The position numbers and the translations under genes were made by a program. 64,000 nt of DNA from Acidobacteriota bacterium (GTDB lineage: Bacteria; Acidobacteriota; Blastocatellia; Pyrinomonadales; Pyrinomonadaceae): NCBI GenBank assembly GCA_019639175.1, contig JAHBSK010000005.1, positions 62,001 to 126,000 of the forward strand, given 5' to 3'. The stretch's first letter is position 1, and the number at the start of each line of letters is the position of its first letter. The notes beneath the pieces were generated by a model. That model searched no databases and had not been told where the DNA came from. It saw only the letters and a list, made by a program, of their open reading frames with translations. Shown here piece by piece: positions 1-64,000 of the stretch.

Positions 1-22
1 GGCGGTGAATTTACAAATTTCT

Positions 23-1243
23 ATGCAGAAAAAAACGATCAAAGATGTAGATATCGCGGGCAAGACTGTTTTTATCCGCGTTGATTTTAACGTGCCGATA
101 AAGAACGGTGTGATCGAGGACGACACGCGGATAAAAGGCGCTTTGCCGACGATAAAATATGCTGTCGAGCAGGGAGCAAAGGTCATTCTTGCGTCGCATC
201 TTGGCAGGCCGCTGAAAGATAAGAAGAAGGCAGAGGAAAAGGGCTTGCCGTATGATGCCGGTAAATACACACTAAAACCGGTCGCCGAAAAACTTTCAGA
301 ATATCTGGGTGCAGCCGTGGCGTTTGAACAGGACGGAAATATCGGATCATTGATTTCCGCAATGAACAACGGCGATGTCGTGATGCATGAAAACCTCAGG
401 CTTGATGCCGGCGAAGAAAAGAACGATCCCGATTTTGCAAAGCAGCTTGCTGACGGCATTGACGTTTATGTAAATGACGCATTCGGGACGGCCCACCGCT
501 CTCATGCTTCGACCGAGGGCATCACGCATTTTGTCGATACGTGCGTTGCCGGGCTTTTGATGGAAAAAGAGCTTGAATTCCTCGGCAAGGCCCTTGAAAA
601 CCCCGACAGGCCATTTGTCGCTATCCTCGGCGGGGCAAAGGTTTCTGACAAGATACCGGTGATAGAATCCCTGATCGAGCGAAAGGTCGATAAACTGCTG
701 ATAGGCGGAGCGATGGCATATACGTTCTTTAAGGCACAGGGCTTTACGGTCGGTAAATCACTGGTCGAGGACGACATGATGCCGAAAGCGCTTGAGATAG
801 AGCAGCAGGCAAAAGATGCCGGTGTTGAGTTTATCCTGCCGACAGATCATCAGGTCGTCGATTCTTACGACCCCATCAATTCGCGAAAAGCCATACAAAT
901 AGAATTTACCAACACCGGCCTCGTCGGCCTCGACATCGGCCCAGAGACCATAGAGATTTTCAAGCAGGCGCTCGAAGGAGCAAAAACCATCGTCTGGAAC
1001 GGCCCGATGGGAATGTTCGAGGAAAAACCATTTGACGAGGGAACCATCGCCATCGCAAACGCCGTTGCCGAAGCCACCGAAAAAGGCGCAACATCCATAG
1101 TTGGCGGCGGTGATTCCGTAGCCGCTATAAATCAGGCCGGCCTCGCCGACAAAATTTCCCACATCTCCACCGGCGGCGGCGCAACACTGGAATTTCTTTC
1201 AGGTGATACATTGCCCGGCGTCGCGGCGCTGAATAATAGGTGA
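23..1243 (+). CDS. pgk: Phosphoglycerate kinase
   Basis: Glycolytic enzyme that transfers the acyl phosphate of 1,3-bisphosphoglycerate to ADP in the cytoplasm. The 406-residue length is typical. Visible family motifs are VDFNVP near residue 20, SHLGRP near 60, the hinge-region GGAKVSDK near 200, GGGDSVAAI near 365 and the C-terminal TGGGATLEFL. The ATG at 23 is chosen because it starts the conserved protein; an upstream GTG at 5 would add six residues. tpiA lies 1.7 kb downstream with two toxin-antitoxin modules between them. A diverged copy of this gene's last codons occurs again near 2100. The identification is secure; only the start is uncertain. Confidence 0.97.
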   Translation: MQKKTIKDVDIAGKTVFIRVDFNVPIKNGVIEDDTRIKGALPTIKYAVEQGAKVILASHLGRPLKDKKKAEEKGLPYDAGKYTLKPVAEKLSEYLGAAVAFEQDGNIGSLISAMNNGDVVMHENLRLDAGEEKNDPDFAKQLADGIDVYVNDAFGTAHRSHASTEGITHFVDTCVAGLLMEKELEFLGKALENPDRPFVAILGGAKVSDKIPVIESLIERKVDKLLIGGAMAYTFFKAQGFTVGKSLVEDDMMPKALEIEQQAKDAGVEFILPTDHQVVDSYDPINSRKAIQIEFTNTGLVGLDIGPETIEIFKQALEGAKTIVWNGPMGMFEEKPFDEGTIAIANAVAEATEKGATSIVGGGDSVAAINQAGLADKISHISTGGGATLEFLSGDTLPGVAALNNR

Positions 1244-1321
1244 ATAACTACAGCAGTTTTCGGTTATAATTGCACAGCGGTCTTTTTGACACAGATCGAC
1301 TATGGGTTAAGAATTGGTCTT

Positions 1322-1546
1322 ATGAACGGACTTGAAGAAGTTACCAAAATGGCAGAACGCCTGGCCCCCGGAGACCAGTTGAAACTGGTCGAACATCTTG
1401 CGCATAAATTACAGCGGCAAACCTCTGCAAAAAAGCCAGCCGACCTATATGGAGCATGGAAAGGCAAGTTTCCCGAAGATATTGATGTCTTTCAGGAGAT
1501 TCGGGGGATACGTGATGAGTGGAAAAAAAAATTTGATATAGACTAG
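1322..1546 (+). CDS. Putative antitoxin of a PIN-toxin module
   Basis: Small acidic/basic protein of 74 residues with a segment APGDQLKLVEHLAHKL. This resembles the LSPEEQLKLVE helix common in small antitoxins encoded upstream of PIN toxins. No complete known domain is recognised. It ends 14 bases before the PIN gene at 1561, the usual antitoxin-then-toxin order. An in-frame TTG at 1286 would add 12 residues; the ATG at 1322 is preferred, though no good ribosome binding site is visible for either. A TATAAT hexamer at 1265 could be its promoter. Local base composition is more AT-rich than pgk, which fits acquired DNA. Confidence 0.6.
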   Translation: MNGLEEVTKMAERLAPGDQLKLVEHLAHKLQRQTSAKKPADLYGAWKGKFPEDIDVFQEIRGIRDEWKKKFDID

Positions 1547-1560
1547 GATTCATATTGACT

Positions 1561-1950
1561 ATGGATGATTACGTAACCGATACTCACACGTTGTATTGGT
1601 ACCTCATTGCCTCTCCCAAACTGAATGTGGATTCTAAGGCTGTTTTTGATGAAGCCCGAGCCGGAACGGCCTTAATTCACATTTCAACAATAGTCCTTGC
1701 GGAACTTTTTTATCTTAATGTCAAACACTCCTATCCGATTGATTTTGAAGCTGAGTATCAGAAATTCGAAGCAGGCTCACAATTTGTTCTGACGCCGTTC
1801 GATCCTGAGGATGTGCTTGATTTTGGCCGCGATTCGTCAGTAAAAGAAATGCACGATCGTATCATAGTTGGGCTTGCTCGTCGGCTTGATGCTCCTCTTC
1901 TGACATCTGACAATAACATAATCGCAAGCGGTCTTGTTAAAATCGTATAG
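1561..1950 (+). CDS. PIN-domain toxin (VapC type)
   Basis: A 129-residue PIN-domain protein, expected to be an Mg-dependent RNase that is held inactive by its partner antitoxin. The acidic metal-binding residues are visible in order: Asp in VTDTHTLYWYL near the N-terminus, Glu in VLAELFY, Asp in MHDRIIVGLA and Asp in LLTSDNNI near the C-terminus. A TTG at 1555 is in frame, but the ATG at 1561 gives the canonical short N-terminus. It follows the putative antitoxin gene by 14 bases, so the two probably form one operon. Which RNA it would cut cannot be read from the sequence. Confidence 0.85.
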   Translation: MDDYVTDTHTLYWYLIASPKLNVDSKAVFDEARAGTALIHISTIVLAELFYLNVKHSYPIDFEAEYQKFEAGSQFVLTPFDPEDVLDFGRDSSVKEMHDRIIVGLARRLDAPLLTSDNNIIASGLVKIV

Positions 1951-2006
1951 CAGCCGAATTAAACGGGTAGAATTTCATATTTTTATCCATCCCGGAGTTT
2001 TAATAA

Positions 2007-2147
2007 ATGAGAAAACCCGTAAATGCAGGAGATTTAATAATGTACAACCCGCTTGGCGAGAAAGGCGTGGCCTATAAAGTTTCATATATTTACGGCGGCG
2101 CAACGCTCGAGTTTCTTGCCGGCGACGTTCTTCGCGGCGTTGAATAA
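2007..2147 (+). pseudogene. Chimeric relic: tpiA 5' end joined to pgk 3' end
   Basis: A 46-codon open frame whose first part (MRKPVNAG, then MY at residues 12-13) copies the start of tpiA (MRKPVIAG, then MY); the first 16 bases are identical to tpiA at 2912. Its second part (GGATLEFLAGDVLRGVE) copies the end of pgk (GGATLEFLSGDTLPGVA) with many synonymous base changes. The sequence after the stop also resembles the pgk downstream region, including a TATAAT hexamer. I read it as the scar of a duplicated pgk-tpiA segment of which only the ends remain. Whether the chimeric peptide is translated is unknown. Confidence 0.8.
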
Positions 2148-2150
2148 TTC

Positions 2151-2181
2151 TTGAACAGACGGTCTGTTTTTGGGGTATAAT
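2151..2181 (+). promoter_or_regulatory. Candidate promoter of second TA module
   Basis: TTGAAC at 2151 and a perfect TATAAT at 2176 lie 17 bases ahead of the gene at 2198. The spacer of 19 bases is longer than optimal. A similar TATAAT occurs at 1265 behind intact pgk, as expected if this whole region is a copy. Confidence 0.4.
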
Positions 2182-2197
2182 TTCGCAAGGATCAGAA

Positions 2198-2473
2198 ATG
2201 CAAACCGAGGTATTAACAATCAAGGAAGTTGCGGAGTATTTACGCGTGCCGGAAGAGGTTGTGCTTGTTGAGGCTTCGCAGGGGCATCTGCCGGGCAGGA
2301 AGATCGCCGACACATGGCGTTTTCTAAAGGCCGCAGTTGACGACTGGCTTAGCTCGCAGGATAGCCGTTCGCTTTTGCTGAGTAAAGCGGGTATTTGGGC
2401 GGACGATGATATGGCCGATGAGATGCTTAAGAAAATCTATGAGGAACGCGGCCGTCCCGAAACCGAGAAGTGA
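2198..2473 (+). CDS. Helix-turn-helix (excisionase-like) putative antitoxin
   Basis: A 91-residue protein whose first 50 residues (LTIKEVAEYLRVPEEVV, then GHLPGRKIADTWRFLKAAVDDWL) match the helix-turn-helix 17 / excisionase fold: a DNA-binding helix pair followed by a wing. The acidic C-terminal tail probably contacts the toxin. Its stop overlaps the GTG start of the PIN gene by four bases (GTGA), a strong sign of translational coupling. This makes it the DNA-binding antitoxin of the module. The alternative, a phage-type excisionase, is unlikely with no integrase nearby. Confidence 0.75.
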   Translation: MQTEVLTIKEVAEYLRVPEEVVLVEASQGHLPGRKIADTWRFLKAAVDDWLSSQDSRSLLLSKAGIWADDDMADEMLKKIYEERGRPETEK

Positions 2474-2898
2474 TTTCGATGTATATTTTCGATACTGACA
2501 CTTTGACACATTATTTCAAAGGCAATGAAAATGTATCCAGAAGATTGGAAAATGCTCCCGGAAATGAGTTTGGAATAACTATCGTTACAAAGGCGGAAGT
2601 TCTTCGTGGACGAATAGAATTTCTATTAAAGGCAAATGACGGGATCTCACTTGAAAAAGCTCAAAGATTCCTGATTGAAAGTGAAAATGAGCTTGCTCAG
2701 ATACAAACGCTAACATTTGATCTTATATCCATAGACAAATTTGACTACTTCAGGCAGCAAAGCAAATATCGCAAGATCGGCAGAAACGATCTGATGATAG
2801 CAAGCATTTGTTTGGCAAATCGTGCTTTGCTAGTGACTCGGAACGTCAAACATTTCAGGCAGTTTCCGAATCCTGAAGTTGAGAACTGGGTGGATTAA
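2470..2898 (+). CDS. PIN-domain toxin (VapC type), second module
   Basis: A 142-residue PIN-domain protein. The usual acidic residues are present: Asp in [13 protein letters not shown], Glu in [10 protein letters not shown] and Asp in [12 protein letters not shown]; the last conserved position is in [10 protein letters not shown]. It is expected to be an RNase toxin controlled by the gene it overlaps. Translation could start at the GTG at 2470, coupled to the antitoxin stop, or at the ATG at 2479. The sequence is unrelated to the PIN toxin at 1561 beyond the fold, so the two modules arrived separately and did not arise by duplication of one another. Confidence 0.85.
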
Positions 2899-2911
2899 AC
2901 ACAACTATAAA

Positions 2912-3667
2912 ATGAGAAAACCCGTAATTGCTGGAAATTGGAAGATGTATAAGCTGACTGCTGAGGCGGTTGAGACGGCTCTGGCTTTGAAACCGCTTGT
3001 CGCGAATGCGAGCCATTGTGAAGTTGTGATCGCTCCGGTGTTCACGGCTTTGAAAACGGTCGCGGATAGGCTGGAAGGCTCGAACATACGGGTTGCCGCT
3101 CAGGATTGCGCGGTGCAGAATGAATTCGGAGCTTTGACGGGCGAAGTGGCTCCCGTAATGTTAAAAGACGCCGGATGCAGCCACGTCATTATCGGCCATT
3201 CCGAAAGAAGACAGTTTTTTGGCGAAACGGATGAGACGGTCAATCGCAAGGCCAAAGCGGCGTTGGCGGCGGGCCTGACACCGATAGTTTGCGTCGGCGA
3301 ACACCTGGCGGAAAGGGAAGCGGGCAATGCGGAATCGGTCGTAAAAACACAGCTTATTGATGGACTTTCAGGTTTGACAGTCGCCGATATGGAACGTATC
3401 ATTATCGCTTACGAGCCTGTCTGGGCGATAGGTACGGGTAAAACCGCCACGCCGGAGCAGGCTCAAGAAATGCACCGGTTCATTCGTCAAACCATTGCAT
3501 CTGCACATGGTTCAGACATTGCCGACAGGACACGGATCTTATACGGCGGATCGGTCAAACCAGACAACGTGGCAGAGTTGATGTCGCAAGACGACGTTGA
3601 CGGAGCATTGGTCGGCGGGGCCAGTTTGGAAGCGGAAAGCTTTGCCCGCATTGTCAATTATAAATAG
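2912..3667 (+). CDS. tpiA: Triosephosphate isomerase
   Basis: Interconverts dihydroxyacetone phosphate and glyceraldehyde 3-phosphate. The 251-residue length is normal. Substrate-binding Asn9 and Lys11 (GNWKMY), the electrophile His96 (IIGHSERR), the catalytic base Glu168 ([11 protein letters not shown]) and the phosphate-binding YGGSVKPDN and GGASL loops are all present. The ATG at 2912 is used; an upstream TTG-start extension runs into the PIN toxin gene. It is separated from pgk by two TA modules and a relic of its own 5' end at 2007. secG follows, a neighbour order common in bacteria. Confidence 0.97.
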
Positions 3668-3715
3668 GCCTGAATGTCACAAGATGACCTGGGCCGCAAA
3701 AGGTGAACTAAAGAG

Positions 3716-4147
3716 TTGATATACGTTCTATACACTTTATTTTTTGTTGCCAGCATAATGCTTGTTGCCACAGTGCTGCTGCAGCCGGGAAAAACCGACG
3801 CCGGAGCATTGTTCACAAGCAATATCTCAAGCTCGGCATTCGGCCCGCGCGGAACCGCTTCGATCTTGTCAAAGATCACGATAGTTTCGGCGACGGTGTT
3901 CATGGTCGCGGCATTTTTGATCTCACTGCCCGCGCTTCAGGGCGGCACTTCGGTACTGCAATCGGTCGCAGAACCGACCGTCGAATCGACCACGGAAGCA
4001 GCGGATGCAAATGCGAATACGGCGGAGCAGCCGGCTGACGCACCCGCAACCGAAACAAATACGGGTTCTGATGCCGCAGAACAACCGGCCGCGCCGCCGG
4101 CGGACAATTCCACGGAAGCTCCTGCACAGGCTCCGGCGAATAACTAG
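3716..4147 (+). CDS. secG: Preprotein translocase subunit SecG
   Basis: Small inner-membrane subunit of the SecYEG channel. Two membrane segments (about residues 2-22 and 53-75) flank a cytoplasmic loop with the family signature near AFGPRGTASILSKIT. The C-terminal 65 residues are an Ala/Pro/Glu/Thr-rich tail, longer than in enterobacterial SecG. The start is a TTG at 3716 with GGTG about ten bases upstream; no ATG lies in a suitable place. It stands 48 bases after tpiA and just ahead of tRNA-Leu. Confidence 0.88.
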   Translation: MIYVLYTLFFVASIMLVATVLLQPGKTDAGALFTSNISSSAFGPRGTASILSKITIVSATVFMVAAFLISLPALQGGTSVLQSVAEPTVESTTEAADANANTAEQPADAPATETNTGSDAAEQPAAPPADNSTEAPAQAPANN

Positions 4148-4161
4148 ATCTTTTCAGTATT

Positions 4162-4246
4162 GCTCAGGTGGCGTAATTGGTAGCCGCGCACGTTTGAGGG
4201 GCGTGTGGAGCGATCCGTGCGGGTTCGAGTCCCGCCCTGAGCACCA
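4162..4246 (+). tRNA. tRNA-Leu (anticodon GAG)
   Basis: The acceptor arms GCTCAGG and CCTGAGC pair perfectly and are followed by A and an encoded CCA. The anticodon stem CACGT/GCGTG encloses the loop TTGAGGG, giving anticodon GAG at 4196-4198. The T arm contains GGGTTCGAGTCCC. The long variable arm fits a class II leucine tRNA. Confidence 0.95.
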
Positions 4247-4253
4247 AAAAATG

Positions 4254-4282
4254 AAGACGGGCGATCATCGGCCCGTCTTTTT
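4254..4282. terminator. Intrinsic terminator between tRNA-Leu and argB
   Basis: Stem AAGACGGGC/GCCCGTCTT with an eight-base loop followed by a T run on the plus strand. It lies eight bases after tRNA-Leu and 18 bases beyond the argB stop. The minus strand also ends the stem with a T-rich stretch, so it may serve both directions. Confidence 0.85.
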
Positions 4283-4300
4283 CATTTTCTCCCTGTGTTG

Positions 4301-5188
4301 TTATCGAACAAGCATCGTTCCCGTTCCTTCATCAGTGAAAACCTCTGAGAGCAAAGCATTTCGTGTGGAACCGCTGATGACGTGAGCCGAATGCACGCCG
4401 CGTTCAAGCAGCGAAACAAGGCTTTGCAGTTTTGGTATCATCCCGCCGGTCGCCTTGCCAGTTTCTATCATTTCAACGGCTTCGGTTGCAGTCAGTTTGT
4501 CGAGCTTTGTCGCCTTGTCATTCGGATCAAGATAGATGCCATTCACGTCCGAAAGCAATATCAGCTTTTCCGCTTTCAGGCTGACGGCGATCTCTGCGGC
4601 AATGGTATCCGCATTTATATTAAATACCTTGCCCGTGTCGTCTGCCCCCAATGAAGAAATGATCGGCAAATAACCGCCGCCGAGCAACAATTCTATCAGG
4701 TGCGTGTCAACGCTGACAATGTCGCCGACATGCCCAAAATCGACAGATTCGGTCACGCCCGTCTCGCGGTTAAGAACTTCCTTTGGCGGACGGCGAACTG
4801 CCTTGATAACACCGCCGTCAACTCCTGAAAGCCCGACCGCTTCGATCCCTCGTCCGCGAAGCTCCGAAAGAATTTCCGTATTTATCTTGCCGCGAAATAT
4901 CATCTTCGCCAGGTCAAGCGTGTCATCGTCCGTCACGCGGCGGCCTTCGATAACGGTTTGCACAACACCGAGTTTTTGCGCGAGTTCGGTAAGCTGTTTG
5001 CCGCCGCCATGTATCACACATACACGTATGCCGACCTGATGCAGCAATGCAAGCTCTTCCGCCAGCGAGGCAAGATTTTCCTTGTCCTCTGTTACCTTGC
5101 CGGAGAATTTTACGACGAACGTATGCCCCTTGAACCGCTGAATATAGGGAAGAGCCTCGCGCAACAGGTCGAGTGTTTCTATGTTCAT
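4301..5188 (-). CDS. argB: N-acyl-glutamate kinase (acetylglutamate kinase)
   Basis: Second step of arginine synthesis, phosphorylating N-acetylglutamate (or N-succinylglutamate if the pathway is the succinyl variant). The amino-acid-kinase motifs are present: the Lys of VVKFSGK near residue 27, the glycine-rich VIHGGGKQL near 60, FNINADTIAAEIA near 195 and ATGGMIPKL near 250. The 295-residue length is normal. It is the last gene of the leftward arg operon; a secreted-protein gene ends just one base upstream of it. The terminator at 4254 lies beyond its stop. Confidence 0.95.
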   Translation of the reverse strand: MNIETLDLLREALPYIQRFKGHTFVVKFSGKVTEDKENLASLAEELALLHQVGIRVCVIHGGGKQLTELAQKLGVVQTVIEGRRVTDDDTLDLAKMIFRGKINTEILSELRGRGIEAVGLSGVDGGVIKAVRRPPKEVLNRETGVTESVDFGHVGDIVSVDTHLIELLLGGGYLPIISSLGADDTGKVFNINADTIAAEIAVSLKAEKLILLSDVNGIYLDPNDKATKLDKLTATEAVEMIETGKATGGMIPKLQSLVSLLERGVHSAHVISGSTRNALLSEVFTDEGTGTMLVR

Positions 5189-5189
5189 T

Positions 5190-5726
5190 TTATTTAACAG
5201 TTGAAGAATCTACCGGCCAACGTAATATAACGGTGTCAATGTCACTACAGCCACCCAATATTCTGCCGAGCAAATATGTTGTTTGATAGTTGCTTGAATT
5301 GATCTCAAGTAGATAAAAATCCCAATTCAGGTCACTTGCATTGAAAATCAATTCACCGTTTTTGATCTTTCCTGACAATTTATTTCCGCGAATATCGATC
5401 TGCTCTTTCTCCGGCTCCAGATCTTTTACAAACTTGGCGACATAATTACTGTTTAGTTCTACAGACCTGTCAGCTGAAAGGATTGTTTTGTCGCAGTCAG
5501 GGTCACTTACTCCAAAAGTCCTAACCAAAAATTCAGAGCTTAAAAGCTCTTGATTAGATACTTTTCCTTTGAGTGGAATAAGCCTGTAACTTAGGCCATC
5601 AGCTTGATGTCCATTTTGTACATAAATTTTGATCGTTCGTTTAGATGCCGGACAGCGCTGTGCCGACACATTTACGATCATCGTAAAAGTTAATAAGAAA
5701 ACAGCGAAGATAATTATCAATCTCAT
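5190..5726 (-). CDS. Secreted protein of unknown function inside arg operon
   Basis: A 178-residue protein with a clear Sec signal peptide (hydrophobic residues 3-20, cleavage near SAQR). No family is recognised; the mature part contains three cysteines and looks like an all-beta domain. Its ATG overlaps the argF' stop by three bases (ATGA) and its stop ends one base before argB, so it is translationally embedded in the operon although nothing in it suggests amino-acid metabolism. The coding sequence is visibly more AT-rich than the arg genes on both sides, which suggests later insertion. Confidence 0.8.
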   Translation of the reverse strand: MRLIIIFAVFLLTFTMIVNVSAQRCPASKRTIKIYVQNGHQADGLSYRLIPLKGKVSNQELLSSEFLVRTFGVSDPDCDKTILSADRSVELNSNYVAKFVKDLEPEKEQIDIRGNKLSGKIKNGELIFNASDLNWDFYLLEINSSNYQTTYLLGRILGGCSDIDTVILRWPVDSSTVK

Positions 5727-6763
5727 ACCTTTATCAACTCCGTCAGTATCGCTTTTTGAACGTGCAGGCGATTTTCTGCTTCATCTATCACCACCGAACG
5801 CGGTGAATCTATGACACCGTCCGTTACGATGACATTTCTGCGGACAGGCAGGCAGTGCATAAAGATCGCATCGTTCGTCCTTGCCATTTTTGCTTCATCG
5901 ACTATCCATTTGTCGCGATAGACGGAGCGTTCGCGAATGTCCTGATTCGCATTGCCGTAATGATATTTGCTGCCCCAGCTTTTTGCGTAAACCACCTCGA
6001 CATCATCAAACGCACTTTCGACATCGTTGGTAAATTCCACGCTGCCGCCCGCATCCGCCGAATGTTTTTTGATCTCCTCGATCAATTCATCATCGAGTTC
6101 ATAACCTTTCGGATGAGCAATTCTTAAGTTATGGCCGAATTGCGCCGCCGCCAGAGCAAAGCTGTTCGGCACGGCCATAGGCAGCGGTTTGGGATGCCAC
6201 GCCCAGGTCAATAAAATTTTCTTTGCCGCAGAGGACTCGGAGCTTTTATTTTGATCTTTCTCTGTGCGCTCTGTGTCAGACCGCTCCTTGATCGTCATCA
6301 TATCCGCCATCGCCTGACACGGATGATGCATCGCAGATTCGAGATTGATGATAGGGACGCTCGCGTATTTTGCAAAGGCATTCAATATCGGATCTGTCCG
6401 CTCCGTTTCCCAATCTTTTAGCTCGGCAAATGTCCTGACGCCTATCGCCGAAACATACCTTTCCAAAACGCGAACAAATTCCTTAAGATGCTCGGTCTTG
6501 TCACCATCCATAACCGCGCCTTCTCGGTGTTCCAGCGTCCACGATGTGCTGCCCGGTTCGAGTATCACGGCGTTCCCGCCAAGTTCATATATCCCGACCT
6601 GCATCGAAGCCCGCGTCCGCAAACTGGGGTTGAAAAACACAAGCGCGACCGATCTGCCGGCAAGCGGTTTTGCTTCGGCGACGCCGCTCTTAAGATCCAA
6701 CGCCGATGCGATCAAGGCATCCAACTCAGCGCGGTTAAAATTGTTTGTTGTCAGAAAATTCAT
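5723..6763 (-). CDS. argF': N-acyl-ornithine carbamoyltransferase (acetyl or succinyl type)
   Basis: Carbamoylates an N-acylated ornithine in the variant arginine pathway. The 346-residue protein has the carbamoyl-phosphate motif FFNPSLRTRAS at 43-53, HHPCQ at 146-150, LTWAWHPKP at 185-193 and HCLP at 303-306. The HPKP and AKSWG segments match acetylornithine or succinylornithine transcarbamylases and not ordinary ArgF. By memory alignment to the Xanthomonas enzyme, its Glu92 corresponds to Thr90 here, and its carboxylated Lys302 to Ile312 (as in the Bacteroides succinyl enzyme). Acyl preference is therefore open. Residues 161-182 are a polar, low-complexity insertion encoded by a repeat-like stretch. 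Confidence 0.9.
   Translation of the reverse strand: MNFLTTNNFNRAELDALIASALDLKSGVAEAKPLAGRSVALVFFNPSLRTRASMQVGIYELGGNAVILEPGSTSWTLEHREGAVMDGDKTEHLKEFVRVLERYVSAIGVRTFAELKDWETERTDPILNAFAKYASVPIINLESAMHHPCQAMADMMTIKERSDTERTEKDQNKSSESSAAKKILLTWAWHPKPLPMAVPNSFALAAAQFGHNLRIAHPKGYELDDELIEEIKKHSADAGGSVEFTNDVESAFDDVEVVYAKSWGSKYHYGNANQDIRERSVYRDKWIVDEAKMARTNDAIFMHCLPVRRNVIVTDGVIDSPRSVVIDEAENRLHVQKAILTELIKV
6218..6283 (-). repeat. Repeat-like insertion coding part of ArgF'
   Basis: A 66-base segment made of CTCTGTG/CTCTGCGG-like words. It encodes 22 polar residues between TIKE and ILLTWAW, where the Xanthomonas enzyme has about 12 unrelated residues. The same word family occurs at 24700-24722 and 56075-56155. 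I infer an intergenic repeat that became part of the reading frame. Confidence 0.55.
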
Positions 6764-6773
6764 TGATCAAAGA

Positions 6774-6811
6774 ATAGGACACATAGGTCATACAGGTCCT
6801 ATTTGTCCTAT
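6774..6811. repeat. Short palindromic repeat between argD and argF'
   Basis: A 38-base element with 8-base inverted ends (ATAGGACA/TGTCCTAT) and internal repeats of TAGGTC/AGGTCCTA-like words. It overlaps the argD stop codon. It fits the class of simple-sequence palindromes seen elsewhere in this window. Confidence 0.6.
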
Positions 6812-7965
6812 AAGATAGCAGCAAACATGTCGATCTCGCTTTTCGCGACGCAAAGAGGCGGCAGCAGCCGCAGCACTTTTGCATCGCTTGACGTGCCTGT
6901 AATTATCTTATTTTCAAGCAGTTTTGCGTGCATCGGCCCACAATGCCCGGCAAATTCAATACCGAGCAGACAGCCTTTTCCCCGCACCGAAACAACACCG
7001 TCAACATCAATCAAAACATCCCGCAGGTGCTGTTCCACGGCCCTCGCATTTTCGATCATTCCGTCCTGTTCTATCGCTTCCAGCGTTGCCAGAACGGCGG
7101 CCATCGCCAGCATTCCGCCGCCGAATGTTGTGCCGAGATCATTCAATTTTATTTTTGAGGATACTCTTTCATTTACGATACAAGCCCCGACCGGAGCGCC
7201 GCTGCCGAGCGATTTTGCAAGCGTGATAATGTCCGGTTCCGTGCCTCCGGCAAGCTCGCTGCCCGCAAAGAACCAGTTGCCGGTGCGACCTATTCCGGTC
7301 TGCACTTCATCAAATATCAAAACCGCTCCGTGTTTGTCGCACACATTGCGAAGCTCCTGAAAAAAATCCGGTTTGGCTTCGCGCACACCTGCCATTGATT
7401 GTATCGGCTCGATAATTACACCAGCGGTTTCATCGTCGATGATAGCTTTTAAGCTTTCGATGCTGCCAAACTCCGCTTCTACATGATGCGGCACATTCGG
7501 CCTGCCTATCTCGCGATATTTGCCCAGGAATGTTGCCGAAATAGAATCAGCCGTCCGTCCGTGAAACCCGCCGGTAAATGAGACTATCTTTTCGCGGCCG
7601 GTCGCCATCCGCGCCATCCGCATTGCATTCTCGTTTGCTTCTGTTCCTGAATTGCAGAAAAAAGCTTGCGTTAGTGATGAAGGTGCGACCGATACCATTT
7701 TTTCGGCAGCTTTCCCGCGAATTTCCGAATACACAAGGTTCGAATAGAACAGCACCTTTTCTGCCTGTTCCATTATTGCCTTCACCACATGCGGATGCGA
7801 ATGTCCTGTCGCACAGACCGCATGGCCGCCGTAAAGGTCAAGGTATTTTTCACCGTCGCTCGTCCAAACCCATGAGCCTTCGCCCCGCTCAACGGCGATG
7901 TCCATTTTTTTGTATGTGGCAAGCTGAAAGGTGTCTTCCAGTGTTTTTATTTCAGAAAACTGCAT
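6808..7965 (-). CDS. argD: Acetylornithine aminotransferase (PLP-dependent)
   Basis: Transaminates N-acyl-glutamate semialdehyde to N-acyl-ornithine using glutamate. Class III aminotransferase of 385 residues: NSGTEANE at 105-112, the GGFHGRT turn at 132-138, FDEVQTGIGRTG with cofactor-binding Asp219, and the Schiff-base Lys251 in LAKSLGSGAP. It is the third gene of the arg operon; the 207-base gap to argC upstream contains an 80-base palindromic element. Aminotransferases of this family often also accept succinyldiaminopimelate, so a second role in lysine synthesis is possible. Confidence 0.95.
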   Translation of the reverse strand: MQFSEIKTLEDTFQLATYKKMDIAVERGEGSWVWTSDGEKYLDLYGGHAVCATGHSHPHVVKAIMEQAEKVLFYSNLVYSEIRGKAAEKMVSVAPSSLTQAFFCNSGTEANENAMRMARMATGREKIVSFTGGFHGRTADSISATFLGKYREIGRPNVPHHVEAEFGSIESLKAIIDDETAGVIIEPIQSMAGVREAKPDFFQELRNVCDKHGAVLIFDEVQTGIGRTGNWFFAGSELAGGTEPDIITLAKSLGSGAPVGACIVNERVSSKIKLNDLGTTFGGGMLAMAAVLATLEAIEQDGMIENARAVEQHLRDVLIDVDGVVSVRGKGCLLGIEFAGHCGPMHAKLLENKIITGTSSDAKVLRLLPPLCVAKSEIDMFAAIL

Positions 7966-7993
7966 TGCTTATTATAAGTCCATCGGAACCAAC

Positions 7994-8073
7994 CTAACAG
8001 TTAATAGCTACACAATTTACAGTTATTTGTTTTTTAACTGCCAACCAAAAACTAACCAACTATTAACTGTTAG
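7994..8073. repeat. 80-base palindromic element, copy 1
   Basis: It begins CTAACAGTTAATAG and ends with the exact inverse. The reverse complement matches a second 80-base copy at 21370-21449 at 71 of 80 positions by eye. It lies between argC and argD, inside the arg operon. Confidence 0.85.
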
Positions 8074-8172
8074 AAATACAAACAACTTGAATTTTCTCGG
8101 CTCCATGATCCCGATATAACATCAAACCCGGCTTTTCGATCCGGCTACCGCTGCCGCAGGCGGTTTTGACCA

Positions 8173-9213
8173 TTACGGATTGCTTCCCGGAAAGACCAGT
8201 CCGGTTTCTTCCTCCAGCCCAAACATCAGATTCATGTTTTGAACAGCCTGTCCTGCGGCTCCTTTTACAAGATTATCTATCGCTGAAAAGATCACGGCAT
8301 TTTTACCGCTTGCATGAACAGCGATGTCACAGAAGTTCGTATTTTTGACCCAATTTATGTCCGGTGAACCCTCAGAAAAGCGAACAAAGAAATCTTCAAA
8401 GTAGAAATCCCTGTATATTTGTGCCAGTTCATCTGACGTCATCGGCTTTGGCAATTCAATATAGCAAGAGGCAAAAATACCGCGCGAGACGGGCAGGCTG
8501 TGGGTCATAAAGACCAGCTCGTTCCCAAATTCACCGACCGAGTGCAGATGCTGTTCTATCTCCGGCACGTGCTGGTGCGTAAATGGCTTGTATGCGTAAA
8601 AAGAGTTCATTCGCTGCGGATGATGCGTATTGGCAGCAGGCTTTGCGCCCGAACCCGAAGAGCCTGTTTTCGCGTCAACAACAACGCGGCCCGTAAGAAG
8701 GCCATTGGCGACAGCCGGAGCCAGTGCAAGCAGCGTCGCGGTTGCAAAACAGCCCGGATTTGCAATGTATTGGGCGTCCTTTATTGTCTCGCGGTTCGTT
8801 TCTGTCAGCCCGTAAACGAATTTCTTCTGTATCGGGCCGGCATGGTCGAGCTTGTAAAATTTCTTAAAAGTTTCCGCGTCGTCGATCCGAAAATCACCGG
8901 AAAGATCGATCGCATTTACATGAGAGGGAAGTCGCGGTATCAGATCTATTGCCTGACCGTGCGGCAGCCCGAAAAATGCCAGATCGATGTCGCCTAATTC
9001 GGAAAGATCTTCCGGAGCTGATCCAAACCTGAGGTCGGTCAGTCCGTTCAGATTTTTATGAACTTCACCCACCGCCTTGCCCGCATGTTCGTTCGCCGTG
9101 ACCAGCACGATCTCCGCATTTGGATGAAACAACAGAATGCGAAGCAATTCGCTCCCGCCATAACCGGAACCGCCAAATATAGCGATCTTTATTTCCTTTT
9201 CGTTAGACATCAA
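8173..9213 (-). CDS. argC: N-acetyl-gamma-glutamyl-phosphate reductase
   Basis: NADPH-dependent reduction of N-acyl-glutamyl phosphate to the semialdehyde. The 346-residue protein has an N-terminal Rossmann motif (FGGSGYGGSELLRIL, residues 13-27) and the catalytic Cys155 in ANPGCFATAT. The start overlaps the end of argR by 11 bases; either of two adjacent ATGs (9213 or 9210) could be used. Gene order argR-argC-argD-argF'-argB shows one regulated pathway operon. Confidence 0.95.
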   Translation of the reverse strand: MMSNEKEIKIAIFGGSGYGGSELLRILLFHPNAEIVLVTANEHAGKAVGEVHKNLNGLTDLRFGSAPEDLSELGDIDLAFFGLPHGQAIDLIPRLPSHVNAIDLSGDFRIDDAETFKKFYKLDHAGPIQKKFVYGLTETNRETIKDAQYIANPGCFATATLLALAPAVANGLLTGRVVVDAKTGSSGSGAKPAANTHHPQRMNSFYAYKPFTHQHVPEIEQHLHSVGEFGNELVFMTHSLPVSRGIFASCYIELPKPMTSDELAQIYRDFYFEDFFVRFSEGSPDINWVKNTNFCDIAVHASGKNAVIFSAIDNLVKGAAGQAVQNMNLMFGLEEETGLVFPGSNP

Positions 9214-9622
9214 ATAATTCCCTCAAACCCCGGTTTACCCGCTTCTGCACACTCTTTCCCGTGACGGCGATGAAGATCGTGTCATCGCCGGCGATGGTCC
9301 CGACTATTCCGTCAAGATTTGCGGCGTCGATCTTTACGGCCAGAGCAGAAGCAAGCCCGGCACCGCATTTCACCACTGTCAGGCTGTCACCGGCCGTGCC
9401 GATGAAAATATTTCCATAAGGCATTCCCGCTGCGGCGTTGGCAACCCGCACGTATCGCCCGTTGACCTTTGTTATCTCAAGCTCGTCCAGGTCGCGCGAA
9501 ACGCTTGCCTGCGTTGCCGCAAACCCGTGTTTTGCCAGCATCTCGACGATCTGGTCCTGGCTGCCGACATTACCTGCCGAAACTATGTTGAGGACATGCT
9601 GCTGACGTTCGTTCTTTCGCAA
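9203..9622 (-). CDS. argR: Arginine repressor
   Basis: Transcription factor that senses arginine and represses the operon it heads. It has an N-terminal winged helix (KNERQQHVLNIVSAG, then ASVSRDLDELEI) and a C-terminal hexamerisation and arginine-binding domain with the GTIAGDDTIFIA motif. An ATG lies at 9640, but it has no ribosome binding site. A TTG at 9622 is preceded by GGAGGA at a good distance and gives the usual ArgR start (KNERQ), so I choose it (139 residues; 145 from the ATG). A 29-base palindrome lies directly upstream. Confidence 0.9.
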   Translation of the reverse strand: MRKNERQQHVLNIVSAGNVGSQDQIVEMLAKHGFAATQASVSRDLDELEITKVNGRYVRVANAAAGMPYGNIFIGTAGDSLTVVKCGAGLASALAVKIDAANLDGIVGTIAGDDTIFIAVTGKSVQKRVNRGLRELFDV

Positions 9623-9640
9623 TCGTGTATGTTCCTCCAT

Positions 9641-9669
9641 TCAAATATGCATATTCAATGCATATTTGA
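9641..9669. promoter_or_regulatory. Probable ArgR operator (ARG box palindrome)
   Basis: Perfect inverted repeat: 12-base arms TCAAATATGCAT and ATGCATATTTGA around ATTCA. Its AT-rich TGAATA/TATTCA content resembles ARG boxes, and it stands immediately upstream of argR. Autorepression of the argRCDF'B operon is the likely function. Confidence 0.75.
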
Positions 9670-9732
9670 ATATTATACATAATAACTGCGATTGTAAAGG
9701 AAGGTGGATATGAAGTGCCGGCGAAGATACCT

Positions 9733-10938
9733 CTAAAAGATCGACACGCGGATGCGGAGATATTTTCTCGGATTTTGACGAAAATCGTAGATCAGCTTGC
9801 TGCCTTCGCTCGAAAGCTGATTTATGTTCGATGCCGTCTGATTTATGTTGTTATAGAGCGTCTCGTCAGTCACCAATCGTCCAAGCGTGCCTTTGCCGGC
9901 CTGTGCATCGGCTAGGATATTCTCTATACGAGTTGCCGTGGAATTAAAACGTGCCAGAGTGTCGCGGGCATTTTCGTAAAGCTGTTCATCTTTTAGAAAT
10001 TTGCCGAGCGAACCGCTCCCGCCCGCAAGGTCGCCGGTTATAAGTTTCAGGTCATCGGCAATGGCGTTGACCTTTGCGGCGGTCGTGCGCAGGTCGATAA
10101 TGGCCGCACGGGTTTCGTTGTAGAGGGCATCATCAGTGACGAACTTGCCTGCCGTCCCACGGCCTTCTTTAATGTCGGTTGAGATCGATTCAAGCTGCGC
10201 AACGGTGCGATTCAGATTGTTGTAAAGCTCAGGGTTGTTTATGAACTGTCCGGCAGTGCCGTCGCCCTTATTCAGTTTGTCGATAGTCGTTTGGAGCTTG
10301 ACCATCGTAAGTTTTGTCTCCGCGACAGTGGCGTCCAGATTTTGATAAAGCGACTCATCATTGACGATACGCCCCAACGTCCCGTCGCCCCTGTTTGCCT
10401 TATTCAGTATCTCATTCGTCGGCACCGCAAGCTTGTTTATCTGTTGAAGCAGGTCGTTCCCGGTCTTGGTAAGCTGGTTTATCGAGATGGCCTCGCTGGA
10501 ATCAAGAACGTGGTCTTCCTTTACAGGCTGGCCTTCCTCGGTTCCCGGAGAAATATTGATTATCTTGTCGTTTGCCAGAATTGATACGGCGATAAGCTGC
10601 GCGGTCGAATCCGTTCTGATCCTTTCAGAGATAGGGCGTCCGCCCAGTTCCTGATCGACGACCATTACGGCCTCGATCTTGGCGTCCTCAGCCGCGCCCG
10701 GTTCTAACAGTGTGACTTGACGCACCTTTCCGATGCGGACACCGGCAAGCTGTACCTCAGAACCTTCGCGCAGCCCGTCAGCGGCGGCAAATCTGGCCTT
10801 TAACCGTAATTTCTTTTCGAACGGGTTGAAATCACCGGTCGAGTTGAGGATCAGAAAAGCAAGCACGAGCAGCCCGAACAGGACAAAGATCCCGACCCGA
10901 AGCTGGCTGAACGTCAATTTGTTCCTGGATGTCGCCAT
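9733..10938 (-). CDS. MCE/MlaD-family lipid-transport protein with repeats
   Basis: Periplasmic, membrane-anchored lipid-binding subunit of an Mla-type ABC transporter. One membrane helix (residues 14-32) is followed by an MCE domain (about 42-130). After that come five copies of a motif of the form GxGTxGxxxxDxxLYxN, starting near residues 184, 225, 259, 307 and 348, separated by helical heptad-like stretches. The long repeat-bearing C-terminal part distinguishes it from the short E. coli MlaD and resembles longer MCE proteins that form extended helical structures. Last gene of the mlaE-mlaF-mlaD operon, 16 bases after the ATPase gene. Confidence 0.9.
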   Translation of the reverse strand: MATSRNKLTFSQLRVGIFVLFGLLVLAFLILNSTGDFNPFEKKLRLKARFAAADGLREGSEVQLAGVRIGKVRQVTLLEPGAAEDAKIEAVMVVDQELGGRPISERIRTDSTAQLIAVSILANDKIINISPGTEEGQPVKEDHVLDSSEAISINQLTKTGNDLLQQINKLAVPTNEILNKANRGDGTLGRIVNDESLYQNLDATVAETKLTMVKLQTTIDKLNKGDGTAGQFINNPELYNNLNRTVAQLESISTDIKEGRGTAGKFVTDDALYNETRAAIIDLRTTAAKVNAIADDLKLITGDLAGGSGSLGKFLKDEQLYENARDTLARFNSTATRIENILADAQAGKGTLGRLVTDETLYNNINQTASNINQLSSEGSKLIYDFRQNPRKYLRIRVSIF

Positions 10939-10954
10939 TGTTAAAAACCAAAGT

Positions 10955-11860
10955 TCATGTACCGTGAATAAAGCGTCTTATATACGGATCGTCGTTGCGC
11001 TGCAGTTCCTCATCCTTGCCGCTGAAAATTATCTGCCCGTCGCGGATCATCATTATTTCCGTGTTTATCAAACAGAGCTTTTCGCCTTCTTTTTCATAAA
11101 CGACCTGACCCTCGTCATTCACCGTTGCGTATTCTGATGACAGATACCGCAGGTTGTTCATTTCGTGCGTGACGAATATGGACGAAACATCCTGCAGGTC
11201 GCGGAGCTTTATCGCAAGTTCGCATATCGTCCTCGCGGTCGGCGGATCAAGCCCCGCCGTCGGTTCATCAAAAAGCACGATCTGCGGGTCGCCGACCAAA
11301 GCCCTTGCAATACCGACGCGCCGGCGCATACCGCCTGAAAGTTCATTGGGCATTTTTTCTATCGCGTCCTCCAGATCGACAAAACGGAGCATGCGCCTTA
11401 CCTCAACGTCGATCTCGTCTTCGGGAACGCCCTGTTCAAGGAGCCTGTAAGCTACGTTATCATACACGGAAAGCGAGTCAAACAACGCTCCTTCCTGAAA
11501 CACCATGCCGATCTTTTGACGAACGGACATCATATCAGGCTCGGAATGGTGCGTTATTTCCTCGCCGTCTATGAAGATCTGTCCCGCGTCAGGCTTTAGC
11601 AGGCCAAGTATCATCCGAATTATTGTGGACTTTCCGCTTCCGCTTCTTCCCAGAACTATCTTTGTCTGGCCCTTTTTTACCGAAAAACTGACACCGTCAA
11701 GAATGACCTTGTCATCAAAGGCGAGATGTACGTCGCGAAACTCTATCGCCGGCCGCATTCTGTCAGGTGCATCGACGGCGTCATCAAATTCGGGAGCCGA
11801 GGCCTCGACCTCGTCGATCCCTCTCTCGGCATAAGTATCGTTCTCGTTTGACGAAAGCAT
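10955..11860 (-). CDS. Mla-type ABC transporter ATP-binding protein
   Basis: ATPase subunit (MlaF/Mkl family) driving phospholipid movement between membranes. Walker [10 protein letters not shown] at 71-79, signature [15 protein letters not shown] near 174, Walker [12 protein letters not shown] and the H-loop VTHE are all present. The GGM variant of the signature (instead of GGQ) is typical of the Mla family. An acidic 35-residue N-terminal extension precedes the ABC domain. It lies between the permease and MCE genes with short gaps of 20 and 16 bases. Confidence 0.94.
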
Positions 11861-11880
11861 TGTTTACCAGATTATATGAA

Positions 11881-12651
11881 CTATAAACGACCGATGTCGA
11901 GGAGGTATTGCAGCAGCTTCGACAGGAAAAAGTCAAAGATGATGACCCAGATCGAAGAAATAACAACAGCGTTCGTCACCGAACGCCCTACGCCGACCGT
12001 TCCGCCCGATGTGCTCAACCCCTTGTGACAGGCTACGCTGCCAATGATCAGGCCAAAGAATATCGGTTTGATGATGCCGCCAAGCAGATCGGATGTCGAG
12101 ATGCCGGTCCTGACGGAATATGTATAGACGCTTGTTTCCTGATTATACATAAGCGAGGCGACGGCTCCGCCGCCTATCAGCCCAAAGATGTCCGCCGCGA
12201 CCGTCAGCAGGGGCATCATCACCACAAGGGCGACTATTCGCGGCAAAACCAGTTTACGTATCGGATCGGTCCCGAGCGCCCGCATCGCGTCTATCTGCTG
12301 TGACACGACCATCGAACCAAGTTCGGCGGCGATGGCAGAGCCTATCCGGCCTGAAACCATCAGTGCCGAAAGCACAGGCCCTAGTTCACGGATCAGGCTG
12401 GTGGCGACCAGACGGCCCGATTCGTTCTGCATACTGTAATACTGAAACGTCTCGAACGTTTGCAAAAGAAGAACGGCACCGGTGAAAAATCCTGTCAGAA
12501 GCACGATCGGCAGCGAACCGACGCCGACATAATCCATCTGGCGTATCGTGTCGGCGTAATACCTGGGCTTGCTCCAAAGACTAAGAAATGCCTGCCACAA
12601 AAGCAGGCTGACATCCTGAAGCTCGGAAAGAAATCTTAATAAGGAATGCAT
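11881..12651 (-). CDS. Mla-type ABC transporter permease
   Basis: Integral membrane subunit of the lipid transporter, MlaE family, 256 residues with five or six hydrophobic segments. The conserved region LIRELGPVLSALMVSGRIGSAIAAELG and the following MRALGTDP are hallmarks of the family. The frame stays open upstream to 12777, but that extension runs through an intrinsic terminator and is not family-like; the ATG at 12651 gives the normal length. First gene of the mla operon. Confidence 0.93.
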   Translation of the reverse strand: MHSLLRFLSELQDVSLLLWQAFLSLWSKPRYYADTIRQMDYVGVGSLPIVLLTGFFTGAVLLLQTFETFQYYSMQNESGRLVATSLIRELGPVLSALMVSGRIGSAIAAELGSMVVSQQIDAMRALGTDPIRKLVLPRIVALVVMMPLLTVAADIFGLIGGGAVASLMYNQETSVYTYSVRTGISTSDLLGGIIKPIFFGLIIGSVACHKGLSTSGGTVGVGRSVTNAVVISSIWVIIFDFFLSKLLQYLLDIGRL

Positions 12652-12735
12652 CCGGCAACCAAAAGGGAAACGGTTCGTCCCGCAAGTATCAAGCTGGATA
12701 AAGGTTACAACGAACCTCCGCAAACACCAAATAAA

Positions 12736-12765
12736 GAGGCCGACAGCATTTAAGCCATCGGCCTC
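12736..12765 (-). terminator. Intrinsic terminator after the Spy-like gene
   Basis: On the minus strand an 8-base GAGGCCGA/TCGGCCTC stem is followed by TTTATTT. It separates the sigma/anti-sigma/Spy-like operon from the mla operon downstream. Confidence 0.8.
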
Positions 12766-12797
12766 TGCGGGTGACACAAAGTATTGATAATGCGTGC

Positions 12798-13346
12798 CTA
12801 CGGATGGCGGCGAGGTTCGGGTTTGCGCATTGCCTCTCGTTCCTTGCGCTGTTTGTCCATTGCCTCGCGGGCAGCTACAAACCGGCGGCGGGCTTCGCGA
12901 AATCTCGTCAACTGCTCAGGCGTCAGGATGCGGCGGATCGCTATCTCCTCGGCAAATCGAATGCGTGTCACCTCTGCCTGTGTGTCCTGTACCGCCTGCA
13001 GACGCTGTTCGACCAGAGCCTCGTCGATATTGTCTGCATAGATCGCTGCGTCAAGCTGTCTAACGGCATCGCGGTTGGCACGCTGTGCCTGCTGTCGAGC
13101 CTCATTCCATTCTTTCTTTACGGCACGAAACTGTTCGATCTGATCGGCAGACAGCCCCAACTGACGAACCACGCCGGGTTCTTTAGGCTTGTCATTGCCG
13201 CCAGGCCGTGAACCGGGCGGATGGCCCTGTCCGAATACAATGACCGTGGAACCAAAAACTATTATGGTTGGCAGAATAATGTTCCTTAAATATCTGCTGT
13301 TGATAAATAAATTCAAAAGATGCATATCGTTATACTTAAACCTCAT
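12798..13346 (-). CDS. Spy/CpxP-like periplasmic protein
   Basis: A 182-residue protein with an N-terminal signal or membrane segment (about residues 18-40) and a charged helical domain containing two LTxxQ-type motifs (LGLSADQIEQF and ILTPEQLTRF). These identify the Spy/CpxP/heavy-metal-sensor-like group of envelope-stress chaperones. The start overlaps the anti-sigma gene by 11 bases, so expression is coupled to the ECF sigma operon. A role in envelope stress feedback is inferred from context. The terminator at 12736 ends the operon. Confidence 0.75.
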   Translation of the reverse strand: MRFKYNDMHLLNLFINSRYLRNIILPTIIVFGSTVIVFGQGHPPGSRPGGNDKPKEPGVVRQLGLSADQIEQFRAVKKEWNEARQQAQRANRDAVRQLDAAIYADNIDEALVEQRLQAVQDTQAEVTRIRFAEEIAIRRILTPEQLTRFREARRRFVAAREAMDKQRKEREAMRKPEPRRHP

Positions 13347-14043
13347 CCAAAAGATCCGCCAGCCTCAATCCGTCGTCAGAAGTGTCATCCACATCATTCA
13401 ACCGATAAGATGTTCGGGCGGAAACCGCTGTTTGTGGTGCAGGCGCCCGACGCCGTGTTTTCGCAGGCCGATACGATGTCCCGGAATGCCGCTCCGGCGA
13501 AGACGCAAAAGCAGGTTCCGAAATTCTGCCTGTTGATCTGTCAGATCCGCTGTTATCAACCGGTGCACCGGTTGTCGGAACGTCCATTTGCGGACGCGGC
13601 GGTGAAATGGTCGTTATTTCAGCCACGGCCGCATCGCCTGTTTCTGCCGCGGCCATGTCTTTGGCTCCGTCAGGCCCGACAAAAATGCTGTAACCAAGCA
13701 GAGCGGCAATGACGAGAGCCGCGAACGAACCGGCGGCTGCCATTGCCGGCCTGAACGAGAGCAGTTCGCGAAGGCCTTCCAGCCAGCCGGCCTTTTGCGC
13801 CGTCACTTCGTGACGCGGCACATCGAAAACAGGAGTTTCCATCGGGGCAAATTCCAGTTTCTGCCACTCATAGACCGCGTAACGCGACGCGGACAATTCC
13901 GCAAATTCGTCAATGCACGCCTGGCAATCGGCAAGATGCGTTTCAAAAAGGGAAAGCTCTCTGCCCGGCATCTCGTTATAGAGATAGGCAACAAGATCCT
14001 CTTTTTTTATGCAGTCAAATTTTTCTACTCTGCTGTTCATCAT
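13336..14043 (-). CDS. Membrane anti-sigma factor with zinc finger (zf-HC2)
   Basis: The N-terminal cytoplasmic HxxxCxxC zinc motif (His36, Cys40, Cys43) is characteristic of anti-sigma factors that hold ECF sigma factors. One membrane helix follows near residues 110-130, then a Pro/Ala/Thr-rich periplasmic tail without a recognised domain. The ATG at 14043 begins just after the sigma gene stop with GAGG nine bases upstream. It probably binds the sigma factor encoded directly before it. Confidence 0.85.
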   Translation of the reverse strand: MMNSRVEKFDCIKKEDLVAYLYNEMPGRELSLFETHLADCQACIDEFAELSASRYAVYEWQKLEFAPMETPVFDVPRHEVTAQKAGWLEGLRELLSFRPAMAAAGSFAALVIAALLGYSIFVGPDGAKDMAAAETGDAAVAEITTISPPRPQMDVPTTGAPVDNSGSDRSTGRISEPAFASSPERHSGTSYRPAKTRRRAPAPQTAVSARTSYRLNDVDDTSDDGLRLADLLDEV

Positions 14044-14044
14044 T

Positions 14045-14623
14045 TTAGGCAACCTCTATCGGAAGTCCCTCCAGTTTGAGCCGAAGCTGTTTCAACGCCG
14101 TGTAAAGGCGGCTTTTTACCGTGCTGAGCGGCATATCGAGCGTGTCGGAGATCTCCTGAAACGTCATTTCCTCAAATTCCTTCATCACAACGACCTGCCG
14201 CAGATCGACCGGAAGCGAACCCACAGCCTGTCGAACAAGATAAAGCCTTTCGCCTTGTTCGGAAATGCTTGACGGTGTCGATCCGGCCGGAGCGACAAAA
14301 ACGCGTTCAGCCTCGTTCGATTCTTCATCCAGAAACTCCTCGCTTCGTGTCTTTGTCCTCCGCTTCGTCGTCAGGCATTGGTTGACCGCAATGCGATGAA
14401 GCCACGAAGAGACCTTTGCGTCGCCCCGAAAATTGCCGAGATTGCGAAATGCGGCGATGAATGTTTCCTGCGCGGCATCACGTGCCTCGTCCTCGCGTCC
14501 GAGCATTCCGAAACAGAGCGCAAATATCTTGCGCTCCCAACGGGTGACGATAACGCCGAAGGCTTCCGTATCGCCGGCATTACACATCTCTACCAATTTT
14601 TCATCCGAAAGGTCAGCCAACAT
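14045..14623 (-). CDS. ECF-type RNA polymerase sigma factor
   Basis: A 192-residue sigma-70 family protein of the extracytoplasmic type. Region 2 (DTEAFGVIVTRWERKIF, then EDEARDAAQETFIAAFRNL) and region 4 (LPVDLRQVVVMKEFEEMTF with the helix-turn-helix ISDTLDMPLSTVKSRLYTAL) are present; regions 1 and 3 are absent. An acidic linker joins the two. First gene of a sigma/anti-sigma/Spy-like operon, suggesting a response to envelope damage. The inducing signal is not evident. Confidence 0.93.
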   Translation of the reverse strand: MLADLSDEKLVEMCNAGDTEAFGVIVTRWERKIFALCFGMLGREDEARDAAQETFIAAFRNLGNFRGDAKVSSWLHRIAVNQCLTTKRRTKTRSEEFLDEESNEAERVFVAPAGSTPSSISEQGERLYLVRQAVGSLPVDLRQVVVMKEFEEMTFQEISDTLDMPLSTVKSRLYTALKQLRLKLEGLPIEVA

Positions 14624-14854
14624 TTCTTCTCGGTACCATTAACACGACCCGGCCTCAAAGCCGCATCGTGTTTCTCATTGATAATAAGACGCTTATATGT
14701 GTTAAAAAGTCTAAAATTTTTTACAGCGGGGAACAAGCAAATGGCCGATCAGCGGCAAAACCGATCGGCTCTCCGGGGTGGCAATATCTTTGGCGGGAAC
14801 CGTGAGATCAGCATTTCCGGTTCCCGTAAACAGGCAGGATCTGTCGCGATGACA

Positions 14855-16327
14855 TTAGTAAGCCTTGGCGAAAACAACGCGTCTGGGCGATTCGGCTCCG
14901 GTATAGACACATTTTCCGGCCTCTTCTATGCCGACAAGCGGGATGCATCTGATGGTCGCTTTTGTTTCCTCTTTGATCTTTTCCTCGGTCTCGGCGGTTC
15001 CGTCCCAATGAGCCATTACAAAGCCGCCTTTTTCGATCTGGGCCTTGAATTCATCCCATGTATCGACAACAAAGGTGTTCTCTTCACGAAACGCCAGCGC
15101 CTTCTGGTAAATGGCATCCTGCATCTCTTCCAAAAGGCCTTTTACAGTATCGGCAACGCCATCCACAGGAACAGATTCCTTGGTCAGCGTGTCTCTGCGG
15201 GCGATCTCAATGGTTCCGTTTTCCAGATCGCGCATTCCCATCGCCAAACGCACCGGAACGCCTTTCAATTCATATTCCGCAAATTTCCAGCCTGAGCGCT
15301 GTTTGTCGTCATCGTCAAATTTTACCGAAATACCCGCTGCTTTCAGCTCCGAAATTATCGGCTCGACCTTTTCTGTGATCTTTGCCAGATCTTCTTCGGT
15401 CTTGTGGATCGGAATTATAACGACCTGTATCGGCGCCAGTTTGGGCGGCAGCACGAGGCCGTTGTCATCTGAATGCGCCATTATCAGCGCTCCCATCAGA
15501 CGAGTAGAAACGCCCCACGATGTTGCCCACGCATATTCAAGCTGGTTCTCTTTATTGACAAATTTTACGTCGAACGACTTGGCAAAATTCTGTCCGAGGA
15601 AGTGCGACGTTCCTGCCTGCAGAGCTTTTCCATCCTGCATCATTGCCTCGATGCAGTATGTTTCCAATGCTCCGGCAAAGCGTTCATTGGGCGATTTTAC
15701 GCCCTGAACGACCGGCAAGGCCATCCAGTTTTCAGCAAATTCGGCATATACGCCAAGCATCCGCTCGGCTTCCTCAACAGCTTCCTGTTCGGTCGCATGA
15801 GCGGTGTGGCCTTCCTGCCAGAGAAATTCGGCGGTTCGCAAAAAAAGCCGCGTCCGCATTTCCCAGCGAACCACGTTCGCCCACTGATTTATCAGCAGCG
15901 GCAGGTCGCGCCAGGACTGTATCCAGTTTTTGTATGTGTTCCAGATGATCGCTTCGGACGTTGGGCGGATGATGAGTTCTTCCTCCAATTTCGCGTCAGG
16001 ATCGACCATCAGCCCTTTGCCGTCAGGGTTTGCTTTCAGGCGGTAATGCGTGACGACCGCACACTCTTTGGCAAATCCCTCTGCGTGTTCTTCTTCCTTT
16101 TCAAGAAAGGATTTCGGCACAAAAAGCGGGAAATAGGCGTTTACGTGGCCCGTCGCCTTGAACATATCGTCCAAGGCTCGCTGCATCTTTTCCCATATCG
16201 CAAAACCGTACGGCTTTATCACCATACAGCCGCGAACGGCCGAATTTTCCGCCAGGTCGGCACGCTTGACGATCTCGTTGTACCACTCTGAATAATTTTC
16301 CGAACGTTTAGGAAGTCCCTTTGCCAT
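14855..16327 (-). CDS. proS: Prolyl-tRNA synthetase, eukaryote/archaeal type
   Basis: Charges tRNA-Pro. At 490 residues, without the editing insertion of the E. coli type, and with the N-terminal pattern [16 protein letters not shown], this is the short ProRS class found in archaea, eukaryotes and some bacteria. Class II features are the motif 2 region ([19 protein letters not shown]) and the C-terminal zinc-like domain ending in FAKAY with a terminal Tyr. It is divergent from proline dehydrogenase across a 133-base gap, placing two proline-consuming genes side by side. Confidence 0.94.
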
Positions 16328-16460
16328 GATTTTCTAATGATCCCGTATAAAATTTAGATAAAACAAGAATAATAAGGCAAGAGGGACAAAGAAACAATTT
16401 GCTGGAAATTATTCTGCCAAAAGAGATTCTTGCTTGTCTTTATGTTAAATTATCCTTTTT

Positions 16461-17642
16461 ATGGTCGATTTCTCCATAGATTTTCAAGACACAAAGATCG
16501 CCTTTGCTGATAAAACTGATGCTGAACTACGCGAGAAATACCGCTTGTTCAAGCTGATGAATTCTCCGCTGCTGAATTCCATCGGCACGAGTGCCGCTAA
16601 ATTCGCACTTTCCATCGGCCTGCCCATTGACGGCATAATCAAACGAACCGCGTTCGAGCATTTCTGCGGCGGCGAGACAATAGAGGAATGTCAGGGAACA
16701 ATAGCCAGGCTTGGGGCTTCAGGCATCGGGACGATACTGGATTATTCCGTTGAGGGGAAAACGACCGAAGCCGAGTTTGACGCGACCAAAGAAGAGATAC
16801 TGCGGACGATACGCCGGGCAAAAGGTGACAGCAGCATCCCTTTTGCCGTCTTTAAGGTTTCGGGCATCGCCCCGTTTGGCACGCTTGAAAAGCTTAGTGC
16901 GCGGCAAACGCTGGATGCCAAGGGCCAGGCAAAATCTGAAAACCTTCATGACCGCGTTCGTGAGATCTGCTGCCTCGCGGCGAAACTGGAGCAGCCTCTC
17001 TTCATCGACGCTGAAGATTCATGGATACAGGCCGCCATTGACGATCTTGCGACCGAGATGATGGCCCTTCACAATCGTGGCCGCGTGATCGTTTTCAACA
17101 CCATCCAGTTATATCGGAAAGACCGGCTGAACTTTCTGCGCGAAGCCGCGCTCCAAGCCAAAAAAGAAGGCTATATGCTGGGCGTAAAGCTTGTCCGCGG
17201 CGCCTACATGGAAAAGGAAAGGGAACGAGCGGAAGAAATGGGATATGATTCCCCGATCCATGACGATAAGGCATCGACCGATGCCGATTATGATGAAGCT
17301 ATACGTTACTGTCTGAATCATCTGGACACGACGGCATTCGTCGCAGCCACGCACAATGAGGAAAGCTGTCGGCGTCTGGCGCGGCTTATGCACGAACGAT
17401 CCATTCCTCACGATCATCCACAGGTCTTTTTCTCTCAGCTTTACGGAATGAGCGACAACCTTTCCTATGTGCTGGCGGCCAACGGCTATAACGTCTCGAA
17501 GTATCTGCCCTACGGGCCGGTCCGTGACACAGTGCCGTATCTTATTCGACGCGCTCAGGAGAATACGTCGGTCGCCGGACAGATGAGCAGGGAACTTGAT
17601 CTATTAGGCAAGGAGCTGACCAGGCGAAAGCAGATCCAATAG
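16461..17642 (+). CDS. Proline dehydrogenase (monofunctional)
   Basis: FAD-dependent oxidation of proline to pyrroline-5-carboxylate. The 393-residue single-domain form lacks the aldehyde dehydrogenase part of PutA. Active-site motifs are visible: VKLVRGAYMEKERE near residue 245, AATHNEES near 295, SQLYGMSDNLSYVLAANGY near 330 and the substrate-binding RDTVPYLIRRAQEN near the C-terminus. The P5C dehydrogenase must be encoded elsewhere. Divergent from proS. Confidence 0.93.
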   Translation: MVDFSIDFQDTKIAFADKTDAELREKYRLFKLMNSPLLNSIGTSAAKFALSIGLPIDGIIKRTAFEHFCGGETIEECQGTIARLGASGIGTILDYSVEGKTTEAEFDATKEEILRTIRRAKGDSSIPFAVFKVSGIAPFGTLEKLSARQTLDAKGQAKSENLHDRVREICCLAAKLEQPLFIDAEDSWIQAAIDDLATEMMALHNRGRVIVFNTIQLYRKDRLNFLREAALQAKKEGYMLGVKLVRGAYMEKERERAEEMGYDSPIHDDKASTDADYDEAIRYCLNHLDTTAFVAATHNEESCRRLARLMHERSIPHDHPQVFFSQLYGMSDNLSYVLAANGYNVSKYLPYGPVRDTVPYLIRRAQENTSVAGQMSRELDLLGKELTRRKQIQ

Positions 17643-17690
17643 GCATTGAATACCTTTATAGTGTTCAACGGTACTATTTTCACAGGCTCT

Positions 17691-18602
17691 TTATATTCTT
17701 TTAAAAACGCGACACCCCGAAAATGAACAAGACACTTCGACCCCAACACCGGCACCGACCTGGAGTGTGACCCCGTCAAATTCCCATAGCACCAGAGGGT
17801 CATGCGGGTTTCTGTCAGGAGCGATCGAAGGTGCCAAGCCTACTTCCAGAGTTCCTGAAACCCCGTAAGCTCCGCCCGCTGCCATATTGAAGCTAAGGCC
17901 TCCAAAATCGATCGGGCTGCATGGAGCGACCTGTATGTGCAAGGCGAACTCAACCTCAGCTATCACGCCAATACCAACACCAAACTCTCCGTATAAAAAC
18001 GAGGTGATCTCCCGATCAAAACATATCCCGAGCGCTCCGCCGACAGACCCCACGAATCCGCCCTCCAGAGTTCCTCCGATCCCGATGGTCCAACCGGGTA
18101 CCCGTCTGGAAAGTTCTCCGCGAACCGACATTCCAGATATTTTATCCAACCGGCTCACGGCCGTTGCCCCGTTGATAGTCCCCAGGCGAAGTGGCATCAA
18201 AACTTCTCTTTTTACGCGTATCGCCGGTTGTAATCGGCGAGCCAGATCCTGAGCAAAGCTTATCGCGGGCTGCGAACGTCCCCGGGCTTCTGCCGCTTTG
18301 CGTTTCAATGTTTCCATCATTGCCGCGCCGCCATCGTGTTCAAGCTCGTTTTCAATATGTTTCCTGACCGCCCCAAATCCCGGCATCCGTGATATCTCCG
18401 AACCGGCGGCACGCTCAAGCAGCCGGGCCAGATCGGAATCCTTCTTTTTGAGACCGATCAGGTCATCCAACGGTGAGTTTTCCACGAGGCCCTGCAGCTT
18501 TTGGGCGGTGTTTTTCAGGCCATCTGCGGCCTTATTGAGCGGTTTGCCGGGAATGGATATTTTCCGCAGGCCCGGCGGGGTCATCGGGGGAATATTTTTC
18601 AC
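17691..18602 (-). CDS. Hypothetical protein, helical N-terminus and glycine-rich beta C-terminus
   Basis: 303 residues from a GTG at 18602, chosen because AAGGAGG lies a few bases upstream; the frame stays open to 18674 but that part is not needed. No family is recognised. The N-terminal 100 residues are charged and helical. The C-terminal half has alternating hydrophobic and glycine-rich strands (GGTLEGGFVGSVGGALG, FGVGIGVIAEVEFALHI, VGAGVGVEVSCSFSGC) that could form a beta-sheet or barrel. No signal peptide is seen. It lies downstream of a small protein and a hydrolase-like gene on the same strand. Confidence 0.7.
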   Translation of the reverse strand: MKNIPPMTPPGLRKISIPGKPLNKAADGLKNTAQKLQGLVENSPLDDLIGLKKKDSDLARLLERAAGSEISRMPGFGAVRKHIENELEHDGGAAMMETLKRKAAEARGRSQPAISFAQDLARRLQPAIRVKREVLMPLRLGTINGATAVSRLDKISGMSVRGELSRRVPGWTIGIGGTLEGGFVGSVGGALGICFDREITSFLYGEFGVGIGVIAEVEFALHIQVAPCSPIDFGGLSFNMAAGGAYGVSGTLEVGLAPSIAPDRNPHDPLVLWEFDGVTLQVGAGVGVEVSCSFSGCRVFKRI

Positions 18603-18975
18603 AGATCCTCCTTGTATCAAAGGTCGAATACGGCAACCTTTGGTCGGTCGCCTGAAAAGAACTTTCCAGATCAACTACAGAATGCGTTCATTAGGTGCGA
18701 TGGGCGGCAAGTTACAATACTTTTGAGCGTGATGTCAAATGCGGCCTGTGATCTGCGTAAACCTGATCACACGGGAACAAAGTATGGATCACCAAAATGA
18801 ATGGGAACGAAAGACGGGGGCAGGAAACGGTCAAAAGAGAATGCGGTTCACAGTAACCGGAGTGGTGATGAACAGTGTCTTCGGGAAAAAATATGACAAC
18901 TGCACGGCCCGTCATAGGTGCGAGCCGCCAATAAAAAGAGCCGTGGAGCGGCACAGTTTTCGATCTGAAAAGAGC
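18603..18975. other. Intergenic gap of 373 bases
   Basis: No convincing gene. A weak minus-strand terminator (4-base stem GCCG/CGGC then TTTTTATT) lies near 18932-18952 after the 121-residue gene. A good AAGGAGG ribosome binding site for the 303-residue gene sits at 18606-18613. An 80-codon minus frame here has atypical composition and was rejected. Confidence 0.5.
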
Positions 18976-19341
18976 CTATCTCAGTCCCAACAAAAGCCGA
19001 ACCGACCTGTCGGACACGGATCGTTCGGGATCACGCCGCCAGGCTTCCAGCGGCTCCATCTCGGTGTCTGTCAGTTCCACATTGAGAATAGATGCCATTT
19101 GCGTGCTTTCAAAAGCGCGTGTTGTCATGCTCAGTAACGGACAGGCGACGGACAACCGCTGAGGGTTGGCCGCCGCCGCTTCCGCTAATTCCACATCCGG
19201 GAACAGGTCGGCATAGGCCGTCACGTGCCATGCCGGATCCTGTCCGTTCTCATCCACACCCAAAAATCTTAAAAGCCCAAATCCGCTCTCAAGCTGAAAG
19301 ACGAGAACATCGCCCGGAGAAAATCTTTGATCAAATGACAT
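18976..19341 (-). CDS. Hypothetical 121-residue cytoplasmic protein
   Basis: Begins FSPGDVLVFQLESGFGLLRFLGV, a compact beta-rich start, and ends with a helical part containing SVSDRSVRLLLGLR. No signal peptide, membrane segment or known domain is recognised. It follows the hydrolase-like gene by 12 bases, so the two are co-transcribed and may work as a pair, for example an enzyme and its inhibitor or partner; that is inference from spacing alone. Confidence 0.7.
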   Translation of the reverse strand: MSFDQRFSPGDVLVFQLESGFGLLRFLGVDENGQDPAWHVTAYADLFPDVELAEAAAANPQRLSVACPLLSMTTRAFESTQMASILNVELTDTEMEPLEAWRRDPERSVSDRSVRLLLGLR

Positions 19342-19353
19342 ACTTTAGGTCTC

Positions 19354-19929
19354 TTACAATACGCCGTGGTGCCGTAGTTTGCCCCACATCCATGTCCTTG
19401 AGCCGTCGTCGCCCTCGTCACCGGCACCGGCGATGCCGCCATGCGATGTGTCGAAGGTTTTCTTTTTGTATTCGACATCGGCACCGGCATTTTGGCCGCA
19501 CGTGGGAAACAACTGCCTGTCCATCCAATTCTTTTTGATCGCTATCGCATGATAACAGACCTTTACGCAGTTTGGGATGAAGTTAAGATCGCTGTTCGTT
19601 GAACCGTCCTGATCGACCGCGTCAAAAAGGAACATTGCGTCTATCTGCTTTCCGCTGTTTTTGATGTCATGGGCCACCTGAATGCACGCTGCGGCCCCGC
19701 GGCTCCAGCCGATCAGAAATATCGGGCCGGAATTAGCGTGGATAAGAGCAGTGGCCTTATTTGCCATTTTTCTGATATTGACCGGACTCGGCCCCCAGGA
19801 TATTGCTGCAGGCCCTTCTACGTAGAGTTTTGGCCGTTGTTTGGTGTCACGATAGGCGTGCCAGACGTAATATTTGTAATTGTTTTCTCCAAAGATCGTA
19901 GGTGAACTTCCTTCAAGCGCAATAAGCAT
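19354..19929 (-). CDS. Alpha/beta-hydrolase-like protein (possibly DUF2235/Tle1-like)
   Basis: A 191-residue protein with a nucleophile-elbow-like GWSRGAAACI near residue 74, a downstream acidic strand FLFDAVDQD and a late SHGGIAG. This could be a Ser-Asp-His triad. The GxSRGA form is typical of DUF2235 and Tle1-type phospholipases, and not of ordinary GxSxG lipases. It is shorter than those families and has no signal peptide. GGAGG precedes the ATG at 19929. Substrate unknown; an effector or phospholipid role is only a suggestion. Confidence 0.6.
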   Translation of the reverse strand: MLIALEGSSPTIFGENNYKYYVWHAYRDTKQRPKLYVEGPAAISWGPSPVNIRKMANKATALIHANSGPIFLIGWSRGAAACIQVAHDIKNSGKQIDAMFLFDAVDQDGSTNSDLNFIPNCVKVCYHAIAIKKNWMDRQLFPTCGQNAGADVEYKKKTFDTSHGGIAGAGDEGDDGSRTWMWGKLRHHGVL

Positions 19930-20150
19930 TCAACTTCCCTCCATGATGTGCGAAATTTCTATATGAGATGTATTGACGAACGTTTAAACGTCTTTTTGCA
20001 CTAACAGGATAACAAAATCTACATTACCCGAAAATTAAATTTAGAAAATTTTATCCGTCAGCGAGACTTTGGCCGTGATATGAAGTTTATTCCAACTTTT
20101 GCTACACTTGGTTCAGAATTACTTTATTTTATAAGGGGATAAATTTCACA

Positions 20151-21341
20151 ATGTCATCCAAAAATGCGGTCATTATCAGTGCTGCCCGAACTCCTACGGG
20201 CAAATTTCAGGGTTTATTAAAAGGATTTTCGGCTCCCGATCTTGGAGCTGTCGCCATAAAAGAAGCAATAAAGCGAGCCGGTGTCGATCAGGCAAAGATC
20301 GACGAGGTCATCATGGGCTGCGTCGTTCAGGCGGGCATCGGCCAGGCTCCTGCAAGACAGGCGGCGTTAAAGGCGGGCTTGCCGCCTGAGGTTTCCGCTC
20401 TGACGGTGAACATGGTCTGCGGTTCAGGGCTTCGTGCGGTCGCTCTTGCGGGACAGTCCGTGAGGCTTGGCGATGCCGACTTTGTCGTTGCGGGCGGAAT
20501 GGAATCTATGTCAAACATTCCGTATGCAATGCCCGGAGCCAGAGACGGTTATCGAATGGGAAATCAGACAGTCGTTGACCTTATGATAAACGACGGCCTG
20601 TGGTGTCCGTTCGAGAATTGGCACATGGGAAACACCGGTGAGGTCGTTGCGGAAAAACACCAGATCACCAGAGAGACGCAGGACGAATTTGCGTTCAATT
20701 CACATCGAAAGGCGGCAGAGGCACAAGAGGCAGGACGCTTTGCCGAAGAGATCGTGCCGATCGAGATCCCGCAGAAGAAAGGCGATCCGATCATACTTGA
20801 TTATGACGAACCTGTTCGCCCTGAAACCACTATCGATGCTCTCGGCAAGCTCCGTCCGGCGTTCAAAAAAGACGGCGGAACGGTTACGGCAGGAAACGCT
20901 CCGGGCGTGAATGACGGAGCCTCCGCTCTGGTTGTAACGTCAGAAGAAAAGGCCGCTGACCTCGGCGTGGAACCGCTTGGGCGGATAGTTTCACACGCTG
21001 TTTCGGGCATCGAACCCAAATACATCATGCTGGCTCCTGTCGAAGGCATTCGCAGGGCCGTCGCGAAAGCCGGCTGGTCGTTGGAAGATGTCGATCTCTT
21101 TGAACTGAACGAGGCATTTTCTGTTCAGGCACTCGGTGTGATGAAGGAACTTGGCATCGACCCGGAAAAGGTCAACGTGAACGGCGGAGCGGTCGCACTC
21201 GGCCACGCTATCGGAAATTCCGGCTCACGCGTATTGACAACGCTGCTGTATGAAATGAAGCGGCGCGGAGCAAAACGCGGTGTTGCCGGCCTGTGTCTCG
21301 GCGGCGGAAATTCTGTCGCAATGGCGGTGGAAAGAGACTAA
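20151..21341 (+). CDS. Acetyl-CoA acetyltransferase / thiolase
   Basis: Condenses two acetyl-CoA or cleaves 3-ketoacyl-CoA. The 396-residue thiolase has acyl-accepting Cys90 ([11 protein letters not shown]), the MESMSN motif, catalytic His near residue 352 ([16 protein letters not shown]) and the second Cys near 382 ([12 protein letters not shown]). The His motif has AIGN where most family members have PIGA, a mild variation. Paired with the 3-hydroxyacyl-CoA dehydrogenase gene 132 bases downstream, it suggests short-chain fatty acid, butyrate or storage-polymer metabolism. A palindromic 80-base element lies between the two genes. Confidence 0.94.
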
Positions 21342-21369
21342 CAACATAACCGGCAGTGTATTTCATTTT

Positions 21370-21449
21370 CTAACAGTTAATAGTTGTTTAGTTTTTAGTT
21401 AAGAGTTAAACAACTAATAACTGTAAACTGTGTAACTATTAACTGTTAG
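21370..21449. repeat. 80-base palindromic element, copy 2
   Basis: Same length and identical 14-base inverted ends (CTAACAGTTAATAG) as the element at 7994-8073, but in the opposite orientation. Its interior contains short direct repeats of TTAGTTTTTAGTT type. It lies between the thiolase and 3-hydroxyacyl-CoA dehydrogenase genes. Confidence 0.85.
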
Positions 21450-21473
21450 GATGGTTACGGATCTAATAAATTT

Positions 21474-22325
21474 ATGAGCGAAATTATTGGTGTGATCGGA
21501 GCGGGAACAATGGGCAACGGCATAGCGCAGACCGCGGCAAACGCGGGTTTTGACGTTGTAATGTGCGACATCAAACCGGAGTTCGTCGAACGCGGACTGG
21601 CGACGATAGGCAAAAGCCTTGACCGTTTTGTTAAAAAAGAAACGATGACCGAAGAGCAAAAGGCGGAGGTGCTGTCACGCATCAAAACCACGACCGAGCT
21701 TTCGGATCTGAAAGACTGCTCGCTGGTCGTTGAGGCCGCGAATGAAGATCTTGCGGTGAAAACGCAGATATTTGAACAGCTTGATACGATCTGTTCGCCG
21801 GACGCGATATTGTCTTCAAACACCTCGTCTATCTCGATAACAAAGATCGCGGCCGTCACAAAACGTCCCGACAAGGTCATCGGGATGCACTTTATGAATC
21901 CCGTTCCGCTGATGAAGCTGGTCGAGGTCATTCGCGGCATTGCCACCAGTGACGAAACGTATCAGAAAGTCCGTGATATTTCTGAAAAAATGGGCAAAAC
22001 TCCGTTGGACTGTGAAGATTTTCCCGGATTTGTCGCCAACCGCATTCTGATGCCGATGATAAATGAGGCGATCTATGCTCTTTATGAAGGCGTCGCAACC
22101 CGCGAAAGCATCGACGGCATTATGAAGCTGGGAATGAATCATCCGATGGGGCCGCTGACGCTCGCGGATTTTATCGGCCTTGATGTCTGCCTCGCGATCT
22201 TAATCGTGCTTCATGACGGCCTCGGCGATCCGAAATACCGCCCGTGTCCGCTGCTCAAAAAATACGTCGATGCCGGCTGGCTCGGCCGCAAGAGCGGAAA
22301 GGGTTTTTATGATTATTCCGAATGA
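21474..22325 (+). CDS. 3-hydroxybutyryl-CoA dehydrogenase
   Basis: NAD(P)-dependent oxidoreductase acting on 3-hydroxyacyl-CoA. The N-terminal Rossmann motif [14 protein letters not shown] is at residues 8-21, the catalytic His lies in [15 protein letters not shown], and the C-terminal helical domain has [18 protein letters not shown] and [18 protein letters not shown]. The 283-residue single-function form is the type acting on C4 substrates. With the upstream thiolase it forms two consecutive reactions. Confidence 0.94.
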
Positions 22326-22386
22326 CCTTTACAGTGTGCGGCTTGGCAAATAAGCATCAGCGGTCTCTTAAACAGTGGAGGAACTC

Positions 22387-23169
22387 ATGAAAAGAACGGT
22401 CTTTCTATCCTTATCGATTCTGCTTGCGGCATTTTGTGTTGCCGCGCAAAACTATGATCAAAAGCCGCCGACATTGGAAGTGAACGGCTCCGCTGAAATA
22501 TTTGTCCAACCGGATCAAGTCCCCATCTCGCTGGATGTAACCAGAACGGACAAGGATCTTCAGGTGGCCAAAGAGCAGGTAGATTCGACCGTTTCAAAAG
22601 TACTCGCCCTGACATCATCATTTGAGATCAAACCGGAGAATGTAAAGACGCATTACATATCCGTCGAGATGAAATATAACTCTATCCGCGACCCGCAAAA
22701 GCGCATTTTCGATGAAGAAGGTGATGAGATAGGCACGCGAGTATTCATCGGATATGAAGTGTCCACCGGCGTTTCTGTACGGATCACGGATATTGGCAAA
22801 TTTCAGGGCTTTCTCGATGAGGTGTTGAAAACGGGTATTTCCGAAGTAAGCAGCGTGCGTTTTGAATCCTCGGAGCTTAGGAAATATCGAGACATGGCTC
22901 GGGATATGGCAATGAAAGCAGCACAGGAAAAAGCCTCAGCCATGGCACGCTCCATCGGGCAGGAAATTGGGAAGGCCATCTTTATCAAAGAAGGCCGTGT
23001 GGCGGATCAGACAAATTCCAGATATAGCAGCAATGTTTACGCCAACTCCAATATAGCGATCGTTGACGGCGTCAACGTCTCCAGGGTCGAAAAAGAAGGC
23101 TTGGCAACATTTTCACCGGGGGCTATCAGCATCAACGCGGAAGTTTCGGTCATATTCCTATTAAATTGA
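22387..23169 (+). CDS. SIMPL-domain (DUF541) periplasmic protein
   Basis: 260 residues with a Sec signal peptide (cleavage after CVAAQ) and the SIMPL/DUF541 pattern: TLEVNGSAEIFVQPDQVPISLDV at the mature start, then an ISSVSFESSELR-like segment (ISEVSSVRFESSELRKYRDMA). The family includes E. coli YggE and has no settled activity; oxidative-stress effects are reported for it. The ATG at 22387 is chosen for its GGAGG ribosome binding site. Confidence 0.88.
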   Translation: MKRTVFLSLSILLAAFCVAAQNYDQKPPTLEVNGSAEIFVQPDQVPISLDVTRTDKDLQVAKEQVDSTVSKVLALTSSFEIKPENVKTHYISVEMKYNSIRDPQKRIFDEEGDEIGTRVFIGYEVSTGVSVRITDIGKFQGFLDEVLKTGISEVSSVRFESSELRKYRDMARDMAMKAAQEKASAMARSIGQEIGKAIFIKEGRVADQTNSRYSSNVYANSNIAIVDGVNVSRVEKEGLATFSPGAISINAEVSVIFLLN

Positions 23170-23243
23170 ACTGACAAGATACGCTAAACCAAATCTTCCG
23201 TTAACACGTAATACATTTGATACAAGCCCTGAGGAGCAATTTT

Positions 23244-24593
23244 ATGCAGAAATTTTTTGTGACCCTATTCTGTCTGGCAGCCTCACTGGCTGTTTCCGCA
23301 CAGCTCAAGGTTCCGCCGATAGAGCTGAAGGAAAGGACGCTTGCCAATGGGCTGCGTGTGGTTTCGCACCGCGATACGTCGAGTCCGACCGTTTCCATTC
23401 ACGTCTGGTATGATGTTGGCGGCAAGAACGACCCGCCCGGCAGATCGGGGTTTGCTCATATGTTCGAGCATATGATGTTCAAGGCGACGAAGAATATGCC
23501 GAACGAAAAGATGGACCGCCTGACGGAGGACGTTGGCGGTTTCAACAACGCCTCGACATGGCCCGATTTTACAAATTATTTCGAGGTCGTGCCGTCAAAT
23601 TATCTTGAGGTTCTGTTGTGGGCGGAATCTGACCGCATGGTCAACCTCAACGTAGATGACGCCAGTTTCAATTCCGAACGTGACGTTGTGAAAGAAGAGT
23701 ATCGGCAAGGGATACTTGCAAATCCTTACGGCCGCTTTTACTGGCTGATGGACGACCTGAGTTTTCAAAAACATCCGTATAAGAACGGAGTTATCGGAAA
23801 CCTTGAACAGCTTGACGCAGCCACGCGGGCGGACGCCGAAAAGTTCTATAAAGATTTTTACAGGCCGGACAATGCCGTTCTGATCGTCGTTGGTGATTTT
23901 GATCAAAAGCAGTTCGACGACTGGGTCGATAAATATTTCGGGGCCATAAAGAAACCCGAAGGAACGATACCGCGTGTGACCGAGGTCGAACCGGAATGGA
24001 CAACGGAACGCCGATACAATGAGACCGGCCCGATCGTTCCATTCCCGGCGACGGCGATCTTGTATCGTGCTCCGCGAACCACCGATGCTGATATTCCCGC
24101 GCTCCGCCTGGCGGCGGCAATAATGTCCGGTGGTGAAAGTTCACGCCTTTACCAGTCTCTTGTCCGCGATCAGCAGATCGCTCAGGACGCGAGCTTTGAT
24201 CTTGAGCTTAATACCGAAGGCGGCAGGATGGGCTTTGTCGCGATAGGTTCTGATAAGGCTACATCTGAAGCACTGGAAAAGGCTCTGTTAGCCGAACTGA
24301 AAAAGATGCAGGACGAAGGCGTCACAGCAGCGGAACTTGAAAAAGCGAAGAACCGCGCCGTTGCCGGAGCTATTCGCCAACGCGAAACAAATGACGGCAA
24401 GGCAAATGCCATCGAACGCTCGGTCGCATATCTGGGCGATGCAAAGGCGGTAAATAACGAGGTCGCAAAGCTTCAGGCTGTGACGGCTGCCGATATTCAA
24501 CGCGTAATGAAAAAGTATTTCGAGGACAACAACCGCGTGGTCATCTATTACAACCAGGCGAAACAGGCGGAGGGCGAAGACGATGACAAATAA
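23244..24593 (+). CDS. M16 zinc metallopeptidase, catalytic subunit
   Basis: Secreted insulinase-family peptidase of 449 residues with a signal peptide (cleavage after AVSAQ). The inverted zinc motif HxxEH is intact: His72, Glu75 and His76 in AHMFEHMMFK; the distal zinc-ligand Glu is in the VKEEYRQGI region. It ends with an acidic tail. The ATG at 23244 has GAGGAG upstream. The stop overlaps the start of the second M16 gene, which lacks the zinc motif, so a periplasmic active/inactive heterodimer is expected. Confidence 0.93.
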   Translation: MQKFFVTLFCLAASLAVSAQLKVPPIELKERTLANGLRVVSHRDTSSPTVSIHVWYDVGGKNDPPGRSGFAHMFEHMMFKATKNMPNEKMDRLTEDVGGFNNASTWPDFTNYFEVVPSNYLEVLLWAESDRMVNLNVDDASFNSERDVVKEEYRQGILANPYGRFYWLMDDLSFQKHPYKNGVIGNLEQLDAATRADAEKFYKDFYRPDNAVLIVVGDFDQKQFDDWVDKYFGAIKKPEGTIPRVTEVEPEWTTERRYNETGPIVPFPATAILYRAPRTTDADIPALRLAAAIMSGGESSRLYQSLVRDQQIAQDASFDLELNTEGGRMGFVAIGSDKATSEALEKALLAELKKMQDEGVTAAELEKAKNRAVAGAIRQRETNDGKANAIERSVAYLGDAKAVNNEVAKLQAVTAADIQRVMKKYFEDNNRVVIYYNQAKQAEGEDDDK

Positions 24594-26139
24594 TAAAATG
24601 CGGAATGCGGAATGCGGAGTGCGGAATCTCGGACGCGAGACATTTAGACTTAAGTGTCTCCTTGTCTCCTTGTCTCCATGTCTCCTCGTCTTCCTCGCTC
24701 TGTCCCTCTGTGTCTCTGCGGTCAATTTATCCGCACAGGAACCAAAACCCGGCCCGGCTAGAACGGTTAATATTCCCGCTGTTAAAGAAACAAAACTTAA
24801 GAACGGCATGACCGTCGCCGTTGTTGAGAAACGCAACGTGCCGCTTGTGACGGTCCAGCTTTTGGTGCGATCGGGTGCAAATGCGGAAAGCATGGAAAAA
24901 GCAGGCCTTGCCGATATGACCGCTTCGATGCTGACCAAAGGCACGAAAACCCGCACCGCAGAACAGATAGCCGAACAGATGGAATTTCTCGGCGGATCGA
25001 TCTATTCCGGCGCCGGATGGAACAATTCGTCGGTCACGATCTCCGTCACGTCAGACAAACTCGATCAGGCAATGGAGATATTGGCTGACGTTGTGCTTAA
25101 TCCGACATTTCCGCAATCGGAACTAGACCTGCTGAAATCGCAGGCAATAGACGGCCTGACCTACAATCTGACCCAGCCTGGATTTTTGGCAAATTACGTT
25201 GCAAGCAAATATAGCTTCGGAGAACATCCTGCCGGTGGAACGCCGGAAAGCCTAACCTCTATTACCCAAAGTAATGTTCTGAGCTTTTACAAGAATCAGT
25301 TTGATCCCTACAAGGCGGTATTAATATTTTCCGGCGATATCACGGCGGACAGGGCAAACAAATTAGCCACCACATCTTTTGACAAATGGAAAGGGCAAAG
25401 AAGTGGCGAAACGGTTCGCGGCCTCGTTAATACAGATCTGTCGTCAACCGATTCTAATGAAAAACTACTTATTATTGATTTGCCAAATTCCGGGCAGGCT
25501 TCAGTTAGCTATGTAAATAAACTTAGTGTGGGCCGCACACATTATTTAGAACCTCAAAAAGGACAAACATCGGTAAGTTACTACCCCTCTGCAGTTCTTA
25601 ATTCAGTATTTGGTGGTGGATATTCTTCAAGATTAAATCAGGAAATCCGTATAAAACGAGGATTAAGTTATGGGGCGGGAAGTTCTTTTGCTTGGCGTCA
25701 TTCTTTTGGTAACTTTGGAACCCGAACCCAGACCAAAAACGAATCCGCGCCGGAAGTTGCTGAACTTGTATTGACCGAGATCAAGCGGCTGATAGACGAA
25801 GAAATTCCCGAGGCCGAATTGGCTCCACGTAAATCGGTTCTGACAGGCGGTTTTGGCCGCAACATTGAAACAACCGGCGGGCTGGTCAACGCCTTAGCCG
25901 ATCTTTACACGTTCGATATACCGACGACTGAATTGAACAAGTATATGACGAGCGTCAATGCCGTGACCGACAAGCAAATAAGAGATATCGCAAAGGCACA
26001 TTTGCTTGGCGGCGATATTATAATCGTCGGTGACTATTCGATCTTCAAGGACGATCTGGCGAAGCGGTTTCCGAATATAAAGCCGGAGGTGATACCGGCG
26101 GCGGAATTGGATATAACAAAACCGAGCTTGCGTAAGTAA
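24583..26139 (+). CDS. M16 family protein, catalytically inactive partner
   Basis: A 518-residue M16 homologue in which the HxxEH site is replaced (AGLADMTASMLTKGTKT), so it should not bind zinc. It keeps the C-terminal M16 signature GGGYSSRLNQEIRIKRGLSYGA, used for substrate binding. It overlaps the catalytic-subunit gene by 11 bases. The first 50 codons, including the hydrophobic signal region, are written in tandem repeats (GCGGAAT heptamers, then TGTCTCCT octamers). About 25430-25730 is markedly more AT-rich in codon choice than the rest. Confidence 0.92.
   Translation: MTNNKMRNAECGVRNLGRETFRLKCLLVSLSPCLLVFLALSLCVSAVNLSAQEPKPGPARTVNIPAVKETKLKNGMTVAVVEKRNVPLVTVQLLVRSGANAESMEKAGLADMTASMLTKGTKTRTAEQIAEQMEFLGGSIYSGAGWNNSSVTISVTSDKLDQAMEILADVVLNPTFPQSELDLLKSQAIDGLTYNLTQPGFLANYVASKYSFGEHPAGGTPESLTSITQSNVLSFYKNQFDPYKAVLIFSGDITADRANKLATTSFDKWKGQRSGETVRGLVNTDLSSTDSNEKLLIIDLPNSGQASVSYVNKLSVGRTHYLEPQKGQTSVSYYPSAVLNSVFGGGYSSRLNQEIRIKRGLSYGAGSSFAWRHSFGNFGTRTQTKNESAPEVAELVLTEIKRLIDEEIPEAELAPRKSVLTGGFGRNIETTGGLVNALADLYTFDIPTTELNKYMTSVNAVTDKQIRDIAKAHLLGGDIIIVGDYSIFKDDLAKRFPNIKPEVIPAAELDITKPSLRK
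24600..24722 (+). repeat. Tandem repeats coding an N-terminus
   Basis: Four heptamers GCGGAAT (third one GCGGAGT) at 24600-24627, then about five TGTCTCCT/TGTCTCCA-type octamers from 24655, then CTCTGTCCCTCTGTG words. The reading frame through the repeats gives CLLVSLSPCLLVFLALSLCV, which has the hydrophobicity of a signal peptide. Confidence 0.8.
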
Positions 26140-26220
26140 GGCGGAAACCCGAATGGTAATGAGGGTGAAAACACGGCCGATGTAGATAACACACTCCCTA
26201 ACGGTCGTGTTTCCGCCCTT
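26137..26220 (+). promoter_or_regulatory. Structured leader before ubiD-like gene
   Basis: AAGGCGGAAAC at 26137 is mirrored by GTTTCCGCCCTT at 26209, and the inner arms AACACGGCCG and CGGTCGTGTT can form an alternative hairpin. The two structures share bases and end eight bases before the ATG. They could be a terminator remnant or a translational control; no known riboswitch is recognised. Confidence 0.3.
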
Positions 26221-26227
26221 GATCTTT

Positions 26228-27979
26228 ATGCACAAGAATCTTCGTTCTTTTATCGACACGCTAAAACGGGAAGGCGAGATCGTTGAGGTCTCGGCACAGG
26301 CCGATCCGTATCTTGAGATCGCTGAGATACATCGCCGCGTGATCGAAGAAAAGGGAAAAGCTCTGCTTTTTACGAATGTAAAAGGATCGCAGTTTCCGGT
26401 CGTCACCAATCTTTTCGGAACCGTAAAGCGTATCGAGTTGGCGTTTGGCAAACGCCCTCAGGAATTTGTAAGACGGGCCGTTGAAATGGTGGAAGTGCTG
26501 CTTCCGCCAAAGCTCGGCAAGCTCTGGGAATACCGCGACATGGGCAAAACCGCCCTCAAACTCGGCACAAAACGAGTCAAAAATGCTCCTGTCCTTGAAG
26601 TAAAACAGCCTGAACCCGACCTTGAAAAACTGCCGTTCCTTCAGCTTTGGCACGAGGACGGCGGCTATTTCAACACGCTGCCGCTTGTCTATACCGAAAG
26701 CCCTTCGTCGGGCAAACACAATCTCGGCATCTACCGAATGCAAAGATATGACAAGACGACGACCGGTATGCACTGGCAGATCGGGAAAGGCGGCGGTTTT
26801 CATTATTTTGAGGCAGAACAGCGAAACGAACCTCTGCCCGTGACCGTTTTTCTCGGCGGGCCGCCGGCTTTGATACTTTCCGCCATTGCGCCGCTGCCGG
26901 AAGACGTGCCTGAACTGATGCTGGCTTCGCTGTTGGCGGGTGGAAAGATCGGGAAAACCTTCGCCGACAGGGATGTCGGCGTTCCATTGATCGCCGAAGC
27001 CGAGTTCGCGCTTGTCGGCCACGTCCCGCCGCATGAGCGGCTGCCCGAAGGCCCGTTCGGCGACCATTACGGCTACTATTCTCTGACACACGACTATCCG
27101 GTCTTTCACACCGATGCCGTTTTTCACCGCAAGGACGCCATCTATCCGGCAACCGTTGTCGGCAAACCGCGTCAGGAAGATTTTTTCATCGGCGATTATT
27201 TGCAGGAACTGCTCTCGCCGCTTTTTCCGGTGGTTATGCCCGCCGTTCGCGACCTTTGGAGCTATGGCGAGACCGGATTTCATTCGCTGGCGGCGGCGGT
27301 TGTAAAAGAACGCTATGCCCGCGAGGCGCTTTCCGCCGGTTTCCGCATTCTTGGCGAAGGCCAGCTTTCGCTGACGAAATTTTTACTTTTAACAGACACG
27401 CCCCAGGATCTTCGCGATTTCAAAACTCTTTTCGAGCATATCCTTGCTCGCGTGGAATGGCACCGTAACCTGTTCATTTTTTCGCAAACCGCTTTTGATA
27501 CGCTAGATTATGCAAGCGGCAAGATAAATCATGGCAGCAAGGCGATATTGATGGGAATGGGCGACGCCAAAAGGGAACTGGCGCGTGAGTTCAAAGGCGA
27601 ACTTCCCGCCGGAGCCATTAAGGCCGAACCGTTCTGCGGCGGCTGTCTGGTCGTGAAAGGAACAACTTACGAGAACGACAAGGAACTTGCCGAAAGGCTT
27701 GCGCGCTCAGATGCGTTTGACGAATGGCAAATGGTTGTTATCCACGATGACATTAGCTATGCCTCATCGGTTGAAAAATTCCTGTGGGCAACATGGACAC
27801 GGTTCGATCCTGCCAGAGATATAACCGCTCGCGAAATTAATGTTCAAAACAACCACATTGGATATTCGGCACCTGTGTTCATCGACGCTCGCATGAAAAC
27901 CTGGTATCCGAAAGAGGTCGAACCTCGCGAGGACATAGTCAAACTTGTGGACGAAAGGTGGACGGAATATTTCGGCTAG
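26228..27979 (+). CDS. UbiD-family decarboxylase
   Basis: A 583-residue prenylated-FMN-dependent decarboxylase. Family landmarks include MHWQIGKGGGFHYFEAE, the ligand-rich EGPFGDHYGYYSLTHDYPVF and the C-terminal region with YASSVEKFLWATWTRFDP. Such proteins remove carboxyl groups from aromatic acids in ubiquinone or menaquinone synthesis. A menaquinone role is plausible for this phylum but cannot be proved here, and no flavin prenyltransferase (UbiX) gene is adjacent. The ATG at 26228 is preferred over a GTG at 26207. Confidence 0.9.
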   Translation: MHKNLRSFIDTLKREGEIVEVSAQADPYLEIAEIHRRVIEEKGKALLFTNVKGSQFPVVTNLFGTVKRIELAFGKRPQEFVRRAVEMVEVLLPPKLGKLWEYRDMGKTALKLGTKRVKNAPVLEVKQPEPDLEKLPFLQLWHEDGGYFNTLPLVYTESPSSGKHNLGIYRMQRYDKTTTGMHWQIGKGGGFHYFEAEQRNEPLPVTVFLGGPPALILSAIAPLPEDVPELMLASLLAGGKIGKTFADRDVGVPLIAEAEFALVGHVPPHERLPEGPFGDHYGYYSLTHDYPVFHTDAVFHRKDAIYPATVVGKPRQEDFFIGDYLQELLSPLFPVVMPAVRDLWSYGETGFHSLAAAVVKERYAREALSAGFRILGEGQLSLTKFLLLTDTPQDLRDFKTLFEHILARVEWHRNLFIFSQTAFDTLDYASGKINHGSKAILMGMGDAKRELAREFKGELPAGAIKAEPFCGGCLVVKGTTYENDKELAERLARSDAFDEWQMVVIHDDISYASSVEKFLWATWTRFDPARDITAREINVQNNHIGYSAPVFIDARMKTWYPKEVEPREDIVKLVDERWTEYFG

Positions 27980-28008
27980 ATTCCGTTGATGTATGGTCCT
28001 ATAAATTG

Positions 28009-28020
28009 CCACTAGCTTTA
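28009..28020. repeat. Left half of hairpin split by IS1182, with duplicated loop
   Basis: CCACTAGC followed by TTTA. Together with TTTA-GCTAGTGG at 29773-29784 it reconstitutes an 8-base-stem palindrome with a TTTA loop. TTTA is the 4-base target duplication flanking the insertion sequence. Confidence 0.85.
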
Positions 28021-29772
28021 GAGCCTGTGTCAAAACTATTTAAAAACTTTATCAAAGAAGGAGACGTAAAAGAAATGAGGGGAGGGAGAGAGGCAAATGG
28101 GATATATCGGGGGAGTGGAGCGAGGGCAGGGGATGATGTTTCCGGCGACGTTGGATGAGTATGTGAGAGGGGAGAATCCGGTGCGTGTGATAGGGGCGTT
28201 TGTGGAGAATCTGCCGATCAGGGAGATGGGATTTGTGAGAGGGGAACCGGCGGAGACGGGACGTCCTGGATACGATCCGAGAATGATGCTGGCGGTGTAT
28301 ATATGGGGGCATTTGAACGGGGTTCGGTCATCGAGGCGGCTGGAGCGGGAGTGCGGGCGGAATGTGGAGTTGATGTGGCTGAGCGGGCTGCTGCAGCCGG
28401 ATTTCAAGACACTGAGCCGGTTTCGCAAAGACAACAGCGAGGGGATAAACAATGCATTGGTGAAGTTTCGGGTATGGTGCGAAGAGGCGGGATTGTTCGG
28501 CAAGGACCTGGTAGCGATAGACGGAAGCAAGTTCAAGGCGGTGAACAGCAAGTCGAGAGCGTTGACGCAGGAACAGCTTACAAAGCTGATAGAGCGGGAG
28601 AAGGCGGAAGTTGACAAGTATCTGGCGGAGCTTGAAGAGGCGGACAATGCTGACGAAGGAGAAGAAAGAAAATTAACGGCAGAGGAGATAAAGGAAAAGA
28701 TCAGAGGGCTTGAGGAGCATCTGAAAAAGCACGAAGAGGCACGGGAAGGCCTGGCGGAAAGCGGAGAGAACAGGGTGTCGCTGACTGATCCCGAAAGCAG
28801 GATGATGAAAACCTCGAAGGGATCGGATGTCAGTTACAACATCCAGACATCGGTTGACAGCAAGCACGATCTGATACTGGATGTTGAGGTGACGAACGAT
28901 GTCAGCGATCAGGGATTGCTGGCAAAGATGGCAATGCGGGCGAAGGAGATATTGGGGGTCGGGGAATTGAAGGTAACGGCGGACGGCGGATATTTTGACG
29001 GCGATGAGATAAAGGCGTGCGAAGAAGAGGACATAGAGACATATGTATCAATACCGGAATCAAAGGCTGCCGAATCAAAGGGGATATTTCCATTGACGCA
29101 GTTCGAGTACAACAAGGAAAAAGACGTGTATGCATGTCCCGCCGGAGCACAGATGAAGAGGACAGGGAAACCGGTAAAAAATGGACGTGCCAACAGTAAG
29201 GAGTACTACAGATATACGACAAAGGCGTGTTCCGGCTGCCCGCTGCGGGCACAATGCACGACGAGCAAGTACGGCAGAACTGTAAAACGCTGGGTGCACC
29301 AGGAAGTGGTCGACCGGCTGCGTGAAAGGATGGCGGAAAAGCCCGAAATAATAAAGAAGCGAAAGGCAATTGTCGAGCATCCGTTCGGGACGATAAAGGT
29401 GGGAATGGGGCACGAGCGGCTGCTGATGAAGGGGATCAAAGGAGTCGGGACGGAGATAAGACTGACCGTTTTGACCTACAATATCAAGCGGGTGATGTCG
29501 ATCTTCGGAATCCCTGCGATGATCGAAAAACTCAACGGACAAAACCGGTTGACACAAAACGCATATGCCTGAAAAAACCAGCAAAACCGCATTTACCGGG
29601 CTGTAACAGGCAAAAAACAAACAATTTATCGCGGTCAACAAAGAATTTGGCTAAACTGAGAACAAAAATATATGCAAAGCACCAAAGCCGGCAAAACCTT
29701 TGAATGACATCCCGACATGCTGTTCAATCGCGGCTTAATAAAAACATTAACCCAGAGTTTTGCCACAGGCTC
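28021..29772 (+). mobile_element. IS1182-family insertion sequence, complete
   Basis: A 1752-base element with 17-base terminal inverted repeats differing at one position (GAGCCTGTGTCAAAACT left, GAGCCTGTGGCAAAACT as the inverse of the right end). It carries one intact transposase gene and about 180 bases of non-coding tail, and is flanked by a direct TTTA duplication. The near-perfect ends and intact gene indicate recent insertion. The target was the loop of a short palindrome at the left edge of a REP-like array. Confidence 0.93.
28097..29572 (+). CDS. IS1182-family transposase
   Basis: 491 residues, full length. DDE residues are visible: Asp142 in LVAIDGSKFKAVNS, the second Asp in KVTADGGYFDGDE near 295, and Glu427 in VEHPFGTIKVGMGH. 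Between the last two lies a Cys cluster (ACPAG, then CSGCPLRAQC) characteristic of this family. The N-terminal domain has DFKTLSRFRKDN. Codon use is rich in AGG and GGA compared with neighbours, as expected for a mobile gene. Confidence 0.95.
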   Translation: MGYIGGVERGQGMMFPATLDEYVRGENPVRVIGAFVENLPIREMGFVRGEPAETGRPGYDPRMMLAVYIWGHLNGVRSSRRLERECGRNVELMWLSGLLQPDFKTLSRFRKDNSEGINNALVKFRVWCEEAGLFGKDLVAIDGSKFKAVNSKSRALTQEQLTKLIEREKAEVDKYLAELEEADNADEGEERKLTAEEIKEKIRGLEEHLKKHEEAREGLAESGENRVSLTDPESRMMKTSKGSDVSYNIQTSVDSKHDLILDVEVTNDVSDQGLLAKMAMRAKEILGVGELKVTADGGYFDGDEIKACEEEDIETYVSIPESKAAESKGIFPLTQFEYNKEKDVYACPAGAQMKRTGKPVKNGRANSKEYYRYTTKACSGCPLRAQCTTSKYGRTVKRWVHQEVVDRLRERMAEKPEIIKKRKAIVEHPFGTIKVGMGHERLLMKGIKGVGTEIRLTVLTYNIKRVMSIFGIPAMIEKLNGQNRLTQNAYA

Positions 29773-29997
29773 TTTAGCTAGTGGTGTTTTGAAACATTGA
29801 CAATAAAGGCTTTAGCCGAATATGGAAAATTTGATTTCCCTATGGCTTTACCCCTTTTGAGCTAAAGCTCTTGGAAAATTATCTATCAGAAATTCGGCTA
29901 AAGCCGGTGTGTTTTTTGCATCTCTAACCTCCAGCTAAAGCGGGAGGCAATTTAAAAGCGGGCAAAGCCACAAATATCTACGGAACCTGGAATTTCT
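29573..29997. other. IS tail plus REP-like array, no gene
   Basis: The first 200 bases are the non-coding right end of the IS1182 element. The rest, to the metallophosphoesterase start, is filled by short palindromes built on GCTTTAGC; no protein-coding frame is credible. Confidence 0.8.
29777..29947. repeat. REP-like array of GCTTTAGC palindromes
   Basis: It contains GCTAGTGG (right arm of the split hairpin), GGCTTTAGCCGAA at 29808 with its perfect 13-base inverse TTCGGCTAAAGCC at 29893, the palindrome GAGCTAAAGCTC at 29859, and CCTCC-AGCTAAAGC-GGGAGG at 29928-29947. The shared core resembles bacterial REP sequences. No REP-associated tyrosine transposase is seen in this window. Confidence 0.7.
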
Positions 29998-30885
29998 ATG
30001 AAAAAATGGCTTAAGCGGATCGGCATTGTAATAAGCGTCCTCATACTGCTTGCGGCGGCATTTCTTTCGTATGCATATTTTATCGAACCGCGACAGTTTG
30101 TGATCGTTGAGGAAACGCTTGCCGTTCCGCATTGGAACAAAGAACTGAACGGCTTTCGCGTCGTGGTCATCACCGATCTGCACACCGGTTCCAACTACGC
30201 TCCGCCTGAACGCATCCGCTACGTGGTCGAACAGGCCAATGCTCAAGATGCCGACCTGATCGTCCTGACAGGCGATTACGTCAGCGAGTCAAAATGGGAC
30301 CGCGAGGCACGAAATAAGCCCGAAGGAACCGACCGCACTGAGCTAAAAGTGCCGGTTGAAACTATTGCCGAAAGCCTGAAAGGGTTCAAGGCAAAATACG
30401 GCGTTTATGCAATTATCGGCAATCACGACTGGTATCACAATGAGCAGAAGATACACCGCCTTTTTGAAGAAATTGCCGGCATAAACGTCCTGCAAAATGA
30501 AGTTGCCGAGATAGATGTCAATGGTGAAAAAATTCGTCTTTGGGGACTTGAAGACCTTTACCGCAATCGCCGCGTTCCGGCAGAACCTTTTGAGGCTATC
30601 GAGGAAAAACGCAATATCATAGTTCTGACGCATAACCCTGATTCGCTGCTTCAGGCGCCCGAAGGTTTTTCGATAATGTTTGCCGGACATTCACATGGCG
30701 GCCAGCTTAATTGGCCGATCATCGGCCCGTTTGCGATCTTTAACGATCCGCGATTTATGGACGGCCACGCCGTTGTTGACGGCAAACACGTCTATGTTTC
30801 CAGCGGTGTCGGCACCAGCGTCCTGCCGTTTCGTTTTCGCGTTCCGCCGGAGATAAATGTCGTCACTCTTAATTCCGCCGAATAG
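29998..30885 (+). CDS. Membrane-anchored metallophosphoesterase 1
   Basis: Calcineurin-like phosphoesterase of 295 residues with one N-terminal membrane helix (8-27). Metal-binding motifs in order: DLHTG near 60, GDYVS near 92, GNHDW near 142, THNPD and GHSHGGQ near 235. The layout matches the YkuE/YaeI group, which acts on lipid or UDP-lipid phosphates at the membrane, though the substrate is unknown here. It starts a tandem pair with a homologous gene five bases downstream. Confidence 0.92.
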   Translation: MKKWLKRIGIVISVLILLAAAFLSYAYFIEPRQFVIVEETLAVPHWNKELNGFRVVVITDLHTGSNYAPPERIRYVVEQANAQDADLIVLTGDYVSESKWDREARNKPEGTDRTELKVPVETIAESLKGFKAKYGVYAIIGNHDWYHNEQKIHRLFEEIAGINVLQNEVAEIDVNGEKIRLWGLEDLYRNRRVPAEPFEAIEEKRNIIVLTHNPDSLLQAPEGFSIMFAGHSHGGQLNWPIIGPFAIFNDPRFMDGHAVVDGKHVYVSSGVGTSVLPFRFRVPPEINVVTLNSAE

Positions 30886-30890
30886 ATAAA

Positions 30891-31781
30891 ATGTCGCGTT
30901 CGCGAAAAAGATTGCTCACAGCGTGCGGCATTGCCGCCGTCGTTGTTCTATGTTTTGCCTACGGCTATTTCATAGAACCATATTGGCTTCGGGTCAATGA
31001 GACAGAGATCAGGATAGAAGGCTGGGATCCGGCTTTTGACGGCCTCAAGATCACAGCCGTGTCCGATCTTCACGCAGGATTTCACCCGGTCGATCACGCC
31101 ATGCTGCGGCGTGTGGTTGAAACGGTCAATAGCACCGAGCCTGACGTAATAGTCCTTCTCGGAGATTTCGTATCAAATCATAGCGAGATGTCGCAGGTCA
31201 GGATGCCCGCTGCTGAGATCGCCGACGGACTTACCGGCCTCAACGCAAGGCTTGGTGTTTTTGCGGTATTGGGAAATCATGACGGCTTTTATGATACCGA
31301 TCTGCTTGCAGGTGAATTTGAAAAAGCCGGGATACGCGTTCTTCAGGATGAAGTAAGCGTGATCGAACAGAACGGCAAAAAGCTCCGTATTTTTGGGATG
31401 ATCGATCATCTGCACATGGGCGGCTGGAAGGATTTCAACCTGAAGAAACGCCGCGCTCTTGCGACGGCTCCTGCGGAAGGCCAGATCATCGTTCTTCAGC
31501 ACGGCCCTGACATCTTTCCGGCCATCAATGCCCTCGACACTTTTGGCGAACCTTATAAACTGATGCTTTCAGGCCACACACACGGCGGGCAGATACGTTT
31601 TCCGATACTCGGAGCGCCGATGGTGCCGTCATCCTTCGGCCAGAAATACACTCAGGGACATATCACGGAAAACGGCAAGCACCTCTTTGTAACAACAGGC
31701 ATCGGCAACAGCATTCTGCCGTTTCGTTTTATGTCGCCGCCTGAGATCGCCGTTCTTACCATCCGCACAAAAACAGAGTAG
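30891..31781 (+). CDS. Membrane-anchored metallophosphoesterase 2
   Basis: Paralogue of the preceding gene (296 residues, same architecture) and presumably a tandem duplicate. One N-terminal membrane helix, then DLHAGFH, GDFVS, GNHDGFY, QHGPD and SGHTHGGQ metal motifs. The divergence between the two copies indicates an old duplication and possibly different substrates. It ends five bases before the convergent stop of the phosphodiesterase gene. Confidence 0.92.
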   Translation: MSRSRKRLLTACGIAAVVVLCFAYGYFIEPYWLRVNETEIRIEGWDPAFDGLKITAVSDLHAGFHPVDHAMLRRVVETVNSTEPDVIVLLGDFVSNHSEMSQVRMPAAEIADGLTGLNARLGVFAVLGNHDGFYDTDLLAGEFEKAGIRVLQDEVSVIEQNGKKLRIFGMIDHLHMGGWKDFNLKKRRALATAPAEGQIIVLQHGPDIFPAINALDTFGEPYKLMLSGHTHGGQIRFPILGAPMVPSSFGQKYTQGHITENGKHLFVTTGIGNSILPFRFMSPPEIAVLTIRTKTE

Positions 31782-31786
31782 GCATT

Positions 31787-33049
31787 CTATTTCAGCATTT
31801 TTCTGACGCGCTTGAACTTGCCGTCATTCTTTGCAGGCTGTATCTCCAATATTCGGCACATCAGGCCGTAAACATCAACCGATTCGATAGGTTCTGCCAG
31901 GTATCCTTTTTTGAACTTACCGCCATGTCCGATAAAAATAGCACGCATTTCTTTTGCCTCATTATCATAACCGTGGCCGCCGCGTATCAGGTCATTTTCT
32001 CCGGCTTTTGTTGCTGACTCTGCCCATCTCGTGGTCGCAAGTCCGTAACCTATCTGTGCCGCAACAATTATCGGAGCGATCCTTTTATTCTTTCCGAACT
32101 TCAATCTCTTTGGCAGATCACCTTTGCGATAGACCTTTGCTCCTTTCGGAAGATTTTTCTTTAAGGTTTTATAAATAGTGTCTTCACGGCCCGCTTTGGG
32201 AAATATCTGTGTAAATTCGCCGTTCCAAAGAACAAGTACCGCATCGTTGGCATCGAACAGCTTGTCGAGGACGATCCTTTCGCCGACACGATAAGGCGCC
32301 ATACCGTGGTCTGAAACAATTATCAGGTTCACTTTTTCGTCGATCCCTCGCGACCGCAGGCCGCTGACAAGATCTCCGATAGATGCATCCACTTTCATCA
32401 CGGCCTCGCCGGTTTTTGGACTGTCCGGGCCAAAGTTATGGCCTGCGTCATCAACGTCAGAAAAGTAAAGAGTTAACATCTGCGGCCTTTGCTCACGCGG
32501 AAGGTCGATCCATTCAAGAACCGTCCTCACTCTTATGCTGTGCGCTGTCGTATGTTCGTAAGGTTTCCAGTAACGCGGATGTGAACCTTTTATTGCAGCC
32601 TCAGAACCCGGCCAGAAAAAAGACGCCGCGATCTTGCCTTGCCGCTGAGCGGTATTCCATATTGGCTCGCCGCTCCACCATTTAGGATTTGTCACCTGTT
32701 CACGAACTGAAAGCCCGAACACCGCAGCTATCTCATCGTCCCACATATTATTTTCGATGATTCCGTGGTTATCAGGGTAAAGACCGGTAACGATGGTGTA
32801 ATGATTTGGGAATGTCTTGGTCGGATACGCCGGTTTCATCCATTTGGCACGCGTGCCTTCTGCGGCAAGCCGTGAAATGACCGGCGGCTGAAATTTTTCG
32901 ATATAATCCGCACGAAATCCGTCAACCGAGATAAGAATGACGGTCTCATCCAGATCACTGATCTTGTTTTGTGCTGACGCCGCCGTAAAGAACAAAAGCA
33001 GCACAGCCGACTGCAAAACTATCTTTGCATTCAATATTTTTCTTAACAT
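31787..33049 (-). CDS. Secreted nucleotide pyrophosphatase/phosphodiesterase
   Basis: Alkaline-phosphatase-superfamily enzyme of 420 residues with a signal peptide (cleavage after ASAQ). Asp43 in ILISVDGFRADY and the nucleophile Thr79 in PTKTFPNHYTIVTGLYP are the NPP-type active site; later ligands are in DVDDAGH, VSDHGMA and GGHGYDN. NPP enzymes hydrolyse nucleotides or phospholipids outside the cytoplasm. It converges on the metallophosphoesterase pair, giving three phosphoester hydrolases in a row. Confidence 0.92.
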   Translation of the reverse strand: MLRKILNAKIVLQSAVLLLFFTAASAQNKISDLDETVILISVDGFRADYIEKFQPPVISRLAAEGTRAKWMKPAYPTKTFPNHYTIVTGLYPDNHGIIENNMWDDEIAAVFGLSVREQVTNPKWWSGEPIWNTAQRQGKIAASFFWPGSEAAIKGSHPRYWKPYEHTTAHSIRVRTVLEWIDLPREQRPQMLTLYFSDVDDAGHNFGPDSPKTGEAVMKVDASIGDLVSGLRSRGIDEKVNLIIVSDHGMAPYRVGERIVLDKLFDANDAVLVLWNGEFTQIFPKAGREDTIYKTLKKNLPKGAKVYRKGDLPKRLKFGKNKRIAPIIVAAQIGYGLATTRWAESATKAGENDLIRGGHGYDNEAKEMRAIFIGHGGKFKKGYLAEPIESVDVYGLMCRILEIQPAKNDGKFKRVRKMLK

Positions 33050-33189
33050 TTTCAGCTTTGACTGGTTGGTTTTCTTTATTTATAGCATACGTGTTAAGCG
33101 GTCGCGGCATCCATTGACCCAAATATCTGTCCTATAAGCGAGATTTAATGTAAACTTAAGTATCTCATCGGATCATAAAGGAAATGCTT

Positions 33190-33684
33190 ATGAAAACAAT
33201 GTCTGTTCTTATAGTCATATTTGCGGCAGTGATGTTCTCAGCTTGCGATGTTCAGAGCGGCATTGCCAAAAAAAGTGTTGAAAAATACGCTCCGTCCCCG
33301 ACGCCAACGCCGTCACCGGCCGCAACGCCCGTGCCGATAGATCCTGCTGATGTCATCACGGTCGAAACGCCGGAATCCGGCCCGCAGCTTGCCTTCAACG
33401 GCCCTGAGACGAAAAAGACGCTGAATTGCACTAAATTCAATCGCGTGATGATAAATCAGGATGACGCGGAAATAACCGTCACCGGCGTTTGCAGCCAGAT
33501 GGTCGTCAATGGCGATGACAATAAGATCGCCATGGTGGCAGTTTCAGAGGTCGTCTTTAACGGAGACGGCAACACCGTCACCCATACGAAATATGCCAAC
33601 GGCAAACACATTTTGACCTCAGACAATTCCGGGTCCAACTCGGTCGAAAAAATAGCGGCCGATCAGAAACCGGCCGCCAAATGA
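33190..33684 (+). CDS. DUF3060 lipoprotein
   Basis: Predicted lipoprotein of 164 residues. The signal peptide ends in FSAC (Cys19), followed by a Pro/Thr linker and a C-terminal repeat-like beta region with NGDDNKIAMV and NGDGNTVTH, the DUF3060 pattern. Function unknown. The second ATG (33190) is chosen because AAGG lies eight or nine bases ahead; an ATG at 33184 is the alternative. Confidence 0.8.
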   Translation: MKTMSVLIVIFAAVMFSACDVQSGIAKKSVEKYAPSPTPTPSPAATPVPIDPADVITVETPESGPQLAFNGPETKKTLNCTKFNRVMINQDDAEITVTGVCSQMVVNGDDNKIAMVAVSEVVFNGDGNTVTHTKYANGKHILTSDNSGSNSVEKIAADQKPAAK

Positions 33685-33711
33685 TCGCTGGTGCTTATCC
33701 GTTAATGCCGC

Positions 33712-34968
33712 TTATTTTGCATCAGGGACAGCCGCAAAACCGCCGTCAAAGAATCTTCTGGCATTAACGATCGTTATCTTTGCGACAGAGCCGTGATCAA
33801 GACTTTCGTCCACCACCTCGATATGCCTTAACCTGTCGCTGCCGACACCGCGCTCACGCATCGCCCTGACGGCATTGTGCGTATTTTCGGGAGCTACGAT
33901 CTTATCGGTCGAAAGATTTTGCAAAAGCATCTCTGTTCGGGGACTCCAATCAAAGACATTGTTCTTGCTCAGTTCGCGTATGACCGGATCGCTTGTGTCC
34001 AATGTTTCAAGCGCCTCGATAAAACGTTGTGTCAGAAGCTTTTCGACCGACTTGGTCGAACCTGAAATGGTCGAAACAACTGCCAGCCTGACCAAAATAT
34101 CGGCCTCGCTGCGCCCGTCTTTGAATGCGGTATTGACCGCTATCGCGACCGGCTTGGAAAAATAATCATCAGCATTTACGCCATATTTATCCTTAAAATA
34201 TTTGACGCAATAGCCGAGCAGAAATGCCCGTGCGATCAGGTCTTTGCCGCTTGCCTCTGCCAGCAGATAATCGCGCGTCGCACCGGTAAGGTCATACGGG
34301 CCTGACATCGGAGCAGAACGCGTTACGTGATATTTCGGGTCATTCTTTTCCTCGAGGAATTTTGTTAAACCCATTGCCGTGCCGCCACCTTCGGAATATC
34401 CCGTCACAAAGAGATCATCGCCGAGATCATATGCCATTCGTTTGGTCAAAGCTCTTGCCGCGTCGATAATATCCACGCCGCTTTGTGCGTTCACCAGATT
34501 GAGCGGGTAAGGATGGATACGTTTATTATCGCCGAGGCCGATGTAATCGGGCATGACCATCGCATAACCGCCAGTGGCAAATGACGCCAATTCCAGATAG
34601 AACGAGACCGTGTCATCCTTTGCCTTGAATCGCGACGGTGACTCCTTTCGGTTCCATTGCGTGCCGTGCATATAGATAACGAGGCCTTTCGGAGCGCCGG
34701 ATTTGGGAAACGCCGCCAAGCCTGTAAGGTTCACAGGTTTGCCGTTCTCGTCGGTAGAGGTATATGTGATCTTATACAGGTCGATGTCTTGCTCAAATTT
34801 TGGCAGTTCGACGTCCTTCAGATGTTTTTCGACACGGGAGTTTGCGACATCTGCCTTTAGAACTGCGTTTTTGCTGAACGAGATAAGCTGTTGAGCCGAG
34901 ACCGCCCACGCGGAAAGAAGAACGGCCAGGGCAAGAGGTGCAAAGCGTGAAAGGTAAGCTCTTGGCAT
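33712..34968 (-). CDS. Secreted alpha/beta hydrolase (lipase/esterase-like)
   Basis: 418 residues with a signal peptide (cleavage after AVSAQ). Oxyanion-hole strand VIYMHGTQW near 98-105 and nucleophile Ser192 in VTGYSEGGGTAMGL; the late His is probably in SLDHGSVA. The overall layout matches secretory lipases and cell-wall-associated esterases. Substrate cannot be inferred. The gene stands alone. Confidence 0.85.
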   Translation of the reverse strand: MPRAYLSRFAPLALAVLLSAWAVSAQQLISFSKNAVLKADVANSRVEKHLKDVELPKFEQDIDLYKITYTSTDENGKPVNLTGLAAFPKSGAPKGLVIYMHGTQWNRKESPSRFKAKDDTVSFYLELASFATGGYAMVMPDYIGLGDNKRIHPYPLNLVNAQSGVDIIDAARALTKRMAYDLGDDLFVTGYSEGGGTAMGLTKFLEEKNDPKYHVTRSAPMSGPYDLTGATRDYLLAEASGKDLIARAFLLGYCVKYFKDKYGVNADDYFSKPVAIAVNTAFKDGRSEADILVRLAVVSTISGSTKSVEKLLTQRFIEALETLDTSDPVIRELSKNNVFDWSPRTEMLLQNLSTDKIVAPENTHNAVRAMRERGVGSDRLRHIEVVDESLDHGSVAKITIVNARRFFDGGFAAVPDAK

Positions 34969-35062
34969 AATGATATTACCGCCTGAAATGAAATTGACTG
35001 CGTGATAGATACTACCACACCATCTTATTTATCAGTGAATATGACCGAAATGGAAAATGGGG

Positions 35063-35959
35063 TCATAGCAACTGCATTACTTCTTTATTATCAGTATTGT
35101 CAGCTCCTGAATATTTTTTGTAGAGCGAAACGACCGGAAATTTTCCGTCTTCCCAATCTGCCATCGCCTGTTTTGCCTCGCCGATGGTGTCGGCAATGAA
35201 ATTCCAGTAAATGACGGTCGGTTCGGGCAGAGGCTCGCCGCCGATGATGACAAAACGCGAATCTTCATCTGCATTTATCACGACACTGCCGCCTGATGTC
35301 AATTTCGCCAGATCGTGCTGCTTGACGACATCGCCTTCCACTTTAACCGAACCGGTACAGACATAGATCGCGAGTTCGTGCGACGCATTCACAGGCAAAT
35401 CAATATGCGAACCGGCCGCAGCGTCAATGTCCAGATAAACAAGCTCCTGAAACGTCGGTATCGGAGAGATCTCGCCCGCACATTCGCCGGCAATGACGGT
35501 AATCGTGTGGCCGTCATTCTCTATTCGCGGCAGCAGGCTTTTATCAAAATGCTCGAACGACGGAGTGGTCTTACGGTCGCTGTGAGGCAGTCCGACCCAC
35601 GTCTGGAGTCCGTGGATTCGCGGCTGCGGAGTGATGACCTGTTCGGAATGGGTGATCGCTCGGCCCGAGGTCATCCAGTTCACATCGCCGGGCGTTATTA
35701 TCTGCTGATAATCCAGCGAATCTGTATGCAGTATCTCGCCTTCATAAAGATAGGTGACGGTTTGTAGCCCGATATGCGGATGCGGCGGCACATCGAACAT
35801 CTCAGGCGAGATCTCCGTTTCATTGAAATGATCAAAGAACACAAATCCGCCGACACGACGCAGTTCCCGTCGCGGCAAAGCCCGCCTGACAACAAACTCG
35901 CCCGGCAAATGCGATTCCGCCGCCGTCAGCTTTATGTCGATCTTACGGATAGTGTTCAT
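35063..35959 (-). CDS. Pirin family protein
   Basis: Bicupin of 298 residues. The metal site of the N-terminal cupin is visible in PPHPHIGLQTVTYLYEGE and the later HSEQ. Some bacterial pirins are quercetin dioxygenases, others regulate metabolic enzymes; this sequence does not settle which. Its upstream region has direct repeats (TTATCTAAATTAAGAG, then TTATCTAAGTTAAGAG) and a GCGGTC-TTT-GACCGC hairpin. Confidence 0.9.
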   Translation of the reverse strand: MNTIRKIDIKLTAAESHLPGEFVVRRALPRRELRRVGGFVFFDHFNETEISPEMFDVPPHPHIGLQTVTYLYEGEILHTDSLDYQQIITPGDVNWMTSGRAITHSEQVITPQPRIHGLQTWVGLPHSDRKTTPSFEHFDKSLLPRIENDGHTITVIAGECAGEISPIPTFQELVYLDIDAAAGSHIDLPVNASHELAIYVCTGSVKVEGDVVKQHDLAKLTSGGSVVINADEDSRFVIIGGEPLPEPTVIYWNFIADTIGEAKQAMADWEDGKFPVVSLYKKYSGADNTDNKEVMQLL

Positions 35960-35960
35960 T

Positions 35961-36023
35961 TTATCTAAATTAAGAGTTATTTAAGTGAAAAGTTATCTAA
36001 GTTAAGAGGCGGTCTTTGACCGC
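35961..36023. repeat. Direct repeats and hairpin upstream of pirin gene
   Basis: TTATCTAAATTAAGAG at 35961 and TTATCTAAGTTAAGAG at 35993 differ at one base; a perfect 6-base stem GCGGTC/GACCGC with loop TTT follows at 36009-36023. It may be an operator or a decayed repeat element. Confidence 0.5.
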
Positions 36024-36112
36024 ACTCTGTTAGTAGAAATATATATTCGTCCCCAACTTTCGGATGAGCAAACGGTTGAGAATTTCATCTTATAACTGAC
36101 AGCTAACAGCAA

Positions 36113-36168
36113 TCTCTTGTCTCTTGTCTCTTGTCTCTTGTCTCTTGTCTCTTGTCTCTTGTCTCTTG
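36113..36168. repeat. Eight perfect tandem heptamers TCTCTTG
   Basis: Eight uninterrupted copies of TCTCTTG end five bases before the osmC stop codon. Copy number of such arrays usually varies by slippage. The unit resembles the octamers in the M16 gene start at 24655. Confidence 0.95.
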
Positions 36169-36172
36169 TCTC

Positions 36173-36634
36173 CTACGCCCTCACCTCTATCTCCGCCTTT
36201 ATCGAATTGGCGATGTAGCATTCCTTGTGGGCCTTGTGGTGCAGAACGTCGATCTCTTCGCTTGTCGGCAATGACTCTCCGCCCCATTCTATCTTTGGCA
36301 CAAGCGTTATTTTGCTTATCCATTGCCTGCCTTCGGCGTCCGTCGTCATCTCGCCGACAGCTTCGTCCGTATAGCTTTCCACCTGAAAACCAGACTTTGC
36401 TGCCAGATACAAAAACGTCAGCATGTGACACGATGCCGCAGCCGCAACCAAAGCTTCCTCAGGATCGACCGCCGCCTCGACCGAATACGGAACCCGAACC
36501 GCATGAGGCGACGAACTCGCCGGAACCGTCACACCACCGTCAAACGACCAAGTATGACCGCGAGTGTATTGGTTTTTAGTGAACGCCTCCGCCGAATCGT
36601 TCTTCCATAAAATGTTTGCTGTGTAACTTGCCAT
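36173..36634 (-). CDS. OsmC family peroxiredoxin-like protein
   Basis: A 153-residue OsmC/Ohr-family protein. The second active Cys is in AAASCHMLTFLYLA near residue 69 and the conserved HKECYIANSI near the C-terminus carries another. These proteins reduce organic hydroperoxides. The ATG at 36634 gives the canonical start; upstream extension runs into the adjacent small membrane-protein gene, whose stop lies five bases away. Confidence 0.9.
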   Translation of the reverse strand: MASYTANILWKNDSAEAFTKNQYTRGHTWSFDGGVTVPASSSPHAVRVPYSVEAAVDPEEALVAAAASCHMLTFLYLAAKSGFQVESYTDEAVGEMTTDAEGRQWISKITLVPKIEWGGESLPTSEEIDVLHHKAHKECYIANSIKAEIEVRA

Positions 36635-36639
36635 TTCTG

Positions 36640-36867
36640 TTAGCGTGCGAACGGTATTGAAATAAGCACAATAATGCCGCAAAGTACCAGCGCTATAACT
36701 GTAAGGATCATTCTGGATCCCTTGAATGCCTGTGGCCCCGAAAATAATTCATTGAGTACACCATCGTCATCCCTTCTTTCATTTCGCCAAACAGGCAGAT
36801 CTCTTCCATATTTCAAGATCCACAATCCAGAAACTATTAAAGCTATCCCGATAATCAGTCGGATCAT
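36640..36867 (-). CDS. Small two-helix membrane protein
   Basis: 75 residues with hydrophobic segments at 3-18 and 52-72 around a charged loop. No family recognised. It ends five bases before osmC on the same strand, so probably co-transcribed. It begins just after relics of the asnS 3' end, which suggests that this gene and osmC once stood directly behind asnS. Confidence 0.6.
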   Translation of the reverse strand: MIRLIIGIALIVSGLWILKYGRDLPVWRNERRDDDGVLNELFSGPQAFKGSRMILTVIALVLCGIIVLISIPFAR

Positions 36868-36897
36868 AATGCTTTTTTCTCAGTCATCAATAAAAAC

Positions 36898-36925
36898 AGC
36901 AGCTTCGGAAACGGAGCGTTTTGCG
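36898..36925 (-). pseudogene. Possible second relic of asnS 3' end
   Basis: The minus strand reads CGCAAAACGCTCCGTTTCCGA, close to the asnS segment that encodes the C-terminal RETIPFPR. It shares TCGGAAACGG with the clearer relic at 36963. Short and diverged, so only moderate support. Confidence 0.5.
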
Positions 36926-36962
36926 GTACAGACATACCTACTATGCCGTCAAACTCCTAATA

Positions 36963-37010
36963 CTAAGGCCGCAAGCGATACAACATCCTCGGAAACGGAA
37001 TGGTTTAGCG
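36963..37010 (-). pseudogene. Relic of asnS 3' end
   Basis: 48 bases that on the minus strand translate as [13 protein letters not shown] followed by a stop, identical in protein to the last 13 residues of asnS at 37295, while about a quarter of the bases differ, mostly at synonymous sites. The codon for the preceding Glu is a stop (TAA). It must derive from an asnS gene that diverged under selection before landing here. Confidence 0.85.
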
Positions 37011-37065
37011 TATGCGTTTGGTTTTCACGCTCAATTTGGTCCGGCGATTACAACTATATTTGGCA

Positions 37066-37290
37066 TCATCTGTCGAAATCCATTTCAAATACTTCACTAA
37101 CTACTCGGCATACATCCCTAAAGTAATCTCCGCCCATAGCTGGAGTTAACCCTTCAGCCTCAAGAATTGCATTTGAATAATCCTCAATTGTGAAAGGAAT
37201 ATCATCGAAAGTGGTCTCCTTGATGTCGGTATATCCGAGATCAAGTGCAAGTTTACCTAAAAGAATATTCCGGCTTTTTTCACTTAGCAT
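37066..37290 (-). CDS. Hypothetical 74-residue protein after asnS
   Basis: Acidic, soluble, probably helical protein with no recognised family. Its ATG lies four bases after the asnS stop. Downstream come one or two relics of the asnS 3' end, so the gene appears to sit between asnS and copies of its own tail. The coding sequence is AT-rich relative to asnS, in keeping with an acquired accessory gene. Confidence 0.6.
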   Translation of the reverse strand: MLSEKSRNILLGKLALDLGYTDIKETTFDDIPFTIEDYSNAILEAEGLTPAMGGDYFRDVCRVVSEVFEMDFDR

Positions 37291-37294
37291 GATT

Positions 37295-38650
37295 CTACGG
37301 CCTCAGCCTATAAAGCATTCTCGGGAACGGTATCGTTTCGCGGACGTGTTCTATGCCGCACATCCAGGCGACGGTGCGTTCGATTCCCATGCCGAAACCG
37401 GCGTGAGGGACGCTGCCGTAACGGCGGAGGTCGAGATACCATTCAAATGTTTCCTGCGGCAGGCCGTGATGCTTCAGCTGCTGTTCGAGGTATTCGAGCG
37501 ACGATGCGCGTTCGCCGCCGCCGATAATTTCGCCATAGCCTTCGGGCGCAAGCAGGTCGATGCCGAGCGCACATTCCGGCCTGTCCTTATCGACCTCAAA
37601 ATAAAAACCCTTGATCGCGGCAGGGAAGTGATGCACCCAGACCGGCTTGCCGAACTGGTTCGACAGATACGTCTCGTCGGGCGAGCCAAAATCGCCGCCC
37701 CATTCAAAACGCTGTTGGAACACCGGCACCTTGCCGGAATCTTCGCCCTCGCCGGCAGGATGCCGGCGCTCCATGTCATAGCCTTCCTGCAGCATTTTCA
37801 CCGCATCGTCATAATGCAGACGCGGGAACGGCGAGGTAATAGCTTCGAGCTTGCTGATGTCGCGTTCGAGCGTTTCAAGTTCAAGCCGACGGTCGTTCAA
37901 AACACGCTCGACGATGAACAAGATCAACCCTTCTCCGAGGTCCATCATATCTTCATAATTTGCATACGCGACCTCAGGCTCGACCATCCAGAATTCTGTC
38001 AGGTGACGACGTGTCTTTGATTTTTCGGCGCGAAATGTCGGGCCGAACGCATAGGTCTTGCCCAACGACATCGCCGTCGCTTCATTGTAAAGTTGGCCGC
38101 TCTGCGTCAAATAAGCTTTTTCGTCACCGAAATAATCGACCTCGAAAAGCGTCGTCGTGCCTTCGCAAGCGGCTGGCGTAAATATCGGCGTGTCGGCAAG
38201 CGTAAATCCTTGCCCGTCAAAATAATCGCGCACCGCTTTGATTATCGTGTGCCGCACCTTCAAAACCGCGTGCTGCTTCTTTGAGCGGATCCAGAGATGG
38301 CGGTTGTCCATCAGAAATTCCGTCCCATGCTCCTTCGGCGTGATCGGATAATCGTGGACATTCTGCAGAACTTCGAGTCCGGTCACGTCAAGCTCAACGC
38401 CGATAGGCGAACGCGAATCTTCCTTTACCGTGCCTGTGACGATGATCGAAGATTCCTGCCCGAGCGACTTTGCCCGTTCAAAAACATCCTCGTCGCTGCC
38501 CTTGAAAACAACGCATTGAACAATGCCCGTGCCGTCACGCAACTGGAGAAAAACGAGCTTGCCGCTCGAACGCGAATTGTAAAGCCAGCCTTTCAGCGTG
38601 ACCTCAGAACCGATCTTATCCTTTAACTGATCTATATAAACATGCTGCAT
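37295..38650 (-). CDS. asnS: Asparaginyl-tRNA synthetase
   Basis: Class II synthetase charging tRNA-Asn, 451 residues. The N-terminal OB-fold anticodon-binding domain ([21 protein letters not shown]) precedes the catalytic core with motif 2 ([25 protein letters not shown]) and motif 3 ([13 protein letters not shown]), ending [12 protein letters not shown]. AsnRS and not AspRS is indicated by the [12 protein letters not shown] pattern. Diverged copies of its last codons occur again downstream. Confidence 0.96.
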
Positions 38651-39012
38651 ATTGACTAGAGTTTAATTGAAAAAATGCCGTAAACAAAATCGGGCCAAAA
38701 GGCGCGAAATATCTGAGACAAAGAAAGACAGAGAAGCCTGTGAGACCTATTTCGAGGAAACGGCAGAGGTCATTTTGCCTGGCGATATTTAGCACCGGCA
38801 AGTTTGATAACGGGGTCGAATTTTAACTTGATCATCAGATCGGGCCGACTTTTGCCAAATCCACACATTTTGTCGCCAAAGCCCGTGTTATCAGTGCCAA
38901 AGAATAAAAGATGAAGGAAAAAAGGAACTTTTATAAAGGATTTCAGGCCTGTTTTTATGAATTAATACCGTTAACAAAAAGAAGGCTTCAAGGCCGATTC
39001 ACGAGGAAATAT
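38651..39012. other. Intergenic region of 362 bases
   Basis: Upstream region shared by leftward asnS and the rightward secreted-protein gene. An open frame extends the latter upstream to 38911, but that part is basic and lacks a signal peptide. No RNA structure or promoter is confidently recognised. Confidence 0.5.
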
Positions 39013-40122
39013 ATGAAAAGACGGTCAATATTGGCACTTATCGCTTTACTGTTAATGGGTTCATTGTATTCCATGTCTGACGCTCAGATCAGGCTGCCAT
39101 CTCCGCCTAAGATACCCGGTATCGACAAACCGAAACCGCCGCCTTCAAACTCCGGCGAGGCTCCCAACGGAGAATCCTGGTTTTCAGCACTCGCCAGATT
39201 CAGACGCGGCTACGATCCGTCCCGGAGCATGTCTGAGGACCGCGCAAAGTTCATAAGTCCCTATCTGGCATGCTATGCAAAGAAACACGGCCTGGACCAG
39301 AACAAGGTGGGAAGCTACTACCGCAGTTTTGATGGCGTCAGCCAATATGAAATAAAGAATGTCCTTAAGAATGAACTGCCCGAACTTGCAAAACTCGAAA
39401 GCGAATTTAAAAAGATGTTCCCCTCGCGGCCAAATAACGGCAAATCCATCGACGATAACCCGGCTATTTGGGACGACATCTTTACAAATCGCGAGGCGTA
39501 TTATCAATGTGCGGTCGCCGATATGCCCGAAGCAGGTAATTGTGACCAGTTGAGCAGTATCGACAAGGTCAGGATGGAGTCTCATATGGAACACCTGAAT
39601 GAACTCCTTGAACAGGTCAAAACATTTACCGTGAGCCGAGGCTGGTATTCGGGACAGCAGCATGAGGATTATTTCATGGCCGCGATCTCGCCAAAAAGAA
39701 GGGGCGAAATGCAAAAGAGTACAAAATATGGCCCGTTCTTTAAATGCTTTGAACCGCTGCTTGACCAAATTCAGACAGAGACAAAAAAGACGCTTCCGAA
39801 TTACACATTATCGGCCTATAACACCCGAAGCCCCGCCGACGAGCGCGTCCTGAGGTCGGCGATAAACGACCTGAATGCGGCAACGGTTTTTAAGATCGGA
39901 CTCGGCTCTGCGGTCTGGAACATTCAGAAGAATGCCTTGGGAATCCCGGAAAAACGATACAAACACGGCGCGATCTGGGTGAAATACCCAAACGTCGATC
40001 ATGGATTTTGCCAAATATTGTGGATAAACGTCATTCAGGACTACGCCGGTGGCGGAACCTATGGCCAGTCATACGGATATTTCACGAGAAATGAGCCGGC
40101 GGGATGCCCTGCCGGAAAATAG
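39013..40122 (+). CDS. Secreted protein of unknown function
   Basis: 369 residues from the ATG at 39013, which has GAGGAAAT upstream and begins a clear signal peptide (MKRRSILALIALLLMGS; cleavage near SDAQ). The mature protein starts with a Pro/Lys-rich linker (PSPPKIPGIDKPKPPPS) and then a mostly helical domain with several Cys. No family recognised. A lipoprotein gene follows after 47 bases on the same strand. Confidence 0.75.
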   Translation: MKRRSILALIALLLMGSLYSMSDAQIRLPSPPKIPGIDKPKPPPSNSGEAPNGESWFSALARFRRGYDPSRSMSEDRAKFISPYLACYAKKHGLDQNKVGSYYRSFDGVSQYEIKNVLKNELPELAKLESEFKKMFPSRPNNGKSIDDNPAIWDDIFTNREAYYQCAVADMPEAGNCDQLSSIDKVRMESHMEHLNELLEQVKTFTVSRGWYSGQQHEDYFMAAISPKRRGEMQKSTKYGPFFKCFEPLLDQIQTETKKTLPNYTLSAYNTRSPADERVLRSAINDLNAATVFKIGLGSAVWNIQKNALGIPEKRYKHGAIWVKYPNVDHGFCQILWINVIQDYAGGGTYGQSYGYFTRNEPAGCPAGK

Positions 40123-40169
40123 TGCTTTTTTATGCTGCATTGCGCGGAGGCCGTCACAGGGAAAGAAAA

Positions 40170-40643
40170 ATGAATAAAACAAACTTTTTAATGCTGCTTC
40201 CTGTTTTCCTGTCTGTCTGGTTGGGATGTGGACTTATGGGAGAACAGGGCGTTCCCAAGGAACAGATCAATGCTGATATGCATGACAAAACGATCCAGGT
40301 AAAGAAAGGGTCAAGCTCTTCCGGTATGGAGAATTGGGAATTTAAAACAGATTTTTTGCGGTGTTTTGCTCCCGTGAATGAAGAAACCAAAGTGACCGAA
40401 TCAAATGCCGAAATGGTCATCAACGTTAATTCTTCAAAATATCCGACCGAAAGCGGGATAACAAAGGTCATGAGCGGCAAGATACTGCTTAGGTATAAAA
40501 ATGAGAACGGGAAATGGCTGCTTGAAGGAATAGAACCAAAGGATGCGCTCACCGCTGTTTTGGAAATGGACAAGGCTATTGAGTTTTCGAGGTCGTCGGC
40601 TCCGCTATGCCGACATTTCAGTTATGAGGACGAAAGAAGATAG
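40170..40643 (+). CDS. Small lipoprotein of unknown function
   Basis: 157 residues with a signal peptide ending in the lipobox VWLGC (Cys20). The mature part is a mixed alpha/beta domain without a recognised family; the segment GKILLRYKNENGKWLLEGIE resembles the strands of small NTF2- or DUF4878-like lipoproteins. The ATG at 40170 is preceded by GGGAAAG. Probably co-transcribed with the preceding secreted protein. Confidence 0.7.
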   Translation: MNKTNFLMLLPVFLSVWLGCGLMGEQGVPKEQINADMHDKTIQVKKGSSSSGMENWEFKTDFLRCFAPVNEETKVTESNAEMVINVNSSKYPTESGITKVMSGKILLRYKNENGKWLLEGIEPKDALTAVLEMDKAIEFSRSSAPLCRHFSYEDERR

Positions 40644-40856
40644 AGAATAAATAACAGGCATAGCCATTGGTGACAATTTGTACCGGTCAGGAAGATTTTC
40701 ATGCACATCTTTCTTGCGGCTTGCTCAAGGGGCATCTGAAAGCTCACAGAAAATGACGATGGGAAACGATCAGGAGTGTTCTGTCATCAGGGGTCGGAAA
40801 AGCTCCCTGAAACAGGCGTATTGCCCGGTCGCGGCTATGACATTTGGTGACGAATT

Positions 40857-42086
40857 ATGAAAAGAGCAAACTTGGTATTAGGGGCTGTTTTATCTTTATT
40901 TCTCGGCGTCATTTCCGTTTTGGCCCAGACATCGGAGTTCACTTTCCAGGGTAAGTTATCCGAGAGCGGAGCGCCTGTTTCGACGCCTCGGGATATGATC
41001 TTCAGGCTGTGGGATGAGACCAACACGGTTCAGATCGGCTCGGACATCGAAGTGAACAATGTTCAATTCAACAACGGTGTATTTACCGTGCAGCTTGATT
41101 TCGGGCCGGCGTCATTTGAAGGCGGCGACCGCTGGTTAGAGACACTCATCAGCCTGCCGGGCGTGAATGACTACACCGCACTCGCTCCGAGACAAAAGTT
41201 CACGTCAGCTCCGTATGCGATCCGGGCTTTGGAATCGGATACTGCCCAAACCGCGAACACTGCCGTCAATGCCGCAAACGCTTCTCAGTTGGGCGGAATA
41301 GCGGCAAACCAGTATGTTTTGACATCGGACGCAAGACTGTCCAACGCCCGAACACCGCTTCCGGGCAGCACAAGCTATATTCAAAACCAAAACGGCGGTG
41401 CTCAGTCGGGAACTAATTTTTTTATCGGCGGAACAGGACGAGCCAATCAGTTCATTGCTTCTTCGATCGGGGTCAATACGACCGCACCGACGACACCGCT
41501 GGATGTTGCCGGTATTGTTAGCAGTTCCGGATCACAGGCCGGATACTATTTCTCAGACAGAGGAACTCCGTCTGCAAGATGGATCCTTTATTCTTCGTCA
41601 TTCGAAGCAAGATTCAATATTGGCGGCGTGGACAGGCTTGCCATCTCACCCACCGGATTACTCTCTGTCGCAAACCTGAGCGGATCGGTGAGTACTCACG
41701 TGTGTTGGGACACATCCTCAGGCTATTTTTCATTTTGCTCATCCTCGATACGCTATAAGACAAATGTTGATAATTACAGTGGCGGACCGGATGTATTAAA
41801 AAAGCTCCGGCCGGTTTCTTTTGAATGGAAGAACAATGGCCGGCGCGAGATCGGATTCATTGCTGAAGAAGTGGCAGCGGTCGCTCCGCATCTCGCATTC
41901 AAAAACAAGGAAGACATTATAGAGGGCGTCAGCTACGACCAGATAACCACTGTTCTGGTGGATGTGGTCAAGCAGCAACAGGACCGGATAGAACGACAGG
42001 AACTTCGTATAAAAGAACTCACCACGCTCGTTTGCAGGCTGTTCCCCGATGATGAGATATGTTCTCCATCACCAATGGACAAGTGA
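40857..42086 (+). CDS. Fibre-like secreted protein with S74 chaperone domain
   Basis: 409 residues: signal peptide (cleavage after VLAQ), a beta-rich N-terminal domain (FTFQGKLSESGAPVS, LWDETNTVQIG), a low-complexity Ala/Thr/Asn linker, then a C-terminal intramolecular chaperone (peptidase S74 type: SSIRYKTNVDNYSGG, then REIGFIAEEVAAVAP and a terminal coiled coil DVVKQQQDRIERQELRIKEL). The Ser and Lys of SIRYK are the expected self-cleavage dyad. Such domains trimerise and release phage or surface fibres. No phage genes are nearby, so a surface fibre is likely. Confidence 0.85.
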   Translation: MKRANLVLGAVLSLFLGVISVLAQTSEFTFQGKLSESGAPVSTPRDMIFRLWDETNTVQIGSDIEVNNVQFNNGVFTVQLDFGPASFEGGDRWLETLISLPGVNDYTALAPRQKFTSAPYAIRALESDTAQTANTAVNAANASQLGGIAANQYVLTSDARLSNARTPLPGSTSYIQNQNGGAQSGTNFFIGGTGRANQFIASSIGVNTTAPTTPLDVAGIVSSSGSQAGYYFSDRGTPSARWILYSSSFEARFNIGGVDRLAISPTGLLSVANLSGSVSTHVCWDTSSGYFSFCSSSIRYKTNVDNYSGGPDVLKKLRPVSFEWKNNGRREIGFIAEEVAAVAPHLAFKNKEDIIEGVSYDQITTVLVDVVKQQQDRIERQELRIKELTTLVCRLFPDDEICSPSPMDK

Positions 42087-42481
42087 AGCATTGAATGTCT
42101 GCAATTAGAATATGTTGCTTCATCGTAATTTTTTCTTCGGTTTGCTGCTCACAAACAACGGAATATTATACTAAGGCCGCTGTCCTCGCGGGCGGGCCGG
42201 TCTCAGGTACAGGTGTTTACGGACACATCAGCCTTTTAGTCGCCCGGATCTGCCCCGACAGCCGCAGGAGTATCCGTGTCGGGACGGGCCATTAACAACC
42301 TCACCTTGACATCACTCAGCGAAACAAGCGTGTCGGACAGACCGGCCGCGTGATATTCCTCTATTTCGATCAGTTCAAGGATACGCACAACCATCTTCCG
42401 GTTTGCTGCCCAACTCCTCCGCCGTCATTTTTTTAATGCCGCCCATAGTTTAATTTTAACATTACAGCGTTTATTCTGAAT
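42087..42481. other. Intergenic region with doubtful small frames
   Basis: A plus frame at 42095-42295 starts like a signal peptide (CCFIVIFSSVCCSQ) but turns into Arg-rich shadow sequence; it may be a truncated secreted gene. A minus frame at 42236-42394 (52 residues, MVVRILELIEIEEY at the start) looks more protein-like and may continue an upstream piece MGGIKKMTAEEL broken by a frameshift. Neither is certain. Confidence 0.35.
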
Positions 42482-44314
42482 ATGATGGCCGGGAAAAACG
42501 AAAAAAAGATCAATTACAAAAGCGCCTGGGCTGAAGCGAGGCGCATCGTGTGGAATGCACGCTGGCGGCTGGCGTTCGGCAGCGTTCTGATGCTGATCTC
42601 AAGGCTTGCCAGCATGGTTCTGCCCGCCTCGACCAAATGGATCGGCGACGAGGTGTTTGCCAACCAGCGATACGACCTTATCAAATGGATAGCTCTGGCA
42701 ATAGGCATTTCGACGCTGGTGCAGGCGTCGGCAGGGTTTGCTTTGTCGCAGATACTGGGCGTTGCCGCACAGCGTGCGATCACGGAAATGAGAAAACGCG
42801 TTCAGCAGCATATTGAGCGGCTGCCGATCTCCTATTTCGATTCCACACAGAGCGGCCAGCTTATCTCGCGAATAATGAATGACGCTGAGGGCATCCGCAA
42901 CCTTGTCGGAACCGGACTCGGACAGATACTCGGAAGCCTTGTCACCGGCGTGATCTCGATAGGCGTTCTTTTTTATCTCAACTGGCAGCTTACGGCGGCG
43001 ATGATCGTAGTGCTGCTGGCATTTGTGGGGATGCTGCTATGGGCATTCAAAACTCTCCGTCCGATATTTCGTGAACGGGGTGAGATAACTGCGGAAGTGA
43101 CCGGAAGGCTTGGTGAAAGCCTCGGCGGAATACGGGTCGTCAAGGCATACACCGCCGAAAAACGCGAAGACCTGAATTTTGCACGCGGAGCACACAAACT
43201 TTTTAGGAATATTGCGAGGTCGGTCACGGGTGTTTCGGCGGTTGCTTCATTCTCTTCTGTCGTGGTCGGTGCAATAGCTGTGGTCATGATCGTCTTTGGC
43301 GGCAATGCCGTACAAACCGGTGCGATGACGCTCGGCGATCTGCTGATGTACATTTCCTTCACATTCCTGCTTGCGATGCCGATCATAGAAATGACCTCCG
43401 TCGGCACGCAGATAACCGAAGCATTCGCGGGACTGGATCGCATCCGCGAGGTGATGTCGATGGAGACCGAGGTCGAGGAAGATGAACAACGCGAATCGTT
43501 AAAAACTGTGCATGGGACTTTGGAATTTGACGACGTGGAATTTGAATATGATGAGGGAGTTCCCGTTCTCAGAGGCATATCATTTCTTGCTGAGGCAGGG
43601 ACGACGACAGCCTTGGTCGGCTCGAGCGGATCGGGCAAATCAACAATTCTCAGCCTTGCCCTTAATTTCATTCAACCTACTAAAGGCCGCGTTCTCATCG
43701 ACGGCAAAGATCTGCAAACAATAAAGTTAGGTGATTACAGGCGTTATCTTGGTGTCGTGCTTCAGGACAATTTCCTGTTTGACGGCACGATCCTTGATAA
43801 CATCCGCTTTGCAAATCCCGAGGCTGATATCGAAAAGATCAGGAATGTTTGCCGTATAGCAAATGCTGATGAGTTCATCGAAAAATTTCCCAATGGCTAC
43901 GACACGGTTGTCGGCGAACGCGGTGTGAAATTGTCAGGAGGACAGCGTCAGCGTATCGCCATCGCAAGGGCATTGATAGCCGATCCGCGCATTCTTATTC
44001 TTGACGAAGCGACCTCAAGCCTCGACAGCGAATCCGAAGCCTTGATACAGGAAGGATTGAACAACCTGAGAAAAGGCAGAACAACTTTCGTGATCGCTCA
44101 TCGCCTTTCGACCATCCGCAGCGCCGATCAAATTCTTGTCGTGGAATCGGGTCGTATCCTCGAACGCGGCTCACACGAAGAACTCATTGCCCTGAATGGC
44201 CGATATAAAGGGCTGTATGACAAACAGTACAGGTTCGAGCAAAACCTTTTTGTAAATCCGGGCGAGGATTTCACCTCAAAACCCGAAGAATCGCTGGCAC
44301 AGAGTAAGTTGTAA
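42482..44314 (+). CDS. ABC exporter, MsbA-like (fused membrane and ATPase domains)
   Basis: 610-residue half-transporter. Six membrane helices fill the first 330 residues, then an ABC domain with Walker A GSSGSGKST, Q-loop VLQDNFLFDGTI, signature LSGGQRQRIAIARAL, Walker B ILILDEATSSLD and H-loop IAHRLST. It should act as a homodimer exporting lipid, peptide or drug; MsbA-like lipid A flipping is one possibility. Monocistronic. Confidence 0.92.
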   Translation: MMAGKNEKKINYKSAWAEARRIVWNARWRLAFGSVLMLISRLASMVLPASTKWIGDEVFANQRYDLIKWIALAIGISTLVQASAGFALSQILGVAAQRAITEMRKRVQQHIERLPISYFDSTQSGQLISRIMNDAEGIRNLVGTGLGQILGSLVTGVISIGVLFYLNWQLTAAMIVVLLAFVGMLLWAFKTLRPIFRERGEITAEVTGRLGESLGGIRVVKAYTAEKREDLNFARGAHKLFRNIARSVTGVSAVASFSSVVVGAIAVVMIVFGGNAVQTGAMTLGDLLMYISFTFLLAMPIIEMTSVGTQITEAFAGLDRIREVMSMETEVEEDEQRESLKTVHGTLEFDDVEFEYDEGVPVLRGISFLAEAGTTTALVGSSGSGKSTILSLALNFIQPTKGRVLIDGKDLQTIKLGDYRRYLGVVLQDNFLFDGTILDNIRFANPEADIEKIRNVCRIANADEFIEKFPNGYDTVVGERGVKLSGGQRQRIAIARALIADPRILILDEATSSLDSESEALIQEGLNNLRKGRTTFVIAHRLSTIRSADQILVVESGRILERGSHEELIALNGRYKGLYDKQYRFEQNLFVNPGEDFTSKPEESLAQSKL

Positions 44315-44359
44315 CTATTTTCCCGGTTTTGTCAGCAAGCCCTGATATAAGGGAGGATT

Positions 44360-44575
44360 TTATAATCGTTCCCGTCCTTCACGAACAACGGCAACGATCT
44401 CTTCGGTAGAAACGCCCAAGTCAATTCCGGCCACATCAAGACCCGACCGCTTTTTTTTCTCCGGCTTGATTACAAACACCTGCCCGTCCGCGCGTTTAAC
44501 ACGAACTTCGCCCTGTTTGCTTGCCCGCTCAAGAAGGATCGACAAATTTTCCTGTTTTTCAGAATATGTCTGCAT
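44360..44575 (-). CDS. Antitoxin, Phd/YefM type
   Basis: 71 residues starting MQTYSEKQENLSILLERASKQGEVRVKRADGQVF, the typical beta-hairpin and helix start of the prevent-host-death/YefM family, with a C-terminal toxin-binding tail (DLGVSTEEIVAVVREGRERL). It lies downstream of a broken vapC; with the vapC frameshift corrected, the toxin stop would be three bases before this ATG. The toxin-first order is the reverse of the usual one. Confidence 0.75.
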   Translation of the reverse strand: MQTYSEKQENLSILLERASKQGEVRVKRADGQVFVIKPEKKKRSGLDVAGIDLGVSTEEIVAVVREGRERL

Positions 44576-44966
44576 TTCTTAATTCACCTCCCAAACCTCC
44601 ACCCCTGCCGCTTTTGCTGCATAGGCTAGGCCACCTCCAGAGTAAGCATTGGACAGCCGCGATCTAAAGCGCAGGCGATCATATAAGCATCGTAAGCATA
44701 AACTTTATGAAGGTCAACAATTTCCAATGCCCGTTTTAGGTCAACATCGATCAGTGTCAGGGGAATCTGATCGTAGATCTCAACCGCTGTCGTTGCCTTT
44801 TCCAGCGTAATGCGCCCGCGCTTTATCATTGCAGAAAATGCGTTGCCGATCTCCCAATATAAAGAACGCGGTGCGATCAAATCGCAATCCTGAGTTTTCG
44901 CAATCAGCAAAGACTTCTCCGGTTCGTTTGCAATAACCGCTATAATAGTCGATGTGTCAGTAACTA

Positions 44967-46127
44967 GTGACACAGCAACATAATTCTGGTGCATGAAAGT
45001 AAAATCGGGTAATATTGATCTTGCTATGAAACGAAACAATTTTGTTGAACTTACAGCGGGGCAGGTTAAGTTTCTAAAGGAATTCAAACAAGGGGAGAAA
45101 AGGAGTCTGAGAGAGATAAACCGGGCAAATATACTGTTGCTGTTGGATAAGGGAAAGGAGGCTCTGGAGATCGCGGAATTTCTGGATATAGGGCGGAACA
45201 CGGTAAGCCGGACAAAAATGAGGTTTCTGCGGCAGGGGATGGAGGCGGCACTGGCGGAAGAGCCGCGACCGGTCAGCTGCGTCCATACGAGAAAAAGAGG
45301 CGGAGGTAATTGTTTTGGCGTGCAGCGACGCACCGAGGGAGAGACTGCGCTGTGGACATTGGAATTATTGACACAGACATTGAACAAAACAGAAGGGGGC
45401 CAGGAAGATCGACCGTGAAAGCGTACGGTTGATGCTAAAAACGAATGCAAACCCGTGGCTGAGAAAGATGGAAGGCGAAGTGGAGATAACACCACCAGAG
45501 CGGATGTATCGGCTGCTGGATCTGTATGAAGAGAGTAAGATCTCGCTCTTCTGGTGATCTGCATTGACGAAAAAGCAAGCAGTTGATCGGGGGAAACGAG
45601 ACGACCGATCCCGATGAAGCCCGGAGCGTCGAAAATATGACTACGAGTACAAGAGAAAACGGCACCAGAAATATCTTTGTTGCGGTCGAGCCGAAAGAGG
45701 ACGAAGCATCAAGGTCACAAAAACAAGGAAAAGGCCGATTTTGCCCGCTTTGTACGCAGTTTGACAAAGAAGTACCCGACAGCCGTACGGATACGGATCG
45801 TGCTGACAATCTGAACACGCACTTTGAAAAATCCTTCTATGAGACGTTTTCAGTGCTGAAGAAGCCGGGCAGATACTGAGCAGTCGCTTTCTACTACACG
45901 CCCAAACATGCCAGCTGGCTCAATATGGCCGAAATAGAGATCAACATTATGGAAAGAGAATGTACGGGACGCAAGATCGGATCCGAGGCCTTTCTGAAAC
46001 AACAAATAAAGGTATGGACAAAACAACGCAACAAACTTCAGAAAACACTTGCCTGGCGTTTCACCAAACAAAACGCCGACGCCAAACTCAGTAAACACTA
46101 TGCGCCATAATTACGTTGTCGGAATAC
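44967..46127 (+). mobile_element. Decayed IS630-family insertion sequence
   Basis: 1161 bases with imperfect inverted ends (the inner parts CAACATAATTCTGGTGCAT and CAACGTAATTATGGCGCAT are clearly related; about 19 of 28 bases match) flanked by TA on each side (44965-44966 and 46128-46129), the IS630 target. It carries one transposase gene broken by several frameshifts. It lies within the 5' end of vapC. Confidence 0.85.
45026..46110 (+). pseudogene. IS630-family transposase pseudogene
   Basis: The N-terminal helix-turn-helix part (REINRANILLLLDKGKEALEIAEFLDIGRNTVSRTKMRF) reads from 45026. Later pieces occur in other frames: CIDEKAS near 45560, NGTRNIFVAVEPK near 45655, DNLNTHFEKSFYETF near 45810 and TPKHASWLNMAEIEINIMERE near 45900, ending DAKLSKHYAP at 46110. 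These are standard IS630 blocks in the right order. At least three frameshifts and one stop make it inactive. Confidence 0.88.
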
Positions 46128-46131
46128 TAGG

Positions 46132-46248
46132 TCAGTCGCCATAATGTGTAAATATCACTTTATCAGATACACGGTAAATTAAAAGATGGTCGTTACCTTT
46201 ATGTTTGATTATGTGCGGTCATAGCAGGTTTGAAAAGAAGGGATTATT
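46132..46248 (-). pseudogene. C-terminal fragment of RelE/ParE-like toxin
   Basis: A 39-codon frame directly behind the ParD-like gene reads ...HKGNDHLLIYRVSDKVIFTHYGD-stop after an internal TGA. The DHLLIYRV..VIF pattern is that of the last two strands of RelE/ParE-fold toxins. The N-terminal half is missing. Its end overlaps the restored vapC start by 11 bases. Confidence 0.5.
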
Positions 46249-46249
46249 C

Positions 46250-46516
46250 TCATTTACGGCCTTTTCTGGTCTGAATACGCCGCAGGGTTTCCTGCCTTGC
46301 CAATTCAATATCTTCTTTTGTGAGGGGGACAACAGGGCCGTTGGCATAGGCGTCGGCAATGAGCTTGTCAAAATATTCCATTTCGCGGCGTTCGTCCGCA
46401 CGTATCAACTCACGAAGATATTCGCTTATCGTGCCGTAACCGCCGCTCTCTATCTTTTGCTCAACGTATGCCCGCATCGACTCAGGCAGGGATATATTAA
46501 TGTTTGTCATTGCCAT
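46250..46516 (-). CDS. ParD-like ribbon-helix-helix antitoxin
   Basis: 88 residues from the ATG at 46516 (MAMTNINISLPESMRAYVEQK): a ribbon-helix-helix N-terminus with SGGYGTISEYLRELIRADERR, typical of ParD antitoxins, and an acidic C-terminal toxin-binding tail. A cognate toxin should follow directly; only a C-terminal fragment of a RelE/ParE-like protein does. An orphan antitoxin may still repress its own promoter or protect against related toxins. Confidence 0.85.
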   Translation of the reverse strand: MAMTNINISLPESMRAYVEQKIESGGYGTISEYLRELIRADERREMEYFDKLIADAYANGPVVPLTKEDIELARQETLRRIQTRKGRK

Positions 46517-46671
46517 AATGTCACTAAGAATATCATAAAATATTGAAAAATGACATAAAGTATCATCCCACACGTAGGAAATCTATTGCCTGTAAGGTCA
46601 ATGCAGTTTGTCAGAATGGACGGTTTTTGCAAAGAGTTTTAAGATAAATACCCGTTCACTCGCAGAAACTT

Positions 46672-47106
46672 ATGAAAACCGAACAAAATTATTCCAACCA
46701 CGTCCGCTGGTATCCGATCGTACATTTTGTGCTGACGCCGATACTGCTTTTTAATCTGATATGGCAGATAGTTCGGCTTTCGCAGGAGTTTAGCTGGGAT
46801 CGGGCTGAGAGCGTTTTGCTGGCCGCCGGGCTGATGATCTTATCGCTTACAGCCCGGATTCAGGCGTTGAAGGCGCTGGATCGGGTCATCCGGCTTGAAG
46901 AGCGATTGCGTTACCGCGAACTGCTGCCAAAGGATGTAGCCGAAAAGGCCGCCTCTCTGCGTACTCGGCAGATCATCGCGCTGAGGTTTGCTTCTGACGA
47001 AGAATTGCCTGAACTTATTTCTCAAGTTTTAGACGGTAAACTGAACACTCCAAAGGAGATAAAGATGGCTGTCAAAAACTGGCGGGGAGACTATTTGCGG
47101 GTTTGA
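46672..47106 (+). CDS. DUF6526-like membrane protein
   Basis: 144 residues: two hydrophobic helices (about 16-36 and 44-62) after the start EQNYSNHVRWYPIVHFVLTP, then a soluble helical part (RIQALKALDRVIRLEERLRY, LPELISQVLDGK). This matches a small family of unknown function (DUF6526 by my recollection). Its 3' end overlaps the convergent kinase gene by 16 bases. Confidence 0.75.
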   Translation: MKTEQNYSNHVRWYPIVHFVLTPILLFNLIWQIVRLSQEFSWDRAESVLLAAGLMILSLTARIQALKALDRVIRLEERLRYRELLPKDVAEKAASLRTRQIIALRFASDEELPELISQVLDGKLNTPKEIKMAVKNWRGDYLRV

Positions 47107-48107
47107 TCCGAGATAGGATCACGGGAATATATGCCACTAATTTGCGGGAAACGATTCAGGCTCTTGGCGGCTTGCATTGATATTTGCAGCATTGGCAATA
47201 TGAACGGCACAAAATACGTTTTACCTCTGTTTACCGATTGAAATGAAAATGTCCCGACGGCTTTGAGGCAGCGTTGGATGGTCTGAAGGTGAAGTTCTTC
47301 GGTGAAGACTTCTTCATTTATCGGCTCCAGCCCGATGCGTTCACGTTCGGCTAGGAAATAGCGGCATTTTTCGGCCAGCCATTCGGCGGAAGGCGGCTCG
47401 GTCACGCGGTCGAGCAAAAATGAAACAAGGTCGTATGCAACTGAGCCGATGCGGGCATCCTGATGGTCGATAATGCGCAGTTTGCCTTCGCCGTCGAGCA
47501 TCAGATTGGCTGCGTGAAAATCGCGGTGACAGAGAACCGCAGCTTTACCGTCAAGCTCGGTGCAAAGCTCTGCAAATTCTGCCGACAATGCCGCATCCTT
47601 TTCTGGCGGCAAAGGCTGTTTTTTGAACGTGGTAAAATAATGCTCTTTAAAAAAATCGAGTTCCCACAAGAGCTTTTCCGTATCAAATCTGAGTCGCGAA
47701 GCAATGGAGTTCCTCTCAAATGCCTTTTTGGTCGCGGCCTGTATTTGCGGGATGAGGTTTATGGCCCTTAAAATAAGCTCCTCACGTGTGGCTTCGTCTG
47801 AGCTTTGGATCGCATCGCGCAGTATCCGGTCACCAAAATCCTCTATGACTATAACACCCAGTTTCTCGTCAAAATCCAATATCTCCGCGACCGGCAAACC
47901 TGCGGCAAGGAAAAGCCGTGTGACATCCAGATAGCTTTGCTCGGCCTCAACGAACGGTTCGGGATAAACACAGGCTATAGCTGATCGCCCAATCCATTGA
48001 ATACGGAAATATTCGCGCGTCGAGGCATCCGGCGTGAGCTGTTCTATCTCCATCGGTTGATCTCGACCAGTCAGGTATTCTTCTAATCTTGATCGGAAAT
48101 CTGACAT
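47091..48107 (-). CDS. Sugar kinase of aminoglycoside-phosphotransferase fold (AmgK-like)
   Basis: 338 residues. The catalytic loop HRDFHAANLML near residue 194 and the metal site IIDHQDARIG near 212 mark the APH kinase fold; the start DASTREYFRI matches anomeric kinases of cell-wall sugar recycling (AmgK, MurNAc/GlcNAc 1-kinase). Directly downstream of the MurU-like nucleotidyltransferase gene, the pair should convert recycled MurNAc to UDP-MurNAc while bypassing de novo synthesis. A true resistance enzyme is unlikely in this context. Confidence 0.85.
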   Translation of the reverse strand: MSDFRSRLEEYLTGRDQPMEIEQLTPDASTREYFRIQWIGRSAIACVYPEPFVEAEQSYLDVTRLFLAAGLPVAEILDFDEKLGVIVIEDFGDRILRDAIQSSDEATREELILRAINLIPQIQAATKKAFERNSIASRLRFDTEKLLWELDFFKEHYFTTFKKQPLPPEKDAALSAEFAELCTELDGKAAVLCHRDFHAANLMLDGEGKLRIIDHQDARIGSVAYDLVSFLLDRVTEPPSAEWLAEKCRYFLAERERIGLEPINEEVFTEELHLQTIQRCLKAVGTFSFQSVNRGKTYFVPFILPMLQISMQAAKSLNRFPQISGIYSRDPISDQTRK

Positions 48108-48166
48108 TATCTGTTGGATCTGTAATCAGTGAACTGTAAGCACCGAGCAGTTACAAGTTTTCCTTT

Positions 48167-49195
48167 TCACTCCTCCACTCTCTCATTGCCGACCTCTAAA
48201 TTCAGCGGAACGACATAATTCTCGCCCTGAACATATCCCTGCAATGCTTTTTCCGGTATTTCGTCACAGCTTCGCACCATGTCGGCGCGGACAATGGCGG
48301 CATTCTCAAAATGTTCACCGGGTTCGATATGCACACCGTCCGCGACTATGGTCCGATAGAGAGCGGCTCCGTCACCTATCGTCACATCGTCCCAAATGAC
48401 AGAATCCTTGATACTTGCCTCTCCGGAAAGAATGCAGTTCTTGCCAAAATGAACATTCCCGACCTTCATCATCGCCAATGAAATGTCAAGGTAACGCGGA
48501 ATGGTCGAAAGCTCGAACCAATTGGCGTCGGTGACGTGAGCATGTATCTTTTCGCCTTTTGCCAGAGCCGGATTGTAGAACTTCGGCACAATGTCCGAAT
48601 AAACACCGCGCGGAATATAATCGAACACTTCCGGTTCCAGGATGTGGATTCCCGTGAACATCAGCGGTGTGATGATCTCATGCTCGGTATCACGAAGTTC
48701 ATCTTCTGTGACAGGCTCGGCGAAATCGCCAAAACCGGTCACGCGGTCGCCATCGGTTTCGACAATGGTGAATTTCTCGCGCTTCGTGTTGGGTTTCAGG
48801 ACCATTGTGGCGATGCAGCCTGACCGTTTATGAGCCTCAATGGCAGCAGCGATGTCGATGTCCGAGATTATCTTTCCGTTGACGACCAGAAATGCATCAT
48901 CCTCAAGAAACTCGCGGGCATTGTCCAAGGCTCCGGCGGTTCCAAGTATCCGTGGCTGTTCAACCGAATATTGAATGGACACACCATAATCGCTTCCGTC
49001 GCCCAAAGCCTCAATAACGGAATCAGGCTGATGGTGAAGATTGACGACAAAATCATTGATGCCGAACCCGGCGATGTATTCGGCAACATAGCCAATGAGC
49101 GGTTTGCCCAAAAACGGGATAGCCGGTTTTGTCCGGTCGATGGTAAGTGGAAAAAGACGCGTGCCGAACCCGGCCGCAAGGATCATTGCTTTCAT
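48167..49195 (-). CDS. Sugar-1-phosphate nucleotidyltransferase (MurU-like)
   Basis: 342 residues. Signature LAAGFGTRLFPLTIDRTKPAIPFLGKP at the N-terminus binds the nucleotide; a C-terminal extension (NCILSGEASIKDSVIWDDVTIGDGAAL) has left-handed beta-helix repeats, absent from the short Pseudomonas MurU. NGKIISDID replaces the common NGDxxxD of the catalytic site. Its neighbour is AmgK-like, so a MurNAc-1-phosphate uridylyltransferase of peptidoglycan recycling is most likely. Other NDP-sugar products remain possible. Confidence 0.85.
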   Translation of the reverse strand: MKAMILAAGFGTRLFPLTIDRTKPAIPFLGKPLIGYVAEYIAGFGINDFVVNLHHQPDSVIEALGDGSDYGVSIQYSVEQPRILGTAGALDNAREFLEDDAFLVVNGKIISDIDIAAAIEAHKRSGCIATMVLKPNTKREKFTIVETDGDRVTGFGDFAEPVTEDELRDTEHEIITPLMFTGIHILEPEVFDYIPRGVYSDIVPKFYNPALAKGEKIHAHVTDANWFELSTIPRYLDISLAMMKVGNVHFGKNCILSGEASIKDSVIWDDVTIGDGAALYRTIVADGVHIEPGEHFENAAIVRADMVRSCDEIPEKALQGYVQGENYVVPLNLEVGNERVEE

Positions 49196-49313
49196 ATCTC
49201 AGGCGGAAAAAAAGAAGCCGACCAAGTAGTAACTTTAAGCCCATATTACAAAAATCCCAAATTGCGGTTTATGAATTGCCTCAATATCCAGGCCAATCTG
49301 CTAAAATAAGCCG

Positions 49314-50690
49314 ATGCAGCAGGGAACCGGAGCGTCTTCCAAAAACAATAAACGAGAGATATTTGGCTGGCTGACCTATGACTGGGCGAACTCGGTCTTT
49401 TACACCACCGTCGTCAGTGTTCTTGCGGGGCCGTATCTGACGGCGCTTGCCCAAAATGACGTCGGACGTGGCGGCACTGTACTCAGCCTCGGGCCGCTCG
49501 GTTCCATTACGTCAGACAATCTTTTCACATCCACGCTGGGAGCATCCGTTTTTCTTCAGGTGTTCATCCTGCCAATTCTTGGCTCCATCGCCGATTACAC
49601 CAATCTTAAAAAACGCATGATGGCGTTTTTTTGCTACACAGGCGTTGTTGCCAGCAGCCTTTTGTTCTTTATAAAAGGCGATTCTTATCTTTGGGGCTGT
49701 GCGATGCTGCTTGTTGCCAATATGTGCTTTGCGGCGGCAAATGTCTTTTACAACGCATTTCTCATCGACATCACGACCGAAGATAAACGCGACAAGATCT
49801 CCAGCTACGGCTTTGCCGCCGGTTATCTGGGAGGCGTGATCGTCCTGATATTGAATATCGCCCTCATCCAATATGCCGAAACGCTCGGCATCACTGAGGG
49901 AATGGCCGTGCGTATCTCAATGCTGGGAGCGTCGTTGTGGTGGGGATTGTTCGCTATCGTCACGTTCCGCCTCATCCGGTCACGCGGGTCGGTAAAGGAA
50001 ATACCGGAAGGGCAAAATATAATAAAGATCGGCTTTATCGAGGTCTGGAAAACACTCAAGGAACTGTACGGCCTGAAATATACGTGCCTGTTCCTTATCG
50101 CATATCTTTTTTACAATGACGGCATCCAGACCGTTATTCTTAATTCATCGGTCTTTCTCTCGCAGGAGCTTTTTGTCTCACGCGGGCTTGAAACAAACCA
50201 GACATTTCTCCTCGGGATATTTTTGATCGCCCAGATGGCGGCTCTTTTCGGAGCAGTGATCTTTGAGCGTCTTGCACGACTGATAGGGACAAAACAGACC
50301 ATTGTTGTCAGCCTGACCATCTGGTCCGGAATTGTCATTTATGCATACGGGTTTCTTGAAAGCACGACGCAGGCAATGGGGATGGCCGTCTGCATCGGGC
50401 TTGTTTTGGGCAGCGCTCAGGCACTATCACGCTCACTTTATTCGCAAATGATCCCGAAGGATCGCGAATCGGCATTTTTCGGACTCTATGAGATCTCTGA
50501 GAAGGGAACCTCATGGCTTGGCAATCTTGTGTTCGCCGTGGTTGTCGGCGTCACCGGCTCTTACCGTCACGCAATACTTGCTCTGATATTCTTCTTCGTT
50601 GTCGGAAGCATCATTCTTATATTTACAAACACCAAAAAGGCTATACATGATGCAGGAAACCTGACACCTGAAGAGGCAGCCGAACGCTGA
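49314..50690 (+). CDS. MFS transporter, UMF1/Atg22 family
   Basis: 458 residues with about 12 membrane helices. The start FGWLTYDWANSVFYTTVVSVLAGPYL is the UMF1 family signature, followed by ADYTNLKKRMM in the first cytoplasmic loop. In fungi relatives export amino acids from vacuoles; the bacterial substrate is unknown. Divergent from the MurU-like gene, so a link to cell-wall sugar or peptide uptake is possible but unproved. Confidence 0.88.
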   Translation: MQQGTGASSKNNKREIFGWLTYDWANSVFYTTVVSVLAGPYLTALAQNDVGRGGTVLSLGPLGSITSDNLFTSTLGASVFLQVFILPILGSIADYTNLKKRMMAFFCYTGVVASSLLFFIKGDSYLWGCAMLLVANMCFAAANVFYNAFLIDITTEDKRDKISSYGFAAGYLGGVIVLILNIALIQYAETLGITEGMAVRISMLGASLWWGLFAIVTFRLIRSRGSVKEIPEGQNIIKIGFIEVWKTLKELYGLKYTCLFLIAYLFYNDGIQTVILNSSVFLSQELFVSRGLETNQTFLLGIFLIAQMAALFGAVIFERLARLIGTKQTIVVSLTIWSGIVIYAYGFLESTTQAMGMAVCIGLVLGSAQALSRSLYSQMIPKDRESAFFGLYEISEKGTSWLGNLVFAVVVGVTGSYRHAILALIFFFVVGSIILIFTNTKKAIHDAGNLTPEEAAER

Positions 50691-50774
50691 ACGATTTGTC
50701 ATCGCCAACACCTCGGATATAATTGCTATGATACTCGGCGGTTCAATTTTATATAAGGCAGAAAATAACGACCT

Positions 50775-51329
50775 GTGACAGAAAACACCGAAGGAAAGAT
50801 CGTGACGATATTCGGCGGCTCAAAATGCGGCCCCGATTCGGAAGAGTATAAGAACGCCAAGGAGATCGGGTATAAGCTGGCGGAAGCGGGTTTCACCATC
50901 TGCACCGGCGGCTACCTCGGCGTCATGGAAGCGGCGTCAAGAGGCGCCCGTGACGCCGGCGGACGTGTCTTTGGCATTGTGATGAACCAGTTCAAGTCGG
51001 AACCGAACCGGTATCTGACCGACAAGGTCGCCACAAATCATTTCTATGAACGGCTTCAGAACCTGATCACGCGTTCGGTCGGTTTTGTTGCTTTTCGCGG
51101 CGGAATGGGAACGGTCACAGAGGTTTCGCTTGTATGGAACAAATTGCAGACGCGCGTTCTGGATGCACGGCCGCTGGTGCTTGTCGGCGATTGCTGGCCG
51201 CGTGTGGTCGAGGCATGGAAGGAAAATCTTGTCGTATCTGACAGAGACTTGAATTACCTTTATTTCGCAGCCGATGCCGATGAGGCCGCGAAGATCATTA
51301 TCGAAAGATCGAAAGGAGTTGTCGTATGA
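50775..51329 (+). CDS. LOG family protein
   Basis: 184-residue Rossmann-like protein starting at a GTG. FGGSKCGPDSEEY, CTGGYLGVMEAASRGARDAGG and FRGGMGTVTEVSLVW correspond to the three conserved blocks of the LOG family (nucleotide 5'-monophosphate phosphoribohydrolases in some members); the third block has FRGGMGT where active LOG proteins have PGGxGT. The stop overlaps the next gene start (ATGA). Confidence 0.85.
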   Translation: MTENTEGKIVTIFGGSKCGPDSEEYKNAKEIGYKLAEAGFTICTGGYLGVMEAASRGARDAGGRVFGIVMNQFKSEPNRYLTDKVATNHFYERLQNLITRSVGFVAFRGGMGTVTEVSLVWNKLQTRVLDARPLVLVGDCWPRVVEAWKENLVVSDRDLNYLYFAADADEAAKIIIERSKGVVV

Positions 51330-52216
51330 ACTGTCCCCAATGCACCGTTCAATTATTACCTGATGCCCGATTCTGCGGTTCCTGCGGAGCGGTCATTCCG
51401 GCTGATCCGGCCACGCCCGTACAGCCGCCAAATTCGCAGCCCGCGCCGCCTCCGCAACAGGTCCAGTCGGCACCGCCGCCATTGGCGGGAAGCTCTTTCC
51501 GCCTGGATGACGACGGCCGCGGAACCAGCCGCGGCGGTTATAATTGGGAGGTCAGGCACGAAGGCTCATTTGCTCTGGCAGTTATATCGCTTCAGGCAGA
51601 ACAGTCCATCTCCGCCGAAGCCGGCGCGATGGTTTCGATGTCCGGCAACGTGGACCTTAACTCCGAAATGAAAGGCGGTGTTTTCGGCGCTCTTAAACGC
51701 GCCGTCGGCGGCGAATCTGCTTTTGTTTCCACATTCACGGCTCGCGGCGGCGCGGGCGAGGTGACGCTTGCTCCCGGAATGCCCGGCGCGATAGTCGGCA
51801 TCGAGATGAACAACCAGACATTCAAGGTTCAGTCCAGTTCATATCTCGCCGGTGACACCAGCCTCGTGGTCGAAACAAAATTTGGCGGAGCCAAGACGTT
51901 CTTTGCAGGCGAAGGGCTTTTTGTTCTGGAAATTTCCGGCACCGGGCTTCTGCTTGTGTCATCCTTCGGTGCCATTTACCGAAAAGTGCTTCGTCCCGGC
52001 GAACCTTATGTTGTTGACACCGGCCATCTTGTGGCATGGGAACACCACATGCCATATAACCTGAGAAAAGCGGCCAAGAGCGGTTTTTTCCGCAGTATGA
52101 TGAGCGGCGAAGGATTGGTCGCGGAGTTCACCGGCCCCGGTGAGATACTTATACAGACCCGCAATCTTGCGGCTTTTGCCGGATTGCTGAAACCTTATTT
52201 CCCGTCACAGGGATAG
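51326..52216 (+). CDS. AIM24 family protein with zinc ribbon
   Basis: 296 residues. An N-terminal double-CxxC zinc ribbon (CPQCTVQLLPDARFCGSCG) and a Pro-rich linker lead to an AIM24/TIGR00266 beta-domain (AEAGAMVSMSGNVDLNSEMKGG, LAGDTSLVVETKFGGAKTFF). The family has no settled function. It is translationally coupled to the LOG gene upstream. Confidence 0.85.
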   Translation: MNCPQCTVQLLPDARFCGSCGAVIPADPATPVQPPNSQPAPPPQQVQSAPPPLAGSSFRLDDDGRGTSRGGYNWEVRHEGSFALAVISLQAEQSISAEAGAMVSMSGNVDLNSEMKGGVFGALKRAVGGESAFVSTFTARGGAGEVTLAPGMPGAIVGIEMNNQTFKVQSSSYLAGDTSLVVETKFGGAKTFFAGEGLFVLEISGTGLLLVSSFGAIYRKVLRPGEPYVVDTGHLVAWEHHMPYNLRKAAKSGFFRSMMSGEGLVAEFTGPGEILIQTRNLAAFAGLLKPYFPSQG

Positions 52217-52280
52217 ATATGAGAAACGTCGTGACGCCAACACCGCGCCGCGATCTGACAAAAGATTTTTTGATCTATCA

Positions 52281-54083
52281 ATGCCAAACTCGTCGCAGGG
52301 CAATGTTGTAACCTCGCAAAAGCGGTCTCCGGAGATGCGGTTCAAGGCAAGATCCGTGTCACGAGGTATCGCCATCGGCAAGGCTGTGTGCCTGATGGGC
52401 GACAGTCGCCAATATTATCTGCGGCATATCAGTGCTGATGATCTGGAAAGGGAACTACGGCGTCTTCGGGCGGCGTTTCGCCTGTCCGTCAGGCAGTTGA
52501 AAAAACTCTCTGCCCCGACTTCCTCATTGGCTTCCAATTCGGCTTCGAGTATCTTTGCCGCCCATCTTCTGATCCTCTCTGATGCATCGCTTCTTGCCTC
52601 CATCGAGCAGAAAATAACCTCTGAACTGATAAACGCCGAATGGGCGGTCAGAAAGACATTCGATGAACACATCGCCCGGTACAGGGCGATGTCGGACGAG
52701 CATTTTCGTGACAAATATCTAGATCTGGACGACATAGCCGAAAGGGTGATGACGGCTCTGGGCGGCGGCTCACGGCAGATCGGGCTTGAGCCGGAATCGA
52801 TAGTTGTTGCCAGGGAGTTGAGGCCTTCGACCGTTGTCGAACTGCGAAACAGCGACCCGCTCGCCCTGATAACGGAACACGGCGGCTGGACGTCGCACTC
52901 GTTCATACTCGCCCGCGAACTGAGCATACCGGCCGTGACGGGCATACGTCGCATATTACGAAAATTGAACACCGGCGACATGGTCATCGTTGACGGTTTC
53001 AACGGCCAGGTCATCGTCAACCCTGAGCAGAAAACGCTCGATGAATTCAGTTCGGCAAAAACCGGCACCACTGTCCTTAAACAAGAGCGTCCCGCTGAGA
53101 TCGGCAACGGTTTCGCCACGACCCTTGACGGGAAACAGATCGAACTTCTTGCCAACGTGGATGTCCCAAGAGGCGCTCGTTCCTCCTTGCTCAACGGAGC
53201 GAACGGGATAGGGCTTTTCCGCTCGGAATTTCTTTTCAACAGATTCGGCGGATTTCCGTCGGAAATGCAGCAGTTCGCGGCATACCGTCGGCTGGCAGAT
53301 CAGGCCGGAAGCGGCGGCGTCCGCATCAGGACATTCGACATAGATGTCGGGCAAAAAGTTGACCGTTCCGAGGACAGGGAATTGAATCCGGCGCTTGGGC
53401 TTCGCGCCATACGTCTGGGGCTTGCCTATCCGCATGACCTTCGCACACAGTTTCGGGCAATTCTGCGGGCATCGCACGAACGAAAGGTGGACATCGTCCT
53501 GCCGCTTGTAACGGGAATATCCGATATTGAGGAAAGCAGGGCGATACTTGAAAAAGAACGGACGGATATGCTGGAAGACGGCGTAGATGTCGGCGATCCT
53601 TCCATCGGCATAATGATAGAGGTGCCGTCGGTGGTGCTTCAGATCGATGATGTGCTTCAAACTGTCGATTTCGCCTGTCTTGGCACGAACGACCTGACGC
53701 AGTACATCCTTGCGGCGGACAGGGACAATGAAACGGTCGCAAATTGGTACAGAACGCTTCATCCTGCGGTGCTGAAGTGCATAAAAATGGTTGCCGATGC
53801 GGGCCATAAGCACAATAAGTCGGTCGTCGCCTGCGGCGAGATGGCAGGATCGCCTTTCTATGTCCCGGTACTGATCGGCATGGGCATCGAATCTCTCAGC
53901 ATGAACACAAATTCGCTCGGAAACGTTTACAGGATAATATCGGGCATTGCTTATGATGAGGCCGTTGAACTGGTAAAACAACTGTCCGCTCTACGCACAG
54001 CCGAAGCGGTGGAACAGGCGGTAAAAAAGACCGTTTACACAAAGTGGTCACACCTTTTACCGTCCGATATGGTCGAGAAATGA
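52281..54083 (+). CDS. ptsI: Phosphoenolpyruvate-protein phosphotransferase (enzyme I)
   Basis: 600-residue enzyme I. The phosphorylated His206 lies in ITEHGGWTSHSFILAREL; the PEP-binding barrel has NGIGLFRSEFLF, RIRTFDIDVGQKVD (normally RTLDIGGDK), NPALGLRAIR, LGTNDLTQYILAADR and the active Cys in VVACGEMAG. The altered RTFDIDVGQK loop is unusual but key residues remain. No HPr or EIIC gene lies nearby, so it may serve regulation more than sugar uptake. Followed by rnpB on the same strand. Confidence 0.9.
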   Translation: MPNSSQGNVVTSQKRSPEMRFKARSVSRGIAIGKAVCLMGDSRQYYLRHISADDLERELRRLRAAFRLSVRQLKKLSAPTSSLASNSASSIFAAHLLILSDASLLASIEQKITSELINAEWAVRKTFDEHIARYRAMSDEHFRDKYLDLDDIAERVMTALGGGSRQIGLEPESIVVARELRPSTVVELRNSDPLALITEHGGWTSHSFILARELSIPAVTGIRRILRKLNTGDMVIVDGFNGQVIVNPEQKTLDEFSSAKTGTTVLKQERPAEIGNGFATTLDGKQIELLANVDVPRGARSSLLNGANGIGLFRSEFLFNRFGGFPSEMQQFAAYRRLADQAGSGGVRIRTFDIDVGQKVDRSEDRELNPALGLRAIRLGLAYPHDLRTQFRAILRASHERKVDIVLPLVTGISDIEESRAILEKERTDMLEDGVDVGDPSIGIMIEVPSVVLQIDDVLQTVDFACLGTNDLTQYILAADRDNETVANWYRTLHPAVLKCIKMVADAGHKHNKSVVACGEMAGSPFYVPVLIGMGIESLSMNTNSLGNVYRIISGIAYDEAVELVKQLSALRTAEAVEQAVKKTVYTKWSHLLPSDMVEK

Positions 54084-54173
54084 TCTTTTGAACCCTTTTT
54101 TCTCAAGAAAATCATCTGTCCGAAGTTTCTCTCAAAAATTTTCATTTTAATTTCATTGTTGAACATCTTTTTT

Positions 54174-54181
54174 GCTATACT
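54174..54181 (+). promoter_or_regulatory. Extended -10 promoter of rnpB
   Basis: TGCTATACT just upstream of the RNA is an extended -10 element (TGn plus TATACT). No good -35 is seen. Transcription would start near 54188, eight bases before the mature 5' end. Confidence 0.45.
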
Positions 54182-54195
54182 TGATGATGCCTTGC

Positions 54196-54583
54196 AGTGG
54201 AGCAGGCCGGACGGTCGCTGTTCATTTGAACAGAGGAAAGTCCGAACACCACGGGACAGCGGACCGGGTAACGCCCGGGCACATCGGCAAATGCCGCGTG
54301 TGACGACAAGTGCAACAGAGAACAGACCAGCCCTTACGGGTGATGGGTGAAACGGTAAGGTAAGAGCTTACCGGCGCGATCGGTAACGGCCGCGGCCAGG
54401 CAAACTCTCCGCGGTGCAAGACCAAATAGGGAAACGAAAAGCGGCGTCCCTCCGCGTTCCGGCCCTCGGGCCGGTCACGTTTCCGGGTAGGTCGCTAGAG
54501 CCGCTTGGTAACAATCGGCCAAGATGAATGATCGTCGCCCGCCAATGGCGGGAACAAGATTCGGCTTACAGGCCGGCTCCACT
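54196..54583 (+). ncRNA. rnpB: RNase P RNA (class A)
   Basis: The RNA subunit of RNase P, which matures tRNA 5' ends. P1 arms AGTGGAGC and GCTCCACT pair across the full length. Conserved core words in order: GAGGAAAGTCCGAACACC, ACAGAGAACAGACC, GTGAAACGGTAAGGTAAGAGC, GACCAAATAGG, GGTAGGTCGCTAGAGCC, AGATGAATGATCGTCGCCC and GATTCGGCTTACAGGCCG. A T-rich GGCCTTTTTG after the 3' end can act as terminator. Confidence 0.96.
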
Positions 54584-54637
54584 AAAACAGGCCTTTTTGT
54601 TCGTACCCGAAATCCATACAGGAGATCATGAAACCCT

Positions 54638-54910
54638 ATGGCCAATAGAAAAGGGGTCTTTATCGGAGCGTATGTTCCGAATGAGCTAAAAGAATCGCTG
54701 CGCCGCCGAGCCGCTGCGGAACATCGTACGTTGTCGCAAGAGATCACTCGAATTTTGGTCGAAGCGGTTCACGGAAAAGGACTGCCCGCCGGAAGTGTGG
54801 ACAGGCGGGCGGGCAGCGCCACGCCACGGCGCCGTGCGACCGACCCGCCGACGCGCCGCAGGGCCGAAGATCTGCCTTATATACCGCCGACAGATGAGAA
54901 AAAAGATTGA
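54638..54910 (+). CDS. Small Arc-like DNA-binding protein
   Basis: 90 residues. The first 50 (VPNELKESLRRRAAAEHRTLSQEITRILVEAV) form an Arc/CopG-type ribbon-helix-helix; the rest is Arg/Pro-rich and unstructured. Probably a small transcription regulator or an orphan antitoxin; no toxin gene adjoins. Start ATG at 54638, with GGAG 13 bases upstream. Confidence 0.75.
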   Translation: MANRKGVFIGAYVPNELKESLRRRAAAEHRTLSQEITRILVEAVHGKGLPAGSVDRRAGSATPRRRATDPPTRRRAEDLPYIPPTDEKKD

Positions 54911-54936
54911 GTCGATCGTCGATGTCAACACATGCG

Positions 54937-54970
54937 AACGCCGCCCGCGTATTGGCGGCGTTTTAGTTTT
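54937..54970 (+). terminator. Intrinsic terminator after Arc-like gene
   Basis: Nine-base stem AACGCCGCC/GGCGGCGTT, eight-base loop, then TTAGTTTT. Confidence 0.85.
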
Positions 54971-55000
54971 ATCGGAAAACATCTGCTAAAATCGACCTGA

Positions 55001-55732
55001 ATGAATCGATCTTGGTTTTGGCTCTCTCTCCTTGCGGTCGCCCTCAGCTTTGCGGGCGGCTTTTTCCTTGCCAACGCGCTGAATAAAAACGATCTCGCCC
55101 AACTGAAAAACGAGAATGAAAGGCTGAGAACGGCCGCACAGAACAATAGTGCCGGAGACCTGGCTGACGCCGAGCGCGAGATACAGGAAAAGATAAAGGA
55201 GGCTGAGGCAAATCCGAACGATCATATGCTTCAACGCGGCCTTGGGCTGGCGCTTTATCGATACGGCTCAATGAAGCAGGACATCGGCCTGCTGAATCAG
55301 ACCGTGACAATTCTTGAGCGGGCGTTGGCGATAAAGCCCGATGAACGTGATGTCAGGATAGCTCTGGCAAACACGCATTTCGACCTGGATTATTTCGGCA
55401 AGACCGGAAAGGATTATCAAAAGGCAGAGGCGGCCTATCGCTTGATACTTAAAGACACGCCTGATGATGTGGAAATACGCACCGACCTTGGGCTGACGCT
55501 TTTTCTTCGCCAGCCGCCAGAACTTGAGGCGGCCATAAAGGAGTTTGAGACGGCTTTGAAAAAGGACCCGAAACATCAAAAGGCACTGCAATTTATGGTC
55601 AGGGCCAAATGGCAGGCAGGCCAAACACAGGAAGCAGCAAAATTTCTCGAAGAATTGAAGGCTATCGATCCCGGCAGCCAGGTCGTTGCTGAGCTTTCGA
55701 CCCTTTTGACCAGAACACCGTCCGGCAAATGA
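55001..55732 (+). CDS. Membrane-anchored TPR protein
   Basis: 243 residues: an N-terminal membrane helix (5-25), a short coiled coil (NDLAQLKNENERLRTAA) and three or more tetratricopeptide repeats (HMLQRGLGLALYRYG, VRIALANTHFDLDYF, VEIRTDLGLTLFL). Resembles the CcmH/NrfG-type TPR scaffolds, but no cytochrome-c genes adjoin. Its last codons overlap the next gene (ATGA). Confidence 0.8.
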   Translation: MNRSWFWLSLLAVALSFAGGFFLANALNKNDLAQLKNENERLRTAAQNNSAGDLADAEREIQEKIKEAEANPNDHMLQRGLGLALYRYGSMKQDIGLLNQTVTILERALAIKPDERDVRIALANTHFDLDYFGKTGKDYQKAEAAYRLILKDTPDDVEIRTDLGLTLFLRQPPELEAAIKEFETALKKDPKHQKALQFMVRAKWQAGQTQEAAKFLEELKAIDPGSQVVAELSTLLTRTPSGK

Positions 55733-56019
55733 GAGAAGCTATCTTCATACTGTTGGTCATCGCGGTCCTGCTTGGGCTGACGGCTTTCCGTTTTCGCAGG
55801 CAGCTCTGGACCGTCTATCAGGTCTGGCGGACGCTGCGGGCGGCCCGCGACCTTAACAACGGCAACAGGCCGGAACAAATACCAAAAACAAAGGGCTCTG
55901 AACCGCTTGTAAAATGCGTCAAATGCGGTTCGTGGGTGCCAAAAAGCCGGTCTGTCGATCTGGGTTCAGCCGTTTATTGTTCCGCTGAATGCATCGAAAA
56001 AAGCGCGACGCCCGCGTGA
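55729..56019 (+). CDS. Small membrane protein with C-terminal zinc-ribbon (PP0621-like)
   Basis: 96 residues: membrane helix at 4-20, basic stretch, then a Cys motif CVKCGSWVPKSRSVDLGSAVYCSAEC that should bind zinc. The layout resembles a small family of unknown function (PP0621-like by my recollection). Translationally coupled to the TPR protein. Confidence 0.75.
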   Translation: MREAIFILLVIAVLLGLTAFRFRRQLWTVYQVWRTLRAARDLNNGNRPEQIPKTKGSEPLVKCVKCGSWVPKSRSVDLGSAVYCSAECIEKSATPA

Positions 56020-56074
56020 TAATTAGCCATAAACCCGCTTTAAGAATTAGGGATCTGATATGAATCTTCTATTT

Positions 56075-56155
56075 TTTCTTTGCGGTCTCTTTGCGGGCAT
56101 GGCGTCTTTGCGTGAGAAACCAGTTTCACGCCAAGCCGCAAAGCACGCCAAGAAA
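56075..56155. repeat. TTTGCG-word hairpin repeat
   Basis: CTTTGCGGTCTCTTTGCGGG, then GTCTTTGCGTGAGAAA, is followed by the inverted GTTTCACGCC, GCCGCAAAGCACGCC. The long hairpin fills the gap between two gene ends. Word family related to the ArgF' and M16 repeats. Confidence 0.7.
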
Positions 56156-56179
56156 AGACCTGCTATCGCCTGATCCGAG

Positions 56180-57070
56180 TTAAAAATATCCCAGATACCA
56201 CGTGACAAGGCGGTCGCCGAAGAAATAGGCTGCAACCGAACCGATGCCCAAAAATATGCCGAACGGTATCTGGGTCTGCATATCCTTGTCCTTTTTGATG
56301 GCGATCAATGACATACCGATGACGGCTCCGGCAAAAGCTCCGATAAAAATTGCCAGCACAGCCGAACGCCAGCCGAGCAAAGCTCCGAAACCGATCATCA
56401 TCTTTACGTCGCCCAGTCCCATAGCTTCAACACCGCGAAGGCGTTTCCACAACTCGCCGACAAGCCACAACGAACCGCCGCCCGCAGCGGCGCCGAGCAA
56501 TGCTCCCGTCAAAGAGATCAGCCACGCCGGATAGCCGGTCATCAAATTCATCGGCCACAATGCCGTGTCGGCAAAATATGCTCCGGCGAAAAACATCGGG
56601 AACAATATCCTCACCGCGAACGCGAACACAGCAAAAGGATATGTGATGACGTTCGGCAATATCATGTGTTCCGCATCAATGAACATCAACGCGACCGTGA
56701 CCGAGACAAATATGAATCCGACCGGCAGCAGCGGCGAAAGTCCCGTCTGCCAAAACACAAGAACCCACAGCATGCCCGTTAAAAACTCGACCGCAGGATA
56801 GCGTATCGATATGGGAGCCGAACAGCCGCGGCATTTTCCGCCGAGGACAAGCCAACTCAGAATTGGGATATTGTCATATGGCTTTATCGGCTTACTGCAT
56901 TTGGGACACGCCGAATTCGGAAAGACTATCGACTGCTCACGCGGCACGCGGTGTATCACAACGTTCAAAAAGCTGCCGACCGCAGAACCAAAAACGAATG
57001 AAAGAATGTATCCGACAATTACCGGAAGCCCGGTGACGGACTCAAAACTTGAGGCAACAAAAAAGATCAT
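56180..57070 (-). CDS. Prepilin peptidase (type IV leader peptidase)
   Basis: 296-residue A24 peptidase with about seven membrane helices that cleaves and methylates type IV prepilins. The two CxxC pairs (CPKCSKPI and CRGCSAP) near residues 55-85 and the catalytic aspartates in FIDAEHMILPN near 135 and GLGDVKMMIGFG near 230 are all present. Alone here; the pilus genes must be elsewhere. Confidence 0.94.
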   Translation of the reverse strand: MIFFVASSFESVTGLPVIVGYILSFVFGSAVGSFLNVVIHRVPREQSIVFPNSACPKCSKPIKPYDNIPILSWLVLGGKCRGCSAPISIRYPAVEFLTGMLWVLVFWQTGLSPLLPVGFIFVSVTVALMFIDAEHMILPNVITYPFAVFAFAVRILFPMFFAGAYFADTALWPMNLMTGYPAWLISLTGALLGAAAGGGSLWLVGELWKRLRGVEAMGLGDVKMMIGFGALLGWRSAVLAIFIGAFAGAVIGMSLIAIKKDKDMQTQIPFGIFLGIGSVAAYFFGDRLVTWYLGYF

Positions 57071-57107
57071 AAGGCGGAGTTATGCGGAAACGGCTCGAAT
57101 TAAACTG

Positions 57108-57135
57108 AAAAAGGAGGATGCTTGCGACATCCTCC
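57108..57135 (-). terminator. Intrinsic terminator after the pmbA-like gene
   Basis: On the minus strand the 8-base stem GGAGGATG/CATCCTCC with a seven-base loop is followed by TTTTT. Confidence 0.88.
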
Positions 57136-57189
57136 AAAATGGTAAACCGTTTAGCTTCAAATTGAAAGCCGGAATTGTCCGTAAAAGTC

Positions 57190-58536
57190 CTAAACGGCCT
57201 CGGACTGTGACGTAAAGTTGAACGATCTCAGCTTCAAAGCGGGAAGAAGCGATGCACCGCTGCCGCCGCCCGAACCGCCGACGCGTTCGGACGCGCCGAT
57301 CATCTCTACATTTCCCTGAGCCAGCATTTGTGTGACGGACTGGTTGAAACGGAAATTCTTTACCGGATAGGCGATCTTGCCGTCCTCGATCAGCCAAACG
57401 CCGTCACGTGTCAGCCCTGTCGAACTGGCCGTTCGCGGATCGGTCGAGCGGATATACCAAAAGCGCGTTACAAGAATGCCTTTTTTGGTGGACTTGATCA
57501 TGTCCTCAATGCTTGCCTTCTCTCCGCCGGTCTCAAATATAGTGTTGACCGGCCCCGGTGTCGGGTCCTTTTCCTTTTGCTTTGCCCAGAACCGGTTGTA
57601 AACCAGGTTTTCCAGCACACCGTTTCGCACCATATAGATCTTTTGGGCCGGTATGCCGCCCTGTGCCGATTGCGAACCGGGGAGTTCCGGATGCCACGGA
57701 TCGCTGTAGATCATTATCCGTTCATCAAAGATCTTTTCGCCCAAACGCGTCTTTCCGCCCGGAGCGGAATAAACGCTGCGGCCTTCTTCCGCGTTGCGGG
57801 CGTTGAAGGTAAATCCGAGATTCCCGACAATGTCCGCGACGGCCTGCGGTTCAAGGATGACCGTGTATGCGCCGGGGTCGATGGTGCGTGCATCGCGTCC
57901 CTGCATCGCCTTTTTTATCGATTCGGCAGCGATGCGTTTTGTATCCAGCTTCGCAATATCAAAATGATTTCTCAGAAAATAGCCCGAGCTTGTTCCGTCC
58001 GGCGTTCTTGAAGTGACCGACAGGCTTACATTGGTCGAACGCTCATAATCGAAATTACCGTTCTTTGTTGCCGAGGCTCCTGCCTGAGAGCGTGCTGCGT
58101 GAAATCCGGCCCCGATCACCTTGTTCTTTTCAAATTCCGAGATGATGTCGCCGACGCTTCTTGCACGGTCGGTCAATGAAAGATTCGCCGTCGCCTCGAC
58201 ATAACCGCCCGTTGGTTTATATGCCTGTTTTCCAAGGGTCGGCATATATTCGCGGTCAGGCGGAGCGTTTTGCGCGATCTTCTGGGCCTCTTCGACCATC
58301 GACTTGAGGCTTTCGTCATCAACGTCGTTTCTGCTGGCGGAACCGCGTTTTCCGTCTATCCATACCGTGACGTTCGCACTTCGGCCAACCCGCGAACCGC
58401 TGGTCAGAAAGTTATTGTTCGCAAAACGAAGATGGGAAAGTTTATCGCTGCCGACGCTTGCCGAAGCATCGTCCGCTTTTACGTATGAAAGGATCTTTTC
58501 GGTCAACTTTTTTGCTTCTGATTCGGTAAATAACAT
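57190..58536 (-). CDS. PmbA/TldE-like protein, non-catalytic partner of TldD
   Basis: 448 residues from the ATG at 58536, which overlaps the tldD stop (TAATG). Homologous to TldE/PmbA; no HExxxH zinc motif. In TldD/E pairs this subunit completes the chamber that degrades unfolded peptides and trims microcins. Contains GGSGGGSGASLLPAL near the end. The frame extends further upstream, but the ATG at 58536 gives the family start LFTESEAKKLTEKIL. Confidence 0.88.
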   Translation of the reverse strand: MLFTESEAKKLTEKILSYVKADDASASVGSDKLSHLRFANNNFLTSGSRVGRSANVTVWIDGKRGSASRNDVDDESLKSMVEEAQKIAQNAPPDREYMPTLGKQAYKPTGGYVEATANLSLTDRARSVGDIISEFEKNKVIGAGFHAARSQAGASATKNGNFDYERSTNVSLSVTSRTPDGTSSGYFLRNHFDIAKLDTKRIAAESIKKAMQGRDARTIDPGAYTVILEPQAVADIVGNLGFTFNARNAEEGRSVYSAPGGKTRLGEKIFDERIMIYSDPWHPELPGSQSAQGGIPAQKIYMVRNGVLENLVYNRFWAKQKEKDPTPGPVNTIFETGGEKASIEDMIKSTKKGILVTRFWYIRSTDPRTASSTGLTRDGVWLIEDGKIAYPVKNFRFNQSVTQMLAQGNVEMIGASERVGGSGGGSGASLLPALKLRSFNFTSQSEAV

Positions 58537-60137
58537 TAGTCGTGATCCTCCATGTCTCCGGAATTTGGCGATGACGCCGTGTTCAGAACATTGATCTGTC
58601 GAAACCTTGCGGTCGGACATCCGTGAGAAACGGCATTGGACTGTCCGGGTTCTCCCTTGCCGTCATTGAACGATCCGGGAATATCGTAAGTGGAACGGCC
58701 GCCAAGCCCGTCGCAGGCTCCCCAAAAATCAGTCGTTCTGGATTGATATGCCACGTCGCGCAGCATGCCCACCTTCTTGCCGTTCTTGATCTCCCAGAAG
58801 GTCTGGCCGCCGAACTGAAAATTATACCTCTGCTGGTCGATGGAATAGCTTCCGCGTCCGTAGATCATAATGCCGTTCTCGACATCGGCAATAAGGTCGT
58901 CCTCGGTAACGTTCTCTTTTGCCGGCTCCAGCGAGACATTGGGCATTCGCGGAAATGGAACGCTGCCCCAACTGTCTGCGTGCAGGCATCCGTATGACTT
59001 GTCATGTCCGACGATCTTTGCCGTGTCTCTGGTCGTCTGCCAATCGACAAAAACGCCGTCCTTTACAAGGTGCCATTCCTGGCCGGGAACGCCTTCGTCG
59101 TCATACCCGACCGTCGCAAGGCCGAATTTCTGCGTCCTGTCGGCAACAAAATTGACTATCTTTGAGCCGAACTGAAGTTTTCCTGTCTTGTCCGGCGTCA
59201 GGAAACTTGTTCCCGCATAGTTCGCTTCCCACAGCAAAGCGCGGTCAAGCTCGGTCGAATGGCCGACCGATTCGTGAATTGTAAGGAAAAGATGCGACGG
59301 GTGAAGCACCAGATCATATTTTCCGGGTTTGACCGACGGCGCCTTCAGCTTCATCACGGCGTGTTCCGCAGCCTCTCTAGCCTCGGCCGGCCAATCGTAT
59401 TTGGTCATATACTCATACCCGATCGACTGTGCCTCGCGCAGGGAATTGACCGCCTGAAAATCACCGCTCGCACGGTTGACCGCCGTAGCCGAAAATGACG
59501 GATTTCCGCGAATAAGATATTGTTCGACCTTTACACCGTCCGATGTGGCAAGGTATTTTTGTTCATTTACCCATGCCATTGAGGAATTGACAAAATTGAT
59601 GCCCTGAACACTAAGGGCCGCTTCGTTTATCTTAAGAAGCAGGGCGGCTTTTTCTTCAGCAGGCACGTCAAACGGGTCTTTTTCTATCGGCGTTCGCCAG
59701 TTTGCCTCTACTTTCGGCGTCGGAACAAGCTCGATCTTTTTGCGCTGGAATCTGGCATTGGCTTTGGCTATGTCAATCGCCTCGCGCGTCACACGCTGTG
59801 CCTCGTCTGACGTCACTATCGGGCTGGCGGCAAATCCCCATGTGCCGTTGACCAGCACACGCACCCCAAAACCGAAGTTCTGGCCTGCGGACATATTCTG
59901 GATCTGCCTTTCGCGGGTTGAGACCGCCTGCAGGCGGTAACGATTTATGCGTATATCCGCATACGAGGCACCAAGCCTTTTAGCGGTTGCCAGCACCGCG
60001 TCCGCAATGCTGCTCTTGTTTACATCGAAATAGTATTCGGTCGCCGCCTGAGCGTCGTAAACCCAACTGGGCAAAACGGCTGCGGTTCCAAATGCAATAC
60101 CGGCTGTTTTGATAAAATCGCGACGGGAAAATGACAT
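58536..60137 (-). CDS. TldD-like metalloprotease with Tat signal
   Basis: 533 residues. The zinc motif HESVGH (in LTIHESVGHSTELD, near residue 285) is the HExxxH of TldD. The N-terminus MSFSRRDFIKTAGIAFGTAAVLPSWV is a twin-arginine signal with SRRDFIK, so the protein should be folded and then exported, unlike cytoplasmic E. coli TldD. The partner gene downstream lacks any signal. AAGGAGG precedes the ATG and lies in one of two 21-base tandem copies. Confidence 0.9.
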   Translation of the reverse strand: MSFSRRDFIKTAGIAFGTAAVLPSWVYDAQAATEYYFDVNKSSIADAVLATAKRLGASYADIRINRYRLQAVSTRERQIQNMSAGQNFGFGVRVLVNGTWGFAASPIVTSDEAQRVTREAIDIAKANARFQRKKIELVPTPKVEANWRTPIEKDPFDVPAEEKAALLLKINEAALSVQGINFVNSSMAWVNEQKYLATSDGVKVEQYLIRGNPSFSATAVNRASGDFQAVNSLREAQSIGYEYMTKYDWPAEAREAAEHAVMKLKAPSVKPGKYDLVLHPSHLFLTIHESVGHSTELDRALLWEANYAGTSFLTPDKTGKLQFGSKIVNFVADRTQKFGLATVGYDDEGVPGQEWHLVKDGVFVDWQTTRDTAKIVGHDKSYGCLHADSWGSVPFPRMPNVSLEPAKENVTEDDLIADVENGIMIYGRGSYSIDQQRYNFQFGGQTFWEIKNGKKVGMLRDVAYQSRTTDFWGACDGLGGRSTYDIPGSFNDGKGEPGQSNAVSHGCPTARFRQINVLNTASSPNSGDMEDHD

Positions 60138-60144
60138 TGTACCC

Positions 60145-60186
60145 TCCTTACTTTTTGATCGGATGTCCTTACTTTTTGATCGGATG
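60145..60186. repeat. 21-base tandem duplication at tldD ribosome binding site
   Basis: TCCTTACTTTTTGATCGGATG occurs twice in succession, directly upstream of tldD. On the coding strand each copy contains AAGGA, so the Shine-Dalgarno region is duplicated. Confidence 0.9.
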
Positions 60187-60356
60187 ACTGATTATATTGC
60201 CGTTTGGAGAAACAAGTCAAAACACGCTTTTCCGCACACCGTCACGACCCGACAAAACGCTTTGCCGGAAGATCCTGCGCACAAGATCGATCACGGTTTC
60301 AAGAATGATCGGGAAAAAGAAAAGGAAAGTTTAGAGATGTGCTGTCTATCAAATAT

Positions 60357-60431
<75 letters not shown>

Positions 60432-60441
60432 TAAAACTGAT

Positions 60442-60511
60442 GTAGGCAGTTAGCGATGGGCGGTTGACAGCTATAAACCACACTGCCCACTGCCAACGGC
60501 AAACTGCCTAC
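60442..60511. repeat. 70-base palindromic element between two tRNA genes
   Basis: 10-base inverted ends GTAGGCAGTT/AACTGCCTAC enclose CACTGCCCACTGCC-type direct repeats. Same build as the 80-base elements, with different sequence. Confidence 0.7.
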
Positions 60512-60519
60512 TAAAAAAC

Positions 60520-60594
60520 TGGAGCGGGAGACGAGGGTCGAACTCGCGACTTCAACCTTGGCAAGGTTGCGCTCTACCACTGAGCTACTCCCGC
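60520..60594 (-). tRNA. tRNA-Gly (anticodon GCC)
   Basis: Minus strand: acceptor GCGGGAG/CTCCCGC, discriminator T, encoded CCA. Loop TTGCCAA gives anticodon GCC; T arm contains GTTCGAC. Confidence 0.96.
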
Positions 60595-60639
60595 ACAGCA
60601 AATTATGATTTTAACTTGCTCGTTGATTTTGTCAAGTTC

Positions 60640-60736
60640 AGGAAATACATACTTTCACTCTCAGGCCCCTGTATTGCATCAAAGGATTTCCCTAATTTCC
60701 TGAAAAGGGAGACAGCGAATTGGCAATGTATTTCCT
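60640..60736. repeat. 97-base inverted-repeat element
   Basis: 11-base perfect inverted ends AGGAAATACAT/ATGTATTTCCT with further GGAAAT/ATTTCC words inside. It lies downstream of the peptide-binding lipoprotein gene and may also stop transcription. Confidence 0.6.
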
Positions 60737-60769
60737 CCTTAAGAGATCACATCAACAAAACCGGTCTAA

Positions 60770-62314
60770 TTAGTTGACTGTCAAATCTTTAATGAAGCTC
60801 CAGTCTCCGCTCGGGCTTATCTTTATATTGCCGATACGATTGTTGGCGACGACCATATTCGCCGGATACCAAAGCGGCAAAAGCGGAGCGTCCGCACTGA
60901 TAAGTTCCCAGGCCTTGTTATATAAAACCTTCGATCTTTCAAGGTCGAACTCATTGGTCGCATCATTGAGCAGCTTATCTACATCGGCGTTGCTGTATCG
61001 GCTGCGATTACAGCAACTGACGCCTTCGCCAGGAATTCGCCCGGTCGTAAACAGGTCTTTGAGAAATATCGGGTCTTGATTGCCGCCGATCCAAACACCC
61101 GTGTTCAACTGAAATCCGCCCTGGGCAAGCTGTTGCCGCAGGGCATTCGGGTCGAGTGTTTCTATCTGAACATTCAGCCCGACCGCAAGCAAAGAACTGT
61201 GGATCGCCTGAGCATAACTCCCAAATGCAGCGTTTCCTGCGGAAAATTTGAATTTGATCGGCTCATTTTTATATCCCGCTTCTTGAAGTAAGACTTCAGC
61301 TTTTTCCGGATCGTAGTTATAAACAGTACCCGGAACATACGCCCATGAACTGTCTGGTAAAATGGAATTTGCCAATTTTGCCTGTCCCAAGAGCAGTTCA
61401 CGAATAATCTTTTCGCGGTCTATGGCATAGCCGATGGCCTGCCTGATCTTTACATTATTCAGCGGCGCGGATTGTGTATTCAGGCCGATGTATTGGATAT
61501 TTGACCCGTCAAACTGTTCGACCTTTAGATTGGGCATTTCGCTCAACGCCTTCAATGCATCCGGTGGCAGGTTAGACGGCAGCGGAGCAACATCCACCGC
61601 TCCGTTCTGAAGTTCGGCCTGCAGAGCGCTTGCGTCAGGAATGGTCTTTACACGAAGTTTTGCAATGTTTGGGGATCCATCCCAATATTCGGAAAATGCC
61701 TCAAATTCAACAGTGTTTTGCGAAGAATCGAACTTGACGAACTTGAACGGCCCTGAGCCTACAGGTGATTCCTTTTGTGTTTCGGCGGTTCCTTCGGGAA
61801 CTATCGGTATAGCCACCAGATTGGACATAAGCTGGTTTTTCAGCGCGGGCCGGGCAACCTTAAATATCACGGTATTTGCATCTGGAGTTTCAAGGGCGGT
61901 TATATGCGAAATGCGCTCACCGTCAACAGTGTCAAAAAACGCACCCGCTTTGTACCCTTTGCTCTCAAACAGTTTGTCGAAAGTATATTTCACATCTGCC
62001 GATGTGAATGTCTTGCCGTTATGAAACTTCACATTCTCACGCAATCTCAGCGTGATCGTCTGTCCGTCTTCAGAGGTTTCGACACTTGATGCCAGTTCGC
62101 CGACATACTCAAATTTTTCGTTCTTCTTTATCAGAGCATTGAACATCAGGTTCCTGACCCTCTCGGCAGCCGAGTCGGACGAAGCGGATGTCAGCGTATC
62201 AAGTGATGAAAAACTTTCGGGCAGGGCAACGGTGACGAACTCTGAGTTCGATCTGCGGCAGGCAGGAGCTAATGCCAATGCGGCAAGCGTCAAAATGATA
62301 ACTAATCTATTCAA
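60770..62314 (-). CDS. ABC transporter solute-binding lipoprotein (family 5, peptide type)
   Basis: 514-residue SBP_bac_5 protein. Signal peptide ends in LAPAC (Cys19, lipobox). Family segments include LRENVKFHNGKTFTSADVKYTF near residue 95 and IRQAIGYAIDREKIIRELL near 290. Binds oligopeptides, nickel or similar; with nagZ upstream on the same strand and 21 bases between, uptake of cell-wall peptides is possible. No permease genes adjoin. Confidence 0.9.
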   Translation of the reverse strand: MNRLVIILTLAALALAPACRRSNSEFVTVALPESFSSLDTLTSASSDSAAERVRNLMFNALIKKNEKFEYVGELASSVETSEDGQTITLRLRENVKFHNGKTFTSADVKYTFDKLFESKGYKAGAFFDTVDGERISHITALETPDANTVIFKVARPALKNQLMSNLVAIPIVPEGTAETQKESPVGSGPFKFVKFDSSQNTVEFEAFSEYWDGSPNIAKLRVKTIPDASALQAELQNGAVDVAPLPSNLPPDALKALSEMPNLKVEQFDGSNIQYIGLNTQSAPLNNVKIRQAIGYAIDREKIIRELLLGQAKLANSILPDSSWAYVPGTVYNYDPEKAEVLLQEAGYKNEPIKFKFSAGNAAFGSYAQAIHSSLLAVGLNVQIETLDPNALRQQLAQGGFQLNTGVWIGGNQDPIFLKDLFTTGRIPGEGVSCCNRSRYSNADVDKLLNDATNEFDLERSKVLYNKAWELISADAPLLPLWYPANMVVANNRIGNIKISPSGDWSFIKDLTVN

Positions 62315-62335
62315 AAAAGAACCTCCGAAAACTAT

Positions 62336-63442
62336 TTAATTTAGGCGAGACTTTAATACTCTGACCTGAGCGGACATTTCATCTATCACTGCCTGGTCAA
62401 ATTCCGGCACCGGCGGCAGATCAGACCTGAGAGTTTCGATCCTTGAGACTGCCAGGTCAATTGTTTCCTGTTCGATCTGGCCGCTTTGAACCGCGTCCAG
62501 CACGGCAGAAAATCCGGTCATGATCGCATCCCGGCTTGCACATATCGCGAGCATGTCTTCACCCGCCTGAACCGCCATGCGGCAGGCATCGGCTATACCG
62601 AAATCTTTCAATATAGCTCCCATTTCAAGGTCATCTGTGATGGCAATGCCGTTAAATCCCATCTCTTCCCGCAAAAGGCCGTGAACCACCGCACGACTCA
62701 GGGAAGAAGGTAAAAGTCTGCCATTTTGGGCCGTTTCCTGCAAGCGCAACCCCGGAAATGCGGCATGTGCGACCATCACCATTCTAACATCTCCGGCGGC
62801 AAAAAGTTCACGATAAGGACGCAATTCGACATTATACAACGCCTCTTCGGTTATGTTCACTTGCGGCAGTTCTTCGTGCGAATCGACCTGCGCACCGCCG
62901 AGACCCGGAAAATGTTTAAGGCAGCCGATGCAGCCGCCCGCCTGCAATGTACGCAGAAAAGCCCCGGCAAACTCCGTCACTTCCTCAACACTTGAGCCAA
63001 AGGTTCGCGACCGGAGTCCGTTGGAAAAAGCCTGTCTTTCCTCTGTGGCAACATCAACGACGGGCGCGAAATTCATATTAAAGCCCAATGTCCGCACTGT
63101 TTTGGCGATCATGCCCGCAAGCTGAACGGCATCATCAACGGATCGGATCGAGCCTGCAGCGGGCATCGGTTCGACGATCCGCCGCAGCCTGTCAACGGTG
63201 CCGCCTTCCTGATCCAGACTGAGAAAAGGCTCATAACCAAGCAGGGAACTGATCGAATCAAGCAGTTCTCTGGTCTGTCGGGCTTCTTTTATGTTCCTTG
63301 CAAAAAGACAGACTCCGCCCGGCCGCACGGTCTCAAGCAGCCGTACCGTATCGGCATCAAGTTCCGGACCGGGAATGCCGATAAAAAACATTCTGCCAAC
63401 CTTTTGCTCGGTCGAGAAATTTTCTAAAGAAAGGTCGCTCAT
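62336..63442 (-). CDS. nagZ: Beta-N-acetylhexosaminidase
   Basis: Glycoside hydrolase family 3 enzyme of 368 residues, the NagZ size. Substrate and catalytic loop KHFPGLGGAQVDSHEELP near 178-195 contains the Asp-His pair typical of NagZ (usually KHFPGHG), and the nucleophile Asp is in AITDDLEMGA near 260. No signal peptide, so cytoplasmic. It releases GlcNAc from anhydro-muropeptides; together with the AmgK/MurU-like genes it indicates peptidoglycan recycling. Confidence 0.92.
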   Translation of the reverse strand: MSDLSLENFSTEQKVGRMFFIGIPGPELDADTVRLLETVRPGGVCLFARNIKEARQTRELLDSISSLLGYEPFLSLDQEGGTVDRLRRIVEPMPAAGSIRSVDDAVQLAGMIAKTVRTLGFNMNFAPVVDVATEERQAFSNGLRSRTFGSSVEEVTEFAGAFLRTLQAGGCIGCLKHFPGLGGAQVDSHEELPQVNITEEALYNVELRPYRELFAAGDVRMVMVAHAAFPGLRLQETAQNGRLLPSSLSRAVVHGLLREEMGFNGIAITDDLEMGAILKDFGIADACRMAVQAGEDMLAICASRDAIMTGFSAVLDAVQSGQIEQETIDLAVSRIETLRSDLPPVPEFDQAVIDEMSAQVRVLKSRLN

Positions 63443-63521
63443 TTATTTACTGCTCTCAGCGGACTTAAAGTTATGGTTTAGCGTTCGGATGCCGACATTT
63501 AATGTGTTTCCTTAAACAATT

Positions 63522-64000
63522 TCAGATGACCCTCTGCTTCAGATCCTGCAAAAAAGCATGAGCATTTTCAGGCGACATATCATGGACATCAATGTTTCTA
63601 ATCTCGTCCAGCAATCCGTCATTTGCCATTGTGAAAAGCGAGGTCTGGGTAGCCGCCGCCCGGCCCGCGGCAGCCTTTAGCCCGGCGGTATCTCCTTCTG
63701 AAAACACCGCCAGTTCATATCGCTCCAACCGGCTTAAAACTTCCTTCGCCCTTTCCACCACTTCATGCGGAAGCCCTGCCAGCCGAGCAACGGCGATCCC
63801 GTATGATTTTGACGCCTTTCCTTTTTTAAGCTTGTGCAGAAACACGACATCACCGTCCTTTTCGGTGGCGGTCATCTGATAGTTCTTTGCTCCGGGCAGT
63901 TGCTCGGCAAGCTCCGTCATTTCGTGATAATGCGTGGCGAAAACGGTCTTGGCGGCGTGCCTTGGCGAATTGTGCAGATATTCGGCAACCGCCCACGCGA
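63522..64000 (-). CDS. mutS: DNA mismatch repair protein MutS (C-terminal part)
   Basis: Partial: 158 C-terminal residues, cut by the window edge. The frame reads AVAEYLHN, then the signature FATHYHEMTELAEQ of the MutS ATPase, followed by GKASKSYGIAVARLAGLPHEVVERAKEVLSRLE, diagnostic of MutS1. The rest of the protein should lie to the right. Confidence 0.95.
   Translation of the reverse strand, partial: AWAVAEYLHNSPRHAAKTVFATHYHEMTELAEQLPGAKNYQMTATEKDGDVVFLHKLKKGKASKSYGIAVARLAGLPHEVVERAKEVLSRLERYELAVFSEGDTAGLKAAAGRAAATQTSLFTMANDGLLDEIRNIDVHDMSPENAHAFLQDLKQRVI

What the first reader, a model, noticed from the sequence alone, without database searches (positions are those of the whole stretch)
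28009..29784. IS1182 element inserted in the loop of a hairpin, duplicating the loop
Outside the 17-base inverted ends lie CCACTAGC-TTTA and TTTA-GCTAGTGG. Without the IS they make an 8-base stem with a TTTA loop. The 4-base duplication is exactly the loop, so the transposase seems to recognise a cruciform or stem-loop and cut its tip. The target is one unit of a GCTTTAGC REP-like array, which would supply many harmless sites.
Basis: seen in the sequence. Interest (0 to 1): 0.65.

Follow-up and report, generated by a model that had tools for sequence, protein, structure and literature searches.

The report
Jumping gene aimed at DNA hairpins
A bacterial jumping gene has landed exactly in the middle of a mirror-symmetric DNA repeat, copying the four central letters, and its relatives in many bacteria do much the same, which suggests that its enzyme reads symmetric DNA and cuts at the centre.

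Summary
An IS1182-family element (window 28021-29772, 16/17-bp ends) is flanked by CCACTAGC-TTTA and TTTA-GCTAGTGG. A second, internally identical copy in the same genome has CCACTGGC-TGAA / TGAA-GCCAGTGG: other loop, compensated stem change, same geometry. A third, cut by a contig end, shows CCACCAGC-TAAA. The uninterrupted hairpin is a genus-wide repeat: 238 places in 36 of 41 genomes, against 2 for a reversed control. So the stems are host target, not IS.

In 93 non-redundant insertion sites (91 from relatives, mostly 41-45% protein identity) the duplication is exactly 4 bp in 77 and centred on a dyad axis, but in most relatives 4 bp is not the loop: 52 of 84 sites have no run of four pairs near the axis. 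Both half-sites share one consensus (outward CTTTCGCCTG). Shuffling shows that this preference explains about nine tenths or more of the pairing; a small real excess remains. Best reading: a symmetric transposase complex reads a dyad and cuts with a 4-bp stagger at its axis; the loop match reflects the host repeat's 4-nt loop. Palindrome targeting by IS1182 elements is already known.

The parts
28021..29772 (+). IS1182-family insertion sequence, 1752 bp
   Evidence: Boundaries from the inverted ends and from comparison with the second copy C4:49141-50916, identical from end to end of the IS
28021..28037 (+). left terminal inverted repeat GAGCCTGTGTCAAAACT
   Evidence: 16 of 17 complementary to 29756-29772
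29756..29772 (-). right terminal inverted repeat
28097..29572 (+). transposase, 491 aa; D142, D296 and E427 invariant in an 8-sequence alignment (likely DDE triad)
   Evidence: NF033551 424.7 bits, cut-off 270; Pfam DDE_Tnp_1_6, DUF772, DDE_Tnp_1; alignment A1
28017..28020 (.). target duplication TTTA, left copy
   Evidence: the C4 copy has TGAA twice
29773..29776 (.). target duplication TTTA, right copy
28009..28016 (.). left half of target hairpin, CCACTAGC
   Evidence: host repeat: uninterrupted CCACYRGC-N4-GCYRGTGG at 238 places in 36 of 41 genus genomes, control 2
29777..29784 (.). right half of target hairpin, GCTAGTGG
29808..29905 (.). middle of the host composite repeat, with ends GGCTTTAGCCGAA / TTCGGCTAAAGCC
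   Evidence: found at 4 places in this genome, 3 of them next to a copy of this IS
29928..29947 (.). second end-hairpin of the composite repeat, CCTCCAGCTAAAGCGGGAGG, not occupied
   Evidence: C17:91928-91947

Best explanation
The element is an IS1182-family insertion sequence with a dyad-targeted transposase. A symmetric transposase complex docks on two inverted half-sites (here CCAC(T/C)(A/G)GC on each strand; in proteobacterial relatives outward CTTTCGCCTG) and joins the element's 3' ends to the two strands 4 bp apart, straddling the dyad axis. Gap repair makes a 4-bp duplication of the axis sequence. In this genus the best available dyads are the end-hairpins of a dispersed host repeat whose loops are 4 nt, so duplication and loop coincide. 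Shown: target geometry, duplication length, host origin of the hairpin, shared half-site preference. Inferred: the dimer, the stagger, and that the DNA need not be extruded as a cruciform.
For: Window and C4 copies: same geometry, different loop, compensated stem. Uninterrupted hairpin genus-wide; the exact C4 target 20-mer is uninterrupted in another genome (L175). Relatives: of 103 loci, 84 gave a TIR pair, 75 had both flanks, exact 4-bp duplication in 61 of 75; later plasmid hold-out 18 of 20 exact (24 fetched, 4 unusable); in 93 non-redundant sites 77 exact at 4 bp and at most 1 at any other length from 2 to 8. Palindromy: 5.75 of 11 pairs per site against 2.81 at random axes; 6 or more pairs in 53 of 93 against 4%. 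Left and right half-sites have nearly the same base preferences, and a matrix from the first set puts 13 of 20 hold-out sites above the 99.9th background percentile. Sequence preference alone predicts 431 of 477 pairs in 82 sites. The two own sites score in the top 0.5% and 0.9% of background for the proteobacterial matrix. A structure-only rule would have many other targets: contig C17 alone holds 14 perfect stems of 8 bp or more with 4-nt loops, about 157 if extrapolated to the genome, yet all 3 copies are in one hairpin family.
Against: Residual within-site covariation is real in the combined set: 477 pairs against 430.8 +- 11.2, no shuffle in 5000 as high; P 0.002-0.014 within protein clusters and 0.024 without L253/L254. 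L254 is a perfect 12-bp palindrome that fits the matrix poorly. The own targets differ from the relatives' consensus at several positions. 16 of 93 sites lack an exact duplication. No biochemistry exists here for this element; no solved structure is related by sequence at E 0.01.
Confidence: 0.75

Rival explanations
1. Structure recognition: the transposase binds an extruded cruciform or hairpin and nicks its tip, so that the loop is duplicated (first reader; pathway c of the model in PMC5678879).
For: Perfect stems at both complete own copies; perfect palindromes of unrelated sequence at L254 and L015; small excess covariation; IS1272 of the same family targets hairpins of unrelated sequence (PMC5678879 passages and section 22; PMC4923244 passages).
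Against: Most relatives' sites are poor hairpins: 52 of 84 without a run of four pairs near the axis. Duplication stays 4 bp whatever the loop. About nine tenths or more of the pairing follows from half-site sequence preference. Many other hairpins in this genome are unused.
Confidence: 0.2
2. The 8-bp 'stem' is part of the element's own longer inverted ends.
For: From one copy alone the inverted repeat runs on through the flank (29 nt, 90%).
Against: The flanks differ between internally identical copies, and the uninterrupted hairpin occurs at 238 places in the genus, where the transposase search gave only a partial match (30-32%) in one other genome, G016, and none in the rest.
Confidence: 0.02
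3. Selection, not targeting: insertions elsewhere were lost because they broke genes, and hairpin repeats are merely safe.
For: The repeat here lies between genes, and the closest relative lacks it with the two genes nearly abutting.
Against: Selection for safety would not put three copies on the axis of one hairpin type (6 known sites in 3.8 Mb), nor give 77 of 93 sites a duplication on a dyad axis.
Confidence: 0.03

Closest known systems
IS1272 / TnSha1 (IS1182 family), hairpin-replacing transposition (PMC5678879, PMC4923244)
   Same: Same family; targets inverted repeats with little shared sequence; often intergenic hairpins
   Different: IS1272 removes the stem-loop wholly or partly and leaves no duplication; here the whole hairpin is kept and 4 bp at its axis are duplicated, an outcome that PMC5678879 drew only as hypothetical pathway c
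ISPsy8 (IS3) and ISRm22 (filed IS4) in REP sequences (PMC1525189, passages read)
   Same: Insertion at the symmetry axis of REP palindromes with a short direct repeat (3 and 6 bp)
   Different: Other transposase families and other duplication lengths
ISPse1 and ISCaa15 (IS1182 family; PMC3281130, PMC3196728, table rows seen in passages)
   Same: Same family, 16-18 bp inverted ends, 4-bp direct repeats
   Different: No palindromic target was mentioned in the passages I saw
ISPa11, ISPpu9, ISPpu10 (IS110 family) in REPs (PMC1525189)
   Same: REP-specific insertion
   Different: IS110-family transposases; ISPa11 lacks the usual direct repeats

Membership tests
IS1182 family | IS1182-type transposase | tested here: met
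   NF033551 424.7 bits over residues 8-468, cut-off 270
IS1182 family | conserved DDE residues | tested here: met
   D142, D296, E427 invariant among 8 sequences; their assignment as the triad is inference
IS1182 family | terminal inverted repeats of about 16-18 bp | tested here: met
   16 of 17
IS1182 family | 4-bp direct repeats as in ISPse1 and ISCaa15 | tested here: met
   TTTA and TGAA in the two complete own copies; 77 of 93 sites
IS1272-type hairpin replacement | stem-loop deleted and no duplication | tested here: not met
   Both stem halves and a 4-bp duplication are present
IS110-family REP targeting | IS110-type (DEDD) transposase | tested here: not met
   Pfam and NCBIfam matches are DDE_Tnp_1 / IS1182
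REP/BIME-like host repeat (the target) | dispersed short palindromes | tested here: met
   36 of 41 genus genomes, 238 places, control 2
REP/BIME-like host repeat (the target) | mobilised by a RAYT / TnpA-REP transposase | not tested
   no search made for such a gene

The most novel reading that the evidence does not exclude
IS1182 transposases form one system in which the target is any DNA with two-fold symmetry, read partly as sequence and partly as a truly self-complementary structure, always cut 4 bp apart across the axis. IS1272's hairpin deletion and this element's axis duplication would be two outcomes of one structure-guided reaction (strand joining at the foot or at the tip of the same cruciform). 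L254 and L015, perfect palindromes of unrelated sequence, and the residual covariation are what this predicts.
Probability: 0.2. Interest if true: 0.65.

Novelty: new member of a known kind. Interest (0 to 1): 0.42.

Why it matters
Palindrome targeting in the IS1182 family is cited from a review and was shown for IS1272, where the hairpin is destroyed. Here the hairpin survives, so the cut sites can be read to the base: 4 bp across the axis. The half-site consensus over some 90 sites makes the open question 'sequence or cruciform?' testable with a handful of mutant targets, and would explain why such elements collect in dispersed hairpin repeats.

Tried and rejected
The single-protein genome scan found nothing, so an alignment of 8 was used. 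Phage records: no match at E 1e-20. An abundant proteobacterial REP as the explanation for the GTCCGCT...AGCGGAC consensus: rejected, since 7 of 33 host genomes hold an exact site, 10 places in all, against 2 control places. My first boundary rule gave 55 of 78 exact duplications because of GTGTGT ambiguity; a rule that uses the terminal repeats alone gave 61 of 75. More distant IS1182 members were looked at by eye only: L015 and L018 in GTAGGGGCG-type hairpins, L020/L024/L026 at CTAG without a long palindrome, L014 apparently with a 3-bp duplication; no counts are drawn from them.

Dropped before counting: 11 of 28 viral loci (L146-L156, mostly partial) were not entered; of the 103 entered, 19 gave no acceptable TIR pair and 9 lay at contig edges; 2 sites with the same flanks were merged (75 to 73). 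Of the 24 hold-out loci 4 gave no usable ends. For the covariation test sites with fewer than 3 of 4 matching duplication bases were left out (93 to 84, of which 82 not own). The genome scan kept 80 of 582 relatives, and 28 plasmid places from 218 records were fetched, so the sample is mostly Proteobacteria. The taxonomy of the window's genome was not determined.

Full report
WHAT IS THERE. The window carries an intact IS1182-family element at 28021-29772, between a UbiD-type gene (26207-27979) and a metallophosphoesterase gene (29998-30885), all on the + strand. Its ends match at 16 of 17 positions.

COPIES IN THE SAME GENOME. The genome (3.80 Mb, 21 contigs) has a second full copy, C4:49141-50916. 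Base-by-base comparison over 1776 bases finds six differences, all in the 12 flanking bases on either side; the elements themselves are identical. Its flanks are CCACTGGC-TGAA / TGAA-GCCAGTGG: the stem has an A-to-G change on one side and the matching T-to-C on the other, and the loop differs but is still duplicated. A third copy runs into the end of contig C14 and shows CCACCAGC-TAAA on its one visible side.

THE TARGET BELONGS TO THE HOST. The uninterrupted pattern CCACYRGC-N4-GCYRGTGG occurs at 3 places in this genome, with none for the reversed pattern, and in the genus in 36 of 41 genomes, 238 forward places against 2 for the control. CCACTAGCTTTAGCTAGTGG, the window's own target, is among the sites listed there. 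The C4 target CCACTGGCTGAAGCCAGTGG is uninterrupted in another genome (L175). The hairpin is one end of a composite repeat: end-hairpin, about 20 bp, GGCTTTAGCCGAA ... TTCGGCTAAAGCC, about 20 bp, second end-hairpin. TTCGGCTAAAGCC marks four such units here, and three of the four carry the IS. The closest orthologous locus (G014) has neither repeat nor IS, and the two genes nearly abut, so the repeat itself is a presence/absence unit.

RELATIVES. No close relative turned up: 5 of 98 relatives' genomes and 13 of 396 phylum genomes (the latter at E 1e-40), the own genome counted in both, match the protein, the non-own matches at 52% identity or less and often partial. More distant ones (mostly 41-45%) are common in Proteobacteria: plasmids 218 records, 80 loci kept of 582, viral contigs 28. 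I set the element's end from the terminal repeat alone and read the flanks. Of 103 loci (the two own ones included), 84 gave a TIR pair and 75 had both flanks; the four bases next to the element are identical on both sides in 61, three of four in 8, fewer in 6. A later sample of 24 plasmid copies, not used in setting the rule, gave 20 usable and 18 exact. In all 93 non-redundant sites an exact repeat at length 4 occurs in 77, and at any other length from 2 to 8 in at most 1.

SYMMETRY. Around the 4 bp the flanks pair at 5.75 of 11 positions on average, against 2.81 at random axes in the same loci; 53 of 93 sites have six or more pairs, against 4%. Left and right halves have nearly the same base preferences: outward position 5 C, 6 G, 8 C, 10 G, consensus CTTTCGCCTG. 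The centre itself is mostly not palindromic as a 6-mer: TGGCCG in 26 of 67 sites, GGGTCG in 14 of 67. The inner positions are often unpaired. By a simple criterion (first run of four pairs) the loop is 4 nt in 3 of 84 sites, 6-10 in 20, 12-18 in 9, and no such run exists in 52. So the duplication is 4 bp at the axis whatever the loop; equality with the loop is a property of the host repeat in this genus.

SEQUENCE OR STRUCTURE. If only symmetric sequence preference mattered, re-dealing right halves among sites should keep the pairing. In the first 65 sites it nearly did: 328 against 315.8 +- 8.4, P 0.083; 0.18 within TIR groups; 0.037 within duplication groups. With the hold-out, 82 sites give 477 against 430.8 +- 11.2, with no shuffle of 5000 as high, and P 0.0024 within duplication groups. 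Within protein clusters P is 0.002-0.014, and 0.024 without the two most palindromic sites. Sequence preference thus explains some nine tenths of the pairing or more, and a modest real excess remains. L254 sits in a perfect 12-bp palindrome that fits the consensus poorly, and the distant L015 in a long perfect palindrome. In the other direction, this genome offers many hairpins: 14 perfect stems of 8 bp or more with 4-nt loops, and 64 with loops of 3-8 nt (34 to 45 in three Markov controls), in contig C17 alone, yet all three copies chose one family. The own sites fall in the top 0.5% and 0.9% of background for the relatives' half-site matrix, suggestive of a shared CC(A/G)C(T/C) core.

MECHANISM. 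Shown: geometry, duplication, host origin of the hairpin, half-site preference. Inferred from what is generally known of DDE transposases (recalled): a symmetric complex, two staggered strand joinings 4 bp apart across the axis, gap repair. Cruciform extrusion is neither needed by most sites nor excluded.

WHAT IS KNOWN. PMC5678879 (passages and section 22) and PMC4923244 (passages) show that IS1272 of this family targets hairpins and removes them wholly or partly without duplication; the former draws loop duplication as a hypothetical pathway, and both cite a review by Siguier and colleagues for palindrome targeting by some IS1182 members (the two Siguier reviews I tried are not held). PMC1525189 (passages) shows axis insertion into REPs with 3- and 6-bp repeats for ISPsy8 and ISRm22. 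4-bp repeats for IS1182 members are in PMC3281130 and PMC3196728 (passages). I found no paper with the half-site consensus in the listings; most subscription journals and ISfinder are outside that library.

VERDICT.

Noticed in passing
window 28002-29958 without the IS; also C4:48983-49161, C17:270039-270216: Composite repeat of about 230-260 bp with a hairpin at each end and a 98-bp middle with 13-bp inverted ends; its hairpins and middle motif are dispersed through the genus and it is absent from the orthologous locus of G014, so it looks like a MITE/BIME-like mobile unit.
   Followed up: partly
L254 (Paracoccus marcusii plasmid): IS1182 copy in a perfect 12-bp palindrome GTGTTCAAAAAC-GATC-GTTTTTGAACAC that does not fit the half-site consensus.
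   Followed up: partly
   Followed up: no
L020, L024, L026 (same phylum): Another IS1182 subgroup with CTAG direct repeats and no long palindrome.
   Followed up: no
   Followed up: no
window 54199-54584: RNase P class A RNA gene; tRNA genes at 4162-4243, 60360-60431 and 60523-60594.
   Followed up: no
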